NCBI GenBank assembly: GCA_002720745.1
Contig: PBJO01000018.1
Coordinates: 1 to 64,000 of the forward strand
Length of the DNA stretch: 64,000 bases
Direction of reading: 5' to 3'
Origin: Balneola sp.
GTDB lineage: Bacteria > Bacteroidota > Rhodothermia > Balneolales > Balneolaceae
The stretch's first letter is position 1, and each line of letters opens with the position of its first letter. The notes under the pieces are model-generated. The model was not told where the DNA came from, made no database searches, and worked only from the letters and a program-made list of their open reading frames with translations. This document shows positions 1-64,000 of this stretch, in pieces. Both the position numbers and the translations under genes were made by a program.

Positions 1-1070
1 ATACCAGACATGTCTGTAACAGATGACACATCCCAATTACCAATATCATGGTTGAAACTTGTCGCTTGACTGAACATATTTCCCATTTTAATCACTGATG
101 ATACATCCCATTCACCAATGTCTTGATTAAAATTAGACAATTGAAACATAGCAGTCATGTCTGTAACAGATGACACATCCCATTTACCAATATTTTGTTG
201 GAACTGTTCTGTTTGATTAAACATAAAATGCATATTAGTTACAGATGATACATCCCAATAACTGATATCTTGATTAAATTTTATTGCTCCAGTAAACATA
301 TTCGACATAGATATTACCGATGACACGTCCCAGTGAGAGATATCCTGATTAAAATCTGTTTTATTCATAAAAATATTAGATAAATCTGATATACCTGATG
401 TACATGAAAATGCAGCATTTTTATCAGTTATATCTTGATATAACCTTTTTGTATACATCATCGTATTAACTATTCCTGTCTCACCACGTTCTGCGTCTGG
501 ACAAATAATCGTAACACCATTATCCGCAAGTTTAAAAGTTTTTTCCTTAAATGTGACAGAAATTGATGTTGCCTCTGTAATAACCAAATCAATTGTATCA
601 CTTGAATCTGGATATTCAGTCCATCCCTGAAATAGCCAATCTTCGGCAGGGTTAGCAGTTAGTCTAACAATTGTACCAGGTAAATAGTCTGTTGACTTTG
701 AAAGAGCAATAACCTGTTCTGTTACCTCACCTTCACCAACTACATTTATAGTTAAGGTATATTTCTTTTCTTCAAAGTTAGCCACAACTAACATATCTTG
801 ATCTAAAGTTAGCGTTGTCGGATTATAATAAGAATTAATATCACCACCCCAATTGGTGAAAACCCATCCTTCATTAGCTTCTGCAGTCAAAGAATACGAA
901 GTACCTTCATATGCGGTCCTATGACTAGGATTTGATGATATTGACCCAGCTTCAAGTGGATCAATAGAAAATGAAATCTCGAATACTGGTAGTTTTTCTT
1001 CAGTGGTAACACAACTAATTGATAAAATTGCTAAAACTAATACAAAGGAAATATACTTTAAAAATTGCAT
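1..1070 (-). CDS. BspA-like (DUF285) surface lipoprotein, C-terminus cut off
   Basis: The reading frame is open from an ATG at 1070 to the left edge, so about 356 residues are visible and the C-terminus is missing. The N-terminus is a lipoprotein signal with lipobox LSISC (Cys20). It is followed by two stretches resembling divergent InlB B-repeats, with motifs such as WVFTNWGGD and WLFQGW. From about residue 210 there are tandem units of 24-25 residues built around NQDIGxWDVSSVTxMxxMF, which is the DUF285/BspA leucine-rich-like repeat. Proteins of this kind are usually surface-exposed and mediate adhesion or binding. The ligand cannot be read from the sequence. The repeats probably continue beyond the window. 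Confidence 0.85.
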   Translation of the reverse strand, partial: MQFLKYISFVLVLAILSISCVTTEEKLPVFEISFSIDPLEAGSISSNPSHRTAYEGTSYSLTAEANEGWVFTNWGGDINSYYNPTTLTLDQDMLVVANFEEKKYTLTINVVGEGEVTEQVIALSKSTDYLPGTIVRLTANPAEDWLFQGWTEYPDSSDTIDLVITEATSISVTFKEKTFKLADNGVTIICPDAERGETGIVNTMMYTKRLYQDITDKNAAFSCTSGISDLSNIFMNKTDFNQDISHWDVSSVISMSNMFTGAIKFNQDISYWDVSSVTNMHFMFNQTEQFQQNIGKWDVSSVTDMTAMFQLSNFNQDIGEWDVSSVIKMGNMFSQATSFNHDIGNWDVSSVTDMSG

Positions 1071-1138
1071 TTTGATTAATTAAGGATTTTTGCTTGATAA
1101 CAATAATTGTTGATTTACATATTTTATATTCTAATCTA

Positions 1139-1309
1139 TTATATAAGGATCATCTTTTTTGTTTCAGTAAACGATAAACTGTTTAACTTGTGAAGTTACA
1201 CTCCACTCGATAATCCAGTAGCATCAAAGGTAGCAGTGTGATAACCAGCTGGTTGTTGACCATTAACTAAGACCATTACCCTTTGACCTGCACTATTAAA
1301 TACCTTTTT
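1139..1309 (-). pseudogene. Orphan T9SS/FlgD-like C-terminal sorting-domain fragment with internal stop
   Basis: On the minus strand, 1309 to 1199 translates as the middle of a type IX-type C-terminal domain: VFNSAGQRVMVLVNG, then AGYHTATFDATGLSSGV. The next codon (1196-1198) is TAA where this family normally has Tyr (GVY.Y.L). The same frame then continues with LHKL and ends in FTETKKMILI before a second stop at 1139. An in-frame TGA lies just upstream at 1310-1312, so no cargo domain is attached. It sits between the mutarotase and the BspA-like gene and looks like the tail of a lost secreted protein. Confidence 0.7.
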
Positions 1310-1322
1310 TCATAGGTATAAT

Positions 1323-2393
1323 TTAGTTGATTTTAAAAGAATAAATTGTTGAACTTGTAAATATTGTATCAGGATGAAGAATTGTATTCGGAAACAAAGG
1401 CTCATTTGGCGAATTAGGAAAATGTTGGGTTTCAAGACATAATGCAGTATGCCTATTTAGAGGTAGGTCATTTTCAGTATTTAATGTACCATTTAAAAAA
1501 TTACCTGTATAAAATTGTAAACCTGGTTCGGTAGTGTAAATTTGAAGACTTCTACCGCTAGTAGGATCAGTTAGTGTCGCAGCTCGGTATAAATCATTAT
1601 ATAATTCATGTTTTAATTCCTTATCCAGCACAAAATTATGATCAAATCCAAAAGGGGTATGGATAATTTGTTTGCCAATAATTGTTGACTTATTAAAATC
1701 GAAAGGGGTGTCTCTAACATATTGTAATTCGCCGGTTGGTATAAACTCTGAGTCTATCGGTGTATATTGAGTAGCATTTAGAATTAATTCATGATTATTT
1801 ATTTGATTTTGAAAATCACCGCTGAGATTAAAATAAGAGTGATTAGTAAAATTAATAGGGGTTTTTTTATTGGTACTTGCTTGGTAATCGATACGAAGGT
1901 TATTGCCACTATCTAAGGAAAATTTCACTTGTACAGTCAGATCACCGGGATAGCCCATATCTCCATCAACACTTACAGTTTTTAATATAACTTGTTGTGG
2001 GTCGATTTTTTCAATATCCCACAATATTTTATCTAAACCTTTATTTCCTCCATGCAGATGATGATTGCCATTATTAATTGGGAGACTGTATTCAACATTA
2101 TCTATAGTAAATTTACCCTTTGCAATTCGGTTGGCAAATCTGCCAATTGTCGAGCCAAAATAAGGGGTTCCTTTTTCATACGGAGTAACATTTGAATAAC
2201 CAATTACAATGTTTTTAAAAATTCCATTACGGTCAGCTGTTTTAATTGAAGTGATAGTTGCGCCAAAATTTGAAACAGATATCTCAGTGCCTTGATCATT
2301 TTTTAATGTAATGACTGTTGATGCAGTTCCGTCTTTTAGATAGCCAAAATTTTTAACATAATTTTTTCCATCATTATTAGAAATACAATTCAT
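1323..2393 (-). CDS. galM: Aldose 1-epimerase (mutarotase), probably a lipoprotein with a misplaced or unusual start
   Basis: Aldose 1-epimerases interconvert alpha and beta anomers of galactose, glucose and similar sugars. The 356-residue protein has the family's N-terminal sugar-binding signature STIGRFANRI, the HHLHGG motif, NFTNHSYFNL and a C-terminal ETQHFPNSPNEP. All are well conserved, so it looks active. The ATG at 2393 gives MNCISNN. The same frame stays open upstream and reads KNYIVVLILYVFLMNC, a convincing lipoprotein signal with Cys at the lipobox, but there is no ATG, GTG or TTG before it, only ATA or ATT codons. The true start may be non-canonical, placing the enzyme in the envelope. 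It lies downstream of the sulfatase-maturase gene on the same strand, which fits breakdown of sulfated galactose-type polymers. Confidence 0.85.
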   Translation of the reverse strand: MNCISNNDGKNYVKNFGYLKDGTASTVITLKNDQGTEISVSNFGATITSIKTADRNGIFKNIVIGYSNVTPYEKGTPYFGSTIGRFANRIAKGKFTIDNVEYSLPINNGNHHLHGGNKGLDKILWDIEKIDPQQVILKTVSVDGDMGYPGDLTVQVKFSLDSGNNLRIDYQASTNKKTPINFTNHSYFNLSGDFQNQINNHELILNATQYTPIDSEFIPTGELQYVRDTPFDFNKSTIIGKQIIHTPFGFDHNFVLDKELKHELYNDLYRAATLTDPTSGRSLQIYTTEPGLQFYTGNFLNGTLNTENDLPLNRHTALCLETQHFPNSPNEPLFPNTILHPDTIFTSSTIYSFKIN

Positions 2394-2479
2394 TAAAAAA
2401 ACATATAAGATTAATACTACAATATAGTTCTTTATATCTAAGAATTTACTAGCTCGATCTGATATAAATAATTCGGAAA

Positions 2480-3499
2480 TTATTTATACTTATCTACATT
2501 ATAGTCAATTGATTTAACACCTCTAAAACCAATATGAAACATAGAATTGTCTATTGGTGTATAGCTTCTAGCTGAGACCCTATAACCATGACAATAAGAA
2601 GTATGACATAAAAAAGAACCGCCTCTTAGAACTTTTTGACTTGCAGGATTAATTATATAAGGTTGATTGTAGTCTTCATAAGATCGATACCAATCCGATG
2701 TCCACTCCCAAACATTACCACCCATATCAGACAGATCAAACTGATTAGTACCAAATGTTCCTACTGGTGATGTTGTTAAATAGCCATCGTCTATTGTATT
2801 CATAATTGGGAAAACACCATTCCATGTATTGGCCATATATGTTGAGTCATTTTCTTTGAGTTCTTGACCCCAGCTGTAAGGATTGTCTCGAAGCGATATT
2901 CCTCTTGCCGCGTGTTCCCATTCAACCTCCGTTGGTAAGCGTTTATCAACCCAAGATAAATATTCATCCGCATCACTATAGGAAAGCATAGTAACAGGAT
3001 GATTATCATTGGCTTTTTCAGCTAACGGTCCTTGCGGATAATCCCAAGTTGCATTTGGCAATAACACCCAAGTCGATTTTTTAAAGTCAAAGACAACGCC
3101 ATCACCAAATTTTTCAGCCTCTGTCACGTAACCAGTTTCTTCTATGAAATCTCTAAATTCCGCAACAGTCACCATTTTTTTGTCCATCAAAAAGGGTTGT
3201 ACTTCGGTTTGAAATACAGGCTTTTCATTGGCTAGTCCCGATTCAGAACCTATCCATATTTCGCCTCCTAAGATTAAACTCATCTCAGAAGGTATCTTAT
3301 AGTTTTTTTTATTCACTTCTAACCAACTCTTATATTCATTCTCAGTTGTAATTTTTTCTCCATCTGGTGCATAACAACAATCATTATACGCAGAAATATT
3401 AGAATTCAAATTTACATCGTCATTACTACAGCTAAGTATATATATAAATAGAAGAGTAGAACCAAATAGTACAATTTTATTCATTATCAAAAGATTCAT
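2480..3499 (-). CDS. Formylglycine-generating enzyme (sulfatase maturase), lipoprotein
   Basis: FGE/SUMF1-family oxidase that converts the active-site Cys of a sulfatase to formylglycine. Family motifs are present: EWEHAARG, the GGNVWEWTSDW core and RGGSFLCHTSYCHGYRVSARS. Both copper-binding catalytic cysteines (Cys298 and Cys303 in the CHxSYC motif) are conserved, as in human FGE, so it should be catalytically competent rather than a structural relative. The N-terminus is a lipoprotein signal ending in YILSC (Cys24). A start at Met6 is equally plausible. It is divergent from a Cys-type sulfatase with 146 bp between them, which is its obvious substrate. If both are exported, maturation would occur in the envelope. 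Confidence 0.88.
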   Translation of the reverse strand: MNLLIMNKIVLFGSTLLFIYILSCSNDDVNLNSNISAYNDCCYAPDGEKITTENEYKSWLEVNKKNYKIPSEMSLILGGEIWIGSESGLANEKPVFQTEVQPFLMDKKMVTVAEFRDFIEETGYVTEAEKFGDGVVFDFKKSTWVLLPNATWDYPQGPLAEKANDNHPVTMLSYSDADEYLSWVDKRLPTEVEWEHAARGISLRDNPYSWGQELKENDSTYMANTWNGVFPIMNTIDDGYLTTSPVGTFGTNQFDLSDMGGNVWEWTSDWYRSYEDYNQPYIINPASQKVLRGGSFLCHTSYCHGYRVSARSYTPIDNSMFHIGFRGVKSIDYNVDKYK

Positions 3500-3645
3500 A
3501 TATTTGACAGAGATAAATAATATTCTTACTTAATTATTATTTTCATTTATACTTAATCTAAAAAAGAAATATAAATTATATAGTTTTTTTATTAAATAGA
3601 ACTAATATTTAAATTATAACACTGTAAAAAACGTGCTATAATCTT

Positions 3646-5022
3646 ATGACTATGACTAAGCAATTATATTTTATTTTGACTTTATTATTATTTGCTGTGT
3701 GCACAAAGATTGATAAGAATTTAAATCCTAATATAATATATATTCTTACTGATGATTTAGGTTATGGCGATATTGGTGTTTATGGTGCTACTGATATTAA
3801 AACGCCCAACATAGATTATCTGGCTAATAATGGGATTCTTTTTACTGATTTTTATTCTGCTTCTTCAGTATGTACACCATCTAGAGCTGGACTATTAACA
3901 GGGCGTTACCCTCAAAGAATGGGAGTTAATGGTGTGTTCTTTCCAGAGAGTTTCCAAGGTATGCCTACAGAGGAATTTACAATTGCTGAAATGTTGAAAG
4001 TGAAAAATTACAAAACAGGATTGATTGGAAAATGGCATCTAGGACATCATCAAAGCTTTTTACCTCTTTCGCAAGGCTTTGATGAGTATTTTGGTATTCC
4101 ATACAGTAATGACATGGAAAGTGTTGTATATATGAGAGGTAATAAAGTTTTTACACATACAGTTGATCAATCACAATTAACTAAAACTTATACACAAGAG
4201 GCAATCAATTTTATTGATAGAGTAGAAGACCAACCATTTTTTCTGTTTTTTTCTCATAATATGCCCCATGTACCTTTGTATGCATCAGATGAGTTTTTAG
4301 GTAGTTCTGATCGAGGTTTATATGGAGATGTGGTACAAGAAATTGATTGGAGCGTAGGTCAAATAATTAAAAAGTTAAAGGATAATGATTTACTTAATAA
4401 TACATTAATAGTTTTTTCTAGTGACAATGGACCCTGGTTGGTTATGGAAGATCATAGTGGTAGTTCAGGCGGTTTAAGAGAAGGCAAAATGTATTCTTTT
4501 GATGGTGGTATGAAAGTACCTTTAATTGCAATGTGGGCATCGTATATTCCTTCTAATACAAGAGTTGTTGAGATGGCAACTCAACTCGATTGGTTCCCAA
4601 CTATTGCAGAAATAACTGGTTTTAAAATTCCCAAAAATTTAGTGATAGATGGAGTAAGTCTTGTCAAAGTACTTAATAATTCAGATAAACGAGAAGATGA
4701 GGGTTTTTTATTTTTAGAATACGAAGAGTTAACTGGTTACCGAAAAGGTGACTGGAAAGTAAAAAAACCGTCTATGGGTTTCGAAGGTACATGGTGGAAA
4801 AATGCTACTTCTAGTCACGATTCATTGTTGTTTAATTTAAAATATGATCCATTTGAAATGGACAATTTATTTGATGCAAATAAAGAATTTGCTCGAAAAC
4901 TATTCAATGAAATGGAGAAAGAATATTTTAATTTAGGTGAGCTACCACCATCAATTTATATTCGAACACCTGCAGATGAAAGTCATTTGGAGTATCTAAA
5001 TTTAAATAATATTCCAAAATAG
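3646..5022 (+). CDS. Arylsulfatase-family hydrolase, Cys-type (CTPSR)
   Basis: Type I sulfatase of the alkaline-phosphatase superfamily, 458 residues. The formylglycine motif CTPSR begins at Cys76, followed by AGLLTGRYPQR. The N-terminal metal-binding Asp pair is in ILTDDLGYGDIG (residues 33-44), and the C-terminal side has FSSDNGPW. The N-terminus is hydrophobic and ends in AVC (Cys19), so it may be a lipoprotein, although the lipobox is not ideal. It hydrolyses sulfate esters, probably on an algal polysaccharide or oligosaccharide given the neighbouring mutarotase. Starts at 3646 and 3652 (MTMTKQ) are both possible. The divergent FGE gene supplies the maturation enzyme. The precise S1 subfamily cannot be assigned by eye. 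Confidence 0.9.
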   Translation: MTMTKQLYFILTLLLFAVCTKIDKNLNPNIIYILTDDLGYGDIGVYGATDIKTPNIDYLANNGILFTDFYSASSVCTPSRAGLLTGRYPQRMGVNGVFFPESFQGMPTEEFTIAEMLKVKNYKTGLIGKWHLGHHQSFLPLSQGFDEYFGIPYSNDMESVVYMRGNKVFTHTVDQSQLTKTYTQEAINFIDRVEDQPFFLFFSHNMPHVPLYASDEFLGSSDRGLYGDVVQEIDWSVGQIIKKLKDNDLLNNTLIVFSSDNGPWLVMEDHSGSSGGLREGKMYSFDGGMKVPLIAMWASYIPSNTRVVEMATQLDWFPTIAEITGFKIPKNLVIDGVSLVKVLNNSDKREDEGFLFLEYEELTGYRKGDWKVKKPSMGFEGTWWKNATSSHDSLLFNLKYDPFEMDNLFDANKEFARKLFNEMEKEYFNLGELPPSIYIRTPADESHLEYLNLNNIPK

Positions 5023-5221
5023 TATTTTTATTTAGGAAACGCATTTGCCATTGTTAGACCTAGTCTAATGAGAAAAACTTAAAGGTAAAAAATAGCCCTT
5101 ATTAAAAAGATTTGAGTATAATCAATCGACATTAAGAGTAACACTGCTAGAATTGAACCGCAAACTGACATAGAACCATTTAATCCATGATTATACCCAA
5201 TAATGTGCTTAATTATAATAG

Positions 5222-6499
5222 TTATCCTTCTCTTTGTATGACTATAATAGTTATATCATCACTTTGTTCAGCTTCATTACGAAAATGATTTAATTCTTCA
5301 GTAATACCTTCAACCATTGCGTCAGGATCTAAAAACTTATTGTCTATTAACCATTTTTCAAATCTTTCTTCTCCATAAAAATCACCCTTTACATTTCTAG
5401 CCTCTGTAATACCGTCAGAATACAAAATTATTTTTTGGTTGGATTTTATCTCATAAACCTCTTCATCATATTTCACTGTATCTAGTATACCCAACATTAG
5501 ACCCCCGACTTCAAGAGTAGAAATCGAATTTTTTTCAACATCTAATACATAAGGATTGTTATGACCTGCATTTACATAACGTATTGTATTTTTGATTGAA
5601 TCCAATTCACAATATACAGCTGTTATAAATTTGTCTAATGGTGAATCCTTAAATATTAATTCATTCACTTTAGTTAAGGATATATTGGGCGTATTACTGT
5701 ACTCTAAATGTGATCTAAGAGAAGCTCTCATGGTAGCCATAAGTAAGGCGGCTGATACACCCTTACCAGTAACGTCTGCCACTGTAAATCCCCAATTATT
5801 TTTATTAGGTAATGAAATAAAATCATAATAGTCGCCTCCAACATTTTTTGCAGGTATACTACAACCAGCAACTTTATAATTTGTAATCATTGGTTGCTCT
5901 TTAGGCCAAAATCCACTTTGAATGGTAGATGCTAGTTCAATTTCTTTGTTTAATAATTGGTTATTCAACCGTTCTTTATGTAGTAATGCATTTTCAACAG
6001 CAATTGCTGCCTGATTTGCCATAGTTTGAAAAATTTCTGCATTATCTTGCCCAAATTTTTCTAATTGAAGACTATTTATAGCCTGTAGAGCTCCAATTAC
6101 CTCATTATTATGATTAATTAAAGGAACACAAATTATATTTTTTGTTTTAAATGAAGATCCTTTACCTAAATCTCCCCCAAATCTTGAGTCTTTACTCACA
6201 TCTTCAACGACTGCTAACTTTTTATTTTGTACAACCCACCCTGAGATACCTGATGTTACTGGAATTTTTTTACCTGACAATTCAGCTGTTAAAGGACCTG
6301 TAGGGATCGTTAAAATTAAATCGTTTTTGTCCTCAGATAATAGAAACAATGAACTCGCTTCAGCGCTCATTATTTCCTTTGTTGCATTCATTATTTCTTT
6401 AAGAATATTTTTCAATTCTAAATTAGAATTAATTTTGGCAACTAATTCCATTAACAAATTTAGTTTATTTACATCTATTAAATTATTTTCTTTTGACAT
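5222..6499 (-). CDS. GAF-domain PP2C serine phosphatase (RsbU/SpoIIE type)
   Basis: This 425-residue cytoplasmic protein has a GAF sensor domain (about residues 20-170) and a SpoIIE-type PP2C phosphatase domain (about 200-425). Metal-binding motifs of the PP2C fold are visible: NVGGDYYDF, VADVTGKGVSAALLMA, YVNAGHNNP, LYSDGITEARN and QSDDITIIVI. RsbU-type enzymes dephosphorylate a STAS antagonist so that it can bind an RsbW-type kinase. Both partner types are encoded 6-8 kb upstream on the same strand (12814-13101 and 13103-13513), so this is the likely phosphatase of that switch. It is the last gene of a three-gene unit, starting 2 bp after the PrsW-like gene. The GAF ligand is unknown. Confidence 0.9.
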   Translation of the reverse strand: MSKENNLIDVNKLNLLMELVAKINSNLELKNILKEIMNATKEIMSAEASSLFLLSEDKNDLILTIPTGPLTAELSGKKIPVTSGISGWVVQNKKLAVVEDVSKDSRFGGDLGKGSSFKTKNIICVPLINHNNEVIGALQAINSLQLEKFGQDNAEIFQTMANQAAIAVENALLHKERLNNQLLNKEIELASTIQSGFWPKEQPMITNYKVAGCSIPAKNVGGDYYDFISLPNKNNWGFTVADVTGKGVSAALLMATMRASLRSHLEYSNTPNISLTKVNELIFKDSPLDKFITAVYCELDSIKNTIRYVNAGHNNPYVLDVEKNSISTLEVGGLMLGILDTVKYDEEVYEIKSNQKIILYSDGITEARNVKGDFYGEERFEKWLIDNKFLDPDAMVEGITEELNHFRNEAEQSDDITIIVIQREG

Positions 6500-6501
6500 A
6501 T

Positions 6502-7509
6502 CTATTTAATTAATGTTAATTGCCACAAATCTGTGTCTTTTAGGTTTAATAATGGTTGTATAGCAATTTTACCAGTTTTACCAATTTGAGTTTCCAAATA
6601 TTCAAGCTCCTTAAATTGTGCTATAGTAGAAGGATCAGGTTCTAGTTCGATTCCTGAATCTTTCAAGATTAGCAGCCCTTTTGCTTTAACAGAAAGCTCC
6701 AAATATATTCGTAAATAACAAATAATATCTCCTACTACTAAGGGCTGAAAGCTATTTTGGATAGTTGAGATGTACTTGCCTACTCTTGTCTCAGATATAT
6801 TACCTGCCATCAATAATTTAAGTAATTCCATATCATTATCTAATCCAACACCCAACCAAGATCTAGTAAACTCTTCGCTTTTATTAAAAATTACATAATA
6901 GATAATCGGCAGTGATAAAATAGTAATAATAGCAGTTGTGATGGGTGGCAATAAAAATAAATTATAGACAGCATGAATAATAACTGCTGATAAATAACCA
7001 AGTAAAAATGTAAAAGAGTTATTCCAAGACTTCGTATCATAAATAATTTTTATAATAATAGCAGCAATACTTGTAACTCCGCCATGCATTATTGCAGTAC
7101 CAAAACCTCTGACAAACCACGTAATTAAACTAGTATTATTTAGTAAATTTAAGTAAAAGATATTTTCAATAAGTGCAAATCCTACTCCGATTGCAAATCC
7201 TAGTATTGCACTATCAATCATAAATCCTATACGCCGTTGCCTGAATAATAATAATATCGGAATAAGCTTTAAGAACTCTTCAGTAAATGGGGCTATGAAA
7301 CGACTTAATGTTATTCGGTCGACTGAATAATTAATAGTAATAAAATCATTAACTAATGTAGCCAAACCTGCGGTTATACAACCAATAACTACAGTTAAGA
7401 GTAGAAATTTTTTCTTTATTAATTGAAAAGTGTCTAGATACCACATTATTAGCAAAAAAATTAACATGGGCAGCAAAGCTACACTAAATTCAATTATCAC
7501 CTGCATCAT
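6502..7509 (-). CDS. PrsW-family intramembrane metalloprotease
   Basis: Polytopic membrane protein of 335 residues. PrsW hallmarks are present: TEEFLK (Glu77, Glu78, Lys81), ALIENIFYL (Glu115, Asn116), the His142 region MHGGVTS and IHAVYNLFL (His179, Asn183). The last 110 residues form a soluble C-terminal extension without recognised motifs. In Bacillus subtilis, PrsW performs site-1 cleavage of the membrane anti-sigma factor RsiW. Here it lies between an HExxH protease gene (18 bp gap) and a GAF-PP2C phosphatase gene (2 bp gap), and 3 kb from a membrane-anchored anti-sigma candidate. A role in cleaving that protein is inference. The more distant CPBP/Abi proteases share the EE motif but fit less well. 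Confidence 0.82.
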   Translation of the reverse strand: MMQVIIEFSVALLPMLIFLLIMWYLDTFQLIKKKFLLLTVVIGCITAGLATLVNDFITINYSVDRITLSRFIAPFTEEFLKLIPILLLFRQRRIGFMIDSAILGFAIGVGFALIENIFYLNLLNNTSLITWFVRGFGTAIMHGGVTSIAAIIIKIIYDTKSWNNSFTFLLGYLSAVIIHAVYNLFLLPPITTAIITILSLPIIYYVIFNKSEEFTRSWLGVGLDNDMELLKLLMAGNISETRVGKYISTIQNSFQPLVVGDIICYLRIYLELSVKAKGLLILKDSGIELEPDPSTIAQFKELEYLETQIGKTGKIAIQPLLNLKDTDLWQLTLIK

Positions 7510-7527
7510 AACATTGAATAATCTAGA

Positions 7528-10479
7528 CTATCTCATTAAACGCAATGAAATCATCAATTCACTATAGCTCTCACCACTTAAATCATCTATTGCAGTTGCA
7601 TAACCTATTGAAAGGGTTGACGAAAGTATTTGGATCATTGATAATCTAAAGTCAATTTGAGCACCAATATTAAAAAATCGCTCGTTAAACTTAGAGTCAT
7701 CCAAATTAGTCATTAATGTACTGGTAAATAGGTTCATCTGAGCCCAATTCATATGGTAATTATTAAATCCGAGTTTTTTAAACCTAATGGGCGGTAGTGA
7801 AAGTTCACCCATAATTTTCATATAATTTGTTCCTCCTACTTTATTCAATTCTACACCAGGAAAAGAAGTCGCATTACGATACCTCTTGCTGTATTGATTG
7901 TCAATCCAATTGTTCCCAAAACCACCAAAATAAAAATTTCCCAATGGTTCTTTTCTTGGTGAAAATGAAATCCCAGCCGATGATCTAACCCAAACAGATG
8001 AGTGCTTAACTGGTAATGGTATACCAAAATCAAAACTTTGACTGATTCTAGGAAATAAAGTCTCAGCCACATAATTATTGTAAGAGCTCATGGACCATTG
8101 AAAACCTTTTTCGTAATCGACAGCCCCTAAAGACGCTCTCATAGACTGATAGTTAATACTTCCAGATAATGCGAAAAACTGATCAAAAGAAGTAATTACA
8201 TTTTGGAAATTAGGCAGTCTCTCCATGCCACCAAAATAAATACCGCTGATATTTGCTGATAAATTTTTATCTACCTCCTCTATTAGATTAAAATTTCTAG
8301 AGAGTCCTAGTGAATAACCTTTTCTTGATTTTTTTGTTGGGCCAAACAAATCATAAAAATCAGCTCCATTATAAGTCCCTGAAATTGCCCAATCTGAAAA
8401 TTCATAGGATGCAGATGCATGTACATTTTCATCATTTTCCAATAAGGAATTGTTTGTGAATGACAGTTCAATTCCTATGTTGTGCAGTTTCATAGGATCA
8501 TTTATGTTAATTTTCACACCAGGAGAGACATAATCCTTATATCCATGAATAATTGGATAAATAGAGTTAAGCTTTAGCTTTCTAATCGGTTTATAATCAG
8601 ATACCCCTATTTTTATTGAATTAACATCAATTATGTTTTGTGAAGGTGGTGGTAAAATCCAATCCATTACGATTGGATGATTTTCGACTATTTCCTGCCC
8701 TAAAAAATGTATAGCACTAACTTTTTTTACAGGTTTATTTTCTAAATAAATAGGGTAAAAACCGTTACCTGAATATTCAAATGCAATCAACTTTTCATCA
8801 TTCAATGGTACAGGCTTAAATAGGCCCGTTTCTGCGTTACTTAACCATTCCATGGTTTCATTTTCCATAGAGTACCTAGTAATATTAGAAACTCCAGAAT
8901 AGTATGATGAACCATATAAAAATTTACCATCATCTGAAAAAGTAAAACTTGCAGGAGAACTTACATCAAAATCATAAATCTCTCTTGGATTGAATTCAGC
9001 ATTCATTAATTCATCTATTTCTAATAAAACTAATTTTTGAAAACCACTAACATCTCCAATAGCAGCACTCAAATATTTACCATTTGGAGATATATCTATG
9101 TCAAATAGATCTTCACCATATGGCATTGTGTATACTCTTTCCCAGTCGTCATAAGGTTTTGGAATTCTGATTAGTGATGCTATTCCGTTAAAATGTCTCA
9201 CAGCCCATAAAGATTCATCATGCTCGTTAAAAACCAGATAACCAGCCCTTAGATCTTTAATCAATTGTTTTGGTTTTTTCTCATCTATCTTAACTGTAAA
9301 TAAATCTCTCCAACCGTTATTATTATTTGTATAAAAAATAGATCCAGATTTTTTATCATAGGCCAATGAAGTCACGAAATATACAGCCGATCCAATAACA
9401 TCTGTCACCTTATCGAAAGTACCTTTATCTAAATCATATGTTGTAATATGGGCCACTTCACCCGGCAAATCAGCAGCAAAAATCAGCTTATTCCTAACTT
9501 TGTCATATACTGCGTTAGATACTGCACCTAATGGATTAGTTGAGAGACGTTCACCTTGAGTAACTGAATTACTTCTAATTCTATGTAAGTTAGATGATTG
9601 CCATTCCTTTTCCCACTCAATCCAATTTGACCACTCATCATCTAATGATATACCATAAATATTTTTAAACTGTTTGGCATAAAAACTCTTGCTTTCGTCA
9701 TCACGAGAAACCCAATCTAAAAGACTATTTGGTCCATATTTGTTGGATAGATAGGCCATGAATCTTGTCCCGTACATATAAGAATTCGAACCAATCTCAA
9801 AATCATTAGTAGTCCCTTCAGATTCTAATCCTACCGCATCATAAATATGCATTGAGTCTCGAACCATTGTCCGAAACATCATCTCATCATATCCCCCCAT
9901 TACTCTTCCAATACCACCATTCATCCATGTTGTCATGTAATCAGCAATACCCTCATGGTACCATCTAGGTGCGTAAATCCGTGGATTAGTCAAATAACTA
10001 TATCCCATTGAAATTGGATTATCTTTATCCGGAGCGACTTTCCCACCGAAAATTTTTCTAAATGTAAGATCTCTATTTGACGGTTTTTCTTGAGCAATGA
10101 TATGTACTAATTCATGCTTCATAAGAACACCTATTCTCTCATTAGCTTGATTAGTCTCATAAGCATAACTAAAAGGGGCTATGCCCATTAAAACCACATT
10201 ATTTGGTACTGCAGTTGCACCACCTTGTGCAAAATCACCAAAATCAGACATAATTACATGTATTGGTTCATTTACCTTATAAGCAAACTTTTCTTTATGG
10301 AACTCGAGTGCATTGGTAAAATTTCTAATGGAGTGATTTATAAGATATTCATGACCAAAATTGTAATAAATTAGTTCAAGATCTTCCGTTGAAACAATTT
10401 TAAATTGAGCATTAGTAGACTTAATAAAACTGAATAGCGATATAAGTATTACAAGTATTGTGGTTTTATTTATACCCAT
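7528..10479 (-). CDS. Secreted HExxH metallopeptidase with propeller-like middle and barrel-like C-terminus
   Basis: Protein of 983 residues with a signal peptide (to about residue 24). Zinc motif HELVH lies at residues 122-126 and a downstream WYHEGIADY with Glu176, the peptidase-MA (gluzincin) arrangement. Residues of about 290-600 contain repeated units resembling a TolB-type beta-propeller (ISPNGKYLSAAIGD, FSDDGKFLYGSS). The last 330 residues alternate short polar and aromatic strands and end in SLRLMR, consistent with an outer-membrane beta-barrel, although this is judged only by eye. It is the first gene of the operon with the PrsW-like and PP2C genes. It could be a surface protease or a non-catalytic sensor of envelope state. 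The substrate is unknown. Confidence 0.7.
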   Translation of the reverse strand: MGINKTTILVILISLFSFIKSTNAQFKIVSTEDLELIYYNFGHEYLINHSIRNFTNALEFHKEKFAYKVNEPIHVIMSDFGDFAQGGATAVPNNVVLMGIAPFSYAYETNQANERIGVLMKHELVHIIAQEKPSNRDLTFRKIFGGKVAPDKDNPISMGYSYLTNPRIYAPRWYHEGIADYMTTWMNGGIGRVMGGYDEMMFRTMVRDSMHIYDAVGLESEGTTNDFEIGSNSYMYGTRFMAYLSNKYGPNSLLDWVSRDDESKSFYAKQFKNIYGISLDDEWSNWIEWEKEWQSSNLHRIRSNSVTQGERLSTNPLGAVSNAVYDKVRNKLIFAADLPGEVAHITTYDLDKGTFDKVTDVIGSAVYFVTSLAYDKKSGSIFYTNNNNGWRDLFTVKIDEKKPKQLIKDLRAGYLVFNEHDESLWAVRHFNGIASLIRIPKPYDDWERVYTMPYGEDLFDIDISPNGKYLSAAIGDVSGFQKLVLLEIDELMNAEFNPREIYDFDVSSPASFTFSDDGKFLYGSSYYSGVSNITRYSMENETMEWLSNAETGLFKPVPLNDEKLIAFEYSGNGFYPIYLENKPVKKVSAIHFLGQEIVENHPIVMDWILPPPSQNIIDVNSIKIGVSDYKPIRKLKLNSIYPIIHGYKDYVSPGVKININDPMKLHNIGIELSFTNNSLLENDENVHASASYEFSDWAISGTYNGADFYDLFGPTKKSRKGYSLGLSRNFNLIEEVDKNLSANISGIYFGGMERLPNFQNVITSFDQFFALSGSINYQSMRASLGAVDYEKGFQWSMSSYNNYVAETLFPRISQSFDFGIPLPVKHSSVWVRSSAGISFSPRKEPLGNFYFGGFGNNWIDNQYSKRYRNATSFPGVELNKVGGTNYMKIMGELSLPPIRFKKLGFNNYHMNWAQMNLFTSTLMTNLDDSKFNERFFNIGAQIDFRLSMIQILSSTLSIGYATAIDDLSGESYSELMISLRLMR

Positions 10480-10523
10480 GATTTAACACTATTTAAAGAA
10501 TTTTATTTTGGTTATTCAATAAA

Positions 10524-10560
10524 AATTACTTGGAAAGTTATTTACACTTAATTACTTGGA
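10524..10560. promoter_or_regulatory. Direct repeat AATTACTTGGA upstream of the protease-PrsW-PP2C operon
   Basis: The 11-base sequence AATTACTTGGA occurs twice, at 10524-10534 and 10550-10560, with a 26-bp period (about two and a half helical turns). It lies 45-81 bp upstream of the start codon at 10479 and downstream of the terminator at 10634. This is a reasonable position for a regulator site controlling the operon. The regulator is unknown. Confidence 0.4.
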
Positions 10561-10633
10561 CATTGACTGTATAGTCTTAATATCATGTATCGTTCAAGAT
10601 ATTAGGTTAAGCAAGCTAGTAAATGATTCTAAA

Positions 10634-10672
10634 TAAAAAAAAGACTACAAATGTATTTTGTAGTCTTTTTTG
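10634..10672. terminator. Bidirectional rho-independent terminator
   Basis: A near-perfect stem (AAAAAGACTACAAA against TTTGTAGTCTTTTT) with a short loop, flanked by A and T tracts on both sides. It lies 38 bp past the end of the repeat-protein gene and separates the sigma/anti-sigma operon from the protease-PrsW-phosphatase operon. Confidence 0.9.
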
Positions 10673-10709
10673 GCTCAAAACTAAATAAATATATTAATTC
10701 TACAAGTAA

Positions 10710-12221
10710 TTATTTAAATGATACTATATCTGGCCCACTAATTAAATTATGAAAATTTGGATTTGCCATGAGCCTATTAAAATTAGGTGATGCCATTAAT
10801 TCATTGAAAGAGGGACTTGCTAATAACTGTATAAAATTAGGAGTAGAGACAAGTCGAGCAAAATCCGGGCTTGAAATTAATCTACTAAAATTTGGACTTG
10901 AAATTAATTGAGCAAAGTCTGGACCCGCCATCAATTGAGCAAAGTTTGGCCCTGCCATTAATTCTGTGAAATTTGGGCTTGCAATTAGCTCAGTAAAATT
11001 AGGACTTGCCATTAGTTGGCGAAAATTAGGGCTTGAAACTAATCTGCTAAAATTTGGACTTGAGATTAACTGCGCAAAGTTTGGACCCGCCATCAGTTGA
11101 GTAAAGTTTGGACTTGTCATTAATTGAGCAAAGTCAGGTGTCGATACGAGTCGGGCAAAACTTGGGTTTGAGGTTAATTCAGCAAATTCAGGACTAGCTA
11201 GTAGCTGTGCAAAATTTGGACTTGATGTGAGTTCTGCAAATTCTGGGCTTGCCGCTAGTTCTGTAAAATTTGGGCTAGTTATCAACTGCGCAAACTCAGG
11301 ACCTGTAATTAATTTTGCAAAATTTGGACTAGCCAAAAGTTCACTAAATGAAGGATTAGTAGTTAATCTAGCAAAATCTGGGCTTGCTGCTAACATAGCG
11401 AATTCTGGGCTTACCATTAGTTGTGCAAAGTCAGGCGCAGCCAATAATTCAGCGAAACTTGGACTACTAGTTAGTTCAGCGAAAGAAGGACTAGTAATAA
11501 GTTCGCTAAAGTTAGGACTAGACATCAATTGAGCAAATTCAGGATTAGCCATTAATTGAGCAAAATCAGGACTTGCAATCATTTGATTAAAATTAGGACT
11601 TGCAAATAATTGAAAGAAATCAGGGCTTGCCATTAATTGGACAAACGATTCGTTTTGAGATAAATTTGTTAGCTCCCCTGATTCAACTAAATCCATAAAG
11701 GTTTTGTCTTGTAATAGCTGCTGCATTTCCTGATTTTCAAGAGTAATATCAGCTTGAGTTACCTGGGTGGCTCTATAACGGACGGCTCGTTCAACAGGAT
11801 CACCACCAATAGTTCCACTTATTTCATTAGTTGAAGGTTGTTCTATATTTGATGCAAATAGAATCAAATACATGGCGGCTGCCCCTATAGCAGCTGAAAT
11901 GAAATTTGACATCGTTATCTTGTTATTACTTTTGGCCATTATATCTCCATTAATAGTTTTGGTTTTATTTATTGTTTGTTTTTTGTTTTTAAACTCTGAT
12001 TCAATAGCTGTTATAATGTTGTTTTTAATTTCAAATGATGATTTGGAAATTAATAACTTTTCACTTAAATACGATAGTTCAGCAGCAAGCAATTTAATTT
12101 CAAGCATCAAATCCTTTGCCTCTGAATTTTTATTGATAAGTTCCCGAAATGATTTTGAAGCATCTAATGAATTTTCGTTATCAATTTCTGACTGAATTAA
12201 TTGTATATATTTTTTATCCAT
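10710..12221 (-). CDS. Membrane-anchored putative anti-sigma factor with nonapeptide-repeat extracytoplasmic domain
   Basis: Protein of 503 residues in three parts. Residues 1-105 are charged and helical, with no Cys, so this is not a zinc-binding anti-sigma domain. A single hydrophobic segment spans about 106-124. From about 171 to the end the protein is 9-residue repeats of the form (A/S/T)SPxFxxLx. It starts 65 bp after the ECF sigma gene, the classic anti-sigma position, and is the last gene before a strong terminator. The fold of the repeat domain is unknown; Pro-x-Phe-x-x-Leu every nine residues suggests a regular solenoid or extended rod. The anti-sigma assignment rests on position and topology, not on a recognised domain. 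Confidence 0.6.
   Translation of the reverse strand: MDKKYIQLIQSEIDNENSLDASKSFRELINKNSEAKDLMLEIKLLAAELSYLSEKLLISKSSFEIKNNIITAIESEFKNKKQTINKTKTINGDIMAKSNNKITMSNFISAAIGAAAMYLILFASNIEQPSTNEISGTIGGDPVERAVRYRATQVTQADITLENQEMQQLLQDKTFMDLVESGELTNLSQNESFVQLMASPDFFQLFASPNFNQMIASPDFAQLMANPEFAQLMSSPNFSELITSPSFAELTSSPSFAELLAAPDFAQLMVSPEFAMLAASPDFARLTTNPSFSELLASPNFAKLITGPEFAQLITSPNFTELAASPEFAELTSSPNFAQLLASPEFAELTSNPSFARLVSTPDFAQLMTSPNFTQLMAGPNFAQLISSPNFSRLVSSPNFRQLMASPNFTELIASPNFTELMAGPNFAQLMAGPDFAQLISSPNFSRLISSPDFARLVSTPNFIQLLASPSFNELMASPNFNRLMANPNFHNLISGPDIVSFK
10713..11711 (-). repeat. Tandem 27-bp repeats encoding about 34 nonapeptides
   Basis: Codons 198-503 of the host gene resolve into 34 consecutive 9-residue units; the first is ASPDFFQLF and the last, SGPDIVSFK, is degenerate. 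Three further degenerate units of the same length (QDKTFMDLV, ESGELTNLS, QNESFVQLM) precede them, extending the array to residue 171. Pro, Phe and Leu are almost invariant, while neighbouring positions vary among Ser, Asn, Asp, Glu, Ala and Thr. Codons differ between units, so the array is diverged and not a recent slippage product. The unit is a whole number of codons, so gain or loss keeps the frame. Confidence 0.9.
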
Positions 12222-12286
12222 TTAGAGCTAGTGTTCCTTTATTATAAATACAATACAGATTATCGAATGTTGGTGAAAAATTTAAG

Positions 12287-12811
12287 TTAATTCCCTTTAA
12301 CATGATTTCTTAAAATCATTCTTGCACTATACAATCTAGACTTCACTGTTTTTTCAGACACGTCTAGAATTTGTGATATTTCCTTGTAGGTAAAATTTTC
12401 AAAATGTTTTAGCTGAATTATAATTCTTTGATCTTGACTTAGTTTAGCTATAGCCAAATTTAATTTATTTAATTTGAAAGTATCTATCTCATCAATATCA
12501 GACTCAATAACATGAATATTCTCATCATACTCTTCAAATATCCGAGTTTTTTTGAGAGTATTTAGAGATTCATTAACAGCTATTTTATATAGCCAACTTT
12601 TAAAGTTGTATCCAAAATCATAATTATGAAGATATTTCCAAGACTTAATAAACACATCTTGTGTTATTTCTTGGGATGTCTCAGAATTTTTTATAATTCC
12701 TAAGATTAATCTAAAGATTTGATCTTGATATTCATCAATCAAAGCTTCAAATGACTTTAAATCACCATTCAAAGATTTTCTAATCAGATTATGAATAATG
12801 TTTTGATCCAT
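12287..12811 (-). CDS. ECF-type RNA polymerase sigma-70 factor
   Basis: Protein of 174 residues with the two ECF regions. Region 2 includes LIDEYQDQIFRLILG, EITQDVFIKSW and FKSWLYKIAVN. Region 4 is a helix-turn-helix with FTYKEISQILDVSEKTVKSRLYSAR. It starts 2 bp after the STAS gene ends, and the membrane-anchored repeat protein follows it. It could therefore be under dual control, by a membrane anti-sigma factor and by the RsbW-like kinase upstream. Which of the two binds it cannot be decided from sequence. Confidence 0.93.
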   Translation of the reverse strand: MDQNIIHNLIRKSLNGDLKSFEALIDEYQDQIFRLILGIIKNSETSQEITQDVFIKSWKYLHNYDFGYNFKSWLYKIAVNESLNTLKKTRIFEEYDENIHVIESDIDEIDTFKLNKLNLAIAKLSQDQRIIIQLKHFENFTYKEISQILDVSEKTVKSRLYSARMILRNHVKGN

Positions 12812-12813
12812 GT

Positions 12814-13101
12814 CTATTCATCAAATACAAACAGTTGATCTAACCTTGTATATTTAAATACATCCTTAATATGTTCATTAAGATTCTTTAGAACCACTTT
12901 ATAACCCATACCATTAAGCCGATGATAATTTTTAACTAATATACCCAACCCCATACTTGAAATATAACTCAATTCTTCCAAATCTAGCGTTAATGTAACT
13001 TCGTATTTCTGCATAAAATCAGTCACAATCTCAGCTTGGCTAGCATCAAACTCACCAATTAATTTAATTTCATTCTGGCTAACTTCTTTAATTTTAAACA
13101 T
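12814..13101 (-). CDS. STAS-domain anti-sigma factor antagonist (RsbV/SpoIIAA type)
   Basis: A 95-residue single STAS domain. The phosphorylatable serine region is ELSYISSMGLGILV, matching the conserved ISSxGL of RsbV and SpoIIAA. In this family the unphosphorylated form binds and sequesters the kinase/anti-sigma protein. The gene starts 1 bp downstream of the RsbW-like gene and ends 2 bp before the ECF sigma gene, so translation of the three is probably coupled. The PP2C phosphatase at 5222-6499 is the likely activating enzyme. Confidence 0.92.
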   Translation of the reverse strand: MFKIKEVSQNEIKLIGEFDASQAEIVTDFMQKYEVTLTLDLEELSYISSMGLGILVKNYHRLNGMGYKVVLKNLNEHIKDVFKYTRLDQLFVFDE

Positions 13102-13102
13102 T

Positions 13103-13513
13103 TCAATTTATATGTTTAGTTATTTTTATGGTTGTTTTACCTGCATCATGATCAAATATTAGATCATCCATCAGTTTTTTGATGAGATGAATTCCAAGGC
13201 CGCCATATTTTTTTTGTTTAAAATACTCATCAAAATCAATCTCATCTGTATTTAGTATATCAAATGGATTGTCTTCATGATCTATCAAACTTATGGAAAT
13301 ACTATCTTTATAGGATTCTATTCTAATAGCTATATCCTTATTTGTAGTTTTATTGTGACGTACCATATTCATAAAAATTTCTTCCACAGACAATTTTAGC
13401 TCATTAAGTATTTTTAGATTTGACGCATTTTCTGCTATTACAGTATTCAAGAAATGAAATATCATAGGTAATTCATTAGCATTCCTATTGAAATATTTAA
13501 TTTCATTGCTCAT
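13103..13513 (-). CDS. RsbW-like HATPase serine kinase / anti-sigma factor
   Basis: A 136-residue GHKL ATPase. The N-box is SVEEIFMNMVRH, followed by LIDHEDNPFD, and the G-box is KYGGLGIHLIKKLMD. This matches RsbW/SpoIIAB-type kinases that phosphorylate a STAS partner and bind a sigma factor. It heads the four-gene unit with STAS, ECF sigma and the repeat protein. The start at 13513 leaves about 700 bp of gene-poor sequence upstream. Its sigma or regulator target is unknown. Confidence 0.9.
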   Translation of the reverse strand: MSNEIKYFNRNANELPMIFHFLNTVIAENASNLKILNELKLSVEEIFMNMVRHNKTTNKDIAIRIESYKDSISISLIDHEDNPFDILNTDEIDFDEYFKQKKYGGLGIHLIKKLMDDLIFDHDAGKTTIKITKHIN

Positions 13514-14217
13514 AGACTACATCGATAATTTAATATGATAACGTTACAACTATATGCCTAGTTTTGATCTAATCTCGAACGGAATAGTTCAAAAAAAGAT
13601 GCTTCTTCATATACATAGATTTTGCCACTATTAATTTGAATAAATGAAAAAAATAATGTTAATAAGTGTACGGATTGACAAACCTTCTTGTATTAATAAT
13701 ATATATAGAATTTAAGTACTCAAAAATAGATTTTTATCAACCTCAAAGATTGAGTTTTTAGGGTCAATTCAAATGGATTAAAAGGTCTTTTCACTCCTTT
13801 AAGTAAGAACTACTACACTATACTTATCTATTAACTTTCAGGAAGATTATACCCTTTCATACATACCTCTGCATAACCACTTAATAACCCTTCCTTTTTA
13901 CTAATTATATTACCAAAAAAAGAGCTATACTGGTTATTATTAGCAGCATTGGTACATCCGTATCTAATCCATTTAATTGAACAAAATTTAATCCCTACAG
14001 GCCAAAATCAATGTTTGTAGGTATAACAAGATTTAATACTGATTATTAAGAAAGTATAGTAAACGTAATAAAAATTAATCGCTCTCAATAATACCTAAGC
14101 TAAAGCTTCTGTTAAAAAAGAAAGTTTTCTGTTTACAATAGACCTATAAAGTCGTATTTTTTTTCTTTTAGATTATTGACATTATTATGGCGCTAGTATC
14201 AACTGCCTACTTTAAAA
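13514..14217. other. Gene-poor stretch with short decayed open frames
   Basis: No convincing gene is visible in these 704 bases. Two minus-strand frames look protein-like but lack a proper start. One, at 13831-14007, ends in SGYAEVCMKGYNLPES. The other, at 13558-13695, ends in YEEASFFELFRSRLDQN. I cannot assign either to a family. They may be remnants of lost genes. The promoter of the RsbW-like operon must lie in the left end and that of the tRNA cluster in the right end; a TTGACA occurs at 14176-14181. Confidence 0.4.
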
Positions 14218-14288
14218 GGCGACATGGCCGAGTGGCTAGGCAGAGGTCTGCAAAACCTTATACGGCGGTTCGAATCCGCCTGTCGCCT
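14218..14288 (+). tRNA. tRNA-Cys (GCA)
   Basis: The cloverleaf has acceptor GGCGACA pairing with TGTCGCC, anticodon loop CTGCAAA (anticodon GCA) and T-loop GGTTCGAATCC. It is first in a four-tRNA cluster. CCA is not encoded. Confidence 0.95.
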
Positions 14289-14323
14289 CATATGTTTTAT
14301 TTAATTGTTTGACTTAATAACCT

Positions 14324-14396
14324 GCCGCGTTCGTCTAGAGGCCTAGGACGCCGCCCTTTCACGGCGGTAGCACGGGTTCGAATCCCGTACGCGGTA
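14324..14396 (+). tRNA. tRNA-Glu (TTC), copy 1
   Basis: Acceptor GCCGCGT pairs with ACGCGGT, and the anticodon loop CTTTCAC gives anticodon TTC. The bases after the discriminator A happen to read CCA (14397-14399). The body is identical to the second copy at 14495. Confidence 0.95.
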
Positions 14397-14404
14397 CCAT
14401 TTAT

Positions 14405-14479
14405 GGAGCCCGTAGCTCAGTCGGTTAGAGCGCCAGGTTGTGGCCCTGGAGGCCGTGGGTTCAATCCCCATCGGGCTCC
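14405..14479 (+). tRNA. tRNA-His (GTG)
   Basis: Anticodon loop TTGTGGC gives GTG. There is an extra 5' G (14405) opposite C73, the tRNA-His identity element, next to acceptor GAGCCCG/CGGGCTC. Confidence 0.94.
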
Positions 14480-14494
14480 CAAAATGTAATCATT

Positions 14495-14567
14495 GCCGCG
14501 TTCGTCTAGAGGCCTAGGACGCCGCCCTTTCACGGCGGTAGCACGGGTTCGAATCCCGTACGCGGTA
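14495..14567 (+). tRNA. tRNA-Glu (TTC), copy 2
   Basis: Same sequence as the copy at 14324-14396 through the discriminator base, followed by CTT rather than CCA. The two copies flank tRNA-His, which suggests a local duplication within the cluster. Confidence 0.95.
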
Positions 14568-14595
14568 CTTCTTGTTTACTGGCAATAAAAATAAG

Positions 14596-16145
14596 TTAAG
14601 GTGCTTTCATTATCAATTTACCCTTAGTTTCGGGTAAGTAACGATATATTACTCCCCATCCAGTTACTGCAATACCAGCATAGATAGCATGTGTGAAATG
14701 GTCACCAAAAATATTAAGCTCTATAGGGAATACAAATTGAGTTACCCAACTTGTAAATGAGTTTAAAAAGCCAACTATAGAAATACCTATTCCTCTCAAT
14801 TGGGTTGGAAATATTTCCGAAAGAACAACCCACATAACTGGGCCTAATGCACAAGCAAAACTAGCAACAAACCCTAAAATTCCAAACAATATCAAATAAG
14901 GATCTAGCTGCTTAGATTCCATGAGAATATCCTGATAAATACTCATGCGGTCAATATTTGAACCAGTTTCTTTTTCGACCCAGTAAATATGCCTAATTGC
15001 TTAGAAGAGATCATTTTTAAAGGTCTCTTCTGTGGTGTAAGTAACATCTATCATTACTTGAAATATCTGAGATGATTTATGAAATTCGGGTACTTGGTTA
15101 TATTTAGCAATGATTTCTTCCGTCAATTTGTATTGCATAGCTGAAAATCCCTACGCAATTATGCTCATACTTATAACAATACCCATTAATCCCCAAAGCA
15201 GTAAAAATCTTCGTCCAAACCTATCTATGGTAAAGAAGGCAACTAAAAAAAATATGTTAATTAAACCGACTGCAACAGTTTGCGCAAGAGAGGCATCAAT
15301 ACCAATACCTGTTTTTTCAAATATACTTGTGGCATAGAAAAAAATGGCATTTATACCGCTAAGCTGCTGTAAAATACCCAAAAAATGGCGACCAAAAAAC
15401 CTGTCGCCAAGTTGCACTCCATAGTTTTGATAAGTTCTTTTTTTGACACATAAACCAGTCTAAAAAAAAGGTATAAAACAACAGAATAACCCTTAATGAT
15501 GCTGCTTTTCCCTTAGTTGGTTGTCGTCTGTTAATTAAATTCAGCCGGCTCTTTAACCATACAGGTGATTCTGGAATGTGGGGCAATAAAATTACATATA
15601 TAGCAGCAGGTAATAACTCTACTGCTAACATCCATCGCCAGATATTTACCTCACTTACCAATTGGTCAAAATAAACTACTATTATATAATTACTGAAATA
15701 TGCGGCCAAAAAACCTAGAACAATATTCATTTGTTGAATGGAAACCAAGCGCCCTCTTTGCTCAGCAGGTGATATCTCCGATATACAAACAGGAACTATG
15801 ATAAGCGCGCCCCCCAAAGGCCATACCACCTAACATTCTAGCAGCGATTAAACTCCCAATATCCTGCGATATAGCAGACAAAAAAGCCGATAAAACATAA
15901 CAAAATGCTACTAATCGCAAGGTTTTCTTTCTTCCTACCCGATCACTAAGCATCCCTCCTCCCAACATTGCAAACATAGCTGAAAAAGACGGAGCACTTA
16001 CAATCCAGCCGTTAGATAAGCTATTCAGTTCAAATATGGCATCTTAATAAACTATGGCACCATATATTACTGAGGCATCAAACCCGAATAAAAAGTCACC
16101 TAAGGAAACGATAATTGTAAAGTACGGTGGAGACCTATTCTGCAT
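14596..16145 (-). pseudogene. Decayed sugar-porter MFS transporter
   Basis: The minus strand from an ATG at 16145 to a stop at 14596 encodes pieces of one sugar-porter (XylE/GLUT-like) MFS protein in three frames. In order they are VSLGDFLFGFDASVIYG; LSDRVGRKKT; EISPAEQRGRLVSIQQ; IPESPVWLKSR; LQQLSGINAIFFYATSIF; TIDRFGRRFLLL; VVLSEIFPTQLRGIGIS; and the C-terminal LPETKGK. Disruptions are TAA at 16044-16046, a frameshift near 15820, another near 15420 in a degenerate stretch, TAG at 15151-15153 and TAA at 15001-15003. With this many lesions it cannot encode a working transporter. The long loop between the last helices resembles Bacteroidota sugar porters. The adjacent LacI gene may once have controlled it. 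Confidence 0.92.
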
Positions 16146-16203
16146 ACCTAAACTACCTCTTTTACTTTGCTCATACTCAAATGTACATAATCATCAATTG
16201 TTG

Positions 16204-16219
16204 TTTAACCTAGGTTTAA
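16204..16219. promoter_or_regulatory. Candidate LacI-family operator palindrome
   Basis: TTTAACCTAGGTTTAA is a 16-bp inverted repeat with seven of eight pairs matching and a perfect core AACCTAGGTT. It lies between the dead transporter and the LacI-type gene. The position suits an operator for autoregulation and, formerly, for transporter control. It is inferred from symmetry and context only. Confidence 0.4.
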
Positions 16220-16292
16220 TAGGAATGAATGTGCAAACTAAGAAATACCATTATATCATTTAAATGTGTACATTCAACAGATTTTTATAAAT

Positions 16293-17300
16293 ATGAGAAT
16301 TACACTTAAACACATTGCGAATAAAACTGGATATTCTATTTCAACCGTATCTAGAGTATTAAATGGAACCAATAAAATTAGCTTGGATGTACAAAAAAGA
16401 ATCGTTCAAGTGGCCGAAGAATTGGAATATTCATTTAACAAAAATCAAATTCCAATGTATTCAAATGGTACCAAAGATATCGTTCTCATCTCGGAGTTAG
16501 CTCACGGTGAATTTTATGCTTCAGCCTACACCGGATACTTCAATGCTGCTGCAAAGTTAGAAGTGAACTTATCGCTGATTAGTGCTAATCAACACGAAAA
16601 GAGTCTTTTTGATATAATTACAGCACGGATTCAACATCAAGTAGATGGAATAGCACTCTTTGTGCCTACGATGGAGCATAAGGATTATAAAAAGCTTTTA
16701 GATGATCTTAATAAAACTCAAGTTTCCATTCCTATCATATCCAATGGCCTTATCGAAAACCCTATCCTACCAACTATTACCTTTGATGGTTATTCAGGAG
16801 GCTTTGTTGCCGCTGAGTCTTTTGATCAGCGTAACATGAAAAAAGTAGGAATCGTGAAAGGCCCCTCAGGAAAGGCAGAAAGTAGTTTTCGGGCTAATGG
16901 GTTTAAAGATTATTGCATGCACCATGATCTAGATGTGGTTTGGGAGGTGCAAGGAGATTTCACCTTTGAAAGTGGATTCAAATCTTTTGAAATTTTTCAA
17001 CACAGTAACCAGCAACCGCAGGGTATTTTCTTTAGCAATGATTTGATGGCAGCCGGCTTTAGCTTTGCGGCAACAAATGCAGGTTTACAAATTCCGCGTG
17101 ACGTTTCTATTGTTGGGTATGACAACTTACCTGTATGTTATCAACTCCAACCCAATCTAAGTTCAATAGAAACAGATTTTGAAGAACTTGGAAGGCTCAG
17201 TATCCAAACATTATTAGATATGATTGAAAGGAAGGACCAATTACGCTCTATCCTTAGCTTAGTACCTGTGACCCTAAATAAAAAAAATTCTACTAGATAG
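16293..17300 (+). CDS. LacI-family transcriptional regulator
   Basis: The N-terminal helix-turn-helix and hinge are clear: ITLKHIANKTGYSISTVSRV, then LNGTNKIS. The rest is a periplasmic-binding-protein-like effector domain with GIFFSNDLMAAGFSFA and VSIVGYDNLPVC, followed by LSSIETDFEELGRLS. I chose the ATG at 16293 (MRITLKH) over the GTG at 16266, because the family begins directly with the HTH. This gives 335 residues. The effector is presumably a sugar or sugar phosphate. Its neighbouring transporter target is a pseudogene, so its current regulon must lie elsewhere or it is itself on the way out. Confidence 0.9.
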   Translation: MRITLKHIANKTGYSISTVSRVLNGTNKISLDVQKRIVQVAEELEYSFNKNQIPMYSNGTKDIVLISELAHGEFYASAYTGYFNAAAKLEVNLSLISANQHEKSLFDIITARIQHQVDGIALFVPTMEHKDYKKLLDDLNKTQVSIPIISNGLIENPILPTITFDGYSGGFVAAESFDQRNMKKVGIVKGPSGKAESSFRANGFKDYCMHHDLDVVWEVQGDFTFESGFKSFEIFQHSNQQPQGIFFSNDLMAAGFSFAATNAGLQIPRDVSIVGYDNLPVCYQLQPNLSSIETDFEELGRLSIQTLLDMIERKDQLRSILSLVPVTLNKKNSTR

Positions 17301-17326
17301 AGAAAATTTCACATACTTTTAAAAAG

Positions 17327-18277
17327 CTATTCAGTCCGCTTTCTAATAACTGGCTGTCTATTGTGTATATGGTTTTTATTTATAAGCTCACCTAAAAAAC
17401 CGGTGGATAAGAATTGCACACCCAAAACCATTAACAAGATTCCAAGAAATAGTAAGGGACGATTTCCAATTCCTACGTTATAAAAAATTCGAATTCCTGC
17501 CATATAAAGATTAATTAAGGAACCAATACTCATTAATAAAACGCCAATTGTTCCAAAAAAATGCATGGGTTTCTGCAGGTATTTTTGAACAAAAAGGATA
17601 GTAATGAGGTCCAAAAATCCGTTAATAAATCGGGATAAACCAAATTTAGTTCTCCCATATTTTCTTGCTCTGTGCTGGACAATCTGCTCTGTAATACAGC
17701 AAAACCCTGCTCTTTTTGCCAATAGGGGTATATAACGATGTAATTCCCCATATAACTGAATATGTGCCACAACTTCTGCCCTATAAGCTTTCAAACCACA
17801 ATTAAAGTCATGTAAATGGATACCGGCAGCTCTTCGTGTAACCCAATTAAAAAATTTCGAAGGTATAGTTTTACTTATTGGATCAAATCGTTTTTTCTTC
17901 CAACCACTTACTAGATCATAACCTGAATCTAAACTACAGATCATTTGTTCAATTTCGGCGGGATCGTCTTGTAAATCAGCATCCATCGTAACAATATATT
18001 GCCCTTTCACCTCATTAAAACCTGCTTGTAAAGCATAACTCTTTCCTTGATTTACACCCAACGAAATACCCTTAATCTCGCTATTAACCCTAACCAATTG
18101 CTCAATGACATTCCAAGAACTATCAGTCGAACCATCATCCACAAAAATGAGTTCGAAGCTTCTAGTCGGCAGAGATTTTTTTATTTGATCAACTAGTTCG
18201 GGAAGCGATTCTTCTTCATTATAAAGAGGAACTACAATGCTAATTTCTAGAGTCTGGAATTCAGTAGTTGAGCTCAC
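17327..18277 (-). CDS. GT2 glycosyltransferase, polyprenyl-phosphate sugar type
   Basis: A 316-residue protein with a GT-A catalytic domain: SIVVPLYNEEESLPELV, FVDDGSTDSSW and VTMDADLQDDPAEIEQM carry the nucleotide-sugar and metal-binding Asp residues. GLKAYRAEV follows in the middle. Two transmembrane helices lie at about 235-300, as in ArnC, DPM1 and GtrB enzymes that load a sugar onto a polyprenyl phosphate. Translation probably begins at GTG (18277), because the nearby ATG is out of frame. It is transcribed convergently with the LacI gene and divergently from the MerR gene. The sugar is not predictable. Confidence 0.88.
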   Translation of the reverse strand: MSSTTEFQTLEISIVVPLYNEEESLPELVDQIKKSLPTRSFELIFVDDGSTDSSWNVIEQLVRVNSEIKGISLGVNQGKSYALQAGFNEVKGQYIVTMDADLQDDPAEIEQMICSLDSGYDLVSGWKKKRFDPISKTIPSKFFNWVTRRAAGIHLHDFNCGLKAYRAEVVAHIQLYGELHRYIPLLAKRAGFCCITEQIVQHRARKYGRTKFGLSRFINGFLDLITILFVQKYLQKPMHFFGTIGVLLMSIGSLINLYMAGIRIFYNVGIGNRPLLFLGILLMVLGVQFLSTGFLGELINKNHIHNRQPVIRKRTE

Positions 18278-18350
18278 ATCAAACGACTTTATTGTTTCTG
18301 AAATAAATAACGTACTTTTAATAAGATTTAAAATACACTTTATATAGGCT

Positions 18351-18683
18351 ATGAAAAAATTGTATTATTCGATGGGTGAGGTAAGTACTCTTACTAATTT
18401 ACCACCATATGTCTTAAGAAATTGGGAAAAAACATACCGAGAGCTTAAACCAAAAAAAAATACTGCGGGAAACCGTACCTTCACTGATAAAGATGTGGCT
18501 CTTATCTTCAAAATCAAAGAGTTAGTTGAAGACCAAAAATTTACTAGTGATGGAGTAAAAAAAGTCTTAAAAAATCCAGGCCTTACCCAAACTCAACAAA
18601 ATCAAACAGCTCTTAAACCCGAGATGCGTAGAGATTTGACAGAAGTGAGAAATTTCATGAATCAACTTCTTCAAAAACTTTAG
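18351..18683 (+). CDS. Small MerR-family transcriptional regulator
   Basis: A 110-residue protein with an N-terminal winged HTH: YYSMGEVSTLTNLPPYVLRN, then WEKTYRELKPKKNTAGNRTF. The pattern (WE...L.P.K...GNR.Y) is that of the MerR subgroup common in Bacteroidota. There are no Cys residues for metal sensing and almost no effector domain, so its input is unknown. Its 3' end overlaps the convergent ctaA gene by 29 bp. Confidence 0.85.
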   Translation: MKKLYYSMGEVSTLTNLPPYVLRNWEKTYRELKPKKNTAGNRTFTDKDVALIFKIKELVEDQKFTSDGVKKVLKNPGLTQTQQNQTALKPEMRRDLTEVRNFMNQLLQKL

Positions 18684-19626
18684 TTCGCTGGGATAGCATT
18701 AACACAAAAATAAAGATAAATGATAATAGAAAGGTGACCCCTACAAGATGAAGTACCTGCAAAACCCTTGGCATATCCAACCATTGAAGTCCTACCCCAA
18801 TTATAAATTGAGATAATACACCTATTGGGATAGCATAACCGAGTAACGTAAATCCTTTTAGACCGGCATTTGTTGTTCCCAATTGATATTTTGAAAATTT
18901 TAGGACTCGGTAAAAAAGTAATGCTATGGTAAAGATTAGCAGCCAAGAAAAACTCCTATGAACTTTATAAATTACTCCTGACTGCTCAATCCATAGACTT
19001 CGATCTATGATAACTATCCCTTCATTCACTAAATCAATTGCCTCGCGAACCTGAGTTCCAAGTATCATCTGTATAATACTTAATACTCCAACTATGATGC
19101 CTAACCGTAAAAATTGCTGTTTTGTTTTAATACTCATATGCAATTCAACAAAATCCTCTTTGGATTTAAAACTTGCATACAATAGAACCCCAACAATAAT
19201 CATAGCCAATAGCATATGTATAGTAATCATGCCTGAAGCTAGCCCAGAACGTACCACTTGCCCACCAAGCCACGCCTGAAATAGCACTAAAATCAAAGCT
19301 AATAAAGAAGAAAATGTGACACTAGGCTTAGATTTACGATATCTTAATGAGGTTAAAAAGTTAGCGGCGATAAGAAAGCCCACTAAAACCCCTATTAGCC
19401 TATTAATATATTCGGTCCAGGTTTTGAATGGATTGAAACTATATACATCAAAGCCAGGAGGAAGCTCAGATACATGAATTGGCGGGATCCATAAACCATA
19501 ACACTTAGGCCAGTCAGGGCAACCTAATCCAGCACCCGCAGCTCGAACAATTCCCCCCACCATAATTAAAAATAGAGTTGCTGCTATGGTGCTAAGGGCT
19601 GTTTTTTGATAGAGATTTAATTTCAT
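18655..19626 (-). CDS. ctaA: Heme A synthase (COX15/CtaA family)
   Basis: Polytopic membrane protein of 323 residues. It oxidises the C8 methyl of heme O to make heme A for cytochrome c oxidase. The N-terminal signature GGIVRAAGAGLGCPDWPKC is characteristic, and conserved heme-ligand histidines lie in TIHMLLAMIIVG, KVHRSFSWLL and VLHLVGVTF. It is divergent from ctaB across a 106-bp gap, so the two successive steps of heme A synthesis share one regulatory region. The 3' end overlaps the MerR gene. Confidence 0.93.
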   Translation of the reverse strand: MKLNLYQKTALSTIAATLFLIMVGGIVRAAGAGLGCPDWPKCYGLWIPPIHVSELPPGFDVYSFNPFKTWTEYINRLIGVLVGFLIAANFLTSLRYRKSKPSVTFSSLLALILVLFQAWLGGQVVRSGLASGMITIHMLLAMIIVGVLLYASFKSKEDFVELHMSIKTKQQFLRLGIIVGVLSIIQMILGTQVREAIDLVNEGIVIIDRSLWIEQSGVIYKVHRSFSWLLIFTIALLFYRVLKFSKYQLGTTNAGLKGFTLLGYAIPIGVLSQFIIGVGLQWLDMPRVLQVLHLVGVTFLLSFIFIFVLMLSQRTKVFEEVDS

Positions 19627-19732
19627 ATCTATAAGGTTCTTTTTACCTACAATTAAATCGATTATTCGTTATTTTTATCCTTTAAAATTACACTTATGAA
19701 CGCATATTTGCTCGAATATCATCGAAAATAAG

Positions 19733-20626
19733 TTGTCCCTCTATAACAGCCTTCGTGCTAAGCTTTCCGATTACTACATACTGACTAAGCCCGTAATCAC
19801 ACTCTCCGTGCTTATAAGCATGCTAATGGGTTTTTTAATGGCTAGTATCGTGACTATGGGCTCTGTTGATTGGGTATTAATGATTCATGCAATCATAGGT
19901 ACCTATTTCATTGCAGCAGGCACTGCCGCACATAACCAATTCCTAGAAATAGATCTAGACGGGTTAATGAACAGAACCAAAACTCGGCCTTTGCCGACTC
20001 AGCGAATTTCAGCACATAAAGGAAAATTATTCTCTGTAAGTTTAATCATGATTGGTTTAGTATATTTAATATGGTTTACGAATCCCATAGCCGCAACTGT
20101 CTCTTTATCAACTACCCTAATTTATTTAGTGTTATACACCCCAATGAAGCAAAAAACAGCATTTAATATAGTAATTGGGGCTATACCTGGGGCTTTACCT
20201 CCTGTTGGAGGATGGGCTACGGTGACAGGATATATTATCGATCCAGGCATGTGGATATTATTTGCTGTCGTATTTTTCTGGCAAATACCTCATGTTATGG
20301 CTATAGCTTGGGTATATAAAGACGACTACTCTGTAGCGGGTTTTAAGATGCTGCCAAAAGGTGACCATAATGGACAAAAAACCTCTATTTATGCCCTTTT
20401 CTGCATACTAATTTTGTTTGCTGTGAATTATTCTCTATACGCTCTTGGTCTGGCTCATACCTTATTTTTGATAAGTAGCATTCTAATCGGTCTATTTTTT
20501 CTTTTTTTTGGTTTACGTTTTATCCAATCACGATCATATAAAACAGCACGAGCACTCATGTTCGCTTCAATAGCATATTTACCTCTTATTTGGCTTGCTT
20601 TGAGTATTGATATTTTAATTAACTAA
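19733..20626 (+). CDS. ctaB: Protoheme IX farnesyltransferase (heme O synthase)
   Basis: UbiA-family membrane prenyltransferase of 297 residues that attaches farnesyl to heme B. The first Asp-rich motif, within NQFLEIDLDGLMNRTKTRPL, is canonical, and the second region YKDDYSVAGFKMLP is present. The frame has no ATG near the start. TTG at 19733 gives MSLYNSLRAKLSDYYILTKP, which fits the family. An out-of-frame 11-codon ORF begins at ATG 19696 and ends at the base pair before this TTG, so translational coupling from a tiny leader is possible. It pairs functionally with the divergent ctaA. Confidence 0.93.
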   Translation: MSLYNSLRAKLSDYYILTKPVITLSVLISMLMGFLMASIVTMGSVDWVLMIHAIIGTYFIAAGTAAHNQFLEIDLDGLMNRTKTRPLPTQRISAHKGKLFSVSLIMIGLVYLIWFTNPIAATVSLSTTLIYLVLYTPMKQKTAFNIVIGAIPGALPPVGGWATVTGYIIDPGMWILFAVVFFWQIPHVMAIAWVYKDDYSVAGFKMLPKGDHNGQKTSIYALFCILILFAVNYSLYALGLAHTLFLISSILIGLFFLFFGLRFIQSRSYKTARALMFASIAYLPLIWLALSIDILIN

Positions 20627-20643
20627 TCCAAAAAAGCTAATCC

Positions 20644-21468
20644 ATGCATTACTATAAGGTTCGTGATATTGCTAATACACTAAAGGATAGTTTCAACTAT
20701 CTAAGTACAAATGGCAAAAATTTGCTGAAAATTTGGGTGTTATTTGCTGCACCCCTCATCCTTCTACATTATTTTTTGCTTTCTAAACTCCCAATTGCAA
20801 ATATTTTGGAGCAAATTGAGTCAGAAATATTGCTAGGATTCAATGGCTTGGATGCTATTGATACTATGATGGGACCATTATATCCTTTGGTTATTATCAC
20901 AGCTATTATAAGTCAGGCGACTTCAATTGTAATCATTCTTGAACATATAAAATGCACAAAGGATTCAGTACCCATAAACCCAGAGGATATATCCTCATTA
21001 TTGCCAAAAATTCTAGGAATTAGTATTCTTTATTTTATCATTTCTTTAATTTTAGGTCTTTCGTTACTCTTCTTTTTCATCCCATTTTTATTTATGGGAA
21101 CCAAGCTGGCAGTCACCTTTCAAAGCTATATTATTGGAGAAAAATCTCTAATAGATAGCTTAGTTCAAAGCTGGAATATAACAACCTATCAAGCTTGGCC
21201 TACCTTCGGGCTTTTAATTATTTTAATTCTTATCACTATTACGATTAGTTCGTTGATTCAAATACCTAGTGAATTCATCCGTATGGGTTTAGAAGGGGCT
21301 GCTTGGATGGGCAGTGATCTAGGTGAGTTCATATTTACACTCATCAACGGTTTATTCACCGTTTTAACTGCACTTACGACCATAATTTTTCAAACGGTCT
21401 TGAGTTTTCATTTTTTTAATCTAAGCACTAGACACTCTAGCGATATCTCAACTATGAAAACTCAATAA
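20644..21468 (+). CDS. Multi-pass membrane protein of unknown function
   Basis: A 274-residue hydrophobic protein with about six predicted transmembrane segments and no motif that I recognise. The general pattern, including a central FMGTKLAVTFQSYIIGEKSL, resembles the DUF7544/glycerophosphodiester-phosphodiesterase membrane-domain type found in many Bacteroidota, but this is not firm. It starts 17 bp after ctaB and is likely co-transcribed. Confidence 0.6.
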   Translation: MHYYKVRDIANTLKDSFNYLSTNGKNLLKIWVLFAAPLILLHYFLLSKLPIANILEQIESEILLGFNGLDAIDTMMGPLYPLVIITAIISQATSIVIILEHIKCTKDSVPINPEDISSLLPKILGISILYFIISLILGLSLLFFFIPFLFMGTKLAVTFQSYIIGEKSLIDSLVQSWNITTYQAWPTFGLLIILILITITISSLIQIPSEFIRMGLEGAAWMGSDLGEFIFTLINGLFTVLTALTTIIFQTVLSFHFFNLSTRHSSDISTMKTQ

Positions 21469-21576
21469 TATATATAAATGTTGAATTCTTTCACTTCTGC
21501 TGAGTGAAAGCAGTACAAATACTAGCAACTTGGGAAAAAAGTCAGATAAATACTGACCTGTTGATATAAAAGCTAA

Positions 21577-24015
21577 TTAAAACAATGGTGGAAATGCGTT
21601 GGGATTAATTTCTTGCATAATTCGGTAGGCTGCATTAAAGATATCCTCAGCATTAGGTTTACTAAAATAATCCCCATCTGAAGAGTATGCAGGACGATGG
21701 GCTTTGGCTGATAGGCAAACTGGGGCCGCATCCAACAAATAAAATCCTTTTTGTTGCTGTAATACATTTTGGAGTATGTAAGCCGAGGCTCCACCAGGCA
21801 CATCTTCATCGACAATAAGAAGTTTATTGGTCTTACTTAGTGACGCTCGAATGAGCCCGTTTAGGTCAAATGGAAGCAAAGTTCGAAGATCAATTAAATC
21901 TACTCCAATTCCAATATTTTCCAAGTCGAAAACAACGCTTTTAGCAATATTTAATGTTGATCCATAAGATATTAAGGTTAAATCATCTCCTTCGTTAAGC
22001 AGGCACGGTACACCTAAAGGTATAGTAAATTCACCAAGATTGTTCGGTAAGTCTTCTTTTAATCGGTATCCATTTAGTGGCTCAACCATTATAGCAGGAT
22101 CATCACCTTGAAGTAAGGTGTTATACATTCCAGCTGCTTCTGTTAAATTTCTAGGCACGCACAGGTGAACCCCGCGTAGACTCCCTAACAATGTAGACAT
22201 AGGAGACCCTGAGTGCCAAATTCCCTCTAATCGGTGACCTCGAGTTCTAATAATAACGGGAGAAGCTTGCCCACCTTTGGTCCTGTATCTCAGGCTGGCT
22301 AAATCATCAGATAATACAAATAAGGCATAATAAATATAATCGAGATATTGAATTTCAGGGATAGGACGAAGTCCTCGAATAGCCATTCCAATACCTTGAC
22401 CAATAATCGTTGCTTCTCGAATTCCTGAATCCATTACCCGTGATTCACCAAATTCTTCCTGTAATCCCTCGAGTCCCTTATTAACATCACCTAGCGCACC
22501 TACATCTTCACCAAAGGTAAAAAGTTCAGGGTATTTTTTAAAAAGTACTCTAAAGTTATCTCTGATTACAATGCGGCCATCTACCTTGGTAGGTTTTATA
22601 TCGTAGCTGGGAGAAATGGATTTTACTAATAAAGGAGAATAAGGCGTCTGGCTATACAAGTGGGAATGATAACGATCTTGAGTAGTTATTCTCAGGTCTT
22701 CTAACCATTCAATCAACTGTTTCTTCGACTTTGATTCATAAAAACCCACACTACGTAAAGCCTTATGAATACTCGATACAATATCTTTTCGAATTGGATT
22801 TGGAGTGGATTTTAAGCGCTGCATAATATCATCAATAGATGCAGACACATCGGTTTTTATATTCGGTAATTCCTCCTTCAAAGCAAGCAATAGGCTAAGG
22901 ATATAATCACGTTCCTTTTTTATTGGGCCTATGTACTGCTGCCATGCTAATTGCTTCGCTGCTAACACCTCTCCTTGAGCCTCAGACTCTAAAGATTCGA
23001 GCTCAGATTCAGTTGCAATTTTTTTAGCTAAAATCCATTTCTTAAACTGTTGGAGACAACAATAATCATTTTCCCATTCAAGGCGCTCTTTGCTTTTATA
23101 TCTCTCGTGAGAGCCTGAACTAGAATGCCCCAAAGGCTGAGTAAGCTCTTCCACGTGTATTATTACGGGGATATGCTCGGTTCGAGCAAGTTCAGTTGCT
23201 CTTGCGTAGATCGTTATTAAATCCTCATAATCCCATCCTTTAACCTTTAGTATTTCTACCCCATTGGAAGATTTATCCCGTTGTAATCCACTTAAGGCTT
23301 CCGAAATACTTTCTTTTGTGGTTTGAAACTTTTTAGGAACACTTATACCATATCCATCGTCCCAAACAGAAATAACAGCAGGTGCTTGTATGACCCCAAG
23401 AGTATTCATTGTTTCCCAAAAAACACCTTGAGACGTACTTGCATCGCCTATAGTTCCAAAAACAACTTCATTACCATTGTCGGAAAATTTCTTCCACTTA
23501 CCAGATTGAAGTTTTTTATGACTTCGATAAATCTTCGAAGCCTGAGCTAGTCCAGCAATACGAGCCATTTGCCCAGCTGTAGGAGAAATCCCAGATACAG
23601 AATTCTTTCTTTTCACCTGATCTACCCAATTCCCAGTTTTATTTAATAGTCGTGAACCAAAATGAGAATTCATCTGTCTTCCTGCCGAAAATGGATCAGC
23701 CTGCACATCGGGATGGGCATATAATTGCGCAAAATACTGTGTTAATGAGGCTTCTCCAATTGCAAACATAAAGGTTTGGTCACGGTAATACCCGCTTCGG
23801 AAATCACCATTTTGAAAAACCTTTGCCATTGCTAACTGTGGTAACTCCTTTCCATCCCCAAATATCCCAAATTTAGCCTTTCCCGAAAGAACTTCCTTCC
23901 TACCTAAAATGGATGCATGTCTGCTAAGCCACCCCAAGAGGTAATCTTTTAGGATATCCTCTTTCCTTTCTTTGGAAAAACGGGTTTGCTTTTTTTTAGT
24001 TGAAACTTCAGACAT
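21577..24015 (-). CDS. Fused alpha-beta E1 component of a 2-oxoacid dehydrogenase
   Basis: An 812-residue ThDP enzyme that combines both E1 subunits in one chain. The alpha half (about 1-390) has the ThDP/Mg motif starting at GDASTSQGVFWE and the region WDDGYGISVP. The beta half (about 470-812) has FGEDVGALGDVNKGLEGLQ, REATIIGQGIGMA, a transketolase C-terminal-type DLRTLLPFD and the EDVPGGASA region. Single-chain E1 proteins of this layout in Bacteroidota are generally annotated as branched-chain or 2-oxoisovalerate dehydrogenases. The substrate could also be pyruvate. No E2 or E3 gene is adjacent. It is transcribed alone, away from the upstream fumC on the same strand. Confidence 0.88.
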   Translation of the reverse strand: MSEVSTKKKQTRFSKERKEDILKDYLLGWLSRHASILGRKEVLSGKAKFGIFGDGKELPQLAMAKVFQNGDFRSGYYRDQTFMFAIGEASLTQYFAQLYAHPDVQADPFSAGRQMNSHFGSRLLNKTGNWVDQVKRKNSVSGISPTAGQMARIAGLAQASKIYRSHKKLQSGKWKKFSDNGNEVVFGTIGDASTSQGVFWETMNTLGVIQAPAVISVWDDGYGISVPKKFQTTKESISEALSGLQRDKSSNGVEILKVKGWDYEDLITIYARATELARTEHIPVIIHVEELTQPLGHSSSGSHERYKSKERLEWENDYCCLQQFKKWILAKKIATESELESLESEAQGEVLAAKQLAWQQYIGPIKKERDYILSLLLALKEELPNIKTDVSASIDDIMQRLKSTPNPIRKDIVSSIHKALRSVGFYESKSKKQLIEWLEDLRITTQDRYHSHLYSQTPYSPLLVKSISPSYDIKPTKVDGRIVIRDNFRVLFKKYPELFTFGEDVGALGDVNKGLEGLQEEFGESRVMDSGIREATIIGQGIGMAIRGLRPIPEIQYLDYIYYALFVLSDDLASLRYRTKGGQASPVIIRTRGHRLEGIWHSGSPMSTLLGSLRGVHLCVPRNLTEAAGMYNTLLQGDDPAIMVEPLNGYRLKEDLPNNLGEFTIPLGVPCLLNEGDDLTLISYGSTLNIAKSVVFDLENIGIGVDLIDLRTLLPFDLNGLIRASLSKTNKLLIVDEDVPGGASAYILQNVLQQQKGFYLLDAAPVCLSAKAHRPAYSSDGDYFSKPNAEDIFNAAYRIMQEINPNAFPPLF

Positions 24016-24175
24016 TTCTATTAGATAGTAATACGCAAAATTATAAAAATTTACTCATATGAACTTATTAATATAATGCACTGAAACCTCCAAAAAAAGT
24101 ATTTCAAGCCACTACTTTGTAAAGGCTTTACTAAAAGTAACTTAGCTTTTCAATAAAATAATGAATACTATAAAG

Positions 24176-25561
24176 TTACTCAGTAAAACCACCCTGAGTC
24201 ATTTTCATTGGATTTAAAGCCGTATTCAAGTCCTTATCAGATAGATTCGTCATTTCCTTAGCTACATCTCTCAAAGCACGACCCTCCTCATATGCTTTTT
24301 TGGCAATTTTAGCAGCTAAATCATATCCAATAATAGGATTGAGGGCAGTTATTAGTACTGGATTTTTACCTAATTTTTCAGAAATAATATCTTCCCGAAT
24401 AGTTAATTTAGATACTGATCTATCGGCCAAGTTGTTTGCAGCATTTGCCAGTAACTCGATCGATTCTAAAAGGTTATGAGCCACTACCGGTAGCATCACA
24501 TTGAGCTCAAAGTTTCCTGATTGACCCGCCAGAGATACAGTGAGGTCATTACCTATAACCTGTGCACATACCATAGATACAGATTCTTCAATAACTGGAT
24601 TTACTTTGCCTGGCATAATGGAAGAGCCTGGCTGTAGAGTGGCCAGGCGAATTTCCCCTAATCCACTGTTAGGTCCAGAATTCATCCAACGTAAATCATT
24701 CGCAATTTTCATCATTCCGACTGCAACTGTTTTTATTTGAGCACTCATTTCTACAGGAGCGTCTACCGTTGCCTGTGCCTCGAAATGATTTTCAGCTTCT
24801 ATAAATGAAACCCCTGTTTGCTTGGAAACATTTTTCGCAAATTCAGATGCAAAATCTGGATGAGTATTTATTCCTGTACCTACAGCCGTTCCACCTTGCG
24901 GTAACTCCGATAAACGCACCATTGCATCCTGAATACGATCTACTCCTAGTCGAAGTTGTCTGGCGTAGCCACCAAATTGCTGAGCAATAGTGATCGGCAT
25001 TGCATCCATTAAATGAGTCCTTCCAGTTTTTACCACATGCTTATATTCAGAGCCCTTTTGATCAAAAGTGAAGGCTAAATGTTTTAATGCAGGGATAAAC
25101 TTTTCCTTCAACTCAATAACTGCTGAAATTCTAATAGCTGTTGGTATTACATCATTTGAACTTTGACCAAAATTTACATGATCATTAGGATGAACAGGGG
25201 TTTTTAAATTAGGAAAAGACTCGTTAGCCAACCTAGCCACAACCTCATTGGCGTTCATATTGCTTGAAGTCCCCGAACCTGTTTGAAATATATCTACAAC
25301 GAACTCTTTATCATGATTACCATCAATAATTTCTTGAGCAGCGCCCTGAATAGCTTTATATATCTCTTGATCTAATAATCCCAATTCAAAATTTGCTTGT
25401 GCTGCATTTTTTTTGATAATACCTAAAGCTTTTATAAATGCCCTAGTAAATCGAATCCCACTAATGGGGAAATTATAGTGCGCTCTTTGTGTTTGTGCTC
25501 CAAATTTAGCGTTTTCAGGGACCTTAACTTCCCCCATAGAATCTTTTTCTATTCGATACAT
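24176..25561 (-). CDS. fumC: Class II fumarate hydratase
   Basis: A 461-residue tetrameric TCA-cycle enzyme that interconverts fumarate and malate. The superfamily signature GSSIMPGKVNPV is intact, and GSGTSSNMNANEV, HVNFGQSSNDVIPTA and KTGRTHLMDAMPIT mark the other active-site segments. Length is typical of oxygen-stable FumC. It starts 58 bp after the GNAT-like gene on the same strand and may be read from that unit, although no functional link is apparent. Confidence 0.95.
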   Translation of the reverse strand: MYRIEKDSMGEVKVPENAKFGAQTQRAHYNFPISGIRFTRAFIKALGIIKKNAAQANFELGLLDQEIYKAIQGAAQEIIDGNHDKEFVVDIFQTGSGTSSNMNANEVVARLANESFPNLKTPVHPNDHVNFGQSSNDVIPTAIRISAVIELKEKFIPALKHLAFTFDQKGSEYKHVVKTGRTHLMDAMPITIAQQFGGYARQLRLGVDRIQDAMVRLSELPQGGTAVGTGINTHPDFASEFAKNVSKQTGVSFIEAENHFEAQATVDAPVEMSAQIKTVAVGMMKIANDLRWMNSGPNSGLGEIRLATLQPGSSIMPGKVNPVIEESVSMVCAQVIGNDLTVSLAGQSGNFELNVMLPVVAHNLLESIELLANAANNLADRSVSKLTIREDIISEKLGKNPVLITALNPIIGYDLAAKIAKKAYEEGRALRDVAKEMTNLSDKDLNTALNPMKMTQGGFTE

Positions 25562-25619
25562 GATTTTTTTTCTTGAATGATGTTATACCTCATCCGATGA
25601 ATGAAGTCGTTATCAGTTA

Positions 25620-26741
25620 CTAAAATTTTTTTGCATACATTCGATACCGTTTGTCTATTCGCGCACCTATGCGTTTTGCAAGATGAATCATTTCTGTATT
25701 ATTATCTAAAATCCAACTTAGTTCCGACTCAACGAAATTTCTTTTAAGAGCAAATTCTATAGTTCTTTGATGGAATAATGCGTCAATTCCCTTGCCTTGA
25801 AACTCCGGTAGAATACCCATCAAAGCGGTTCTTATTCGATTAATCTTTCGTTTTCTCCATAAAAACTTAATAAATCCAAAGGGATATAAATTTCCATTTA
25901 TGGTTCTAAAAACCTGATTTAAATCAGGGATGGCTATAGAGAAGCCAACAGGTTTTCCTTCCCACTCTGCTATGTGCGCAAAATCTTCATCTAAAATCAT
26001 TTTAAAGTCTTTGGCAAGACCTTTTATTTCCTCTAGGCTTAGAGGTAGAAATCCCCAATTATTTTTCCAAGCTTCGTTATAAATATCTCGAACTATTTTT
26101 ACCTCATTATCGATATTTTTGAGTGAAATTGGTCGAATATGGATTTGAGGGTATCTTCGAATGATCATGTTCTTTGCTTTACGCATGCGATCAAACTCTA
26201 CATTTGTTTCATCAAGAACAAAAGCTAATAAATCACGAACACCTTCATATCCGGCGTTAAGGGCTAGCTTCTCGTAAAAAGGTTTAGAATAAGGCATCAT
26301 GATATAGGGAAACTTATCAAAACCGTCTACTAAAAACCCTAAAACATCCATCATCCCGGGATTTGTTGGGCCAAGGACTTCCTCTATACCTTCTCCCTTT
26401 AGCCAGTCCTCGGCTACACGAAATAATAAATCAGCGGTTGGTTGATGATCAATACATTCAAAAAATGCAAAATGCCCAGTATTCAATCCATGTTGTTTGT
26501 TAAACCGATCATCCACTACTGCAGCAATTCTACCCGCAGGCTTACCACCATATTGAGCTAAGAACATACCCATTTTTGCTTGCTTGAAGAAGGGATTTTT
26601 TTTTGGATCAATTAACTTACGTTGGTCTTGTCGTAAAGGAGGTACAAAAAAAGCATCGGTAGAATAATGAGTGTAAAGAAATTCAATGAATTGCTTCTTC
26701 TCGGCTTCTGTACTTACGAAGGTCACACCACTTGCAGACAT
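25620..26741 (-). CDS. GNAT-like acyltransferase, candidate bacterial ceramide synthase
   Basis: About 373 residues, with a YghO-like double-GNAT appearance: residues 5-150 include AKMGMFLAQYGGKPAGRIAAV and the C-terminal half has ALMGILPEFQGKGIDALFHQ, an acyl-CoA loop-like segment. The ATG at 26741 has AAGG five bases upstream and is preferred over the GTG at 26747. It starts 7 bp after the serine palmitoyltransferase-like gene. In sphingolipid-producing bacteria a GNAT-type protein near Spt acts as the bacterial ceramide synthase. The role here is inferred from family and coupling, not proven. Confidence 0.6.
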   Translation of the reverse strand: MSASGVTFVSTEAEKKQFIEFLYTHYSTDAFFVPPLRQDQRKLIDPKKNPFFKQAKMGMFLAQYGGKPAGRIAAVVDDRFNKQHGLNTGHFAFFECIDHQPTADLLFRVAEDWLKGEGIEEVLGPTNPGMMDVLGFLVDGFDKFPYIMMPYSKPFYEKLALNAGYEGVRDLLAFVLDETNVEFDRMRKAKNMIIRRYPQIHIRPISLKNIDNEVKIVRDIYNEAWKNNWGFLPLSLEEIKGLAKDFKMILDEDFAHIAEWEGKPVGFSIAIPDLNQVFRTINGNLYPFGFIKFLWRKRKINRIRTALMGILPEFQGKGIDALFHQRTIEFALKRNFVESELSWILDNNTEMIHLAKRIGARIDKRYRMYAKKF

Positions 26742-26748
26742 GATCACC

Positions 26749-27984
26749 TTAAGAAACTAGAGAATTACCATTTTGATCAATGATTCCGTGTTTTAAGCCA
26801 ACTTTTCTAAACGCCTCTAGTATTCTATCCAAATGCCCATCGGTGTGCGAGGCCATATAACTTGTACGCAGCAGCGATTGACCTTGTGGAACAGCAGGTG
26901 GAATAACTGCATTCGTGTAAACACCTTCTTCAAAAAGGTCTTTCCAAAATTGGAAACAAAGCATCATTTCACCAATAACAATGGGAATAATTGGTGTTTG
27001 TGAAGTCCAAACATTAAATCCTAATTTACGTAACTCCGTACGCATGTAAATTGATATTTCATTTAATCTACTTAACCTCCAAGGTTCCTCTGACATAATA
27101 TCCATTGCTTTCAGTACTGTGGCAACATTCGCCGGTGGCATGGATGCACTAAAAATATGGGCAGGTGAATGATGACGAATATATTCAATCACTTCTCTTT
27201 GACCCACAATGAAGCCCCCTAGAGATGCAAATGATTTTGAGAACGTACCACTTATTAGATCTACATCCTCTTGTAATCCAAAAGTAGAGGCCGAACCCCT
27301 ACCTCCTTCTCCTATAACCCCAACCGCATGAGCATCATCTAAATAAAGTCGTGCACCAAACTCTTTAGCTAAAGCCAACAACTCTGGTATTTTTGCTAAG
27401 GTACCAGACATAGAAAACACACCGTCACTTATTATAATTTTACCGACATCAGCATCTGCTTTTTCTAAAAGTCTTCGCAAGTGATCCATGTCATTATGAT
27501 TATAACGCATGGTCTTTGCGACAGAGCACTGAGTACCTACTACAATACAGGCATGATTGTCTTTATCGGAAAAAATTATATCATTTCTATCTGCGATGGT
27601 TTGGATAGAACCCTCGTTGGTTTGATACCCTGTACTAAATAAGACACAAGATTCTTTATCCATGAATGCTGCGAGTCGTTCCTCTAACTCAATATGAATA
27701 TCCAATGTGCCATTAAGATACCTAGATCCAGTGCAACCTGTACCATATTTGACTATTGCTGCCTTCGCAGCTTCAATAGTTCGCTCATCATTAGTGAGGC
27801 CCAGATAATTATTTGACCCAGCCATAATTACTTCTCTACCTTCGATTTCTACAATAGTACCATCAGTCGCTTGCAGAGGTTTGAAATAGGGGTATAAGCC
27901 TAATGCCTTAACGTCATCTGCTTTGGTATATCTAAAGGCCTTGTCGAAAATATCTGACCGTACTAAAGGTTGTGTTTCAGCCAT
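26749..27984 (-). CDS. Serine palmitoyltransferase-like alpha-oxoamine synthase
   Basis: PLP enzyme of 411 residues. Visible are GSNNYLGL (57-64), the Asp-His pair in LDDAHAVGVIG and the Schiff-base lysine in SGTFSKSFASLGGF (Lys250). Alternatives in the same family are 8-amino-7-oxononanoate synthase (BioF) and 2-amino-3-oxobutyrate CoA-ligase (Kbl). The N-terminal extension and the partner genes (GNAT-like protein downstream; glycosyltransferases and an epimerase/reductase nearby) favour Spt, which condenses serine with a fatty acyl-CoA or acyl-ACP in the first step of sphingolipid synthesis. No bio genes are nearby. Confidence 0.75.
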   Translation of the reverse strand: MAETQPLVRSDIFDKAFRYTKADDVKALGLYPYFKPLQATDGTIVEIEGREVIMAGSNNYLGLTNDERTIEAAKAAIVKYGTGCTGSRYLNGTLDIHIELEERLAAFMDKESCVLFSTGYQTNEGSIQTIADRNDIIFSDKDNHACIVVGTQCSVAKTMRYNHNDMDHLRRLLEKADADVGKIIISDGVFSMSGTLAKIPELLALAKEFGARLYLDDAHAVGVIGEGGRGSASTFGLQEDVDLISGTFSKSFASLGGFIVGQREVIEYIRHHSPAHIFSASMPPANVATVLKAMDIMSEEPWRLSRLNEISIYMRTELRKLGFNVWTSQTPIIPIVIGEMMLCFQFWKDLFEEGVYTNAVIPPAVPQGQSLLRTSYMASHTDGHLDRILEAFRKVGLKHGIIDQNGNSLVS

Positions 27985-28177
27985 TCAATATATATCAATT
28001 TTGTAGTATTAATTGCAATATAATCAGTATAACCAAGCTATCAAATAAACGGTTCCTTTGACAAAATGCGTTTAAACTATAGTACACTTTGGGTGATACC
28101 TGCGATAATATTCTAACTCAAAATCTTATAATTAAAGCGCATTAACGCAGTTGGTATGCTGACATTGCATTCTGCCG

Positions 28178-29404
28178 TTATACGCCAGAAACTTTATAAA
28201 TATACTGAATATATTGCTCCGCTACCTTATCCCACTGGAAATTTTCCCACACGTGTGTACATCCCATCAATGACATGTTTAGTAATGTGTCATTACCAAG
28301 GAGTTTTTCTAATTCCATTACATATTGTTCTTGATGCTCACTTCTCACTTTAATTCCGTTAATTCCTTGCTCTACTACGTCTTTCATCCCCTCTAGATCC
28401 GAACAAAATACGGGAGTAAAATGAAGATTTGCTTCTAACAATACAATGCCAAAGCCCTCCATATCCCCCTCTACTTTTATATTTGGCATCATAAATATAT
28501 CTGCAGAGGTATATGCTTTATGTACCCAATAATCCGATTTCCTACCTAAAATATGCACATGAATATTTCTTTCAGCTAATAATTCTGTATTCCTTTGAAC
28601 GGCCTTTTGAATGGCCTTCCGCTCTGGACCATCCCCTATCAATAAATAGTGGCATGGATGACTTAGTTGGGTAAGCACTTTATCAATAAACCAAGCATAC
28701 CCCTTTCTAGGAACCTGTCGCCCCACTGATAATAGAACCGGTTTATCCAATAGTTTAATATTAATGTGCTCGCCAAATTCTTTTTTTGCGGTCTTTTTAA
28801 GTGCTCTAATTTCACCTATAGCTGCAGTTTGGTCCAAGCCTAAAATCTGTTCAACATGAGCTGGATTCATATGACCCGCACTCTGAAGTAACATATCTTG
28901 GATTTGAATCCCATTGGGTATAGCCTCCCCCTTTTCAGGATTCATACCTCGATCAATACATGCCTGCTTAGTTGCCCTTGATACTGAAATAACCCCATCT
29001 AAGGCATTCAAAACTTTTCTCACGTGATTCTGATACCATCCATAAGGCATTGTTACATCCTGACCGTGATTAATCGTCACCATCGGTATAGATACCCTGC
29101 CTTTTAACCATCTAGCCATGCTCGCGGTAACCATCGATGAAAATAAGATTACATCTGGATTATACCTATCTATTACCTCAGGGATTTGACGCCTCAGCTT
29201 TAATAAAAATATAAAAGTTCTCCATTCAATACCTTTCCAAGGCACTTTTTGAATGATGGTCTGTATTTTCACGGAAGGTTTATTCTCTAAAGCTTGAACA
29301 AGCTGCATACTAACACGCTGCATTCCTCCCATATTTTCGAGTGGCGCTTCGTCCGGAGGATGAGAATGCGAAATATATAATACTTTAATGGGTGATTGGG
29401 ACAT
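28178..29404 (-). CDS. GT4-family glycosyltransferase
   Basis: GT-B glycosyltransferase of 408 residues from ATG 29404 (MSQSPIKV); the TTG at 29416 is an alternative. The N-terminal half has LYISHSHPPDEAP and the SVGRQVPRKG stretch. The C-terminal half carries the nucleotide-sugar motif FGIVLLEANLHFTPVF, close to the EX7E of retaining GT4 enzymes. It is 23 bp after the second GT4 gene on the same strand, so the two are co-transcribed. With the ceramide-type genes next door, it may build a glycolipid head group. Donor and acceptor are unknown. Confidence 0.85.
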   Translation of the reverse strand: MSQSPIKVLYISHSHPPDEAPLENMGGMQRVSMQLVQALENKPSVKIQTIIQKVPWKGIEWRTFIFLLKLRRQIPEVIDRYNPDVILFSSMVTASMARWLKGRVSIPMVTINHGQDVTMPYGWYQNHVRKVLNALDGVISVSRATKQACIDRGMNPEKGEAIPNGIQIQDMLLQSAGHMNPAHVEQILGLDQTAAIGEIRALKKTAKKEFGEHINIKLLDKPVLLSVGRQVPRKGYAWFIDKVLTQLSHPCHYLLIGDGPERKAIQKAVQRNTELLAERNIHVHILGRKSDYWVHKAYTSADIFMMPNIKVEGDMEGFGIVLLEANLHFTPVFCSDLEGMKDVVEQGINGIKVRSEHQEQYVMELEKLLGNDTLLNMSLMGCTHVWENFQWDKVAEQYIQYIYKVSGV

Positions 29405-29427
29405 AAATTGTATCAAATAGATAGCTA

Positions 29428-30594
29428 TCAGTTCTGGGTTGGTTGAAAATCAGAAAGTACAGATCTATAATCAGTAATTAGCGACTCATTTATTTGATCC
29501 CATTTATATTTTAGGGCAAGTTTGCGAGAACGAAACCCCATTTCTAGCAATGTGGAAGGGCTGAAAATCATTTGCTCTAATTTATTGCTAAAATCAAGTA
29601 CGTCTCCAGGCTTGGCAAGTCGACCATTTTCTCCATCTATCACTAAAGAAGAAGATCCTATTGCATCAGCAACCAGACAAGGGACTCCACATGCCATTGC
29701 TTCTAATGTCACGTTACCGAACGTTTCTGTATAGGAAGGGAATAAAAATAAATCAGAACTGGCATAAGCTCGCGCTAGATTTTCACCTGAACAAAAACCG
29801 GTAAAAACGCCATTGGGTAATTTTTCTTGTGCCTCTTGCTTTGCCGGTCCATCACCTACCACTAGTGCTCTAATCTTAGGATTACGTTGCTGCATTCGAT
29901 GTACACTCTCTATGTAGGTTCTCAACTCTTTTTCCCATACTAGTCGTGAGACAAAACTCACTACAATATCATCCTCTGCAAAACCCATTTTTTTCCGCCA
30001 ATTATTATCTCTTCTTATCGGGCTAAAAAGCTTGGTATCTATGCCTCGTGCCCAAATTTTCATATCACCAGTTATCCCCTCAACTTCTAGCTCTTTAATC
30101 ATAGATTGACTCGGAACATAAATACGTCGGCATTGAGGATAAAACCATTGAATCATCTTCTTGAAAGGCCATTTGACCGGACGAAGGAAGAATTTATAAT
30201 AGTCAACATAACTTAGAAAATGGGTGTGATATGAGCTGACTACAGGAATGTCATGCCTTTTTGCCCATTTGAGTGCCCCTATTCCCAGTCCATCAGGAGT
30301 GGCTATATGTATAAGAGTAGGCTGAAAGGCTTCTAGTTTTCGTTTATGTTTAGCAGGAAAATGTGTAGCCACTCTATACTCTTTTCGCCCTGGCACCGGC
30401 ATAGAAATGGAAGGTGTGACATTTAGGGTACCTTGATGCGGATGTATTGCGGGGTTTGGTCCACTAGGTGCAAAAATAACTACAGGGATATTTTGCCGCT
30501 CTAGATACTCAACCAATCGATTCAATGTAAGGGCTACACCATCTCTTATATGGTTATAATTACCGGTGAATAGGGCTACTCTGAGTTCACTCAT
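29428..30594 (-). CDS. GT4-family glycosyltransferase, mannosyl- or sulfoquinovosyltransferase-like
   Basis: A 388-residue GT-B enzyme. The N-terminus ALFTGNYNHIRDGVALTLNR and IHIATPDGLGIGALKWAKR match GDP-mannose-dependent alpha-mannosyltransferases and SqdX-like enzymes of GT4. The C-terminal donor site has FPSYTETFGNVTLEAMACGVP with the conserved E-x7-E. It is the upstream gene of a two-glycosyltransferase unit and is divergent from the NAD-dependent epimerase/reductase at 30785, with a 190-bp shared upstream region. A lipid acceptor, possibly ceramide or a diacylglycerol, is inferred. Confidence 0.85.
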   Translation of the reverse strand: MSELRVALFTGNYNHIRDGVALTLNRLVEYLERQNIPVVIFAPSGPNPAIHPHQGTLNVTPSISMPVPGRKEYRVATHFPAKHKRKLEAFQPTLIHIATPDGLGIGALKWAKRHDIPVVSSYHTHFLSYVDYYKFFLRPVKWPFKKMIQWFYPQCRRIYVPSQSMIKELEVEGITGDMKIWARGIDTKLFSPIRRDNNWRKKMGFAEDDIVVSFVSRLVWEKELRTYIESVHRMQQRNPKIRALVVGDGPAKQEAQEKLPNGVFTGFCSGENLARAYASSDLFLFPSYTETFGNVTLEAMACGVPCLVADAIGSSSLVIDGENGRLAKPGDVLDFSNKLEQMIFSPSTLLEMGFRSRKLALKYKWDQINESLITDYRSVLSDFQPTQN

Positions 30595-30784
30595 TTATAT
30601 AGTTAACAAGTTTGATAGCAACTTCACTGCTATTCGCTCAAATAAATATAAAAAAACAGTCGGCTTCTTTGTATTATACGTATTGTATTACTATTTATAA
30701 CTACAAGAATTATACTGTAAATTATTTGTGATGGAATGTACATATCCTAGACAGTCACCATTTAATGTATAAATATACACATTT

Positions 30785-31783
30785 ATGAAAGCCTTTGTTA
30801 CAGGTGGAACTGGATTTGTTGGAAGTCATTTAGTAGAGCATTTATTAGATTTAGCGGAGTTTGAAGAAGTTCGTGTATTGATCAGAAATAAAGAAAAATG
30901 GTTAAAAGGCTTAGATTACACCCCTGTAAAATCTACATTGGAAAACCTAGAGCCTATTAAAAATGCGCTGCATGGTGTGGATGTGCTTATTCATGGAGCA
31001 GCTATTTTACACGCTCCCTCGTATTCCGATTTTTTTACAGCCAATGTGGAAGCAACAAAAAACTTAGTTGAATATGCAGTGGACGCAGGGATTTCTAATA
31101 TCATAATTCTTTCCTCCCTCGCCGCTGCCGGTCCCTCTGGCCAAATTCCACTCACTGAACAAACTCTCTTATCTCCTATAAGTGCATACGGTCGTTCCAA
31201 AAAACAGATGGAAGAAGAAATTCACCAACTCTTTACCGAAAAAAACTGGGCCAAGCATCCTACCCTTAGTATTAAAATCATACGCCCCCCAGCAGTTTAT
31301 GGACCCAGAGAAACTGATATATACGGATTATTTAAAGCCCTTAAATACCGAGTAGCCCCAATTTTAGGTAATCCCACAAAAAAAAACCTCTCTCTCATTC
31401 ATGTTCAAGATCTGGTGAATGGTATCTTGGCAGCTAGACTTTACAACTACGCTGGAATCCATACCTATTTCCTTGGAGGTCCTGAAGATGGGTATTCGTG
31501 GAATGAGATATATAAGGAATGCTCAGTAATACTCGGAAAGCCTTTCCTTCGAATTCGAGTGCCAGAAGGTGGACTCATGGCTATTGCAAAAGTATCAGAA
31601 ACTATTGCTCCTATTTTTGGAGTTTATCCAGCACTGAATCTTGACAAGGCAAAGGAACTTACTAAAAGCTGGCTTTGCAGCTCAAATAAAGCAAAAAAAG
31701 AATGGGGATATTCACCAAAAATTAGTCTTATAGAAGGGTTGCGGTCTACTCTAAATTGGTATCAAAACCATAATTGGCTATAA
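30785..31783 (+). CDS. Extended SDR / NAD-dependent epimerase-type reductase
   Basis: A 332-residue Rossmann-fold protein with TGGTGFVGSHL (6-16) and catalytic Tyr135-Lys139 (YGRSK). The pattern resembles 3-beta-HSD/dihydroflavonol-reductase-like extended SDRs. In bacteria with Spt and the GNAT-type ceramide synthase, an epimerase-family protein (CerR) reduces the 3-keto intermediate. Its position across a shared promoter region from the glycosyltransferase and Spt genes fits that role. A nucleotide-sugar epimerase is the alternative. Confidence 0.75.
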   Translation: MKAFVTGGTGFVGSHLVEHLLDLAEFEEVRVLIRNKEKWLKGLDYTPVKSTLENLEPIKNALHGVDVLIHGAAILHAPSYSDFFTANVEATKNLVEYAVDAGISNIIILSSLAAAGPSGQIPLTEQTLLSPISAYGRSKKQMEEEIHQLFTEKNWAKHPTLSIKIIRPPAVYGPRETDIYGLFKALKYRVAPILGNPTKKNLSLIHVQDLVNGILAARLYNYAGIHTYFLGGPEDGYSWNEIYKECSVILGKPFLRIRVPEGGLMAIAKVSETIAPIFGVYPALNLDKAKELTKSWLCSSNKAKKEWGYSPKISLIEGLRSTLNWYQNHNWL

Positions 31784-31964
31784 TTAAATAGTGAAAGAAT
31801 CGTAATATCGAGTAGGTTTATTTGTTTCTTTTTAGTAAAAGTGGATATATGATCGATGTTAGACTGAATACTTTAAAATTAATGTAGCCGAATACATACA
31901 GCCTGAATATTTATATGATTCAATTTTAGCTCCAAAGTATCGAAGAATTATCAATACATTCGTA

Positions 31965-33587
31965 ATGAACGCCGAGAAATCATATTTAATCAACTCTTTA
32001 ACAATAACATTTCTAGTTATTTGTTATCAAAATATAATGGCCCAGCCAACAAGCCAAGATTTTCGGTATAAACCTACCATGGATATAGATAATGTGTTGG
32101 ATATCGCATCAAGTCCAAGTCATCTTTATGTTCTTTCTGAGCAAATAGGCTTAGCTGTTTTTAGAGTTAGCAACGATAAGACTCAATGGCTTTATACAAA
32201 TATTGGGATGCAACGACGTGGTAATAAAATTGTTACAGATATCCGATTTGCCTATTTATTTGGTAACGGGAAACGATTAACTGTTTTAGAGCCTACCTCT
32301 GTATTAGGTGTGTATTCTTCTACCTATTTACCCACAGAGCCCAGAGCAATAGCCCGACTTCGTGACTATGTGTACATCGCCCTAGGACATGAAGGTTTGG
32401 GCGTATTAGGATTGCAAAATCCAGAAGCTTTTGATACTTCTGTTACATTCATTGCCAATGAGGTGCTACAAAGAGAAGCGGTGCTAGATGTTTTAACTAC
32501 ACCTCGCTCCCAACAACTATTTGTACTAAGCCCATCAAAACTGCATAATTTTTCATGGACAATAAATGAAGATACCTTAAAATGGGTTGGTATGACAGAT
32601 ATTAACCCAGATATCGTTCAATTACATTTGGTGGAGAATGAATTATTTGGGAGTAGTGAAGATGGGGTTCTTTTCCGCATAGATAAAGATGGCTCCAGCC
32701 AGCCATTGACCAATTTAGGTACTAATATCATGAATATAATTAAGTACAAAGATACTTACTTCATAGAAACCACAGAGAGAGAAATTTGGCTAGTAGCCGA
32801 TAACAAAGTGACCCTTTGGAAAAGTGATGAAGGGGCTAACTACCATTTAACAGGGGATATAGATCGGTTATGGCTTCATGAATTTGGTGCATTAGGAAGA
32901 GTTTACAGTGGTACTGGACCCAGTAATTTTTGGGATTCAAGCAAGCAAGAGAGCCAATTGGACACTGCGAACTCAGATATTCAAGCGAAGCAAGTGGACT
33001 CAAAATCCTTACCTAATACATTAACACTGCTTCCTTATGAACCCAAAATTGTACCTTATCCAAACCCTATTCTATTTGGTATTCAAGTGGTAGAAGATTG
33101 GCCAACCGATGCCATTCGGTATAGTGTGAAGAGTGCACCTAATGGAATGAAGATAAAGGGAGAAGGAGTATTTTGGCAGCCTCAATTCAATCAAATAGGT
33201 ATCCACCGACTCCATATCATTGCGCAAAGTTCTACCGGATTGCTGGATAGTACCTTCATTCAAATAGACATCACTAATTTTAATAATCCCCCTAGAATAA
33301 GTCCCATTCGTACAAGTACATTGATAATGGGAGATCCCTATACGGTCACCTATATAGCCATGGACCCAGAGGCTAAACATAGCCAGAAATCATTGATTCG
33401 CTTTTTAGGGGTTGATCTACCCGAAGGTGCTCGCTTAGATGAAAAAAGTGGAAAACTAACATGGACACCCACTGAGAAAGATTTAGGGGTGCATCGGTTC
33501 AAAGTCATAGCAACAGACGCCTATGGTTCGGCTAGCTCAGTACAGGTAGAATTGAATGTGATTGAATTACTTCGAGATAATAATTAA
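31965..33587 (+). CDS. Secreted protein with propeller-like N-terminus and Ig/cadherin-like C-terminus
   Basis: A 540-residue protein with a signal peptide-like hydrophobic N-terminus (to about residue 27). Residues of about 40-300 contain repeats of short WD/PQQ-like strands (YVLSEQIGLAVFRV, YVYIALGHEGLGVLGL). From about 370 there are two putative Ig-like domains of the PIG/cadherin type, ending with RLDEKSGKLTWTPTEKDLGV and FKVIATDAYGSAS. No catalytic motif is visible. It starts 181 bp after the epimerase gene and ends 8 bp before mutY. A structural or binding role on the cell surface is the best guess. Confidence 0.6.
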   Translation: MNAEKSYLINSLTITFLVICYQNIMAQPTSQDFRYKPTMDIDNVLDIASSPSHLYVLSEQIGLAVFRVSNDKTQWLYTNIGMQRRGNKIVTDIRFAYLFGNGKRLTVLEPTSVLGVYSSTYLPTEPRAIARLRDYVYIALGHEGLGVLGLQNPEAFDTSVTFIANEVLQREAVLDVLTTPRSQQLFVLSPSKLHNFSWTINEDTLKWVGMTDINPDIVQLHLVENELFGSSEDGVLFRIDKDGSSQPLTNLGTNIMNIIKYKDTYFIETTEREIWLVADNKVTLWKSDEGANYHLTGDIDRLWLHEFGALGRVYSGTGPSNFWDSSKQESQLDTANSDIQAKQVDSKSLPNTLTLLPYEPKIVPYPNPILFGIQVVEDWPTDAIRYSVKSAPNGMKIKGEGVFWQPQFNQIGIHRLHIIAQSSTGLLDSTFIQIDITNFNNPPRISPIRTSTLIMGDPYTVTYIAMDPEAKHSQKSLIRFLGVDLPEGARLDEKSGKLTWTPTEKDLGVHRFKVIATDAYGSASSVQVELNVIELLRDNN

Positions 33588-33595
33588 GAACAGGC

Positions 33596-34705
33596 ATGAC
33601 TAAACCAGAACTGGACATGCTTTTCAACTCCAACTGTGCCGAAGGCCTATTATCGTGGTTTGACATAAACAAAAGAAGTATGCCATGGAGAGATTCTAAG
33701 GATCCTTATGCTATCTGGGTTTCAGAAATAATGCTACAACAAACTAGAGTAAATCAAGCACTTCCTTTTTTCAATCGATTTATGAAGGCCTTTCCAAGTC
33801 TTCAACATCTGGCTGCAGCATCCACTCAACAGGTTTTAAAGCAATGGGAAGGACTTGGCTACTACAGTAGAGCTAGAAATATCCACAAAACAGCACAATT
33901 AGTCATAGAAAATTATTCTGGGATTCTTCCTAATGATTATGAAAAACTTCTGTCATTCCCCGGCATTGGCCCATATACAGCAGCAGCAATCGCAAGCATT
34001 GCATTTGACTTAGAATATGCGGTAATGGACGGAAATGTAATCCGGACCGTTACCCGGTTCTGCGGCATTGAACAGGACACCCGAAAAATAGGCACTCGAA
34101 AAATTGTGCAGCAAAAAATAGATCAGTGGATTAAGGGATATCCACCTTCCGGATTTAATCAGGCAATGATGGAATTAGGGGCAATGATTTGTACTCCTAT
34201 TAGACCAGCTTGTCAATCATGCCCACTTGCTTTTAAATGTGTTGCATACCGCTCCAATAAAACCGAACAAATACCGTACACTTCAAAAAAGGCTAAACGC
34301 CCACATCAGGCTATTTCGGTGGCGATTATTTTAAATGATAAAGGAGAAGTATTAATTGCACAACGACCCTTGGATGCTATGTTAGGTGGTTTATGGGAAT
34401 TTCCAGGAGGAAAACAGAAAAATAACGAAACCAGCCTCCAAGCATTACATAGAGAAATCAAGGAAGAGTTGGGTATAGAAGTCAGTGTAATTGAAGTTTT
34501 TATGAGCTTAAATCATGCCTATTCGCATTTTACTATCACCCTAAGTGCTTATCTTTGTGTTTTAAAGCCCACAGAAACACTGCAAATTCCAACAGCCAAA
34601 GCGAGTGATCAAATTAAATGGGTCTCCATCCAAGATTTAGAAAACTACCCCTTCCCAAAGGCAAACAAGACCATAACCATTGCTCTAATGAAAAAATTTG
34701 CGTAA
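33596..34705 (+). CDS. mutY: A/G-specific adenine glycosylase
   Basis: A 369-residue DNA repair enzyme that removes adenine mispaired with 8-oxoguanine. The N-terminal HhH-GPD domain has ILPNDYEKLLSFPGIGPYTA with the catalytic Asp region AVMDGNVIRTVTR. The iron-sulfur ligands are in CTPIRPACQSCPLAFKC (C-x6-C-x2-C-x5-C). The C-terminal NUDIX-like domain recognises 8-oxoG and carries GGLWEFPGGKQ with REIKEELGIEV. The gene overlaps the next one by 8 bp, so the two are translationally coupled. Confidence 0.95.
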   Translation: MTKPELDMLFNSNCAEGLLSWFDINKRSMPWRDSKDPYAIWVSEIMLQQTRVNQALPFFNRFMKAFPSLQHLAAASTQQVLKQWEGLGYYSRARNIHKTAQLVIENYSGILPNDYEKLLSFPGIGPYTAAAIASIAFDLEYAVMDGNVIRTVTRFCGIEQDTRKIGTRKIVQQKIDQWIKGYPPSGFNQAMMELGAMICTPIRPACQSCPLAFKCVAYRSNKTEQIPYTSKKAKRPHQAISVAIILNDKGEVLIAQRPLDAMLGGLWEFPGGKQKNNETSLQALHREIKEELGIEVSVIEVFMSLNHAYSHFTITLSAYLCVLKPTETLQIPTAKASDQIKWVSIQDLENYPFPKANKTITIALMKKFA

Positions 34706-35516
34706 ACGATCCAAAAAATATCTGCTCAAGCTTAAGCCTGTACTAGATCAATGGGTAAAGAGAATGGAGGTTCCAGCCTATATAAAAGATGATCCTATTC
34801 AATTTTTACATGCATTTGATGATGCAGAAGAGATTAATGTAGCAGGTTTTTTTACTGCTACAATGGCATGGGGTAAGCGCTCTATCGTCATTGCTAAAGT
34901 CCATGATTTACTGGCTAGAATGGCGTATAAACCACTAGATTTTATTGGTAATTTCACTGAACTGGATACCCATAGATTAACGGGCTTTAAGCATAGAACA
35001 TTTAATTCCGAGGATATTTACTGGTTAGTCAAAACCATACAACAAATCCTATTTCACTACACTACATTTGAGGCTTTTTGGGCAAATTGCTTAAATTGTT
35101 CAATAGTAGAAAACCGACCATTGATGGGGGTTTTTCATGAGGAGTTTTTTCGTTTTTTCCCTGAAATACCAGCCCGAACCCGAAGGCATATTTCTAATCC
35201 TGAAAAAGGAGGATCATGTAAACGGCTTTACATGTATTTACGTTGGACAATTCGCGGCGGTCCAGTAGATGTTGGTAGCATGAGCTTTATGCCACCATCC
35301 CAAATTTATATACCATTAGATGTTCATGTGGCTAGACAAAGCAGAAGGATGGGTCTTATTACCCGAAAACAAAATGATTGGAAGGCAGTAGAAGAATTAC
35401 AAGAACAACTTGTAATTCTTGATCCATCAGACCCTTCAAAATATGACTATGCTTTATTTGGTGTAGGATTAAATCCTCATTGGTTAGATAAAAAATGGAT
35501 TTTAAATAATAATTGA
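34698..35516 (+). CDS. TIGR02757/DUF2400 family protein
   Basis: A 272-residue soluble protein matching the TIGR02757 family, with conserved DDAEEINVAGFFTATMAWGK and a core RWTIRGGPVDVGSM region followed by IPLDVHVARQSRRMG. Family members may be related to DNA-glycosylase-type HhH folds, but no activity is established. Translation begins at TTG (34698), overlapping the end of mutY by 8 bp. The pairing with mutY hints at nucleic-acid metabolism. Confidence 0.85.
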   Translation: MRKRSKKYLLKLKPVLDQWVKRMEVPAYIKDDPIQFLHAFDDAEEINVAGFFTATMAWGKRSIVIAKVHDLLARMAYKPLDFIGNFTELDTHRLTGFKHRTFNSEDIYWLVKTIQQILFHYTTFEAFWANCLNCSIVENRPLMGVFHEEFFRFFPEIPARTRRHISNPEKGGSCKRLYMYLRWTIRGGPVDVGSMSFMPPSQIYIPLDVHVARQSRRMGLITRKQNDWKAVEELQEQLVILDPSDPSKYDYALFGVGLNPHWLDKKWILNNN

Positions 35517-35663
35517 TTTACGCTCACTCTTTAAAGCTCCTATCATCTTAGATAGTTTTTTCGACTATCTGTGTAATAGATATACATTTTTATCCTTGAT
35601 AAAAAGCCTTATATTTAAAGACTGAATCATTAGCAACAATAAAATAAAAGGAAGTGAGATTCA

Positions 35664-35858
35664 ATGTTAGGCGTTGAAGTTAAAGACAATGAAAGTGTTG
35701 AACGCGCAATCAATCGTTTCAAAAAGATGGTGACACGTTCTCGTATTCTCAACGAATACAAAGATCGCCAACAATTCACTAAGCCGTCTATTGAACGACG
35801 GGAAGCCATGAAAAAAGCCGTCCGTGAGCAGCGACGACGACAAAGAGAAAACTTCTAG
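35664..35858 (+). CDS. rpsU: 30S ribosomal protein S21
   Basis: A 64-residue basic protein with the S21 pattern ESVERAINRFKKMVTRSRIL and an Arg-rich C-terminus. A purine-rich ribosome-binding site (GGAAGTGAG) lies upstream of the ATG. It is a monocistronic gene with a terminator immediately downstream. Confidence 0.96.
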   Translation: MLGVEVKDNESVERAINRFKKMVTRSRILNEYKDRQQFTKPSIERREAMKKAVREQRRRQRENF

Positions 35859-35883
35859 TTTTTCTTGAGATTGTTATCATACA

Positions 35884-35912
35884 GAAGCCCTTGTTTATTT
35901 AGGGTTTTTTTT
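35884..35912. terminator. Terminator downstream of rpsU
   Basis: AAGCCCT pairs with AGGGTTT around a TGTTTATTT-type loop and is followed by a T tract on the plus strand. It overlaps the 3' end of the convergent radA gene, whose stop codon lies in the loop. Confidence 0.75.
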
Positions 35913-37254
35913 GGACAAAACTTTGCAATACATCCTTAAGGTGGGATGGTGAGTTTTTAGAGTCATGGTTATTGTTAATCCAAGCATGAGCAAAACCTAG
36001 TTTTTCAGCTTCTTTAATGCGCCGTTCTAGCTGGTTCACCCGTCTTAGTTCCCCACCAAGTCCTACTTCACCCAACCAGAGTTTATTGTTATCTATAGAC
36101 ATATCTAATAATGAAGATATCAAAGCAATACATAACGCAAGATCGGCTGAAGGATCTTTTATTTTTAAGCCACCAGCTACATTAACATATACATCCTTAT
36201 CCGAAAATTTGAAGCCTGTACGCTTTTCTAAAACTGCCAAAAGTAGCAAAACACGATTACGATCCATGCCAGTAACAGTGCGTTGCGGAGTCCCATAGGC
36301 ACTTGGGCTTACCAATGCTTGTAGTTCTATTAACATCGGTCGGCTACCCTCCATAATACATCCGATGGCACTTCCGGACATCTCCTTGTTTCGTTCTGCC
36401 AAAAAAAAAGCAGAAGGATTAGGAACTTGATCCAAGCCGTCTTGCTTCATTTCGAAAACGCCAACCTCATGGGCAGGCCCAAATCTATTTTTTATACTTC
36501 TCAACATACGGTAAGTATAGTAATCATCTCCTTCAAAACTAAGTACTGTATCCACCATGTGCTCTAAGACCCTTGGGCCAGCAATATCCCCTTCTTTAGT
36601 GATATGGCCAATTATCATAATTGACAAACTTGATTTTTTGGCCAACTGTTGAAGTAATGCAGCACACTCTTTTATCTGAGCTACACTACCTGGCATACTA
36701 CTAAGCTCATCTCTATATACCGTTTGAATGGAATCGACTATTAGTAAATCTGGCTGCAACTTGTGGGCCTGCTCAATGATAGCTTCTATCCGTGTCTCAT
36801 TAATTAGTAAGAGTTTTTCTGAGATGATCCCTATGCGCTTAGCTCGTTGTTTAATCTGCATGACAGATTCTTCACCAGCACAATATAAAATTGACAAATA
36901 AGGTTCAGACTTAGCTATTTGAAGCGTAAGTGTACTTTTACCAACCCCTGGAGCTCCACCAATAAGTATATAAGATCCACGCATACATCCCCCACCCAAT
37001 ACTCTATCAAGTTCAGCAATTCCAGTTTGAAATCTAGAAGTTTCCTTAGCTGAAATATTATTGAGCGTTAGTGGCGTTGGTGTTTGTTCTAGCTCTAATC
37101 CAGGGATTTTAGCTTTATGTGACTTTGTTTTATTCGATTTTTTTTCTTCTTCAACAAAACTATTCCATTCTTTACATCCTGGACAAATGCCCAGCCACTT
37201 TGGAGATTCGTGACCACATGAAGTACATATAAATATTTGATTTGATTTAACCAT
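35899..37254 (-). CDS. radA: DNA repair protein RadA/Sms
   Basis: A 451-residue RecA-like ATPase of recombination intermediate processing. The N-terminal zinc finger has Cys10, Cys13, Cys24 and Cys27. The Walker A motif is GGAPGVGKS, the RadA signature is KNRFGPAHEVG, and the C-terminal third is the Lon-protease-like domain (YGTPQRTVTGMDRNRV). It is convergent with rpsU and shares the terminator region. Confidence 0.95.
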   Translation of the reverse strand: MVKSNQIFICTSCGHESPKWLGICPGCKEWNSFVEEEKKSNKTKSHKAKIPGLELEQTPTPLTLNNISAKETSRFQTGIAELDRVLGGGCMRGSYILIGGAPGVGKSTLTLQIAKSEPYLSILYCAGEESVMQIKQRAKRIGIISEKLLLINETRIEAIIEQAHKLQPDLLIVDSIQTVYRDELSSMPGSVAQIKECAALLQQLAKKSSLSIMIIGHITKEGDIAGPRVLEHMVDTVLSFEGDDYYTYRMLRSIKNRFGPAHEVGVFEMKQDGLDQVPNPSAFFLAERNKEMSGSAIGCIMEGSRPMLIELQALVSPSAYGTPQRTVTGMDRNRVLLLLAVLEKRTGFKFSDKDVYVNVAGGLKIKDPSADLALCIALISSLLDMSIDNNKLWLGEVGLGGELRRVNQLERRIKEAEKLGFAHAWINNNHDSKNSPSHLKDVLQSFVQKKP

Positions 37255-37355
37255 AAGTAATGATAGGATAGGTATATGCTAAGTTTTTAGATTCAGCTGA
37301 CATAGACCTGTTCAGGTACGACTATTAAAAGTTTCTATATTTATACTACTTACTT

Positions 37356-38396
37356 TTAGCTACGTTTATACTCATGGACTTCCTGATTTACATACCAAGT
37401 AGTTGCCATCATTCCCATGGCAATAGTGATATAATAACTAATAATTCTCCATAAAAATAGTGCAAGGCCTATAAATGCTTCTCTTGATATTAAAGGCCCC
37501 TGAAACAAAACAAACAGTCCTTCTACTCCGCCGCTGCCTCCAGGGGTTGGAACGACTAAAAAAGCTAAATTCATCGCTAAACTTCGCAAGACTGATAGTA
37601 GTTCCGGTGCTGGTAATAAACTTAGTACAACAATTGGGGCAAGTGCAACCCTTGCCAACCAAGACATCGTAGAGTAATAGAATGCCTGAAATAAAAATCG
37701 GAATGGCTTTGCTTTTAGCTCATATGCATATTGTTCAAGATTGACTGCTTCAGAATGTATCTTGTCTCTGTGTTTATTAAAAAGTGGTAGTTTTGCAAAC
37801 CACTTGATAATTTTTGATATCGCTGATGGTTTAATAAGTACTCCATAAGCAAGTACTCCAGCATATGAAAGTAGGGAAATATACAATATGAGCATAGATA
37901 CTTCACCTATAAAACCCACAGATGGAGGAACTACATTCATATAGACACCAGCCACTAATAAGACTGGGATAGCAATGGCAAACCATATCTGATCCAATAG
38001 TACACTATACAGTATGATAGCAGTAGACTCACCTAACCTTAAACCTTCTTTGGTCATGGCATAGGTTGCCATAGGAGCACCACCTATGGTTGATGGTGTT
38101 ACTGCTGAGGTGAAATCCCAGCTCAATTGCACCCTAAATGCTCCTAACCAACTAATAACTCCCGCAGATAAAAATCGGATTTTTGCTGCCGAAAACCATA
38201 CCCTTAAAAATGAAACCACCAAAGCAATGCCTAACCCAGGAAGTCTTTTGGGTGCTAAATACTGTAGAATGCCAGGAGTATAAGTATACCAAATAACCCC
38301 CACCATAGTCAAAAGACTCAAGGAAATAGAAAAAAACAGATATTTTTTTGAAATAATCTGTTTTGGATTATATAGTTGTCGCTTGTTTTGACCCAT
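37356..38396 (-). CDS. UPF0104/LPG-synthase-type membrane flippase-like protein
   Basis: A 346-residue protein with about eight hydrophobic segments. Conserved parts are WDFTSAVTPSTIGGAPMATYAM and VVPTPGGSGGVEGLFVLFQG, which are typical of the lysylphosphatidylglycerol synthetase transmembrane region (flippase) family. It lacks the cytoplasmic synthetase domain of MprF, so it is a stand-alone lipid-flippase-like protein. The substrate is unknown. It is preceded by the terminator of the aldolase gene. Confidence 0.8.
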   Translation of the reverse strand: MGQNKRQLYNPKQIISKKYLFFSISLSLLTMVGVIWYTYTPGILQYLAPKRLPGLGIALVVSFLRVWFSAAKIRFLSAGVISWLGAFRVQLSWDFTSAVTPSTIGGAPMATYAMTKEGLRLGESTAIILYSVLLDQIWFAIAIPVLLVAGVYMNVVPPSVGFIGEVSMLILYISLLSYAGVLAYGVLIKPSAISKIIKWFAKLPLFNKHRDKIHSEAVNLEQYAYELKAKPFRFLFQAFYYSTMSWLARVALAPIVVLSLLPAPELLSVLRSLAMNLAFLVVPTPGGSGGVEGLFVLFQGPLISREAFIGLALFLWRIISYYITIAMGMMATTWYVNQEVHEYKRS

Positions 38397-38406
38397 TTTA
38401 TAGTAT

Positions 38407-38446
38407 AAAAAAAAGCCTTGCAGAAAACTCTACAAGGCTAAAAAAT
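38407..38446 (-). terminator. Terminator downstream of the aldolase gene
   Basis: On the minus strand AGCCTTGTAGA and TCTGCAAGGCT form an 11-bp stem with one mismatch around a short loop, followed by a run of T residues. A-rich sequence on the other side could make it bidirectional. Confidence 0.9.
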
Positions 38447-38506
38447 TAGCTATATGACTTAGGTTAATCTCCTAATATCACTCGTCTAGTTTAGGTATAT
38501 GTAGTT

Positions 38507-39577
38507 TTATGCAATATCTATGTCTTTATTCAAATATACATCTTGGATTATATTCAAAAGTTGCACGCCTTCGGTAATAGTGCGCTGGAATGCTTTTCGG
38601 CCACTAATCAGTCCCATTCCGCCAGCACGCTTATTAATCACAGCTGTCTTTACTGCGTCGGCGAAGTCATTAGAACCTGAGGCACCACCTGAGTTAATTA
38701 AACCTGCACGACCCATGAATGAGTTAATAACTTGATAACGAGTTAAGTCTATAGGATGATCGGAGCTTAATTCTGAGTAAATACGATCATCTAATTTACC
38801 ATATGATGAATTCCCTGCATTTAAAGCTTTGTATCCACCATTATTGGTAGGCTGCTTTTGCTTCACGATATCCGCTCCAATGGTTGTCCCAATATGGTTG
38901 GCCTGACCCGTAAGATCAGCTGATGTGTGATAATCTACACCATCAACCTTAAACGCATCATTTCGAGTATAACACCATAGAATGGTAGCCATTCCTAATT
39001 CATGTGCATAGGCAAATGCTTGGGCAACTTCTTGAATTTGGCGGTTGGATTCTTGTGAACCAAAATAAATGGTTGCCCCTACTGCAGCTGCGCCCATATC
39101 ATACGCTTGATCTATGGTGCCATACATTATTTGATCAAATGTATTAGGGAAGGTGAGTAATTCATTGTGATTAATTTTTACTATGAAAGGAATTTTATGA
39201 GCATATTTTCGCGAAACGCTACGTAGAGCACCAAAGGTTGATGCTACACCATTACAACCTGCTTCAATCGCTAACTTTACAATATTTTCAGGATCAAAAT
39301 AATTAGGGTTTTTTGCAAATGAGGCTCCCGCTGAATGCTCAATTCCTTGATCAACGGGGAGTATAGATACATAACCACTACCCCCCAGTCTGCCAGATTC
39401 CATTAACCATTGCAGATTACCTAAAACTCTATTGTTACGATCAGAATGATACCATACTTGATCTACATAATCTGGTGTTGGTTGAATTAACTGATCTTTA
39501 GTAATTGTTCTACTGGTGTGATTTAACAAATATGAGGCATCATCGCCCAGTAGTTCTTCGATCTTCGATATATCCAT
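38507..39577 (-). CDS. fbaB: Class I fructose-bisphosphate aldolase, DhnA/FbaB type
   Basis: A 356-residue TIM-barrel protein. Conserved segments are [29 protein letters not shown], the helix [19 protein letters not shown] and [14 protein letters not shown]. This matches archaeal-type class I aldolases, which act via a Schiff base, cleaving fructose 1,6-bisphosphate in glycolysis or making it in gluconeogenesis. It is monocistronic with a strong terminator downstream. Pyruvate kinase in the same window is the other glycolytic gene. Confidence 0.9.
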
Positions 39578-39707
39578 GAGTGCTTGTTTAACTTATTGTA
39601 GAGATTAGAGTTAAAATATAGCAGTATTACAGTCAAATGACTAAAAGAAATGCTTGCTTATTTATAGAAACTGCAGATAGAATACTATATATTCGTATCT
39701 TGTATGT

Positions 39708-40718
39708 ATGAGTAAAGTTGATTTTTTTGACGAACTATTTGCTAAGCGAGAACGGCCTCTTTTTCTAGCCCCAATGGAGGATGTATCTGATGCTCCATTT
39801 CGACAGATTTGCAGAAAAATGGGCGCAGATATGGTGTTTACGGAATTTATTAGCTCTGAAGCACTTATACGTGATTCAGATATAGCTTTGCACAAAATGA
39901 GTTTTCAGGAGGTTGAACGTCCTTTAGGAATTCAAATTTTTGGTGGTAGAGAAGAGGCTATGTATGGCGCAGCTAAGGTAGCAGAAGCAAGTAACCCAGA
40001 TGTGGTAGATATAAACTTTGGATGCCCTGTCTACAAGGTGGTCAATAAAGGTGCAGGAGCGGCATGTTTAAAAGATATAGACATGATGGAACGCATGGCT
40101 GGGACTGTGGTAGATGCAGTTGAAGACAAGCCAGTGACGGTTAAAACCCGTTTAGGCTGGGATGAACATACTATCCGAATACAAGAAGTGGCTCTTATGC
40201 TACAATCCGTTGGGGTCAAAGCCTTAACTATTCATGCCAGAACAAGAGTCCAAAAATATAAGGGAGATGCGGATTGGACCTGGCTCAAAAAACTTAAAAA
40301 TACTCAAGGGCTTCATATTCCTATTATAGGTAACGGCGATATAACTTCACCTGAATTATCTGCAAAATTATTTAATGAAACTGGAGTAGATGCCGTAATG
40401 ATTGGCCGAGGTGCTATAGGAAATCCTTGGATCTTCAGGCAAACTCGTGAATACCTAGACCAAGGAGGCTATAACGCTGAAATATCAATTCAAGAGCGTC
40501 TTGAGGCGTGCGCTGAGCAGCTTAAGCTATCAGTTGACCATCAAGGAGAACGTTATGGTGTTATTATCATGAAAAAACACTATGGACAATACTTAAAAGG
40601 AATTCGAAATGGCAAAAAACTCCGAATGGAATTAATGCAGTATAATACAATGGAACCTATTCTTGATCGCTTACTAAACTACAGCGAAAAAGAATATTTC
40701 TTGGTAAACGTTGTTTAG
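39708..40718 (+). CDS. dusB: tRNA-dihydrouridine synthase
   Basis: A 336-residue FMN enzyme that reduces specific uridines of tRNA. PLFLAPMEDVSDAPFRQICR is the N-terminal Dus signature, and INFGCPVYKVVNKGAGAACL contains the catalytic Cys. KTRLGWDEHTI and IHARTRVQKYKGDADW cover the tRNA/FMN site. The DusB class is the best fit by length and pattern. It is divergent from the aldolase gene. Confidence 0.92.
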   Translation: MSKVDFFDELFAKRERPLFLAPMEDVSDAPFRQICRKMGADMVFTEFISSEALIRDSDIALHKMSFQEVERPLGIQIFGGREEAMYGAAKVAEASNPDVVDINFGCPVYKVVNKGAGAACLKDIDMMERMAGTVVDAVEDKPVTVKTRLGWDEHTIRIQEVALMLQSVGVKALTIHARTRVQKYKGDADWTWLKKLKNTQGLHIPIIGNGDITSPELSAKLFNETGVDAVMIGRGAIGNPWIFRQTREYLDQGGYNAEISIQERLEACAEQLKLSVDHQGERYGVIIMKKHYGQYLKGIRNGKKLRMELMQYNTMEPILDRLLNYSEKEYFLVNVV

Positions 40719-40807
40719 ACGCTCCCTGAGCCTTAATTCAAATAACCATCCTTTCCTAGAGTTGGTCTTTAATAGTTAGTTTTCTGTACATTGTCAAAAA
40801 ATGCCAA

Positions 40808-42076
40808 CTATAAATATTCCCGATCAATATATCTTTTTAAGATATCCGGTACTCTGACAAGACCATTTTCTGTTTGGTAGGTTTCAATAGTCGCTGAGAG
40901 TACTCTAGGAAGTGCAAGCCCCGATCCATTAAGAGTATGGACCATCTCGGTCACTTTCTCATCTTTTCTATATCTAAGCTGCATTCTTCTGGCTTGGAAT
41001 GCCTCAAAATTAGAGCATGAGCTTACCTCTAGCCATCTTTGTTGTCCTGGGCTCCAAACTTCTAGATCATATTTTTTTGATTGAGTGAACCCCATATCTC
41101 CCGTACACATGAGTAATGTCTGATAAGCTAAGCCTAATTTTTGAAGCAAAGATTCGACATGCTCTCGTAACAACTCTAAGGTTTCATAGGACTCGTCCGG
41201 CTTAACAAAATGAACTAGTTCTACCTTTTCAAATTGATGTAGCCTGTTTAGTCCTCGTACGTCCTTGCCATAGGAGCCCGCTTCTCTTCTCCAGCAAGGA
41301 GTATGACAAACGTACTGTAAAGGTAGTTGCTCTTCGAAGAGAATTTCACCCCGATGAAAATTAGTCACTGGTACTTCTGCAGTTGGTATTGCAAAGAAGG
41401 TATCCCTTGGAATTTCATACATCATGTCTTCTTTGTCAGGAATTTGACCTGTACCCCGAGCTGAATCCTCATTAATAAGATAGGGAGCCTGCATTTCAAC
41501 GTAACCAACCTTATTAGCCTCATCAATAAAAAAATGTATAAGAGCTCGCTGAAGCTGAGCTAAAGGTCCAAGATAAAATGGAAAACCTGCGCCGGTTACC
41601 TTTACCCCACGTTCAAAGTCTAACCAGCCCTGCTTTTCTAGAATATCCCAGTGTGGTTTTAACCAAGATTGAGTATTGATGGTACCCCAAGTGCTATAGA
41701 CTTGGTTATATTCTTCTGAGTGACCAATTGGAACGCTAATATGCGCAACATTTGGTATCCTAAGTAATAGGGATCTCCGTTTCTCAGCAATGATATTTAA
41801 CTGCTTTTCTAATTCTTTTATAATACTTTTCGATCTGGATGTTTCCTGAATAATCGTTTGAGCTTCCTCCTTATTACCAATGGCCATTAAAGCCCCAATT
41901 TGTTTAGCCGACTTATTACTTTTGGCTCTAAGAACATCTATCTGATGGACTAATTGACGCCACTGCTCATCTTTATCAATGAGTCGCTGAACAAGTTGAG
42001 CGTTCTTCTCCCCCTTGTTGTTCATTGAATCTATTACTAACTGTGGGTTTTCCTTTATAAATGTAATATCTAACAT
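40808..42076 (-). CDS. serS: Seryl-tRNA synthetase
   Basis: A 422-residue class II aminoacyl-tRNA synthetase. The N-terminal 110 residues form the tRNA-binding coiled coil. Class II motif 2 is in CWRREAGSYGKDVRGLNRLH, and motif 3 is near LNGSGLALPRVLSATIETYQ. The length is standard. It converges with dusB and is divergent from the Lrp/AsnC gene across a 237-bp gap where I see no other gene. Confidence 0.96.
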   Translation of the reverse strand: MLDITFIKENPQLVIDSMNNKGEKNAQLVQRLIDKDEQWRQLVHQIDVLRAKSNKSAKQIGALMAIGNKEEAQTIIQETSRSKSIIKELEKQLNIIAEKRRSLLLRIPNVAHISVPIGHSEEYNQVYSTWGTINTQSWLKPHWDILEKQGWLDFERGVKVTGAGFPFYLGPLAQLQRALIHFFIDEANKVGYVEMQAPYLINEDSARGTGQIPDKEDMMYEIPRDTFFAIPTAEVPVTNFHRGEILFEEQLPLQYVCHTPCWRREAGSYGKDVRGLNRLHQFEKVELVHFVKPDESYETLELLREHVESLLQKLGLAYQTLLMCTGDMGFTQSKKYDLEVWSPGQQRWLEVSSCSNFEAFQARRMQLRYRKDEKVTEMVHTLNGSGLALPRVLSATIETYQTENGLVRVPDILKRYIDREYL

Positions 42077-42313
42077 ACTCCTTAAATTAGGTTACCATTC
42101 AAAGATACAAGGTCTATAAACATTTAGTTAAGGTTTTTTAATTGTTTAAGATATCTAAGTAATTCCATTTTATTCATTACTTTTATAATTTATACTTTAT
42201 AATTTTAGGAATTCAACCATTTTTTTTTGATTATTTAGGGAACTCATCACTCTTGCCAACCTAAAGTGGGCGCTCATACGTAGAAATAACTCCATCATAT
42301 AAACCGTCCAATC

Positions 42314-42796
42314 ATGACACCACTACTAGACGATATTGACATTAAAATTTTGAATCACTTACAAGAACATGGGAGAGCACAGCGAAATAAAATTGCAGAA
42401 CTCGTTGGTTTATCTGTACCCTCTGTTTCAGAGCGAATGAAAAAACTTGAGGAACGTGGACTCATTAAGGGATATCATGCCATTCTTAACGATAAATATT
42501 TTCATTTTGACATTAGTGCCTTTCTATTTGTTCAAGTAGATGGCTCAGAACATTACAATAATTTTGTAGAGGAAACTTTGAGAGAGTCTGAAATTTTAGA
42601 ATGTCATAGTATTACAGGTGAGGGGTCGCACTTATTAAAAGTACGAACAAAAAATACTGCCTCTTTCGAACGCCTTTTATCAAGAATTCAATCCTGGGTT
42701 GGAGTGGGTAAAACGCGGTCGAATTTAGTACTTTCTAATTTTAAGGAAACACGAAGCTTACCTATTGAGCAATCTACTGAATTGTTAAAACGCTAA
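42314..42796 (+). CDS. Lrp/AsnC-family transcriptional regulator
   Basis: A 160-residue protein. The N-terminal HTH is DIKILNHLQEHGRAQRNKIA through LSVPSVSERMKKLEERGLI, and the C-terminal half is the RAM ligand-binding domain with LECHSITGEGSHLLKVRT. Members sense amino acids. L-lysine 6-transaminase at 49143 is a candidate target but is 6 kb away, so the link is speculative. Confidence 0.92.
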   Translation: MTPLLDDIDIKILNHLQEHGRAQRNKIAELVGLSVPSVSERMKKLEERGLIKGYHAILNDKYFHFDISAFLFVQVDGSEHYNNFVEETLRESEILECHSITGEGSHLLKVRTKNTASFERLLSRIQSWVGVGKTRSNLVLSNFKETRSLPIEQSTELLKR

Positions 42797-42848
42797 AAAA
42801 GTACCAAAAGTACTATCAGTAGTCCTACCTGTGTAACAAATTTCGTAT

Positions 42849-42869
42849 ATTACGACATAATGTCATAAT
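42849..42869. promoter_or_regulatory. Inverted repeat in the sigma-54 activator's leader
   Basis: Two 10-base arms (ATTACGACAT and ATGTCATAAT) are separated by one base and match at nine of ten positions. The repeat ends 7 bp before the ATG of the sigma-54-type activator, so a protein bound here would block translation initiation or the promoter. It is a candidate autoregulatory operator. Confidence 0.45.
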
Positions 42870-42876
42870 TATAGAT

Positions 42877-44265
42877 ATGGATAGAGAAGTATTTCAAGAA
42901 CAATTTGGACTTATAGGTAGTTCTGATGCACTACGGCAGGTAATTGATAAAATAATGCAGGTTGCACAAACCGATATCACTGTTCTATTGCAAGGTGAAA
43001 GTGGTGTTGGTAAAGATGTTACCGCACGAGCTATTCATGGCATGAGTCATCGTAAGCATAATGAGCTTATTATTGTGAATTGTGGAGCCATTCCTGAAGG
43101 TATTATTGAAAGTGAACTATTTGGTCATGAGAAAGGAGCATTTACAGGGGCAAATGATGCCCGAAAAGGCTACTTTGAAAAGGCCGATGGAGGAACAATA
43201 TTTTTAGATGAAATAGGCGATACTCCAAAAGATGTTCAAGTAAAACTTCTACGAATTTTAGAAAATGGCGAATTCTTTAGGGTTGGATCTTCCAAAGTTC
43301 AAACAACTGAAGTTCGAATTATTGCTGCTACTAATAAAGACCTTTGGGAATTAGTAAAAGAAAATAGTTTTCGAGAGGATTTATATTACCGATTGAATAC
43401 CGTTCAAATACATCTACCTGCATTACGGGATAGATCGGAGGATATTATTCCTATCTTTAGAAATTTTGTCGAGCATTACTCAAGAAAATACGACTCTGTT
43501 TTTAGAGGCTTTTCTGACGATGCAAAAGCCCTACTTAGTTCCTATCGATGGCCTGGTAATATTCGCGAGCTTCGTAATATTGCCGAGCAGCTAGTTGTTT
43601 TAGAAAAATCACAGTTTATTGACATTGAGATTCTCAGAAAATATTTGAAAGGACGTCAAAGTATTGGTTCTGCCGATAATCTACCTATGCTCCAAGAGAA
43701 CGTAAATAGTAGAGATAGCCGAAGTCAACAAACCTCTCATCAAGGTTCCGAATTAATTTATCGCGCTCTACTTGAAATGAGCAACGACATTGGTGATTTA
43801 AAAAAAATGTTAGCAAATCTTGTATACTCGCTATTCTCAAATAAAAATAATCCACAGTTACCTGCATTAATAGGTTCTGGAGAAAATGCATCCTCACTCG
43901 ATAATGTATCCACCAATGCCAATAGTGGATTATCTAATCCTCTAGACTACACTAATTCCAAGCACACTAAATTAGACTACTCTCAGAATCAAAATGCATT
44001 AAATTATGCATCAACACATCATAAAGGTGACATAAATAAAGAAGAGTTTGAACCTTATGATGAGCCATACCAGGAGGAAGAGAACGATTTTGTTTTACAA
44101 TTAAAAGGAAAAAAGATCCCTTCTCTAGAAGAAACTGAAAAATTTCTTATCCAAAAAGCACTGGAAATTTTTGGCGGCAATAGACGTAAAGCCTCTGAAA
44201 CACTAGGAATAAGTGAACGCACCCTGTACCGGAAATTGGATCAATATGGGTTAGAAAAAAAATAA
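42877..44265 (+). CDS. Sigma-54-dependent transcriptional activator without a receiver domain
   Basis: A 462-residue protein that begins directly with the AAA+ domain: Walker A GESGVGKD, the sigma-54-contacting GAFTGA loop (in HEKGAFTGAND) and FLDEIGD. A low-complexity linker (about residues 275-400, rich in Asn, Ser and Gln) follows. The C-terminus is a Fis-type HTH (NRRKASETLGISERTLYRKL). With no receiver or GAF domain, control must come from a partner protein or from expression level, as in PspF. It is 23 bp from the LptE-like gene, so envelope-related targets are plausible. Confidence 0.93.
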   Translation: MDREVFQEQFGLIGSSDALRQVIDKIMQVAQTDITVLLQGESGVGKDVTARAIHGMSHRKHNELIIVNCGAIPEGIIESELFGHEKGAFTGANDARKGYFEKADGGTIFLDEIGDTPKDVQVKLLRILENGEFFRVGSSKVQTTEVRIIAATNKDLWELVKENSFREDLYYRLNTVQIHLPALRDRSEDIIPIFRNFVEHYSRKYDSVFRGFSDDAKALLSSYRWPGNIRELRNIAEQLVVLEKSQFIDIEILRKYLKGRQSIGSADNLPMLQENVNSRDSRSQQTSHQGSELIYRALLEMSNDIGDLKKMLANLVYSLFSNKNNPQLPALIGSGENASSLDNVSTNANSGLSNPLDYTNSKHTKLDYSQNQNALNYASTHHKGDINKEEFEPYDEPYQEEENDFVLQLKGKKIPSLEETEKFLIQKALEIFGGNRRKASETLGISERTLYRKLDQYGLEKK

Positions 44266-44288
44266 AAACCGCACACCAATATCTAGCT

Positions 44289-44852
44289 ATGCATAAGGGA
44301 ACCCACAACAACTGTTTAACTTTCTCAATTAAATGGCAAATAAAAAACAACCTACAGAACTATTTATTTTTGGGGCTAATGAGCTTACACCTATCTTGTC
44401 TTAGTTATAGTTTTACAGGAGCCTCCATACCTGAAGGTGTCAACACTATTTATATACCATTCTTCCCGGATCAATCTGGCAGTGGATTAGGGGACTTAAG
44501 TGATCGTTTGAATTCTACCCTGATTGAACAATTTGTAAACCAGAGCAGATTAGGACTAGCCACTAATCTTGAATCTGCGGATGCATTTATTGAAGGACAA
44601 ATTCAAACCTATACTAACCGCCCTTTTTCAATCGGTGGAAATGAACAAGCCAAGCAAAACCAAGTTAGTATAACTGTTCAAGCTCGTTTTCAATATGCAA
44701 GCAGTGAAGAAGCGCTTTGGAATAGAAGTTTTACTAGTAGCTTCACTTATGATCCCACAGAAGATCCGATCAATGGTGAATTAGAAGCTGCCACTGAAAC
44801 CTTATCACAGATTGCCTATAACATGTTCAATGATGCCGTCAGTAATTGGTGA
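44289..44852 (+). CDS. lptE: LptE-like LPS-assembly lipoprotein
   Basis: A 187-residue protein with the Bacteroidota LptE pattern: a lipobox at Cys37 (LHLSC) followed by YSFTGASIPEGVNTIYIPFF. LptE plugs LptD and helps insert lipopolysaccharide into the outer membrane. The N-terminus is unusually long and polar before the hydrophobic stretch, so the start may be wrong, but no better ATG is visible. It is downstream of the sigma-54 activator on the same strand. Confidence 0.85.
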   Translation: MHKGTHNNCLTFSIKWQIKNNLQNYLFLGLMSLHLSCLSYSFTGASIPEGVNTIYIPFFPDQSGSGLGDLSDRLNSTLIEQFVNQSRLGLATNLESADAFIEGQIQTYTNRPFSIGGNEQAKQNQVSITVQARFQYASSEEALWNRSFTSSFTYDPTEDPINGELEAATETLSQIAYNMFNDAVSNW

Positions 44853-44984
44853 CAATCCCACTAATCCTATAGAATTTAATCCACCCTTTCTAAGAAATCA
44901 AAATCAGTTGTTCTTCGCTAGCTATAACAAAACAATGCAATTTCTCATTTCATATATATCTTAAAGCCGATATATTATGAATAT

Positions 44985-45590
44985 ATGAAGACTTTCCCAT
45001 TTACCATACCACCCTCTCTAAATAGTTACGTTGAGCAATTCGATGTCGATCCATCGCGCATGACACGAAAGCTAGAACGTCAAGTTTCTAGAAGAGACCC
45101 TGACGCGGTAGGGCACTTTTTATTGGCTTGGTTTCATTACTTAGAAGGCAATCAAAATAAAGCAATTGCCGAAGCGCTTAAAGCTAAAACTTTTGCTCCA
45201 GGCAGTCCCTTAATGGAGCATTTACACTTCTATTTATTGCATCCGGAGCAATTCAATGCAAAAATTCCACAAAATAGTAAAATAGGTAGAAAAGTATTAG
45301 TTCAAGGGTCCAGATCGGCTCAAATACTTGACCTAGATCGACTTATTGAACTCCTTGAGGCAGTTGAAAGTCAACGTGTTAACTATTCATATAAAGACGT
45401 AAGTGATGAAGATTTAAGTGAGAACTCATCCGACGTTGCTGAGATCATATCAGAAACTTTAGCAAGAATACATGAGGCGCAAGGTAATAAAAAGGAAGCA
45501 ATTCATATGTATGAACGTCTAGTTACTGTAAATGAGGAAAAAGCTGACACCTACACAAGTAAGATTGAAGAGTTGAAGTCTGATTATTAA
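44985..45590 (+). CDS. Hypothetical TPR-like cytoplasmic protein
   Basis: A 201-residue charged protein without a signal peptide. Residues 30-70 (AVGHFLLAWFHYLEGNQNKAIAEA) and the C-terminal segment ETLARIHEAQGNKKEAIHMY resemble TPR helices. The gene follows lptE by 132 bp, an arrangement that suggests co-transcription with the envelope genes. No function can be assigned. Confidence 0.65.
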   Translation: MKTFPFTIPPSLNSYVEQFDVDPSRMTRKLERQVSRRDPDAVGHFLLAWFHYLEGNQNKAIAEALKAKTFAPGSPLMEHLHFYLLHPEQFNAKIPQNSKIGRKVLVQGSRSAQILDLDRLIELLEAVESQRVNYSYKDVSDEDLSENSSDVAEIISETLARIHEAQGNKKEAIHMYERLVTVNEEKADTYTSKIEELKSDY

Positions 45591-45672
45591 TCTAATTTTA
45601 CCTTTTCTAAACTAGAATAGCTCCAATACTTGGCTCATTTGTTCTTTTAATTCTCTATAATCTAACTAAATA

Positions 45673-46314
45673 CTATCTGTATCCTAAATAAGGATTATAG
45701 AATTTCTCATGACCAATAGTTGTACATGAACCATGCCCAGGGAATATCTTTACTTCGTCTCCCAGCTCTAATAACTCTTTACGAATACTAGAAAGTAACA
45801 AGGATGAATTACCTTTGTAGAGATCTGTTCTACCTATGCTTTCCTTAAAAAGTGCATCCCCGGAAAGCAAAATACCTTCATTTTCTATAAAAAATGAGCA
45901 ATGATCAGGTGCATGTCCTGGCGTATAAAGGACTTTTATTTCTATATTTTGAAGCTTAATGACTTGATTATGAGTCAAAGGAAGGGGGGTAACTGGCGGA
46001 AGAATAGCATTAATACCAAACATGCGAGCTTGTTGCTCAAAATTTTCCCATAAGAAAGCTTCTTTTTTAAAATGGTACAGAGGTGAGTCAATTTTTTTAA
46101 ATAAACCCTGTAAACCCAAAATATGATCTACATGGGCATGAGTAAGTAGTATGGTACCAATATCAAGGTTGTGTGTCTCCAGGAATTCATATAACATATT
46201 GAATTCACTTTCGTTTGAAAAACCCACATCTATCAACACAGCCTGTCTGGAATCATCCCATAACAAATATGTATTTTGTACGAAAGGACCTACTTCAAAT
46301 CGTTGAATTTGCAT
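45673..46314 (-). CDS. MBL-fold hydrolase, glyoxalase II-like
   Basis: A 213-residue metallo-beta-lactamase-fold protein. Metal ligands are in LTHAHVDHILG (HxHxDH), the His of LYTPGHAPDHCSFF and the Asp of LLSGDALFKESIGRTDLY, with the last His in FPGHGSCTTIG. The size and IGRTDL motif match the hydroxyacylglutathione-hydrolase-like group. The start codon follows a terminator T tract by one base, so expression probably depends on read-through from rpmE (see findings). Confidence 0.85.
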   Translation of the reverse strand: MQIQRFEVGPFVQNTYLLWDDSRQAVLIDVGFSNESEFNMLYEFLETHNLDIGTILLTHAHVDHILGLQGLFKKIDSPLYHFKKEAFLWENFEQQARMFGINAILPPVTPLPLTHNQVIKLQNIEIKVLYTPGHAPDHCSFFIENEGILLSGDALFKESIGRTDLYKGNSSLLLSSIRKELLELGDEVKIFPGHGSCTTIGHEKFYNPYLGYR

Positions 46315-46338
46315 AAAAAAAGCTATCCAAGGATAGCT
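46315..46338 (-). terminator. Terminator between rpmE and the MBL gene
   Basis: On the minus strand AGCTATCC-TT-GGATAGCT forms a perfect 8-bp stem followed by a T tract that runs directly into the ATG of the MBL-fold gene. Confidence 0.85.
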
Positions 46339-46349
46339 ACAGAAAATTA

Positions 46350-46562
46350 CTATTTCTTCTCATACATACGTTTAAATCGATCAACTCGACCAGCCTTAGA
46401 TGTGAAATTGGAGCTCTTTGTGTAAAAGGGATGATTACGAGAATCAACTTCTGGCTTGTATAACCCATCTTTTGTATCTAACGTGCTACGTGTTTTGATT
46501 TGAGTACCGTCGCTAAGTAAAACAGTTACTTCTTTATAATCTGGGTGAATACCTGCCTTCAT
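46350..46562 (-). CDS. rpmE: 50S ribosomal protein L31, cysteine-free form
   Basis: A 70-residue protein matching L31: MKAGIHPDYKEVTVLLSDGT and HPFYTKSSNFTSKAGRVDRF. There are no Cys residues, so it is the zinc-independent paralogue type. These paralogues matter during zinc limitation in other bacteria. The only L31 visible here is this one. Confidence 0.94.
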   Translation of the reverse strand: MKAGIHPDYKEVTVLLSDGTQIKTRSTLDTKDGLYKPEVDSRNHPFYTKSSNFTSKAGRVDRFKRMYEKK

Positions 46563-46638
46563 ATAACTTTTGTTAAATTATTGAAAATAAATATAAAGAA
46601 TAAAATTTAATCTCCCAATCTATTCGCTAATAATTCTT

Positions 46639-48153
46639 TTATTCTATTTCGTATCCAGAACTTGTATCTAATTGATCCAGCATAGTGCCCAACATATCAG
46701 TGTATTTAGTTGTCTGGTTTATTTCCTCTTTTCCTAGCATAGAATGTTGGTGTAAGGCTTCTAGTGTAATGTCCATCCAAGCACAGATATCTATATCCTT
46801 TGTTGACTCACCCATTATATTAGATACAACTTCTTTTAATCCTTTTACACGCCTTAATGAATCTTTGTATTCATTATCATTAATGTGGTCACCTAATATC
46901 AATTCATTTCCTAACTCAAAATGAAGACCTATTTGTTCATAAACCGATGCTGATTCCTCATTACGTTTAGATGGATCAGGAAAGTAGTTTTTGTACACTT
47001 TGGTAATAGCTTTACCTACAATAAGTTTTGCCACATTAATGGCTCCCTCTTGTTCTCCCTCATAAACAAGTTCTAACTTACCTGTGAGAGCTGGAATAAT
47101 ATGATATAGGTCACTAACCCTAATCTGAGTTTTATCTTCTCCCTGAAGCAGCGCCCTTCTTTCTGCAGCACTAATCATTTGTTCCATGGCTGTAATGGTC
47201 ATACGGGTAGATACACCACTCTTCTGATCAATATACTCTGATGACCTAGCTTCAAAGGCCACTTGTTCTAAAATATATCTGAATACATCTGGTATCTGAA
47301 CATCAACGTTCATTTCTCTACGTACCCAAGATTCTTGAACGGTGATTTTCATTGCCGTTTCTATGTCCTTAGGATAATGGGTAATAATTTGGGCATCTAT
47401 TCGGTCTTTAAGCGGGGTGATTATATTCCCACGATTGGTATAATCTTCAGGGTTAGCTGAAAACGCCATGCATACATCCAACGGCATTCTAAACTTAAAA
47501 CCTCTAATCTGAATATCTCTTTCTTGCATAATGTTTAGCAAAGCAACCTGTATCCGTGGTTGCAAATCAGGTAATTCATTTATAATGAAGATACCCCTGT
47601 TGGATCTAGGTATTAGTCCAAAATTAATAGAGTCTTCATGCGATAAATCTAATTTTTGAGATGCCGCTTTAATAGGGTCTATATCACCGATTAGATCAGA
47701 GACCGTGGTATCTGGAGTAGCTAATTTCTCACTGAAACGCTCGTCTCGACTAACCCATTCAATAGGTGTATCATCTCCCATACTGTTCAGAATTTCACGA
47801 GCAAAACGTGACAAAGGATAAAACGGGTCATCATGAATAATTGATCCTTTAACGATAGGAATATAATCATCTAACAGATAAACCATTTGGCGAAGTAGAC
47901 GAGTTTTCCCCTGCCCTCTCAGTCCTAACAATATGAAGTCATGTTTGGCTAGTATAGCCTGCTGTATCTGCGGTATTACAGTTTCTTCATACCCTAGTAT
48001 ACCATCAAATGTGACCTGATCAGATCTCATTCGTGCAATTAAGTTTCCCCTCATTTCATCTTTAACGGATACACTTTTCCATCCTGATTCCTTTAAATCG
48101 CCTAGAGTACTAACTTTATCGATTAATTTTTTTTTGAATGTTTTATGTTTCAT
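46639..48153 (-). CDS. ChlI/MoxR-type AAA+ ATPase
   Basis: A 504-residue ATPase with Walker A GLRGQGKTRLL (about 77-87) and Walker B-like GIFIINELPDL. PLKDRIDAQIITHYP matches the sensor region of magnesium-chelatase subunit I. No VWA partner or chlorophyll/cobalamin gene is adjacent, so it is unlikely to be a true Mg-chelatase. MoxR-like chaperone work is more probable. The last 150 residues are family-specific and without motifs I recognise. Confidence 0.8.
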   Translation of the reverse strand: MKHKTFKKKLIDKVSTLGDLKESGWKSVSVKDEMRGNLIARMRSDQVTFDGILGYEETVIPQIQQAILAKHDFILLGLRGQGKTRLLRQMVYLLDDYIPIVKGSIIHDDPFYPLSRFAREILNSMGDDTPIEWVSRDERFSEKLATPDTTVSDLIGDIDPIKAASQKLDLSHEDSINFGLIPRSNRGIFIINELPDLQPRIQVALLNIMQERDIQIRGFKFRMPLDVCMAFSANPEDYTNRGNIITPLKDRIDAQIITHYPKDIETAMKITVQESWVRREMNVDVQIPDVFRYILEQVAFEARSSEYIDQKSGVSTRMTITAMEQMISAAERRALLQGEDKTQIRVSDLYHIIPALTGKLELVYEGEQEGAINVAKLIVGKAITKVYKNYFPDPSKRNEESASVYEQIGLHFELGNELILGDHINDNEYKDSLRRVKGLKEVVSNIMGESTKDIDICAWMDITLEALHQHSMLGKEEINQTTKYTDMLGTMLDQLDTSSGYEIE

Positions 48154-48358
48154 CTTTTCTTTTAAAAATTGTGCATCTAATAAACTTAACTATCGGTTCC
48201 AGCTAATCATTCACTTTGTACTAAGAAATATTTAGCATTTTAATATCATACTTTGAGCTAATTAGTAGACTTTGGAACGCTCAATTCCAATTAATAATTC
48301 TTTTGTATAAATGCTCAAAATGCAACTATCACAAAATCTAGTTTAATTATAAAGTCCT

Positions 48359-49078
48359 ATGTCAAAACAAATTGCAGTAATTTTAGGTGGTAGCGGTGGT
48401 TTAGGAAAAGCTATTGCCCATCATTTATTTGAATTTCACGACTATAAAATAGTCATCTCCTCCAGAGATCAGACAAAAGCAGAGGCAGTAGCGAGTCAAA
48501 TTAATCAAAAAGGTGGCGAAGCGTACGCCATTTCAGTAAATGTAACTAATGCAGAGACTCTAACTCAAGTTGCAGCTCAAGTTTATCGTGAATTAGGCCC
48601 TGTAGATGCACTTATACATGCTTATGGAAAGGGTGTTATTCAAGCTTCTGCTAATATCAACCCAGAATTAGCAGCTCAAGTTATAAATACCAATGTATTA
48701 GGTACTTTTTTGGCGACACAAGCATTTCTTGAGCATATGAATACCGAACATGCTCGAATGATCTACTTTCCAGGCACTATGGGAAAGTACATCATGAGAA
48801 ATTCTGCGCTATATTCTGCTACCAAGTTTGCTATTCAAGGAATGGTTAAAGGACTAGTCGAAGAATATAAAAGATCTAAAACACAGTTTTCTCTTTTGTA
48901 CTTAGGAGGTGTCAATACACCTTTCTGGGATGATGAAGACATTCAAATGAAAGTAAAAAAAGAAGCCATGTTAGACCCTTCCATGATCGCCAATGTCGTT
49001 GGAAACATACTAAAACTTCCATCGACTCATGTAGTAAATGAAATGGTCATCCAGCCAGATTCACATCAGATAGTGTAG
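48359..49078 (+). CDS. Classical SDR oxidoreductase
   Basis: A 239-residue NAD(P)-dependent short-chain dehydrogenase. The nucleotide motif is GGSGGLGKAIA, and the catalytic residues are in the YSATKFAIQGMVK stretch (YxxxK). The substrate is unknown. The nearest metabolic gene is L-lysine 6-transaminase (convergent, 64 bp away). Confidence 0.88.
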   Translation: MSKQIAVILGGSGGLGKAIAHHLFEFHDYKIVISSRDQTKAEAVASQINQKGGEAYAISVNVTNAETLTQVAAQVYRELGPVDALIHAYGKGVIQASANINPELAAQVINTNVLGTFLATQAFLEHMNTEHARMIYFPGTMGKYIMRNSALYSATKFAIQGMVKGLVEEYKRSKTQFSLLYLGGVNTPFWDDEDIQMKVKKEAMLDPSMIANVVGNILKLPSTHVVNEMVIQPDSHQIV

Positions 49079-49142
49079 ATTTTTTCAGTCTCTGAAAAAA
49101 AATATTACTGTAATGGACTAATTAATATAAGTGTAGCCAACT

Positions 49143-50489
49143 TTATTCAAAAACTGCAGGGCAGTGGCTTATAGTTGAGTTATAAGCAGAACTAAGTATA
49201 CTTAATGCCTGGTCTATTTCATTTTTTAAAACTGTTAACGCAGGCCTAAAACGAATTGTTCTATCACCACACCCTAGTATCATTAGTCCTTGATTCATAC
49301 ACTCAGTAACTATAGAATCTCTAGCATGTGAATTTGGTAGATCAATGGCGCACATAAGGCCTTTACCACGAGGGTTGGAAAAGTGAGTATGCTTTGAGTT
49401 TAAGTGGTGAAGTCCTTTAAGTAAATGTTCTCCAAAATTAGCTGCATTCTCAACAAGATTATCTTGCTCTATAACCTCTAGTATACGTTGGAAACGAACC
49501 ATATCAACTAGGTTCCCACCCCATGTAGAGTTTATTCTAGAGGATACCTTAAAGCAGTTGGTTTCTACTTCATCTAGACGTTTACCGGCAAGTATCCCAC
49601 AAACTTGAGCTTTTTTACCAAATGCAATAATATCTGGTTTTACAAAATGCTCGTGCGCCCAAAACTTACCTGTTAACCCAATACCTGTTTGCACTTCATC
49701 ATAAATGAGTAATGCCTCGTAGGTGTCTGCTAGTTTACGTAGTTCTTGATGAAACTCTCGCCTAAAGTGACGGTCACCTCCCTCTGCCTGAATAGGTTCA
49801 ATAAGTATGCAGGCTATTTCATCTTTATGTGTCTCAAAATATCGTTTAGCTTGTTCGATTGCTAAATATTCGTGCTTTACTACATGCGCTACTGATTCAT
49901 CAGTCTCTGGATAGTGGTTGGCCGGACTGATCACGCGAGGCCAATTAAATTTTGGAAAATACTTTACCTTATGAGGAATTGTATTGGTTACAGATAGAGT
50001 GTACCCAGTACGGCCATGGAAGGCATTTTCAAAATGAAGCACTAAATGTCCTTTTTCTTCTCGATAACCGCAGTGAAAGTTTTTCTGTACTTTCCAGTCA
50101 AATGCCACTTTCATGGCATTTTCTACCGCAAGTGCACCACCTGAAATAAAAAAAGCATATGGCAAATAATCGGGTATCCCTACTCGTTCAAATGTCTCCA
50201 TAAATTCAGCCATATACTCAGTATAAATATCTGAATTTGATGGCTTATTAATAGCGGCTTTACCTATTCTTTCTATAAATTCTTCGTTATTTAAGGATGG
50301 GTGATTCATACCTAGTGGATTCGACGCAAAAAAAGTAAAGAAATCGAGATATTCTTTATTAGTGACTTTATCCACTAAATAACTTCCATGACTTTCCTCC
50401 AAATCGAGAACCATTTCATACCCATCGGCTAAAATATGCTTGGCTAAGGTAGTTCTAACGTCACTTACGTGAATATTTGTGTGACTCAT
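49143..50489 (-). CDS. lat: L-lysine 6-transaminase
   Basis: A class III PLP aminotransferase of 448 residues. The N-terminal DLEESHGSYLVDKVTNKEYL and FFASNPLGMNHPS are typical of L-lysine epsilon-aminotransferases. The PLP-binding part is IYDEVQTGIGLTGKFW and IIAFGKKAQVCG with the Schiff-base Lys. It yields 2-aminoadipate semialdehyde, used in lysine degradation or in compatible-solute routes. Other omega-amino aminotransferases are possible, but the whole pattern fits Lat. Confidence 0.88.
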   Translation of the reverse strand: MSHTNIHVSDVRTTLAKHILADGYEMVLDLEESHGSYLVDKVTNKEYLDFFTFFASNPLGMNHPSLNNEEFIERIGKAAINKPSNSDIYTEYMAEFMETFERVGIPDYLPYAFFISGGALAVENAMKVAFDWKVQKNFHCGYREEKGHLVLHFENAFHGRTGYTLSVTNTIPHKVKYFPKFNWPRVISPANHYPETDESVAHVVKHEYLAIEQAKRYFETHKDEIACILIEPIQAEGGDRHFRREFHQELRKLADTYEALLIYDEVQTGIGLTGKFWAHEHFVKPDIIAFGKKAQVCGILAGKRLDEVETNCFKVSSRINSTWGGNLVDMVRFQRILEVIEQDNLVENAANFGEHLLKGLHHLNSKHTHFSNPRGKGLMCAIDLPNSHARDSIVTECMNQGLMILGCGDRTIRFRPALTVLKNEIDQALSILSSAYNSTISHCPAVFE

Positions 50490-50624
50490 AATGACAATAA
50501 TCTTATTAGTAGTATTAAAACCGATGAATGAAGTATAATCAAACTAGTAAATACTACTATGGGACTCAAGAAATAAGTCAGAGATTACGTAATCATAATA
50601 GAATTTAATAGTTAAAGAAAAGAG

Positions 50625-50656
50625 TTGACCTTGGAACACATTAAGTCGTATATTTG
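50625..50656 (+). promoter_or_regulatory. tRNA-fMet promoter
   Basis: TTGACC at 50625-50630 is followed after 18 bp by TATATTTG at 50649-50656, which fits the TAnnTTTG -7 element known from Bacteroidota. The tRNA begins 12 bp downstream. Confidence 0.7.
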
Positions 50657-50667
50657 TAGTCTTAAAT

Positions 50668-50740
<73 letters not shown>

Positions 50741-50745
50741 CTATT

Positions 50746-50782
50746 AAAAGGTCACTTCAGAATAACTGATGTGGCTTTTTTT
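50746..50782 (+). terminator. Terminator after tRNA-fMet
   Basis: A hairpin with AAAGGTCACTTCAG against CTGATGTGGCTTT is followed by a T run. It overlaps the stop codon of the convergent ggt-like gene. Confidence 0.8.
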
Positions 50783-52337
50783 ATTTAAAATCAGAGTTAA
50801 ATACCGTTCCCTCCCAGTCTGGGTCTGAAGCACCAATCCATTTATTTAGGTCATTTACCCTGGAAATAGCCTGGACTCTCCCAAATCTAGCAGGTGAATC
50901 TATTAAATCATATTTAAAAAGGATTGAATCTGGAATAAATTCAAATTCAACTCCATTATGATATTCAATTAAAGCTTTTTCAGTATCTGGATGAACTCTG
51001 AATTTAGTAACTGAAGAGTTTAAATCATCATCCAAAAATAAATGTCTATAGATGACCTGAGAAATTGAGGTTGGTATACGACTACCACCTGCAGCACCCA
51101 AAACCATTACAGGAGAGTTATTTTCAAGAATAATTGTTGGACTTATATGTGAATAGGCTCTTTGATTAGCTTCTGTAATACCTAGATAGCTTCCCATTGT
51201 TGTCGCGTATACAAAACCTAAAGAATCAGTTATTACTCCAGAACCCATTAAAGGGCCGACTGTTTGGGTTAAGCTAACTACATTATCCAATGAATCAACA
51301 ACCGAAATATGCGCTGTATTACCGTCTATATTATTTGTTAGAGTTTTCTTGGTACAGCAAACATAACTGACTGTTTTTGCTAAACTACTGTTATATTCAA
51401 AAGAAATAATATTATGTAAAGAGTCTGGTATAAACTGTTGTTTTCGGCTATTAGTATAAACATGCTGTGAAATTGGATAAAACATATTTATATAATCTAC
51501 AGGACTTTCTACACGATGTGGCCAACTATCCATTAATTGTACCAATTGAATTACAATAGGTCCAAAAGAGGGTAAGAATAGACTATGGATACTGTATTTA
51601 TGTAACTCACCATTAACTACTACAGAATTGCCAGATTTATAATCACGTAAATCATCTAATGTTATATAACCACCATACCTATTCATATCTTTTGCGATTT
51701 TTTCAGCAACCCATCCTCCATAAAAACCATCAATACCGTATTTAGATATTTCATGTAATACATTCGCAAGATCTTTTTGGATTAATGTATCACCTATTTG
51801 AAACAAAGAATCACCTAAAAAATATTTATCAGTTTTAGAATTATTTAGAACGTGAGATGCAGCCATATTCAACCGGATAACATTGCCTCTTGTTAATTCA
51901 AAACCGTTATTTGCAAGCTCAATAGACGGTTTAAGTAGCTGTTGTAGTGTCAAATTACCTCTGGATTCATGTAGTTTAATCAAACCATGAACCACACCAG
52001 GTATTCCAACAAATTTATATCCATCGTCATATTCTTCATGTACATATGATGAAGGAACTTGGGTTGTTCCATCAATACCACCTAATGAGTCATTAGTGAA
52101 GTATAAGGCTTGCATGCGACCACCAATACCACTCATTGACGGCTCTAACACTGATAAAGCAAAACCAGTTGCAACAGCCACATCAAATGCATTACCACCT
52201 AATTCAAAAATAGATTGTCCAACCTGTGTCGCAAGTGGATGCGGTGTCACTACTACATTATTAGATGTTTGGTTGATAGTACAACTAATAAAAAATAAAA
52301 GAATTGAAGTAAATAATAAAGGAATAGAATTTCTCAT
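50781..52337 (-). CDS. Gamma-glutamyltransferase-family lipoprotein
   Basis: Ntn-hydrolase of the gamma-glutamyltransferase family. The nucleophile region is DGNTAHISVVDS, where the Thr aligns with the catalytic TTH of Ggt, followed by NVVSLTQT. I prefer the ATG at 52337 over the TTG at 52349, giving 518 residues and a lipoprotein signal (LFFISC). Exported Ggt enzymes cleave gamma-glutamyl peptides such as glutathione. The protein lies just downstream of a SusC/SusD pair, which may import the products. Its C-terminal half is shorter than in typical Ggt proteins. Confidence 0.82.
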   Translation of the reverse strand: MRNSIPLLFTSILLFFISCTINQTSNNVVVTPHPLATQVGQSIFELGGNAFDVAVATGFALSVLEPSMSGIGGRMQALYFTNDSLGGIDGTTQVPSSYVHEEYDDGYKFVGIPGVVHGLIKLHESRGNLTLQQLLKPSIELANNGFELTRGNVIRLNMAASHVLNNSKTDKYFLGDSLFQIGDTLIQKDLANVLHEISKYGIDGFYGGWVAEKIAKDMNRYGGYITLDDLRDYKSGNSVVVNGELHKYSIHSLFLPSFGPIVIQLVQLMDSWPHRVESPVDYINMFYPISQHVYTNSRKQQFIPDSLHNIISFEYNSSLAKTVSYVCCTKKTLTNNIDGNTAHISVVDSLDNVVSLTQTVGPLMGSGVITDSLGFVYATTMGSYLGITEANQRAYSHISPTIILENNSPVMVLGAAGGSRIPTSISQVIYRHLFLDDDLNSSVTKFRVHPDTEKALIEYHNGVEFEFIPDSILFKYDLIDSPARFGRVQAISRVNDLNKWIGASDPDWEGTVFNSDFK

Positions 52338-52360
52338 ATTTGAATGCAATTATATAGACA

Positions 52361-52391
52361 AAAAAAAAGCCCCAACTAGTGTTGAGGCTTT
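52361..52391 (-). terminator. Terminator after the susD-like gene
   Basis: On the minus strand AGCCTCAAC and GTTGGGGCT form a 9-bp stem with one mismatch around ACTA, followed by a run of T residues. It separates the SusCD operon from the ggt-like gene. Confidence 0.88.
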
Positions 52392-52408
52392 AAATTATTC
52401 AGGGTACA

Positions 52409-53953
52409 TTATCTCCAAGCTTTAGCTCCTGAAGCAGTACCAGCAGCCCAATCAGTTCCTTCTCCACCATTACCAACTGGTGCACTTTGACCACCATAGG
52501 TATAAAAAGGAATTGTAACTCCTAGGGTTTCTAGAATTTCAGCTGGGATTGGCCAATGAAGAGGAGAACCTTTTTGAAGCATGTCTCTACCTCTCATATC
52601 AAACCACTCATTACCAACACCGTCTAGGAATGATTCAACCATTCTTTCATGATGTATTGCGGCATGAATAGCAGCAGCATCAGCAGCAACGTCAGGAAGT
52701 CCACCACGAACTTTTCTTGCACCTGCAGCATCATTAAGAATAGCAGCAGCACCAGCTAAATTACCAGTTTGTGCTAAGGCTTCTGCATGATACATATGCA
52801 TTTCAGACATTGATATTTCTGCCATTATCGCCGCCCATGGTCCAATATATTCATTGTGACGTGTATAGCGGAAACTAGAAAAGAAATATAACCCACGCTC
52901 TGGCCTAAAATTATTAGAAGAGAGATGAGTATAATCCGTCCATAATCTGTCATCAACTTCTGCGTTGTCAAATATACGCGTAGAATCTGGCGTTGGGAAG
53001 TCAAGACCATCAGGATTATGATCTGGATACGAATCATCCATCATATTAATGACTCTCATATCAACACGAGCCCAACCAGGATACACTAAATAAATATAGT
53101 GCTCATTGTACCAAAAACCATTCTCCCACTGATCATTGTTAATGTTAAAGTCTGAAGAAATACCATTACTAACATGTGTAATAACAGCATTCCAATCAGT
53201 AGCAGCTCTTTCTGCTTCAGTTCTACCTTCATTCGCTAAAAATCGAGCAGCAAAAGAATGTGCTAAAGCAGCAAAGCCTGCATTATCAAGTCCACCAGGA
53301 GTATTGATAACAGCTTCACTTACAGTAAATGAGTTGGCACCAGCTATAGTAGCAGCTTCAACAAGTTTAGATACAGCAAAATCCATTATTTCTGTATATG
53401 GTACTAATGTAGGGCTAGTCAGAGCCTCACCTTCTGAGGTTTCATCAATAATGTATCCTCGGTCAAAAGCTAATGCTATATAACCCATCGATATACCTTG
53501 TGCGAAGCGTGCAAGAGCCTCAACTCTCGCAGCATCTGAGCCAAAATCGATATTAGGATCTTGAACAGCCTTTATTACGTCCGCTGCAGAGGAATTTATA
53601 GAGTACATACTACTAAACGGAGTAGCAGTCAAATATCTATATCCATAATTAGGTGCATTATCAAATGCAGGACGTGGCTCAGTTCCCATTTCGCGCATAC
53701 CAACATTACCCCAAGAACAGGATGAGGCATCTGCAAGTACAGCTGTTGGCATACCCATTCCGCTATAATCATGTATATCATTGTGCCATGATTTGATTAG
53801 ACCTTCGGCCAATGTAGTCAAATCTGATACAGATGATAATGCACGTTCAGTATCTGGGTTGTTGAGGTTTTCAACAGTCAGATCAGCACAGCTGGCAAGA
53901 GTTACCATACCAGCAATAGCAATCGTCAATATTCTATTTTTCATATTTTTCAT
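52409..53953 (-). CDS. SusD/RagB-family surface lipoprotein
   Basis: A 514-residue SusD-like nutrient-binding lipoprotein. The signal ends in the lipobox TLASC and is followed by LTVENLNNPDTERAL, the common SusD start. TPR-like helices are scattered through the middle, and the C-terminal region has HHERMVESFLDGVGNEWFDM, which matches the R-x-E-hydrophobic-x2-E core of the family. It caps its partner TonB-dependent receptor, encoded 18 bp upstream. The ligand may be a peptide, glycan or other small polymer. Confidence 0.93.
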   Translation of the reverse strand: MKNMKNRILTIAIAGMVTLASCADLTVENLNNPDTERALSSVSDLTTLAEGLIKSWHNDIHDYSGMGMPTAVLADASSCSWGNVGMREMGTEPRPAFDNAPNYGYRYLTATPFSSMYSINSSAADVIKAVQDPNIDFGSDAARVEALARFAQGISMGYIALAFDRGYIIDETSEGEALTSPTLVPYTEIMDFAVSKLVEAATIAGANSFTVSEAVINTPGGLDNAGFAALAHSFAARFLANEGRTEAERAATDWNAVITHVSNGISSDFNINNDQWENGFWYNEHYIYLVYPGWARVDMRVINMMDDSYPDHNPDGLDFPTPDSTRIFDNAEVDDRLWTDYTHLSSNNFRPERGLYFFSSFRYTRHNEYIGPWAAIMAEISMSEMHMYHAEALAQTGNLAGAAAILNDAAGARKVRGGLPDVAADAAAIHAAIHHERMVESFLDGVGNEWFDMRGRDMLQKGSPLHWPIPAEILETLGVTIPFYTYGGQSAPVGNGGEGTDWAAGTASGAKAWR

Positions 53954-53970
53954 GATGAATGATTTAATTA

Positions 53971-56900
53971 TTAAAAGTCAAATTTAACAGAGAAAGCAAC
54001 GTTTCTGAAGTTTGGATACTGACCAGTTGAATCAAATGGATTTCTGATGCTTCCAGCTTCAGGATCGTAACCACTGTAATCTGTTATTGTTAACAAATTT
54101 CTACCTAATACTGAGAATGTAATATTCTCCATTTGGTCGCCTAATAAACTCAAGTTATTAGGTGTAAACTGGTAACTTAAAGAAACTTCTCTAAGTTTTA
54201 TGTAAGTACCATCTTCTACCCAATATCTATTGTTAGTGTTAACATCATAGAAAGTTTGATAGTAAGTCATAGTTTTCTTTTCTGCATCAGGTAAAGCTGA
54301 TACATCCATAATTCCATTTCTACTATCTCTAGTTAACCATTGGCTTTTTCTATTGTATACATCTCCGCCTTGCTTGAAATCGATCAATACGTAAGCGGAC
54401 AAACCTTTCCAACTAACTGTATTTGATAAACCAGCTGTCCAGTCAGGACGTCCGTCACCGATTTTTACGAATGCAAAGTTACCGAATTCGTCTCTCATTT
54501 TAATTGGCTTTTCATCAACTGTACCTTGAGTACCTGCCGCAACCACATAACCTTGGTTATTTACCTCATAATCAGCAATTGTTCCGCCATATGAATCAAG
54601 GTTAGAGCTAATTTGGTCTAACGAAGTTACCCAGTCATATCCATAGATAGCACCGTAGGTTTCACCTTCGCGGATATAAAATAGACCACTAGGACCTGAT
54701 TGGAAAGGAGGTACACTTAGTTCAGTTATGGTCTGCGAAGACTTGGACCAAGTAAAGCCCAGATCCCACAGAAGATCTTTAGTCCTAACTAGGTTCGCTT
54801 GCAGATTAAATTCGAATGTTTCACCCTCTAAAGTACCTGCATTTTGGTACTGACTAGAGTATCCTGTTACAGGAAGTAATGGAACATTTAAGAATTGATC
54901 AGTCGTTGTTGATTGTGCATAAACAAACTCAAAGCTGAAATTTTGCATAAATGTACCATTTATACCAAATTCTGTTTCTTTTGTCTCAGATGGCTTCAAC
55001 TCTTTATTACCTAACTGAGATTTACTAGTACTACCTGAAACTAATGAGAAGGTCTCATATTGCCATGAGAATGACGGGCGAATACCAGCAGTTCCTTGAG
55101 CAACACGAATTTTTAATTCGTCTATCATTTCTAAATCGAAATCTTCTGTTATACGATAAGCTGCAGATACTCTGTAATAAGGATTTGTTCTGTTATCCGC
55201 ACCAAATAAAGATGATTGATCTATTCTATACATCGCATCAAATAGATATTTATCATCATAATCTAATGACATAATACCGAAATAGTTTTCTGATCTTATG
55301 TCAGCCTGATAGTTATCGGCAGATATATCAGCAGGATCCATCGCATCAAAACCTGGAATTCCTAGTACCTTAAAGTCATTACCTGAGGCATTAAACCATT
55401 CAGTGTGGAAATCTTCATTTAAGTAACTGAACTGGAATTTGGCGAATAGATCACCAAACTGAAATCTTGTAGTTGCAAACAACTGTGTATTCTCAGATTG
55501 AGTTTCTTGTGAATACTTATACAGTGATCCTTCTGAATAAGTAATGCCATATGGGTCACTTCCACCAATAATCCAATAATCATATGGATATAATGATGTA
55601 TAGCGCTCGTTATTATTCTCCATAGAATAAGTAGCTTTGAGCTCTAACCAATCTGTAACATCAGCTGTAGCTGAATAATTACCCAAGAATCTTTGGCCAT
55701 ATGTGTCTCTGTCATTCTTAGAAGTACCATATAATGGATTTTCCTCATTGCTCCAGTGATTGTGTCTTAGGTAGTATGCCTGACCGTCAACTGGATTATC
55801 CATATACAGATTGTTATCTGGCTCAGCAAGAACAAGATCGAAAAATAATCCAGAACCACCACCAGGTGTATTTGAAGTTGTTCTAATTACAAGATTAGAA
55901 GTAGATACCTTAAACCAGTCATTGACTTGCCAGTCAGTATTAACTCTAAAGTTACGTCTACCATAACCATCTGTATTTGGTATGATACCTTCTTGTTGAT
56001 TGTTTTCGAAACTTGTAAATAAGTTGATTCCACCAACTCTTGATGCAAGAGCAAAATAGTTGGTCATATTAGTACCAGTCTGGAAAAAATCTTCTTGTAT
56101 GTTCTTGTTAATTGCAAATGGATTATCCATGTACTGATTGTCCTCAGTAACTCTAGAACCAACAATATTGGGATCATAACCACCCATGTATCCTGCAGGA
56201 TAAACTACACCCGCATATTTAGTATAGTTACCTTCAGATTCCCAGTCATCAGCTAGAGCGAATGCATGATGCTCGGCTAAATCAATGAATTTATCTAAGT
56301 TTTGGAATCCAACTTCCTGGCGTATCGTGACTTTAACGTCACCATCACTAAGTCCTGCACCACGTTTCGTGCTGACTACCACAACACCGTTACCAGCACG
56401 GGATCCATAAAGAGCAGATGCAGCGGCACCTTTAACAACCTCTATACTTTCGATATCATCTGTATTAATGTCGCCTAATCCTCCTTCTATAATTACACCA
56501 TCTACGATAACAAGTGGATTTGAACCGACACTTAAATTATTATCAGATCGCACTTGGATATCGGCAGAACCACCAGGTGTACCGGAAGTAGTACGTATTT
56601 GAACTCCAGATACTTTTGCTGAAAGAGAACTAGCAACAGAGGTCGCAGGCACTTTACTTAACTGAGCAGCATCTACTTTTGCTACTGAAACTGTTAATTT
56701 TTTTCTTGGTGTACCATCAGCAACCCCTGAAACAACGATTTCATCGAGTAAACCGATGTCAGTAGCCATTTCAAAATCGAGAGTGTTAGCTCCAGCTGAA
56801 ATACTTACTTCTTGAGAGATTGTTGAGTAACCAATATAGGTAACTTCTACTGTGTAAGTACCTGGCTCTATACCTGTAATTTGATATTCTCCATCGGCAT

Positions 56901-57066
56901 TTGTAGATGCACCTTTCATGATTTCTGTTAAAACGACATTTACTGCCGGAAGTGATTCGCCTGTACTGGCATCTGTTACCGTACCAGACAATGTACCACT
57001 TTGAGCAAATGCACTGACTGTGAATAGACTAGACAGGATTGCTAGTGAAAGTAACTTCTTGAACAT
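53971..57066 (-). CDS. SusC/RagA-family TonB-dependent receptor
   Basis: A 1031-residue outer-membrane transporter. Signal peptide to about residue 21, then a carboxypeptidase-regulatory-like Ig domain (GTLSGTVTDASTGESLPAVN). The plug domain carries the SusC-type VVVSTKRGAG. The rest is a beta-barrel with a terminal FRNVAFSVKFDF, ending in Phe as usual. It forms a complex with the SusD-like partner and draws energy from TonB. It is the upstream gene of the pair. No sugar hydrolase is in the operon, so the substrate is not predictable. Confidence 0.95.
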   Translation of the reverse strand: MFKKLLSLAILSSLFTVSAFAQSGTLSGTVTDASTGESLPAVNVVLTEIMKGASTNADGEYQITGIEPGTYTVEVTYIGYSTISQEVSISAGANTLDFEMATDIGLLDEIVVSGVADGTPRKKLTVSVAKVDAAQLSKVPATSVASSLSAKVSGVQIRTTSGTPGGSADIQVRSDNNLSVGSNPLVIVDGVIIEGGLGDINTDDIESIEVVKGAAASALYGSRAGNGVVVVSTKRGAGLSDGDVKVTIRQEVGFQNLDKFIDLAEHHAFALADDWESEGNYTKYAGVVYPAGYMGGYDPNIVGSRVTEDNQYMDNPFAINKNIQEDFFQTGTNMTNYFALASRVGGINLFTSFENNQQEGIIPNTDGYGRRNFRVNTDWQVNDWFKVSTSNLVIRTTSNTPGGGSGLFFDLVLAEPDNNLYMDNPVDGQAYYLRHNHWSNEENPLYGTSKNDRDTYGQRFLGNYSATADVTDWLELKATYSMENNNERYTSLYPYDYWIIGGSDPYGITYSEGSLYKYSQETQSENTQLFATTRFQFGDLFAKFQFSYLNEDFHTEWFNASGNDFKVLGIPGFDAMDPADISADNYQADIRSENYFGIMSLDYDDKYLFDAMYRIDQSSLFGADNRTNPYYRVSAAYRITEDFDLEMIDELKIRVAQGTAGIRPSFSWQYETFSLVSGSTSKSQLGNKELKPSETKETEFGINGTFMQNFSFEFVYAQSTTTDQFLNVPLLPVTGYSSQYQNAGTLEGETFEFNLQANLVRTKDLLWDLGFTWSKSSQTITELSVPPFQSGPSGLFYIREGETYGAIYGYDWVTSLDQISSNLDSYGGTIADYEVNNQGYVVAAGTQGTVDEKPIKMRDEFGNFAFVKIGDGRPDWTAGLSNTVSWKGLSAYVLIDFKQGGDVYNRKSQWLTRDSRNGIMDVSALPDAEKKTMTYYQTFYDVNTNNRYWVEDGTYIKLREVSLSYQFTPNNLSLLGDQMENITFSVLGRNLLTITDYSGYDPEAGSIRNPFDSTGQYPNFRNVAFSVKFDF

Positions 57067-57191
57067 AGATGACCTCTAGTTAAGTTATATTTAGTAATTA
57101 GTATTTTTAAAACTCGTCTGCATCTAGCAGATGGGTTAATTTAAACTATATGTATTTAAAATAAAATAATATTTAACATATTATTTTACAA

Positions 57192-58658
57192 CTAAATATT
57201 ATCTCTTAAAATACTCCCATTTAACCACTTCTGAACTTGCCTATACTCTAGGGAGAAATATTGTTGATTTCTGAGGAGTTGAAAGTTATCAAATGGATAA
57301 AATTTGTTTTTAAATCTGTATGACTTAAACGTAAAGTTAGTTTCAGGATTGTAAAAGTCATTAGAATATCTCCATGTTTTCTCTTCTAGAGTTTTTTCGG
57401 TATACCATGGAGGGCCAAACAAAATATACATCATCCCCATATCGGTCTTCCAACCCTCTTTATAGTTCGAAAATTGTTTATTAGCTTCTTCCACGCGCTC
57501 ATAATAAAGTTCGATAGCCTGGAGTGCCTTGTTTGTATTTTTTATATTTGAGAGCCAGAATCTATCAACAGCTATTTTTAGCTCTTTAGGATCTAAAATT
57601 GCCATTAATTTTTTATGATCACCCTCTCTCATTAAATAAATTAATGGAGCGGCTAATTCTTTAGGTGTTCTGAGTGAAGGATAGTGCGAACTTTTAACAC
57701 TGAAATCTCTGGCCTTATAGATTTCTTCATCCCCCACTTCGGTACGAACTTCAAATCTATAATTACCTCTTTTTAGATCATCAAAGAAAAACTCGATGGT
57801 AACAGTTCCTGGTTGACTGAGTATTCGCTTAGAACTATTCACTAAATCAAACTCCCCATAGTCAATCCCTTTGTATGGTAAGCTAGCAGGAGTGTAATCA
57901 GGCCAACTCATGGGCCGAGCATGTAAGGTATCCGAGTCAAATTTTAACAAACGGGTATTGATAGTTTGAGGCTCATTAATCTTATTATTAGTTACTTGAA
58001 ACATCAGACGGACTGAATCACTTCTCTCCGATACGTTATAAGTAGTGATTGCCTCAAAGAATCCACTCTTTACCTTATGATCTTTTGCAAATACTTGAAT
58101 ATTGGTTAAATAGCTACGTTGTTCGGTTGGATTAGGAATCTCTACTGAAAGTACTCTAAAGCTCTCTCGCCCATTTGAGGTATCTCTAATGATGACACGA
58201 ACTATATAACTACCTGGCTCCACAGGTACTGATCTTTTAATAGTAAACGCGTCCTGACTATTTACCACATATGAGGTCGAATCAGTAATTTCAAATTCGA
58301 TATTATCAGATTTAATTAACCGATCGGATTGCTCTGTATCACTCACCCGTATATCCAGTTCAATGTTAGAGCGAAACATATCATCTATTTTTTTAAAAAC
58401 AAGGCTAGCATATACAACCTCAGCAGATATTTCGATAAATGCACTGTCGGTTTCCACATCTACCAAACCGGCACCCACAACCCTAAGCTCAGGATAACCC
58501 GGCCGATAATCATAATCTGCTGCCCTATCTACTTCTTCTATAATAACGTTATTACAACCTGTAAATAAATAACCTGATAGTAAGGCGAAGATTGCCATTA
58601 ACCTGACATCACCAATTCTAGGCACAGATTCAAATACTATGTTTACTATATTTTTCAT
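57192..58658 (-). CDS. GWxTD-domain lipoprotein
   Basis: I chose the ATG at 58658 (MKNIVNIV), giving about 488 residues with a lipoprotein-like signal (GYLFTGC). The longer frame opens at 58793 and adds 45 residues that do not look like coding sequence. The GWxTD domain is in the last 100 residues: NYKEGWKTDMGMMYILFGPP and TWRYSND. The middle part is beta-rich with repeated segments such as SYIVRVIIRDTS. The domain is found in Balneolaeota, Acidobacteria and relatives. Its function is unknown; an envelope role is likely. Confidence 0.88.
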   Translation of the reverse strand: MKNIVNIVFESVPRIGDVRLMAIFALLSGYLFTGCNNVIIEEVDRAADYDYRPGYPELRVVGAGLVDVETDSAFIEISAEVVYASLVFKKIDDMFRSNIELDIRVSDTEQSDRLIKSDNIEFEITDSTSYVVNSQDAFTIKRSVPVEPGSYIVRVIIRDTSNGRESFRVLSVEIPNPTEQRSYLTNIQVFAKDHKVKSGFFEAITTYNVSERSDSVRLMFQVTNNKINEPQTINTRLLKFDSDTLHARPMSWPDYTPASLPYKGIDYGEFDLVNSSKRILSQPGTVTIEFFFDDLKRGNYRFEVRTEVGDEEIYKARDFSVKSSHYPSLRTPKELAAPLIYLMREGDHKKLMAILDPKELKIAVDRFWLSNIKNTNKALQAIELYYERVEEANKQFSNYKEGWKTDMGMMYILFGPPWYTEKTLEEKTWRYSNDFYNPETNFTFKSYRFKNKFYPFDNFQLLRNQQYFSLEYRQVQKWLNGSILRDNI

Positions 58659-58909
58659 ACAGCAATAATTTAGAAAGATAACTTGATTGATATAAGGTAT
58701 AAAATGTATGTCACTAGACTGTTGCTTGATTCTAAACTGTTGCTTGATTAATTGCCCTATGCATGCAACAAAATAAAATTCACACAAATTCATATACTAT
58801 TAAAAAAAACAGGAAATCGTTTCAATAGCTTAAAACAATTAAATTATCTTTACTTTAGCATAGTATTTATCAAGGATCGCAACAATATCATCAAATTATC
58901 AACGCGCAT

Positions 58910-60343
58910 ATGATCACTCCTCAACGAAAAACAAAAATCGTCTGTACCATAGGACCCAGTTGTTTTACTCAGGAAGGTATTAACAGCCTCTTACTTCACG
59001 GTATGAATGTCGCCCGAATAAATTTCTCACATGGCGGCTACGAAATTCATGAGCGTAGCATCAAGTTTATACGAAAGGCTGCACGTGAATTTGACTATAG
59101 TATTCCTGTTCTAGCCGACTTACAAGGCCCAAAAATTAGAATAGGTCAAATGAAAGACGAAGCACAAGTTCTACAGGATGGTAGAGAAATCACCTTAACT
59201 ACTGAAGCTATTATTGGTACCGCTGACTGCGTACCCATTGACTATGACAAACTCCCACAGGAAGCCGAAGTGGGGAATACTATTCTTTTAGATGATGGAC
59301 TCTTGGAATTCAAAGTAACTAAATGCCTCGAAAATTCACTGAAAGTAAAGGTCATTGTGGGAGGGCTGCTAAAGTCTCGAAAAGGAGTAAACTTGCCAAA
59401 CGTAAAAATATCTATACCTGCCTTAACCCCGAAAGATAGAAAAGATCTTGAATTTGCTGTTAAGATGGATGCCGATTACATCGCCCTTTCTTTCGTACGA
59501 AAACCGCAAGATGTGATAGATTTAAAAAAATTATTAAGAGAGCTTGGCTCTGAAGCCGGTATAATTGCCAAAATAGAAAAACCTGAAGCAGTTGATTATA
59601 TAGATGCGATCATCGAGCAGGCCGATGGTATTATGGTTGCTCGGGGTGATTTGGGTATAGAAATACCTGCCGAAGAAGTACCCTTTATTCAGAAAACTAT
59701 TATAGAAAAATGTAGAGCCGCAGGTAAATCTGTTATAACAGCCACCCAAATGCTCGATTCAATGATTAAAAATCCAAGACCAACACGAGCAGAAACCTCT
59801 GATGTAGCAAATGCAGTACTAGATGGTACCGATGCGGTTATGCTTTCTGGAGAAACTGCAGTAGGTAAATATCCAATGGATGCAGTAAATGTGATGGATC
59901 GTATTTGCCGAAAAATTGAAGAGCATAGAATACAACTTTATAATAGCCTTGAATATAACAAACCTAGCGATCCTGATAAACAAATTATTGAATCACTTGC
60001 TCATACCTGCGTTCTATTATCCGAAAAAGCAGATAGTACTTTAATTAGTACCATTACCCATTCTGGGAGTACGGCTCGCCGAATAGCTAAATTCAGACCT
60101 AAGGTACCTATTTTTGCCTTCACCGAATCTCAAAAGGTACGCCGCCAATTGAATCTTGTTTGGGGTGTCCGCTCCATCCGACTGCGTGAACTCTTCGATA
60201 CAGATATAAGCGTAAAAATTATGGAAGATTATCTCAAAGAAAATGGCCAAGTAAAATCAGGTGACCGGGTGGTTGTAGCTACGGGCATGCCCACGGCTCT
60301 AAGAGGTCGTACCAATATGGTTAAAATAAGTATTATAGAATAA
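58910..60343 (+). CDS. pyk: Pyruvate kinase
   Basis: A 477-residue glycolytic enzyme that transfers phosphate from PEP to ADP. KIVCTIGPSC and the catalytic Lys in IIAKIEKPEAVDY are present, along with the Mg/PEP site MVARGDLGIEIPAEEV and TRAETSDVANAVLDGTDAVM. The C-terminal regulatory domain is complete. The next gene starts 12 bp after it and may be co-transcribed. Confidence 0.97.
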   Translation: MITPQRKTKIVCTIGPSCFTQEGINSLLLHGMNVARINFSHGGYEIHERSIKFIRKAAREFDYSIPVLADLQGPKIRIGQMKDEAQVLQDGREITLTTEAIIGTADCVPIDYDKLPQEAEVGNTILLDDGLLEFKVTKCLENSLKVKVIVGGLLKSRKGVNLPNVKISIPALTPKDRKDLEFAVKMDADYIALSFVRKPQDVIDLKKLLRELGSEAGIIAKIEKPEAVDYIDAIIEQADGIMVARGDLGIEIPAEEVPFIQKTIIEKCRAAGKSVITATQMLDSMIKNPRPTRAETSDVANAVLDGTDAVMLSGETAVGKYPMDAVNVMDRICRKIEEHRIQLYNSLEYNKPSDPDKQIIESLAHTCVLLSEKADSTLISTITHSGSTARRIAKFRPKVPIFAFTESQKVRRQLNLVWGVRSIRLRELFDTDISVKIMEDYLKENGQVKSGDRVVVATGMPTALRGRTNMVKISIIE

Positions 60344-60354
60344 GGCATTTCCTT

Positions 60355-63204
60355 ATGCGTATTATGTCCCGAATATTACTACTCAGTGTTCTACTGCTAG
60401 GTTGTTCAGGGCAATTTTCATCTCGGTTTATCGACTTTAATGCCTATTATAATACCTTTTACAACGCCCAGCTAAGCTACGGACAGGGATATCATAAAAG
60501 TACTGAACAAAGCCGAAAGTATAATTTCTTGCTTCCGATCAGAGTCTACCAAACCCCACTTGGTGCTGGGATGCAAGAACTTCAGAATACAATTGACAAA
60601 GGGGCAGATATCTTACGGGATCACAAAAAAAGCAAATGGGTAGATAATGCCTTAGAGTTAATTGGCAAATCCTATTTTTTCAGAACAGAGTATTTTTCTG
60701 CAGATCAAAAATTCGATGAATTGTTGTTAACTACCCAAGATCCCTTATTGCAACAGAAAGGCGTTTTCTGGAAAGGCAGGGTATTTATGGAGCTTGAACT
60801 ATATACCCAAGGTGTGCAGTACCTAGAAGAACAAAGAGCTATCTATGATGGGCAGTGGTTAGAAAACATAGAAGATCAAATACTTACTTTATTAGCAGAG
60901 CTTTATGTTGCAAGACAAAACTATGAGGCAGCTATTCCATTGCTAGATCAAACAGCTGCTTCATTACCTGGTAAAGCATTGAAAGAACGAGCTTTTTTTC
61001 TGCTAGGGCAGCTTAATGATTTCCAAGGGTTCACCCATAACGCATTCAATGCCTTTGACCAAGTTTCGGATCATTACTTTAACTATGAAATACAATTTGA
61101 GGCTCAAAAGAAAAAAGCCGATGTTGCGAGACAGCTCGGTTTAGTCGATGAAGCCTATTCCGTTTTATCAGATATGGTTAAGGATGATAAGAATACCGAG
61201 TATATCGCTGAACTTCGTTTGGAATTAGGACTTACCGAACTTCAAAGATACAGACCTGAAAAAGCCAAAACTATATTCTTAAATCTATTAAGAGACCAAC
61301 AATTTCCTGCCAAAGCACGAACTAAAGCATTAACCTATTATTCCCTTGCAGATATTTATCGTTTTAACAATAACAACTTTAGCCGCGCTGCCGCTTATTA
61401 TGATTCTGCGGCACGAATTAATGTACCCTCAGAAAGTCTTCCAGAATATTATAATGCTCAAGAGTTGTCAATTTCTTTTGGCGAATACATAGAGTTAAAA
61501 TCGAACATTCAACTTGAAGATAGTTTATTGTACCTGAGCTCGCTAGAACCCGCCCAATTTGACTCGGTGATACTAGAAATACAGCGGCTTCAACAAGCTG
61601 AACTAGAGCGGCTCCAACAAGAACAAGAAGATCGAGCAAATACCCTTGTTACTATTGATCGTGAGCTAAACCAAAGGTCCAATTTGAATTCTAATAGCGG
61701 ATTCCTGAATGAGCTTGACCAACAAATTAGTGCCGACGCGGCTCAGCAGTTCAATGCACTCTGGATGGGAAGAGTTCTGACCGATTATTGGCGTTTTGAA
61801 TCCCTTGCCCGAAATACTTTTGCGCAGGACAGTAGCGAGTTTGAGAGCTATACAAATGAGAATATCGCCATTCATCTTCAAAACAAATATACTGTTGACG
61901 TAAGTGCCATCCCTTTTGATTTAGCTACCAAAGATTCTGCTTATGAACGACTTTCCACCTACTACTATGGAATAGGAAATCTATTTTTTTTAAACCTAAA
62001 TGACACAGATAGTGCAGAGTATTACTTTTCTAAAGTTTGGTCAGAGCGCCCTCAAAGTAAAGTAGCTCCTGTATCTTTGTACTCTCTGGCGGAAATTGCT
62101 TCTACTAAACACCAAATAGATCGCGCAAAAGAATTGGGAGATATAATTATTCAAAACTTCCCAAATACCGTTTATGCAAAACGTTTAGCTGAACGTTTTT
62201 CAATTCCGATAGAGCAAGATAACAGCATTCAAACAACGGAATTTGATAGGTTTCAACAATTGTATAACAACTTTGAAATGGGTATCGACGTTGAAATAGA
62301 TTCTTTGTTTAGCTGGGGTATATCAGCAGAAAATTCAGTTCTTGGTGAACAGGCCTATCGTATTGGTCTTACTTCCTACATTGAAAACATAACCTTGGAT
62401 AGTTTGTATCAACAAGTACTATCTCGATGGCTAAGCGAACAAGATCGCTGGGTCGCCGACCAAGCTAATCTGCTTGCTCTTAAAGACTCCATAAAAGTAA
62501 TCTTAGCAGATAGTCTACTTGATCCGTTGAAAGATGAACAATTATCTGCCTTATTAGATTCAACACTTAATGAACCAATTTGGTACGACTTGTTCCCTTA
62601 TAGAGGTCCAAACTGGGATTTGGCTAGAAATTATTTGGCAGTTTATGACTCAGTATTCATCAATCCGGTGAAAAATACTAGTATACTCCATTTAAAACGG
62701 GAATTAATCCTCCCAGAAAACCCCTACTTCGTTTATGTTGACAGTTCACTGAATGATTCCTCACAGGTTGATACTTTCTCGACTGACTCAGTGTTTACCG
62801 ATTCGCTGAGTAATAAGCCTTTTTCAAATCTTTCGCCACCGCAAAATAAAGATTTAACCAGCTCAAAAGAGGAGAATCCTACTATTAATGACTACCAATC
62901 CTGCATTGACCTCAATATTTCACCATCTTTTAGAGGGGGCATCCAGGTGCTATTATCAAGTATTTCCTATCCTGAAATGGTTATCATAAGTCCAGTAAAC
63001 TATCGCTTTTTCATTAATGAACGGGGAATTATCGATCGTTTTGAGACCGTGAACTCAGCCTCAAATTCAGTAATTAGTCCAGATTTAGTAGATGCAATCA
63101 ATGACGGCTTAAAATCGGGCGTTTCATTTGAACCAACCATTATTGATGGCCGCTCAGTTCGATTGGTTTGTGAAATAGTTATAGATCTATTCGAGCTAAA
63201 ATGA
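60355..63204 (+). CDS. Large TPR lipoprotein, PorW/SprE-like, with TonB-like C-terminus
   Basis: A 949-residue protein with a lipoprotein signal (LLLGC, near residue 17) followed by FIDFNAYYNTFYNA, which is the kind of start seen in PorW/SprE type IX secretion and gliding proteins. TPR-like helices make up residues 60-700. A Gln/Glu-rich coiled coil lies at about 405-430. The C-terminal 110 residues resemble a TonB C-terminal domain (ISYPEMVIISPVNYRFFINE, then SVRLVCEIVIDL), although a very diverged one. The role is probably envelope secretion or assembly. The assignment is by pattern and not by a strong family hit. Confidence 0.65.
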   Translation: MRIMSRILLLSVLLLGCSGQFSSRFIDFNAYYNTFYNAQLSYGQGYHKSTEQSRKYNFLLPIRVYQTPLGAGMQELQNTIDKGADILRDHKKSKWVDNALELIGKSYFFRTEYFSADQKFDELLLTTQDPLLQQKGVFWKGRVFMELELYTQGVQYLEEQRAIYDGQWLENIEDQILTLLAELYVARQNYEAAIPLLDQTAASLPGKALKERAFFLLGQLNDFQGFTHNAFNAFDQVSDHYFNYEIQFEAQKKKADVARQLGLVDEAYSVLSDMVKDDKNTEYIAELRLELGLTELQRYRPEKAKTIFLNLLRDQQFPAKARTKALTYYSLADIYRFNNNNFSRAAAYYDSAARINVPSESLPEYYNAQELSISFGEYIELKSNIQLEDSLLYLSSLEPAQFDSVILEIQRLQQAELERLQQEQEDRANTLVTIDRELNQRSNLNSNSGFLNELDQQISADAAQQFNALWMGRVLTDYWRFESLARNTFAQDSSEFESYTNENIAIHLQNKYTVDVSAIPFDLATKDSAYERLSTYYYGIGNLFFLNLNDTDSAEYYFSKVWSERPQSKVAPVSLYSLAEIASTKHQIDRAKELGDIIIQNFPNTVYAKRLAERFSIPIEQDNSIQTTEFDRFQQLYNNFEMGIDVEIDSLFSWGISAENSVLGEQAYRIGLTSYIENITLDSLYQQVLSRWLSEQDRWVADQANLLALKDSIKVILADSLLDPLKDEQLSALLDSTLNEPIWYDLFPYRGPNWDLARNYLAVYDSVFINPVKNTSILHLKRELILPENPYFVYVDSSLNDSSQVDTFSTDSVFTDSLSNKPFSNLSPPQNKDLTSSKEENPTINDYQSCIDLNISPSFRGGIQVLLSSISYPEMVIISPVNYRFFINERGIIDRFETVNSASNSVISPDLVDAINDGLKSGVSFEPTIIDGRSVRLVCEIVIDLFELK

Positions 63205-63256
63205 GTTTACTAGTAATCCTGCGACTATAGGCCACTTAAACTTCGCATAGTCAAGC

Positions 63257-64000
63257 TTAACTGCGACCACAGGCCTTAGCTATATCCGAAACCAAGCCTG
63301 GGCCTTCATAGACGAGCGCTGTGTATAATTGTAGCAATTGAGCACCAGCCTCAAGGCGTTCTAGTGCTGAATTTACCGAATCGATCCCCCCCACGGAAAT
63401 AACCGGTTTGCCTCCCGACAATCCCTCCGAAAGCCAACGTGTCATCTCCAAACTTCTCTTAGCAATAGCTCGTCCGCTCAATCCACCTCTCCCTATCTCA
63501 GAAAGTTCTTTTTTAGAGTGCCCTAACCCTTCTCTATTGTTAGAAGTATTTGTGGCTATATAGCCATCAATTCCATAATCTTCGCAAATTTCTAACAAAT
63601 TCATTAAATCTTCATGCTTGGTATCCACTGAAAACTTTACAGTCGTCGGAATATGCGCAAAGGTAGAAGAGTAGGATATTTTAAGCTTGTCCGATGGAAA
63701 TCCTCCCTGCATTGCTCTTTGCTTTATCCCTGCTAACAACTCACTAAGTGCACCTGGATCTTCAAAGGTTTTACCCTCTCCTGTGTTCGGACAAGATATA
63801 TTAATGGTGATGTAATCGGCCACTTTTTGAGCTAGAAGGTAGGATTCAATATAATCTTCAACAGCTGCATCACCTGCAATAGTTGGGTCATTAGTTTTGG
63901 CAATATTTATTCCCAAAGGAATGTCTAATTGAAGTTTTTTTAACCGCTCCACAACTCTGGCTGCTCCTTGGTTATTCAGACCCATCCGGTTTATCAATGA
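63257..64000 (-). CDS. pyrD: Dihydroorotate dehydrogenase, N-terminus beyond the window
   Basis: The frame runs off the right edge, so only the C-terminal 248 residues or so are visible. The FMN-binding TIM-barrel is clear: SLINRMGLNNQGAARV, ISCPNTGEGKTFEDPG and GLSGRAIAKRSLEM. The RMGxNNxGA segment belongs to the class 2 (quinone-dependent) enzymes of pyrimidine synthesis. The catalytic-base position reads Cys (ISCPNT) and not the usual class 2 Ser (SSPNT). It ends in EGPGLVSDIAKACGRS. Confidence 0.9.
   Translation of the reverse strand, partial: SLINRMGLNNQGAARVVERLKKLQLDIPLGINIAKTNDPTIAGDAAVEDYIESYLLAQKVADYITINISCPNTGEGKTFEDPGALSELLAGIKQRAMQGGFPSDKLKISYSSTFAHIPTTVKFSVDTKHEDLMNLLEICEDYGIDGYIATNTSNNREGLGHSKKELSEIGRGGLSGRAIAKRSLEMTRWLSEGLSGGKPVISVGGIDSVNSALERLEAGAQLLQLYTALVYEGPGLVSDIAKACGRS

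Follow-up and report, generated by a model that had tools for sequence, protein, structure and literature searches.

Gene content and organization of the locus

The stretch of DNA that we analyzed (64,000 nucleotides of a Balneola sp. contig; hereafter, the window) carries a cluster of seven open reading frames, all on the minus strand, and an ORF check and Pfam searches bore out the coordinates and domains that the initial annotation had given them. In the direction of transcription, the genes encode an RsbW-like serine kinase/anti-sigma factor (13103–13513), a STAS protein (12814–13101), an ECF sigma factor (12287–12811), a predicted anti-sigma/transmembrane/nonapeptide-repeat fusion protein (10710–12221; hereafter, the repeat protein), a large protein with an HExxH motif (7528–10479), a PrsW-family intramembrane protease (6502–7509), and a GAF-PP2C phosphatase of the SpoIIE type (5222–6499). 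From the end of the RsbW gene to the PP2C gene, the intergenic gaps measure 1, 2, 65, 230, 18, and 2 bp; re-measurement gave the same values for the tight packing reported earlier (1, 2, and 65 bp, then 18 and 2 bp). Every gene of the cluster is under purifying selection (dN/dS of 0.06–0.26).

Conservation of the cluster

The sigma factor is present in 28 of 129 genomes of the order Balneolales, and the gene order RsbW-STAS-sigma-repeat protein-HExxH-PrsW recurs, with the exception of a few losses, in all complete loci (that is, on contigs that are long enough). The six-gene order is also found, in more diverged form, in other classes of the phylum; its carriers are thus marine Balneola-like bacteria and distant relatives. 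Because the order is kept across families and classes, we reject a chance neighborhood: six of the seven genes form a real unit, and the PP2C gene lies outside it. The initial annotation had joined two half-operons into one system; their co-occurrence stands for RsbW, STAS, the ECF sigma factor, the anti-sigma candidate, the HExxH protein, and PrsW, and fails for the GAF-PP2C phosphatase.

In other families and classes, four distant loci carry RsbW, STAS, the sigma factor, the anti-sigma domain, the transmembrane repeat protein, and the HExxH protein (RsbW and STAS of L173, L174, and L176 were detected by stop-to-stop profile searches). PrsW is found in three of these four loci; the contig of L175 stops inside the HExxH gene. 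G059, G056, and G009 have no RsbW adjoining the cluster, and in G067, L211, and L214 the sigma gene was seen with neither RsbW nor STAS beside it. In genome G026, the transmembrane part, the repeats, the HExxH gene, and PrsW are gone, and RsbW-STAS-sigma, the promoter, and an 84-aa anti-sigma domain remain. The cluster contains no site-2 protease.

The repeat protein

Anti-sigma domain and transmembrane/repeat part are encoded by separate neighboring genes in four distant loci, and the 503-aa protein of the window is therefore a fusion; L210 carries an apparent second one. The initial annotation had proposed the repeat protein as an anti-sigma candidate through its N-terminus, and this proposal gains from the separate gene in the distant loci and from weak relatives of the domain, which adjoin ECF sigma genes in 7 of the 12 loci fetched. 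Class I anti-sigma domains (ASDI) consist of a three-helix bundle and a fourth helix, are N-terminal, and are encoded by genes adjoining the ECF gene (PMC7406223). Residues 1–90 (11952–12221) appear to conform to this layout, judging by their predicted helices (3–13, 19–31, 33–56, and 62–84 in the AlphaFold model, with modest confidence that is low for the fourth) and their position beside the ECF gene, and we designate them a putative zinc-less, class-I-like anti-sigma domain. Of 11 family members, 2 match zf-HC2 (best E-value of 0.04). Among the top PDB matches of the domain, a single anti-sigma factor appears, RsiW, with a nonsignificant E-value of 0.17.

A predicted transmembrane helix spans residues 107–125 (11847–11903). 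Next comes a juxtamembrane segment (residues 128–195; 11637–11840) that is strongly conserved, with the consensus SGTIGxD..VERAxRYRxTQ...DIxLENxE.QQLLQ. The first part of this segment is predicted to be disordered, and the segment is a candidate cleavage or docking site.

The remainder consists of about 33 tandem 9-residue repeats (10737–11636), predicted to form a short-helix solenoid. Their periodicity is strong (lag-9 identity of 0.54 versus at most 0.08 at other lags), and they are homogenized inside a species and different between species. The repeats are not universal: some distant transmembrane proteins retain the juxtamembrane segment but have no 9-mers. Pfam returned only a weak STI1-like match for the repeat part, and a fold search with the protein model (mean pLDDT of 69, which is modest) gave no meaningful PDB match. 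A sequence match to coagulation factor V was taken as convergence on a 9-residue repeat.

The HExxH protein and PrsW

The HExxH protein (983 aa) combines a signal peptide, a gluzincin-type motif, a TolB-like propeller, and a BamA/Omp85-like barrel of about 16 strands. Its putative peptidase motif (HELVH at 122–126, and E176 in WYHEG) is conserved in orthologs, and the protein as a whole is very highly conserved between genera (54–67 per cent). Pfam assigned no family at gathering level; the gluzincin designation rests on motif, architecture, and Foldseek matches to TolB (8e-7) and BamA (2e-4), obtained with a model of modest mean pLDDT (64). The adjacent protease matches PF13367 (1.4e-26) and falls below the NCBIfam PrsW equivalog cut-off. 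Its EExxK and histidine motifs are conserved (E77, E78, K81, H142, and H179 are invariant), as is a C-terminal domain of about 125 aa.

The partner-switching proteins

The RsbW-like protein (136 aa) matches PF13581 (HATPase_c_2; 4e-16) and the structure of RsbW (6e-10). It retains E and N of the N-box and the GGLG of the G2-box; the glycine of the G1-box is replaced in all orthologs. The STAS protein is a single domain of 95 aa (Pfam STAS, 2e-10) with an invariant YISS-G motif, whose second serine (S49) is itself invariant and aligns with the phospho-serine of RsbV (S56) and SpoIIAA.

The GAF-PP2C phosphatase (Pfam GAF and SpoIIE, 1e-48) had initially been counted as a partner of this pair. 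It adjoins the cluster only in the genus of the window and one close relative. In G009, a different PP2C lies upstream, in the place of RsbW; it is 31 per cent identical to that of the window, and the latter is 47 per cent identical to its own paralog on another contig. The different placement and this paralogy suggest separate recruitment. Matches to 'PP2C' near a related HExxH subfamily (L217, L221, and L223–L226) were left out; the two inspected, L217 and L224, are GAF-histidine-kinase-like and had been matched via GAF.

The sigma factor and its predicted output

The sigma factor (174 aa) contains only regions 2 and 4 (Pfam Sigma70_r2 and r4_2) and matches ECF structures. In almost all loci, an ECF-type promoter element, ACCAAC-N16-TGTAnT, lies directly 5' of the repeat gene. 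In the window, it is ACCAACATTCGATAATCTGTATTGTATTT (ACCAAC-N16-TGTAnTT; 12246–12274, minus strand), the sole strict site in the genome; the strict motif is found at the repeat gene in 23 of the 28 sigma-positive genomes. In six distant loci, this motif, again with N16 spacing, lies 5' of the sigma gene. Strict sites elsewhere number 2 in the 28 sigma-positive versus 13 in the 101 sigma-negative genomes, and a scan allowing one mismatch gave 39 extra sites versus 33 for a reversed-pattern control. Neither genome scan yields a clear excess over controls that would mark a wider regulon. The one extra site that is shared, by G093, G095, and G045, was rejected, as it lies within a coding sequence on the opposite strand (checked in G093 and G095). 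The initial annotation had also placed a terminator between the repeat and HExxH genes, and this is real: the Rho-independent terminator (10630–10670, minus strand) is kept in every genus checked. Because strict sites elsewhere are not in excess and a terminator follows the repeat gene, the detectable output of the sigma factor is predicted to be one gene, that of its own anti-sigma/repeat protein. As the sigma factor may use degenerate sites beyond these patterns, the one-promoter regulon holds for strict sites only.

Proposed mechanism and alternative explanations

We give an even chance to the reading that the cluster is a self-replenishing sigma/anti-sigma envelope sensor, that is, a homeostat. 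The N-terminal domain of the fused membrane protein would hold the ECF sigma factor at the inner membrane, with the juxtamembrane segment and the long helical repeat domain in the periplasm. The outer-membrane HExxH/TolB-like/BamA-like protein would probably take part in sensing an envelope event; this event would expose the juxtamembrane segment, and PrsW (perhaps with the HExxH protein) would then cleave the repeat protein and free the sigma factor. The freed sigma factor would fire essentially one promoter, ACCAAC-N16-TGTAnT, from which a single-gene transcript, ended by the terminator, would yield new anti-sigma/repeat protein; with such a transcript, the output would be replacement of the consumed protein and shut-off. 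RsbW and STAS, joined in some genera by a recruited PP2C, may add a cytoplasmic input, for which the availability of the same sigma factor would be the simplest target. More tentatively, and with the balance leaning against it, we suggest the fullest form of this reading: a sigma factor dedicated to one promoter, and a repeat protein that is sensor, inhibitor, and sole product. The outer-membrane HExxH/TolB/BamA-like protein and PrsW would consume it at the envelope, it would be made anew as needed, and RsbW/STAS would set the gain.

The cluster might instead be an ordinary envelope-stress ECF system of the RsiW/PrsW type with a broad regulon, in which the promoter of the repeat gene is merely the strongest autoregulatory site and the repeats are the sensor. 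PrsW adjoins the sigma/anti-sigma pair, autoregulation is usual in such systems, and the position of the motif 5' of the sigma gene itself, as in six distant loci, is their standard arrangement. We nevertheless consider this reading rather unlikely, given that strict sites are not in excess relative to sigma-negative genomes, nor one-mismatch sites clearly so relative to the reversed control, and that in the order of the window the promoter drives the anti-sigma gene alone, with the conserved terminator next. The repeat protein might also be primarily an envelope component with a structural or chaperone-like role in an outer-membrane assembly or peptidase machine (with the HExxH-TolB-BamA-like protein), its level being sensed by the anti-sigma domain. 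This would fit the fusion of anti-sigma domain and repeat protein, the very highly conserved HExxH protein, and the species-specific homogenization of the repeats. We judge it rather improbable, since no direct evidence pointed to an assembly function and some distant homologs have no repeats.

A considerable possibility, if somewhat short of even, is that the real system comprises the sigma factor with the repeat protein, the HExxH protein, and PrsW, and that RsbW and STAS serve another target and are only linked to it. Several lineages have lost or replaced these two genes and kept the sigma factor and repeat protein, another RsbW relative occurs in nearly every genome of the order, and the rba system of Rhodobacter is a known RsbW/RsbV pair whose sigma target has not been identified (PMC3999984). 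On the other hand, the order RsbW-STAS-sigma is kept from the genus of the window to distant classes, the gaps in the window are 1–2 bp, and these three genes outlive the loss of the protease half in G026. RsbW and STAS are broadly retained in the cluster, and their target may, as the initial annotation had proposed, be the same sigma factor.

Relationship to described systems

The initial annotation knew of no described system with this gene set, and we likewise found none in the literature searched; a self-replenishing envelope sensor with this cluster looks undescribed. In Bacteroidetes, class I anti-sigma genes adjoin few ECFs (6 per cent of ECFs; PMC7406223). The closest likeness to SigW-RsiW-PrsW of Bacillus subtilis lies in the ECF sigma factor, a membrane anti-sigma factor whose anti-sigma domain is N-terminal, and a protease of the PrsW family. 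Here, however, the anti-sigma domain shares one polypeptide with a conserved juxtamembrane segment and about 33 repeats, the PrsW gene lies in the same cluster as that for an outer-membrane HExxH/TolB/BamA-like protein, the promoter motif occurs essentially only at the anti-sigma gene, and the setting is a Gram-negative envelope and a cluster without a site-2 protease.

As in RsbU/RsbV/RsbW-SigB and SpoIIE/SpoIIAA/SpoIIAB-SigF, an RsbW-like kinase and a STAS protein with a conserved phospho-serine position are encoded beside a sigma gene, and some genera add a PP2C; in contrast to those systems, the sigma factor is a two-domain ECF with a separate membrane anti-sigma factor, and the PP2C is not conserved. 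An ECF sigma factor tied to partner switching recalls the EcfG-NepR-PhyR general stress response, the one class that a review (PMC8999054) names for partner switching of ECFs, although no NepR or PhyR mimic was seen in the cluster, which has kinase and STAS proteins instead.

An ECF cluster with RsbW/STAS, PrsW, and an outer-membrane HExxH/TolB/BamA-like protein provides a concrete test case for how envelope state reaches transcription in Bacteroidota. If the one-promoter circuit is true, the anti-sigma factor would be both sensor and product, a design that we did not find in the literature searched. In FliA-FlgM and similar systems, the anti-sigma factor itself is consumed or exported, and its loss reports an envelope event and frees the sigma factor; here, by contrast, the loss would be proteolytic, and the predicted main output of the sigma factor is the anti-sigma factor itself.

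Gene content and conservation of the cluster

All seven genes that the initial annotation combined into a partner-switch and ECF sigma factor signalling system are present on the minus strand of the window: RsbW-like protein (13103–13513), STAS protein (12814–13101), sigma factor (12287–12811), repeat protein (10710–12221), HExxH protein (7528–10479), PrsW (6502–7509), and GAF-PP2C (5222–6499). They are packed as tightly as described (intergenic gaps of 1, 2, 65, 230, 18, and 2 bp), and Pfam searches recover the claimed domains (HATPase_c_2, STAS, ECF sigma regions 2 and 4, PrsW, and GAF plus SpoIIE). Pfam and further family searches returned no proper family match for the HExxH protein or the 503-aa repeat protein, a putative anti-sigma, transmembrane, and nonapeptide-repeat fusion (hereafter, the fused protein). 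The host genome (2.17 Mb; the window lies on its contig 18) is 98.6 per cent complete.

The co-occurrence search in relatives proposed by the initial annotation found the adjacency RsbW–STAS–sigma–repeat–HExxH–PrsW conserved. Specifically, among 78 relatives' genomes (the named ones being mostly Balneola, Balneolaceae, or Balneolales metagenome-assembled genomes), the HExxH protein has 12 strong orthologs besides that of the window (54–97 per cent identity), around which this order is kept wherever the contig is long enough. Across 129 Balneolales genomes, the sigma factor occurs in 28, the HExxH protein in 26, and both in 25; further loci read for synteny include some contigs twice. There are exceptions: STAS lacks a neighboring RsbW in two genomes (G059 and G056), a PP2C occupies the RsbW position in G009, and G067 has the sigma factor and a short repeat protein with no adjacent RsbW or STAS. 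GAF-PP2C adjoins PrsW in the window's genus and, beyond it, in a single close relative (locus L063), so the proposed seven-gene set consists of six conserved genes and a local addition.

Another phosphatase near the sigma gene, a membrane-bound PP2C of 720 aa, is encoded divergently from the sigma/repeat pair in G067 (L116:3104–5266). Six loci of one genus (L058, L064, L065, L097, L117, and L127) carry a second STAS gene (~114–127 aa) divergently upstream of RsbW–STAS–sigma. Transfer RNA genes lie at 14218–14568 of the window. Three same-genus genomes (G001, G007, and G004; loci L177, L180, and L181) lack the cluster. They have the adjoining LacI/transporter genes and all or some of a Cys/Glu/His/Glu tRNA array, after which different genes follow; the cluster is thus a presence/absence feature beside the array.

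Distant loci and origin of the fused protein

A phylum-wide search with the first 200 residues of the fused protein retrieved four distant loci, all with RsbW, STAS, sigma, anti-sigma, transmembrane/repeat, and HExxH genes; PrsW is next in three, and the fourth contig (L175) stops inside the HExxH gene. Identity to the window is 31–43 per cent for sigma and 39–48 per cent for the HExxH protein. These comparisons indicate that the cluster predates the order. Because the anti-sigma and transmembrane/repeat genes are separate neighbors in the distant loci, they have fused in the window's lineage; locus L210 has an anti-sigma/transmembrane fusion of its own.

An HExxH profile matched 29 of 394 genomes in a second phylum search. 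Loci L211 and L214 have sigma, anti-sigma, transmembrane protein, HExxH, and PrsW, with RsbW not adjacent; L212 and L213 retain the downstream portion of the cluster, and the remaining additional genomes have only a more remote HExxH relative. In L217, L221, and L223–L226, the gene after that of a related HExxH protein (about 700 bits) was matched through the GAF domain of its product; in L217 and L224 (both read), this product is GAF-histidine-kinase-like. Upstream of the transmembrane-repeat gene in L212 (G172) lie two genes (3946–7875) whose products begin with a TIR-like sequence (YDIFVSYRH/YDIFISYRH).

Promoter-like element and predicted sigma regulon

Comparison of upstream regions revealed that nearly all loci have ACCAAC-N16-TGTAnT directly upstream of the repeat gene, with variant −35 hexamers in G059 (GCCAAC) and in L053, L054, and their duplicates (ACAAAC). 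ECF promoters typically carry AAC at −35 and GTA at −10. A matching element with an identical 16-bp spacer precedes the sigma gene in six distant loci (L173, L174, L175, L210, L214, and, identified by eye, L176). The element therefore tracks the sigma/anti-sigma pair despite its moved place. Only a few bases separate its end from the annotated sigma start in L173 and L174, where the start codon may be provisional or the transcript leaderless. The terminator described after the fourth gene recurs between the repeat and HExxH genes in every genus checked. The plain reading of these signals is three transcription units: RsbW–STAS–sigma, the repeat gene from a sigma-type promoter, and HExxH–PrsW.

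The strict pattern occurs in 35 of the 129 genomes and stands at the repeat gene in 23 of the 28 sigma-positive ones; in the remaining five, the −35 is a variant (G115 and G059), or the region is truncated at a contig end or was not recovered (G035, G064, and G056). Extra strict sites number two in the 28 sigma-positive versus 13 in the 101 sigma-negative genomes and hence show no excess. As predicted from the strict motif, the regulon is one gene, the repeat gene. With one mismatch allowed, nine genomes yielded 48 sites, nine of them at the repeat gene, versus 33 for the reversed pattern; degenerate targets beyond the strict motif are possible.

The fused protein and the HExxH protein

Residues 1–90 of the fused protein are modeled as four helices (3–13, 19–31, 33–56, and 62–84), the arrangement of class I anti-sigma domains (PMC7406223). 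The RsiW match is weak (E 0.17), and weak relatives of the domain elsewhere in the order lie directly beside an ECF sigma gene in seven of 12 such loci fetched; sequence thus lends the anti-sigma identity modest backing, and gene context suggests it more strongly. The transmembrane helix (107–125) is followed by a strongly conserved segment, SGTIG-D-VERA-RYR-TQ---DI-LEN-E-QQLLQ, the first part of which has very low model confidence, as disordered regions do. A shorter form persists even in distant transmembrane proteins without the nine-residue repeats, a pattern that fits a candidate cleavage or docking site. The approximately 30–47 repeats have strong nine-residue periodicity, are alike within and different between species, and are modeled as short helices (pLDDT near 82).

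L063 encodes a tandem pair of repeat proteins (3473–6433). The second copy, located before the HExxH gene, has the transmembrane helix, the juxtamembrane segment, and the repeats but no anti-sigma domain, promoter element, or following terminator.

Two motifs of the HExxH protein, HELVH and, downstream of it, WYHEG, do not vary among 20 orthologs from the order and are mostly preserved in distant orthologs. In a low-confidence model of the protein (mean pLDDT 64), an alpha/beta domain and a propeller are accompanied by about 16 strands at the C terminus. Foldseek matched the propeller to TolB (8e-7) and also listed BamA (2e-4), and five of the 20 orthologs weakly match Omp85_2. The best reading of the protein is an outer-membrane barrel with a periplasmic propeller and a gluzincin-like domain.

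Proposed mechanism and a natural deletion

The sequences establish the conserved cluster, its domain identities, the fusion, the promoter-like element, the terminator, the lack of further strict sites, and purifying selection. We propose that the anti-sigma domain of the fused protein would hold sigma, that PrsW, perhaps with the HExxH protein, would cleave the fused protein, and that freed sigma would then remake it. The STAS phospho-serine is invariant, and the RsbW-like protein, a putative kinase, matches RsbW structures, with the G1 glycine replaced in all orthologs. Action of this pair on the cluster's sigma is a candidate role; in Rhodobacter, no cognate sigma could be found for an RsbW/RsbV-type pair despite attempts to do so (PMC3999984).

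ECF control through a membrane anti-sigma and proteolysis is of a known kind, and a review of non-canonical ECFs gives EcfG for partner switching (PMC8999054). Distinctive here are the unusual fused anti-sigma, the added partner-switch pair, and the apparently self-directed output. In line with the initial annotation, we found no description of this gene set in the open-access literature, which largely leaves out subscription journals.

In genome G026, PrsW, the HExxH gene, and the transmembrane and repeat part have been lost, and what is left of the fused protein is an anti-sigma domain of 84 residues; from synteny with G121, the losses look like a single deletion. Between these genomes, dN/dS of 0.06–0.14 for RsbW, STAS, and the anti-sigma domain points to purifying selection, although a large share of the divergence may predate the deletion; sigma is saturated at synonymous sites. 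The deletion fits the proposed mechanism, because the parts that cleavage would require went together and the anti-sigma domain and promoter stayed.
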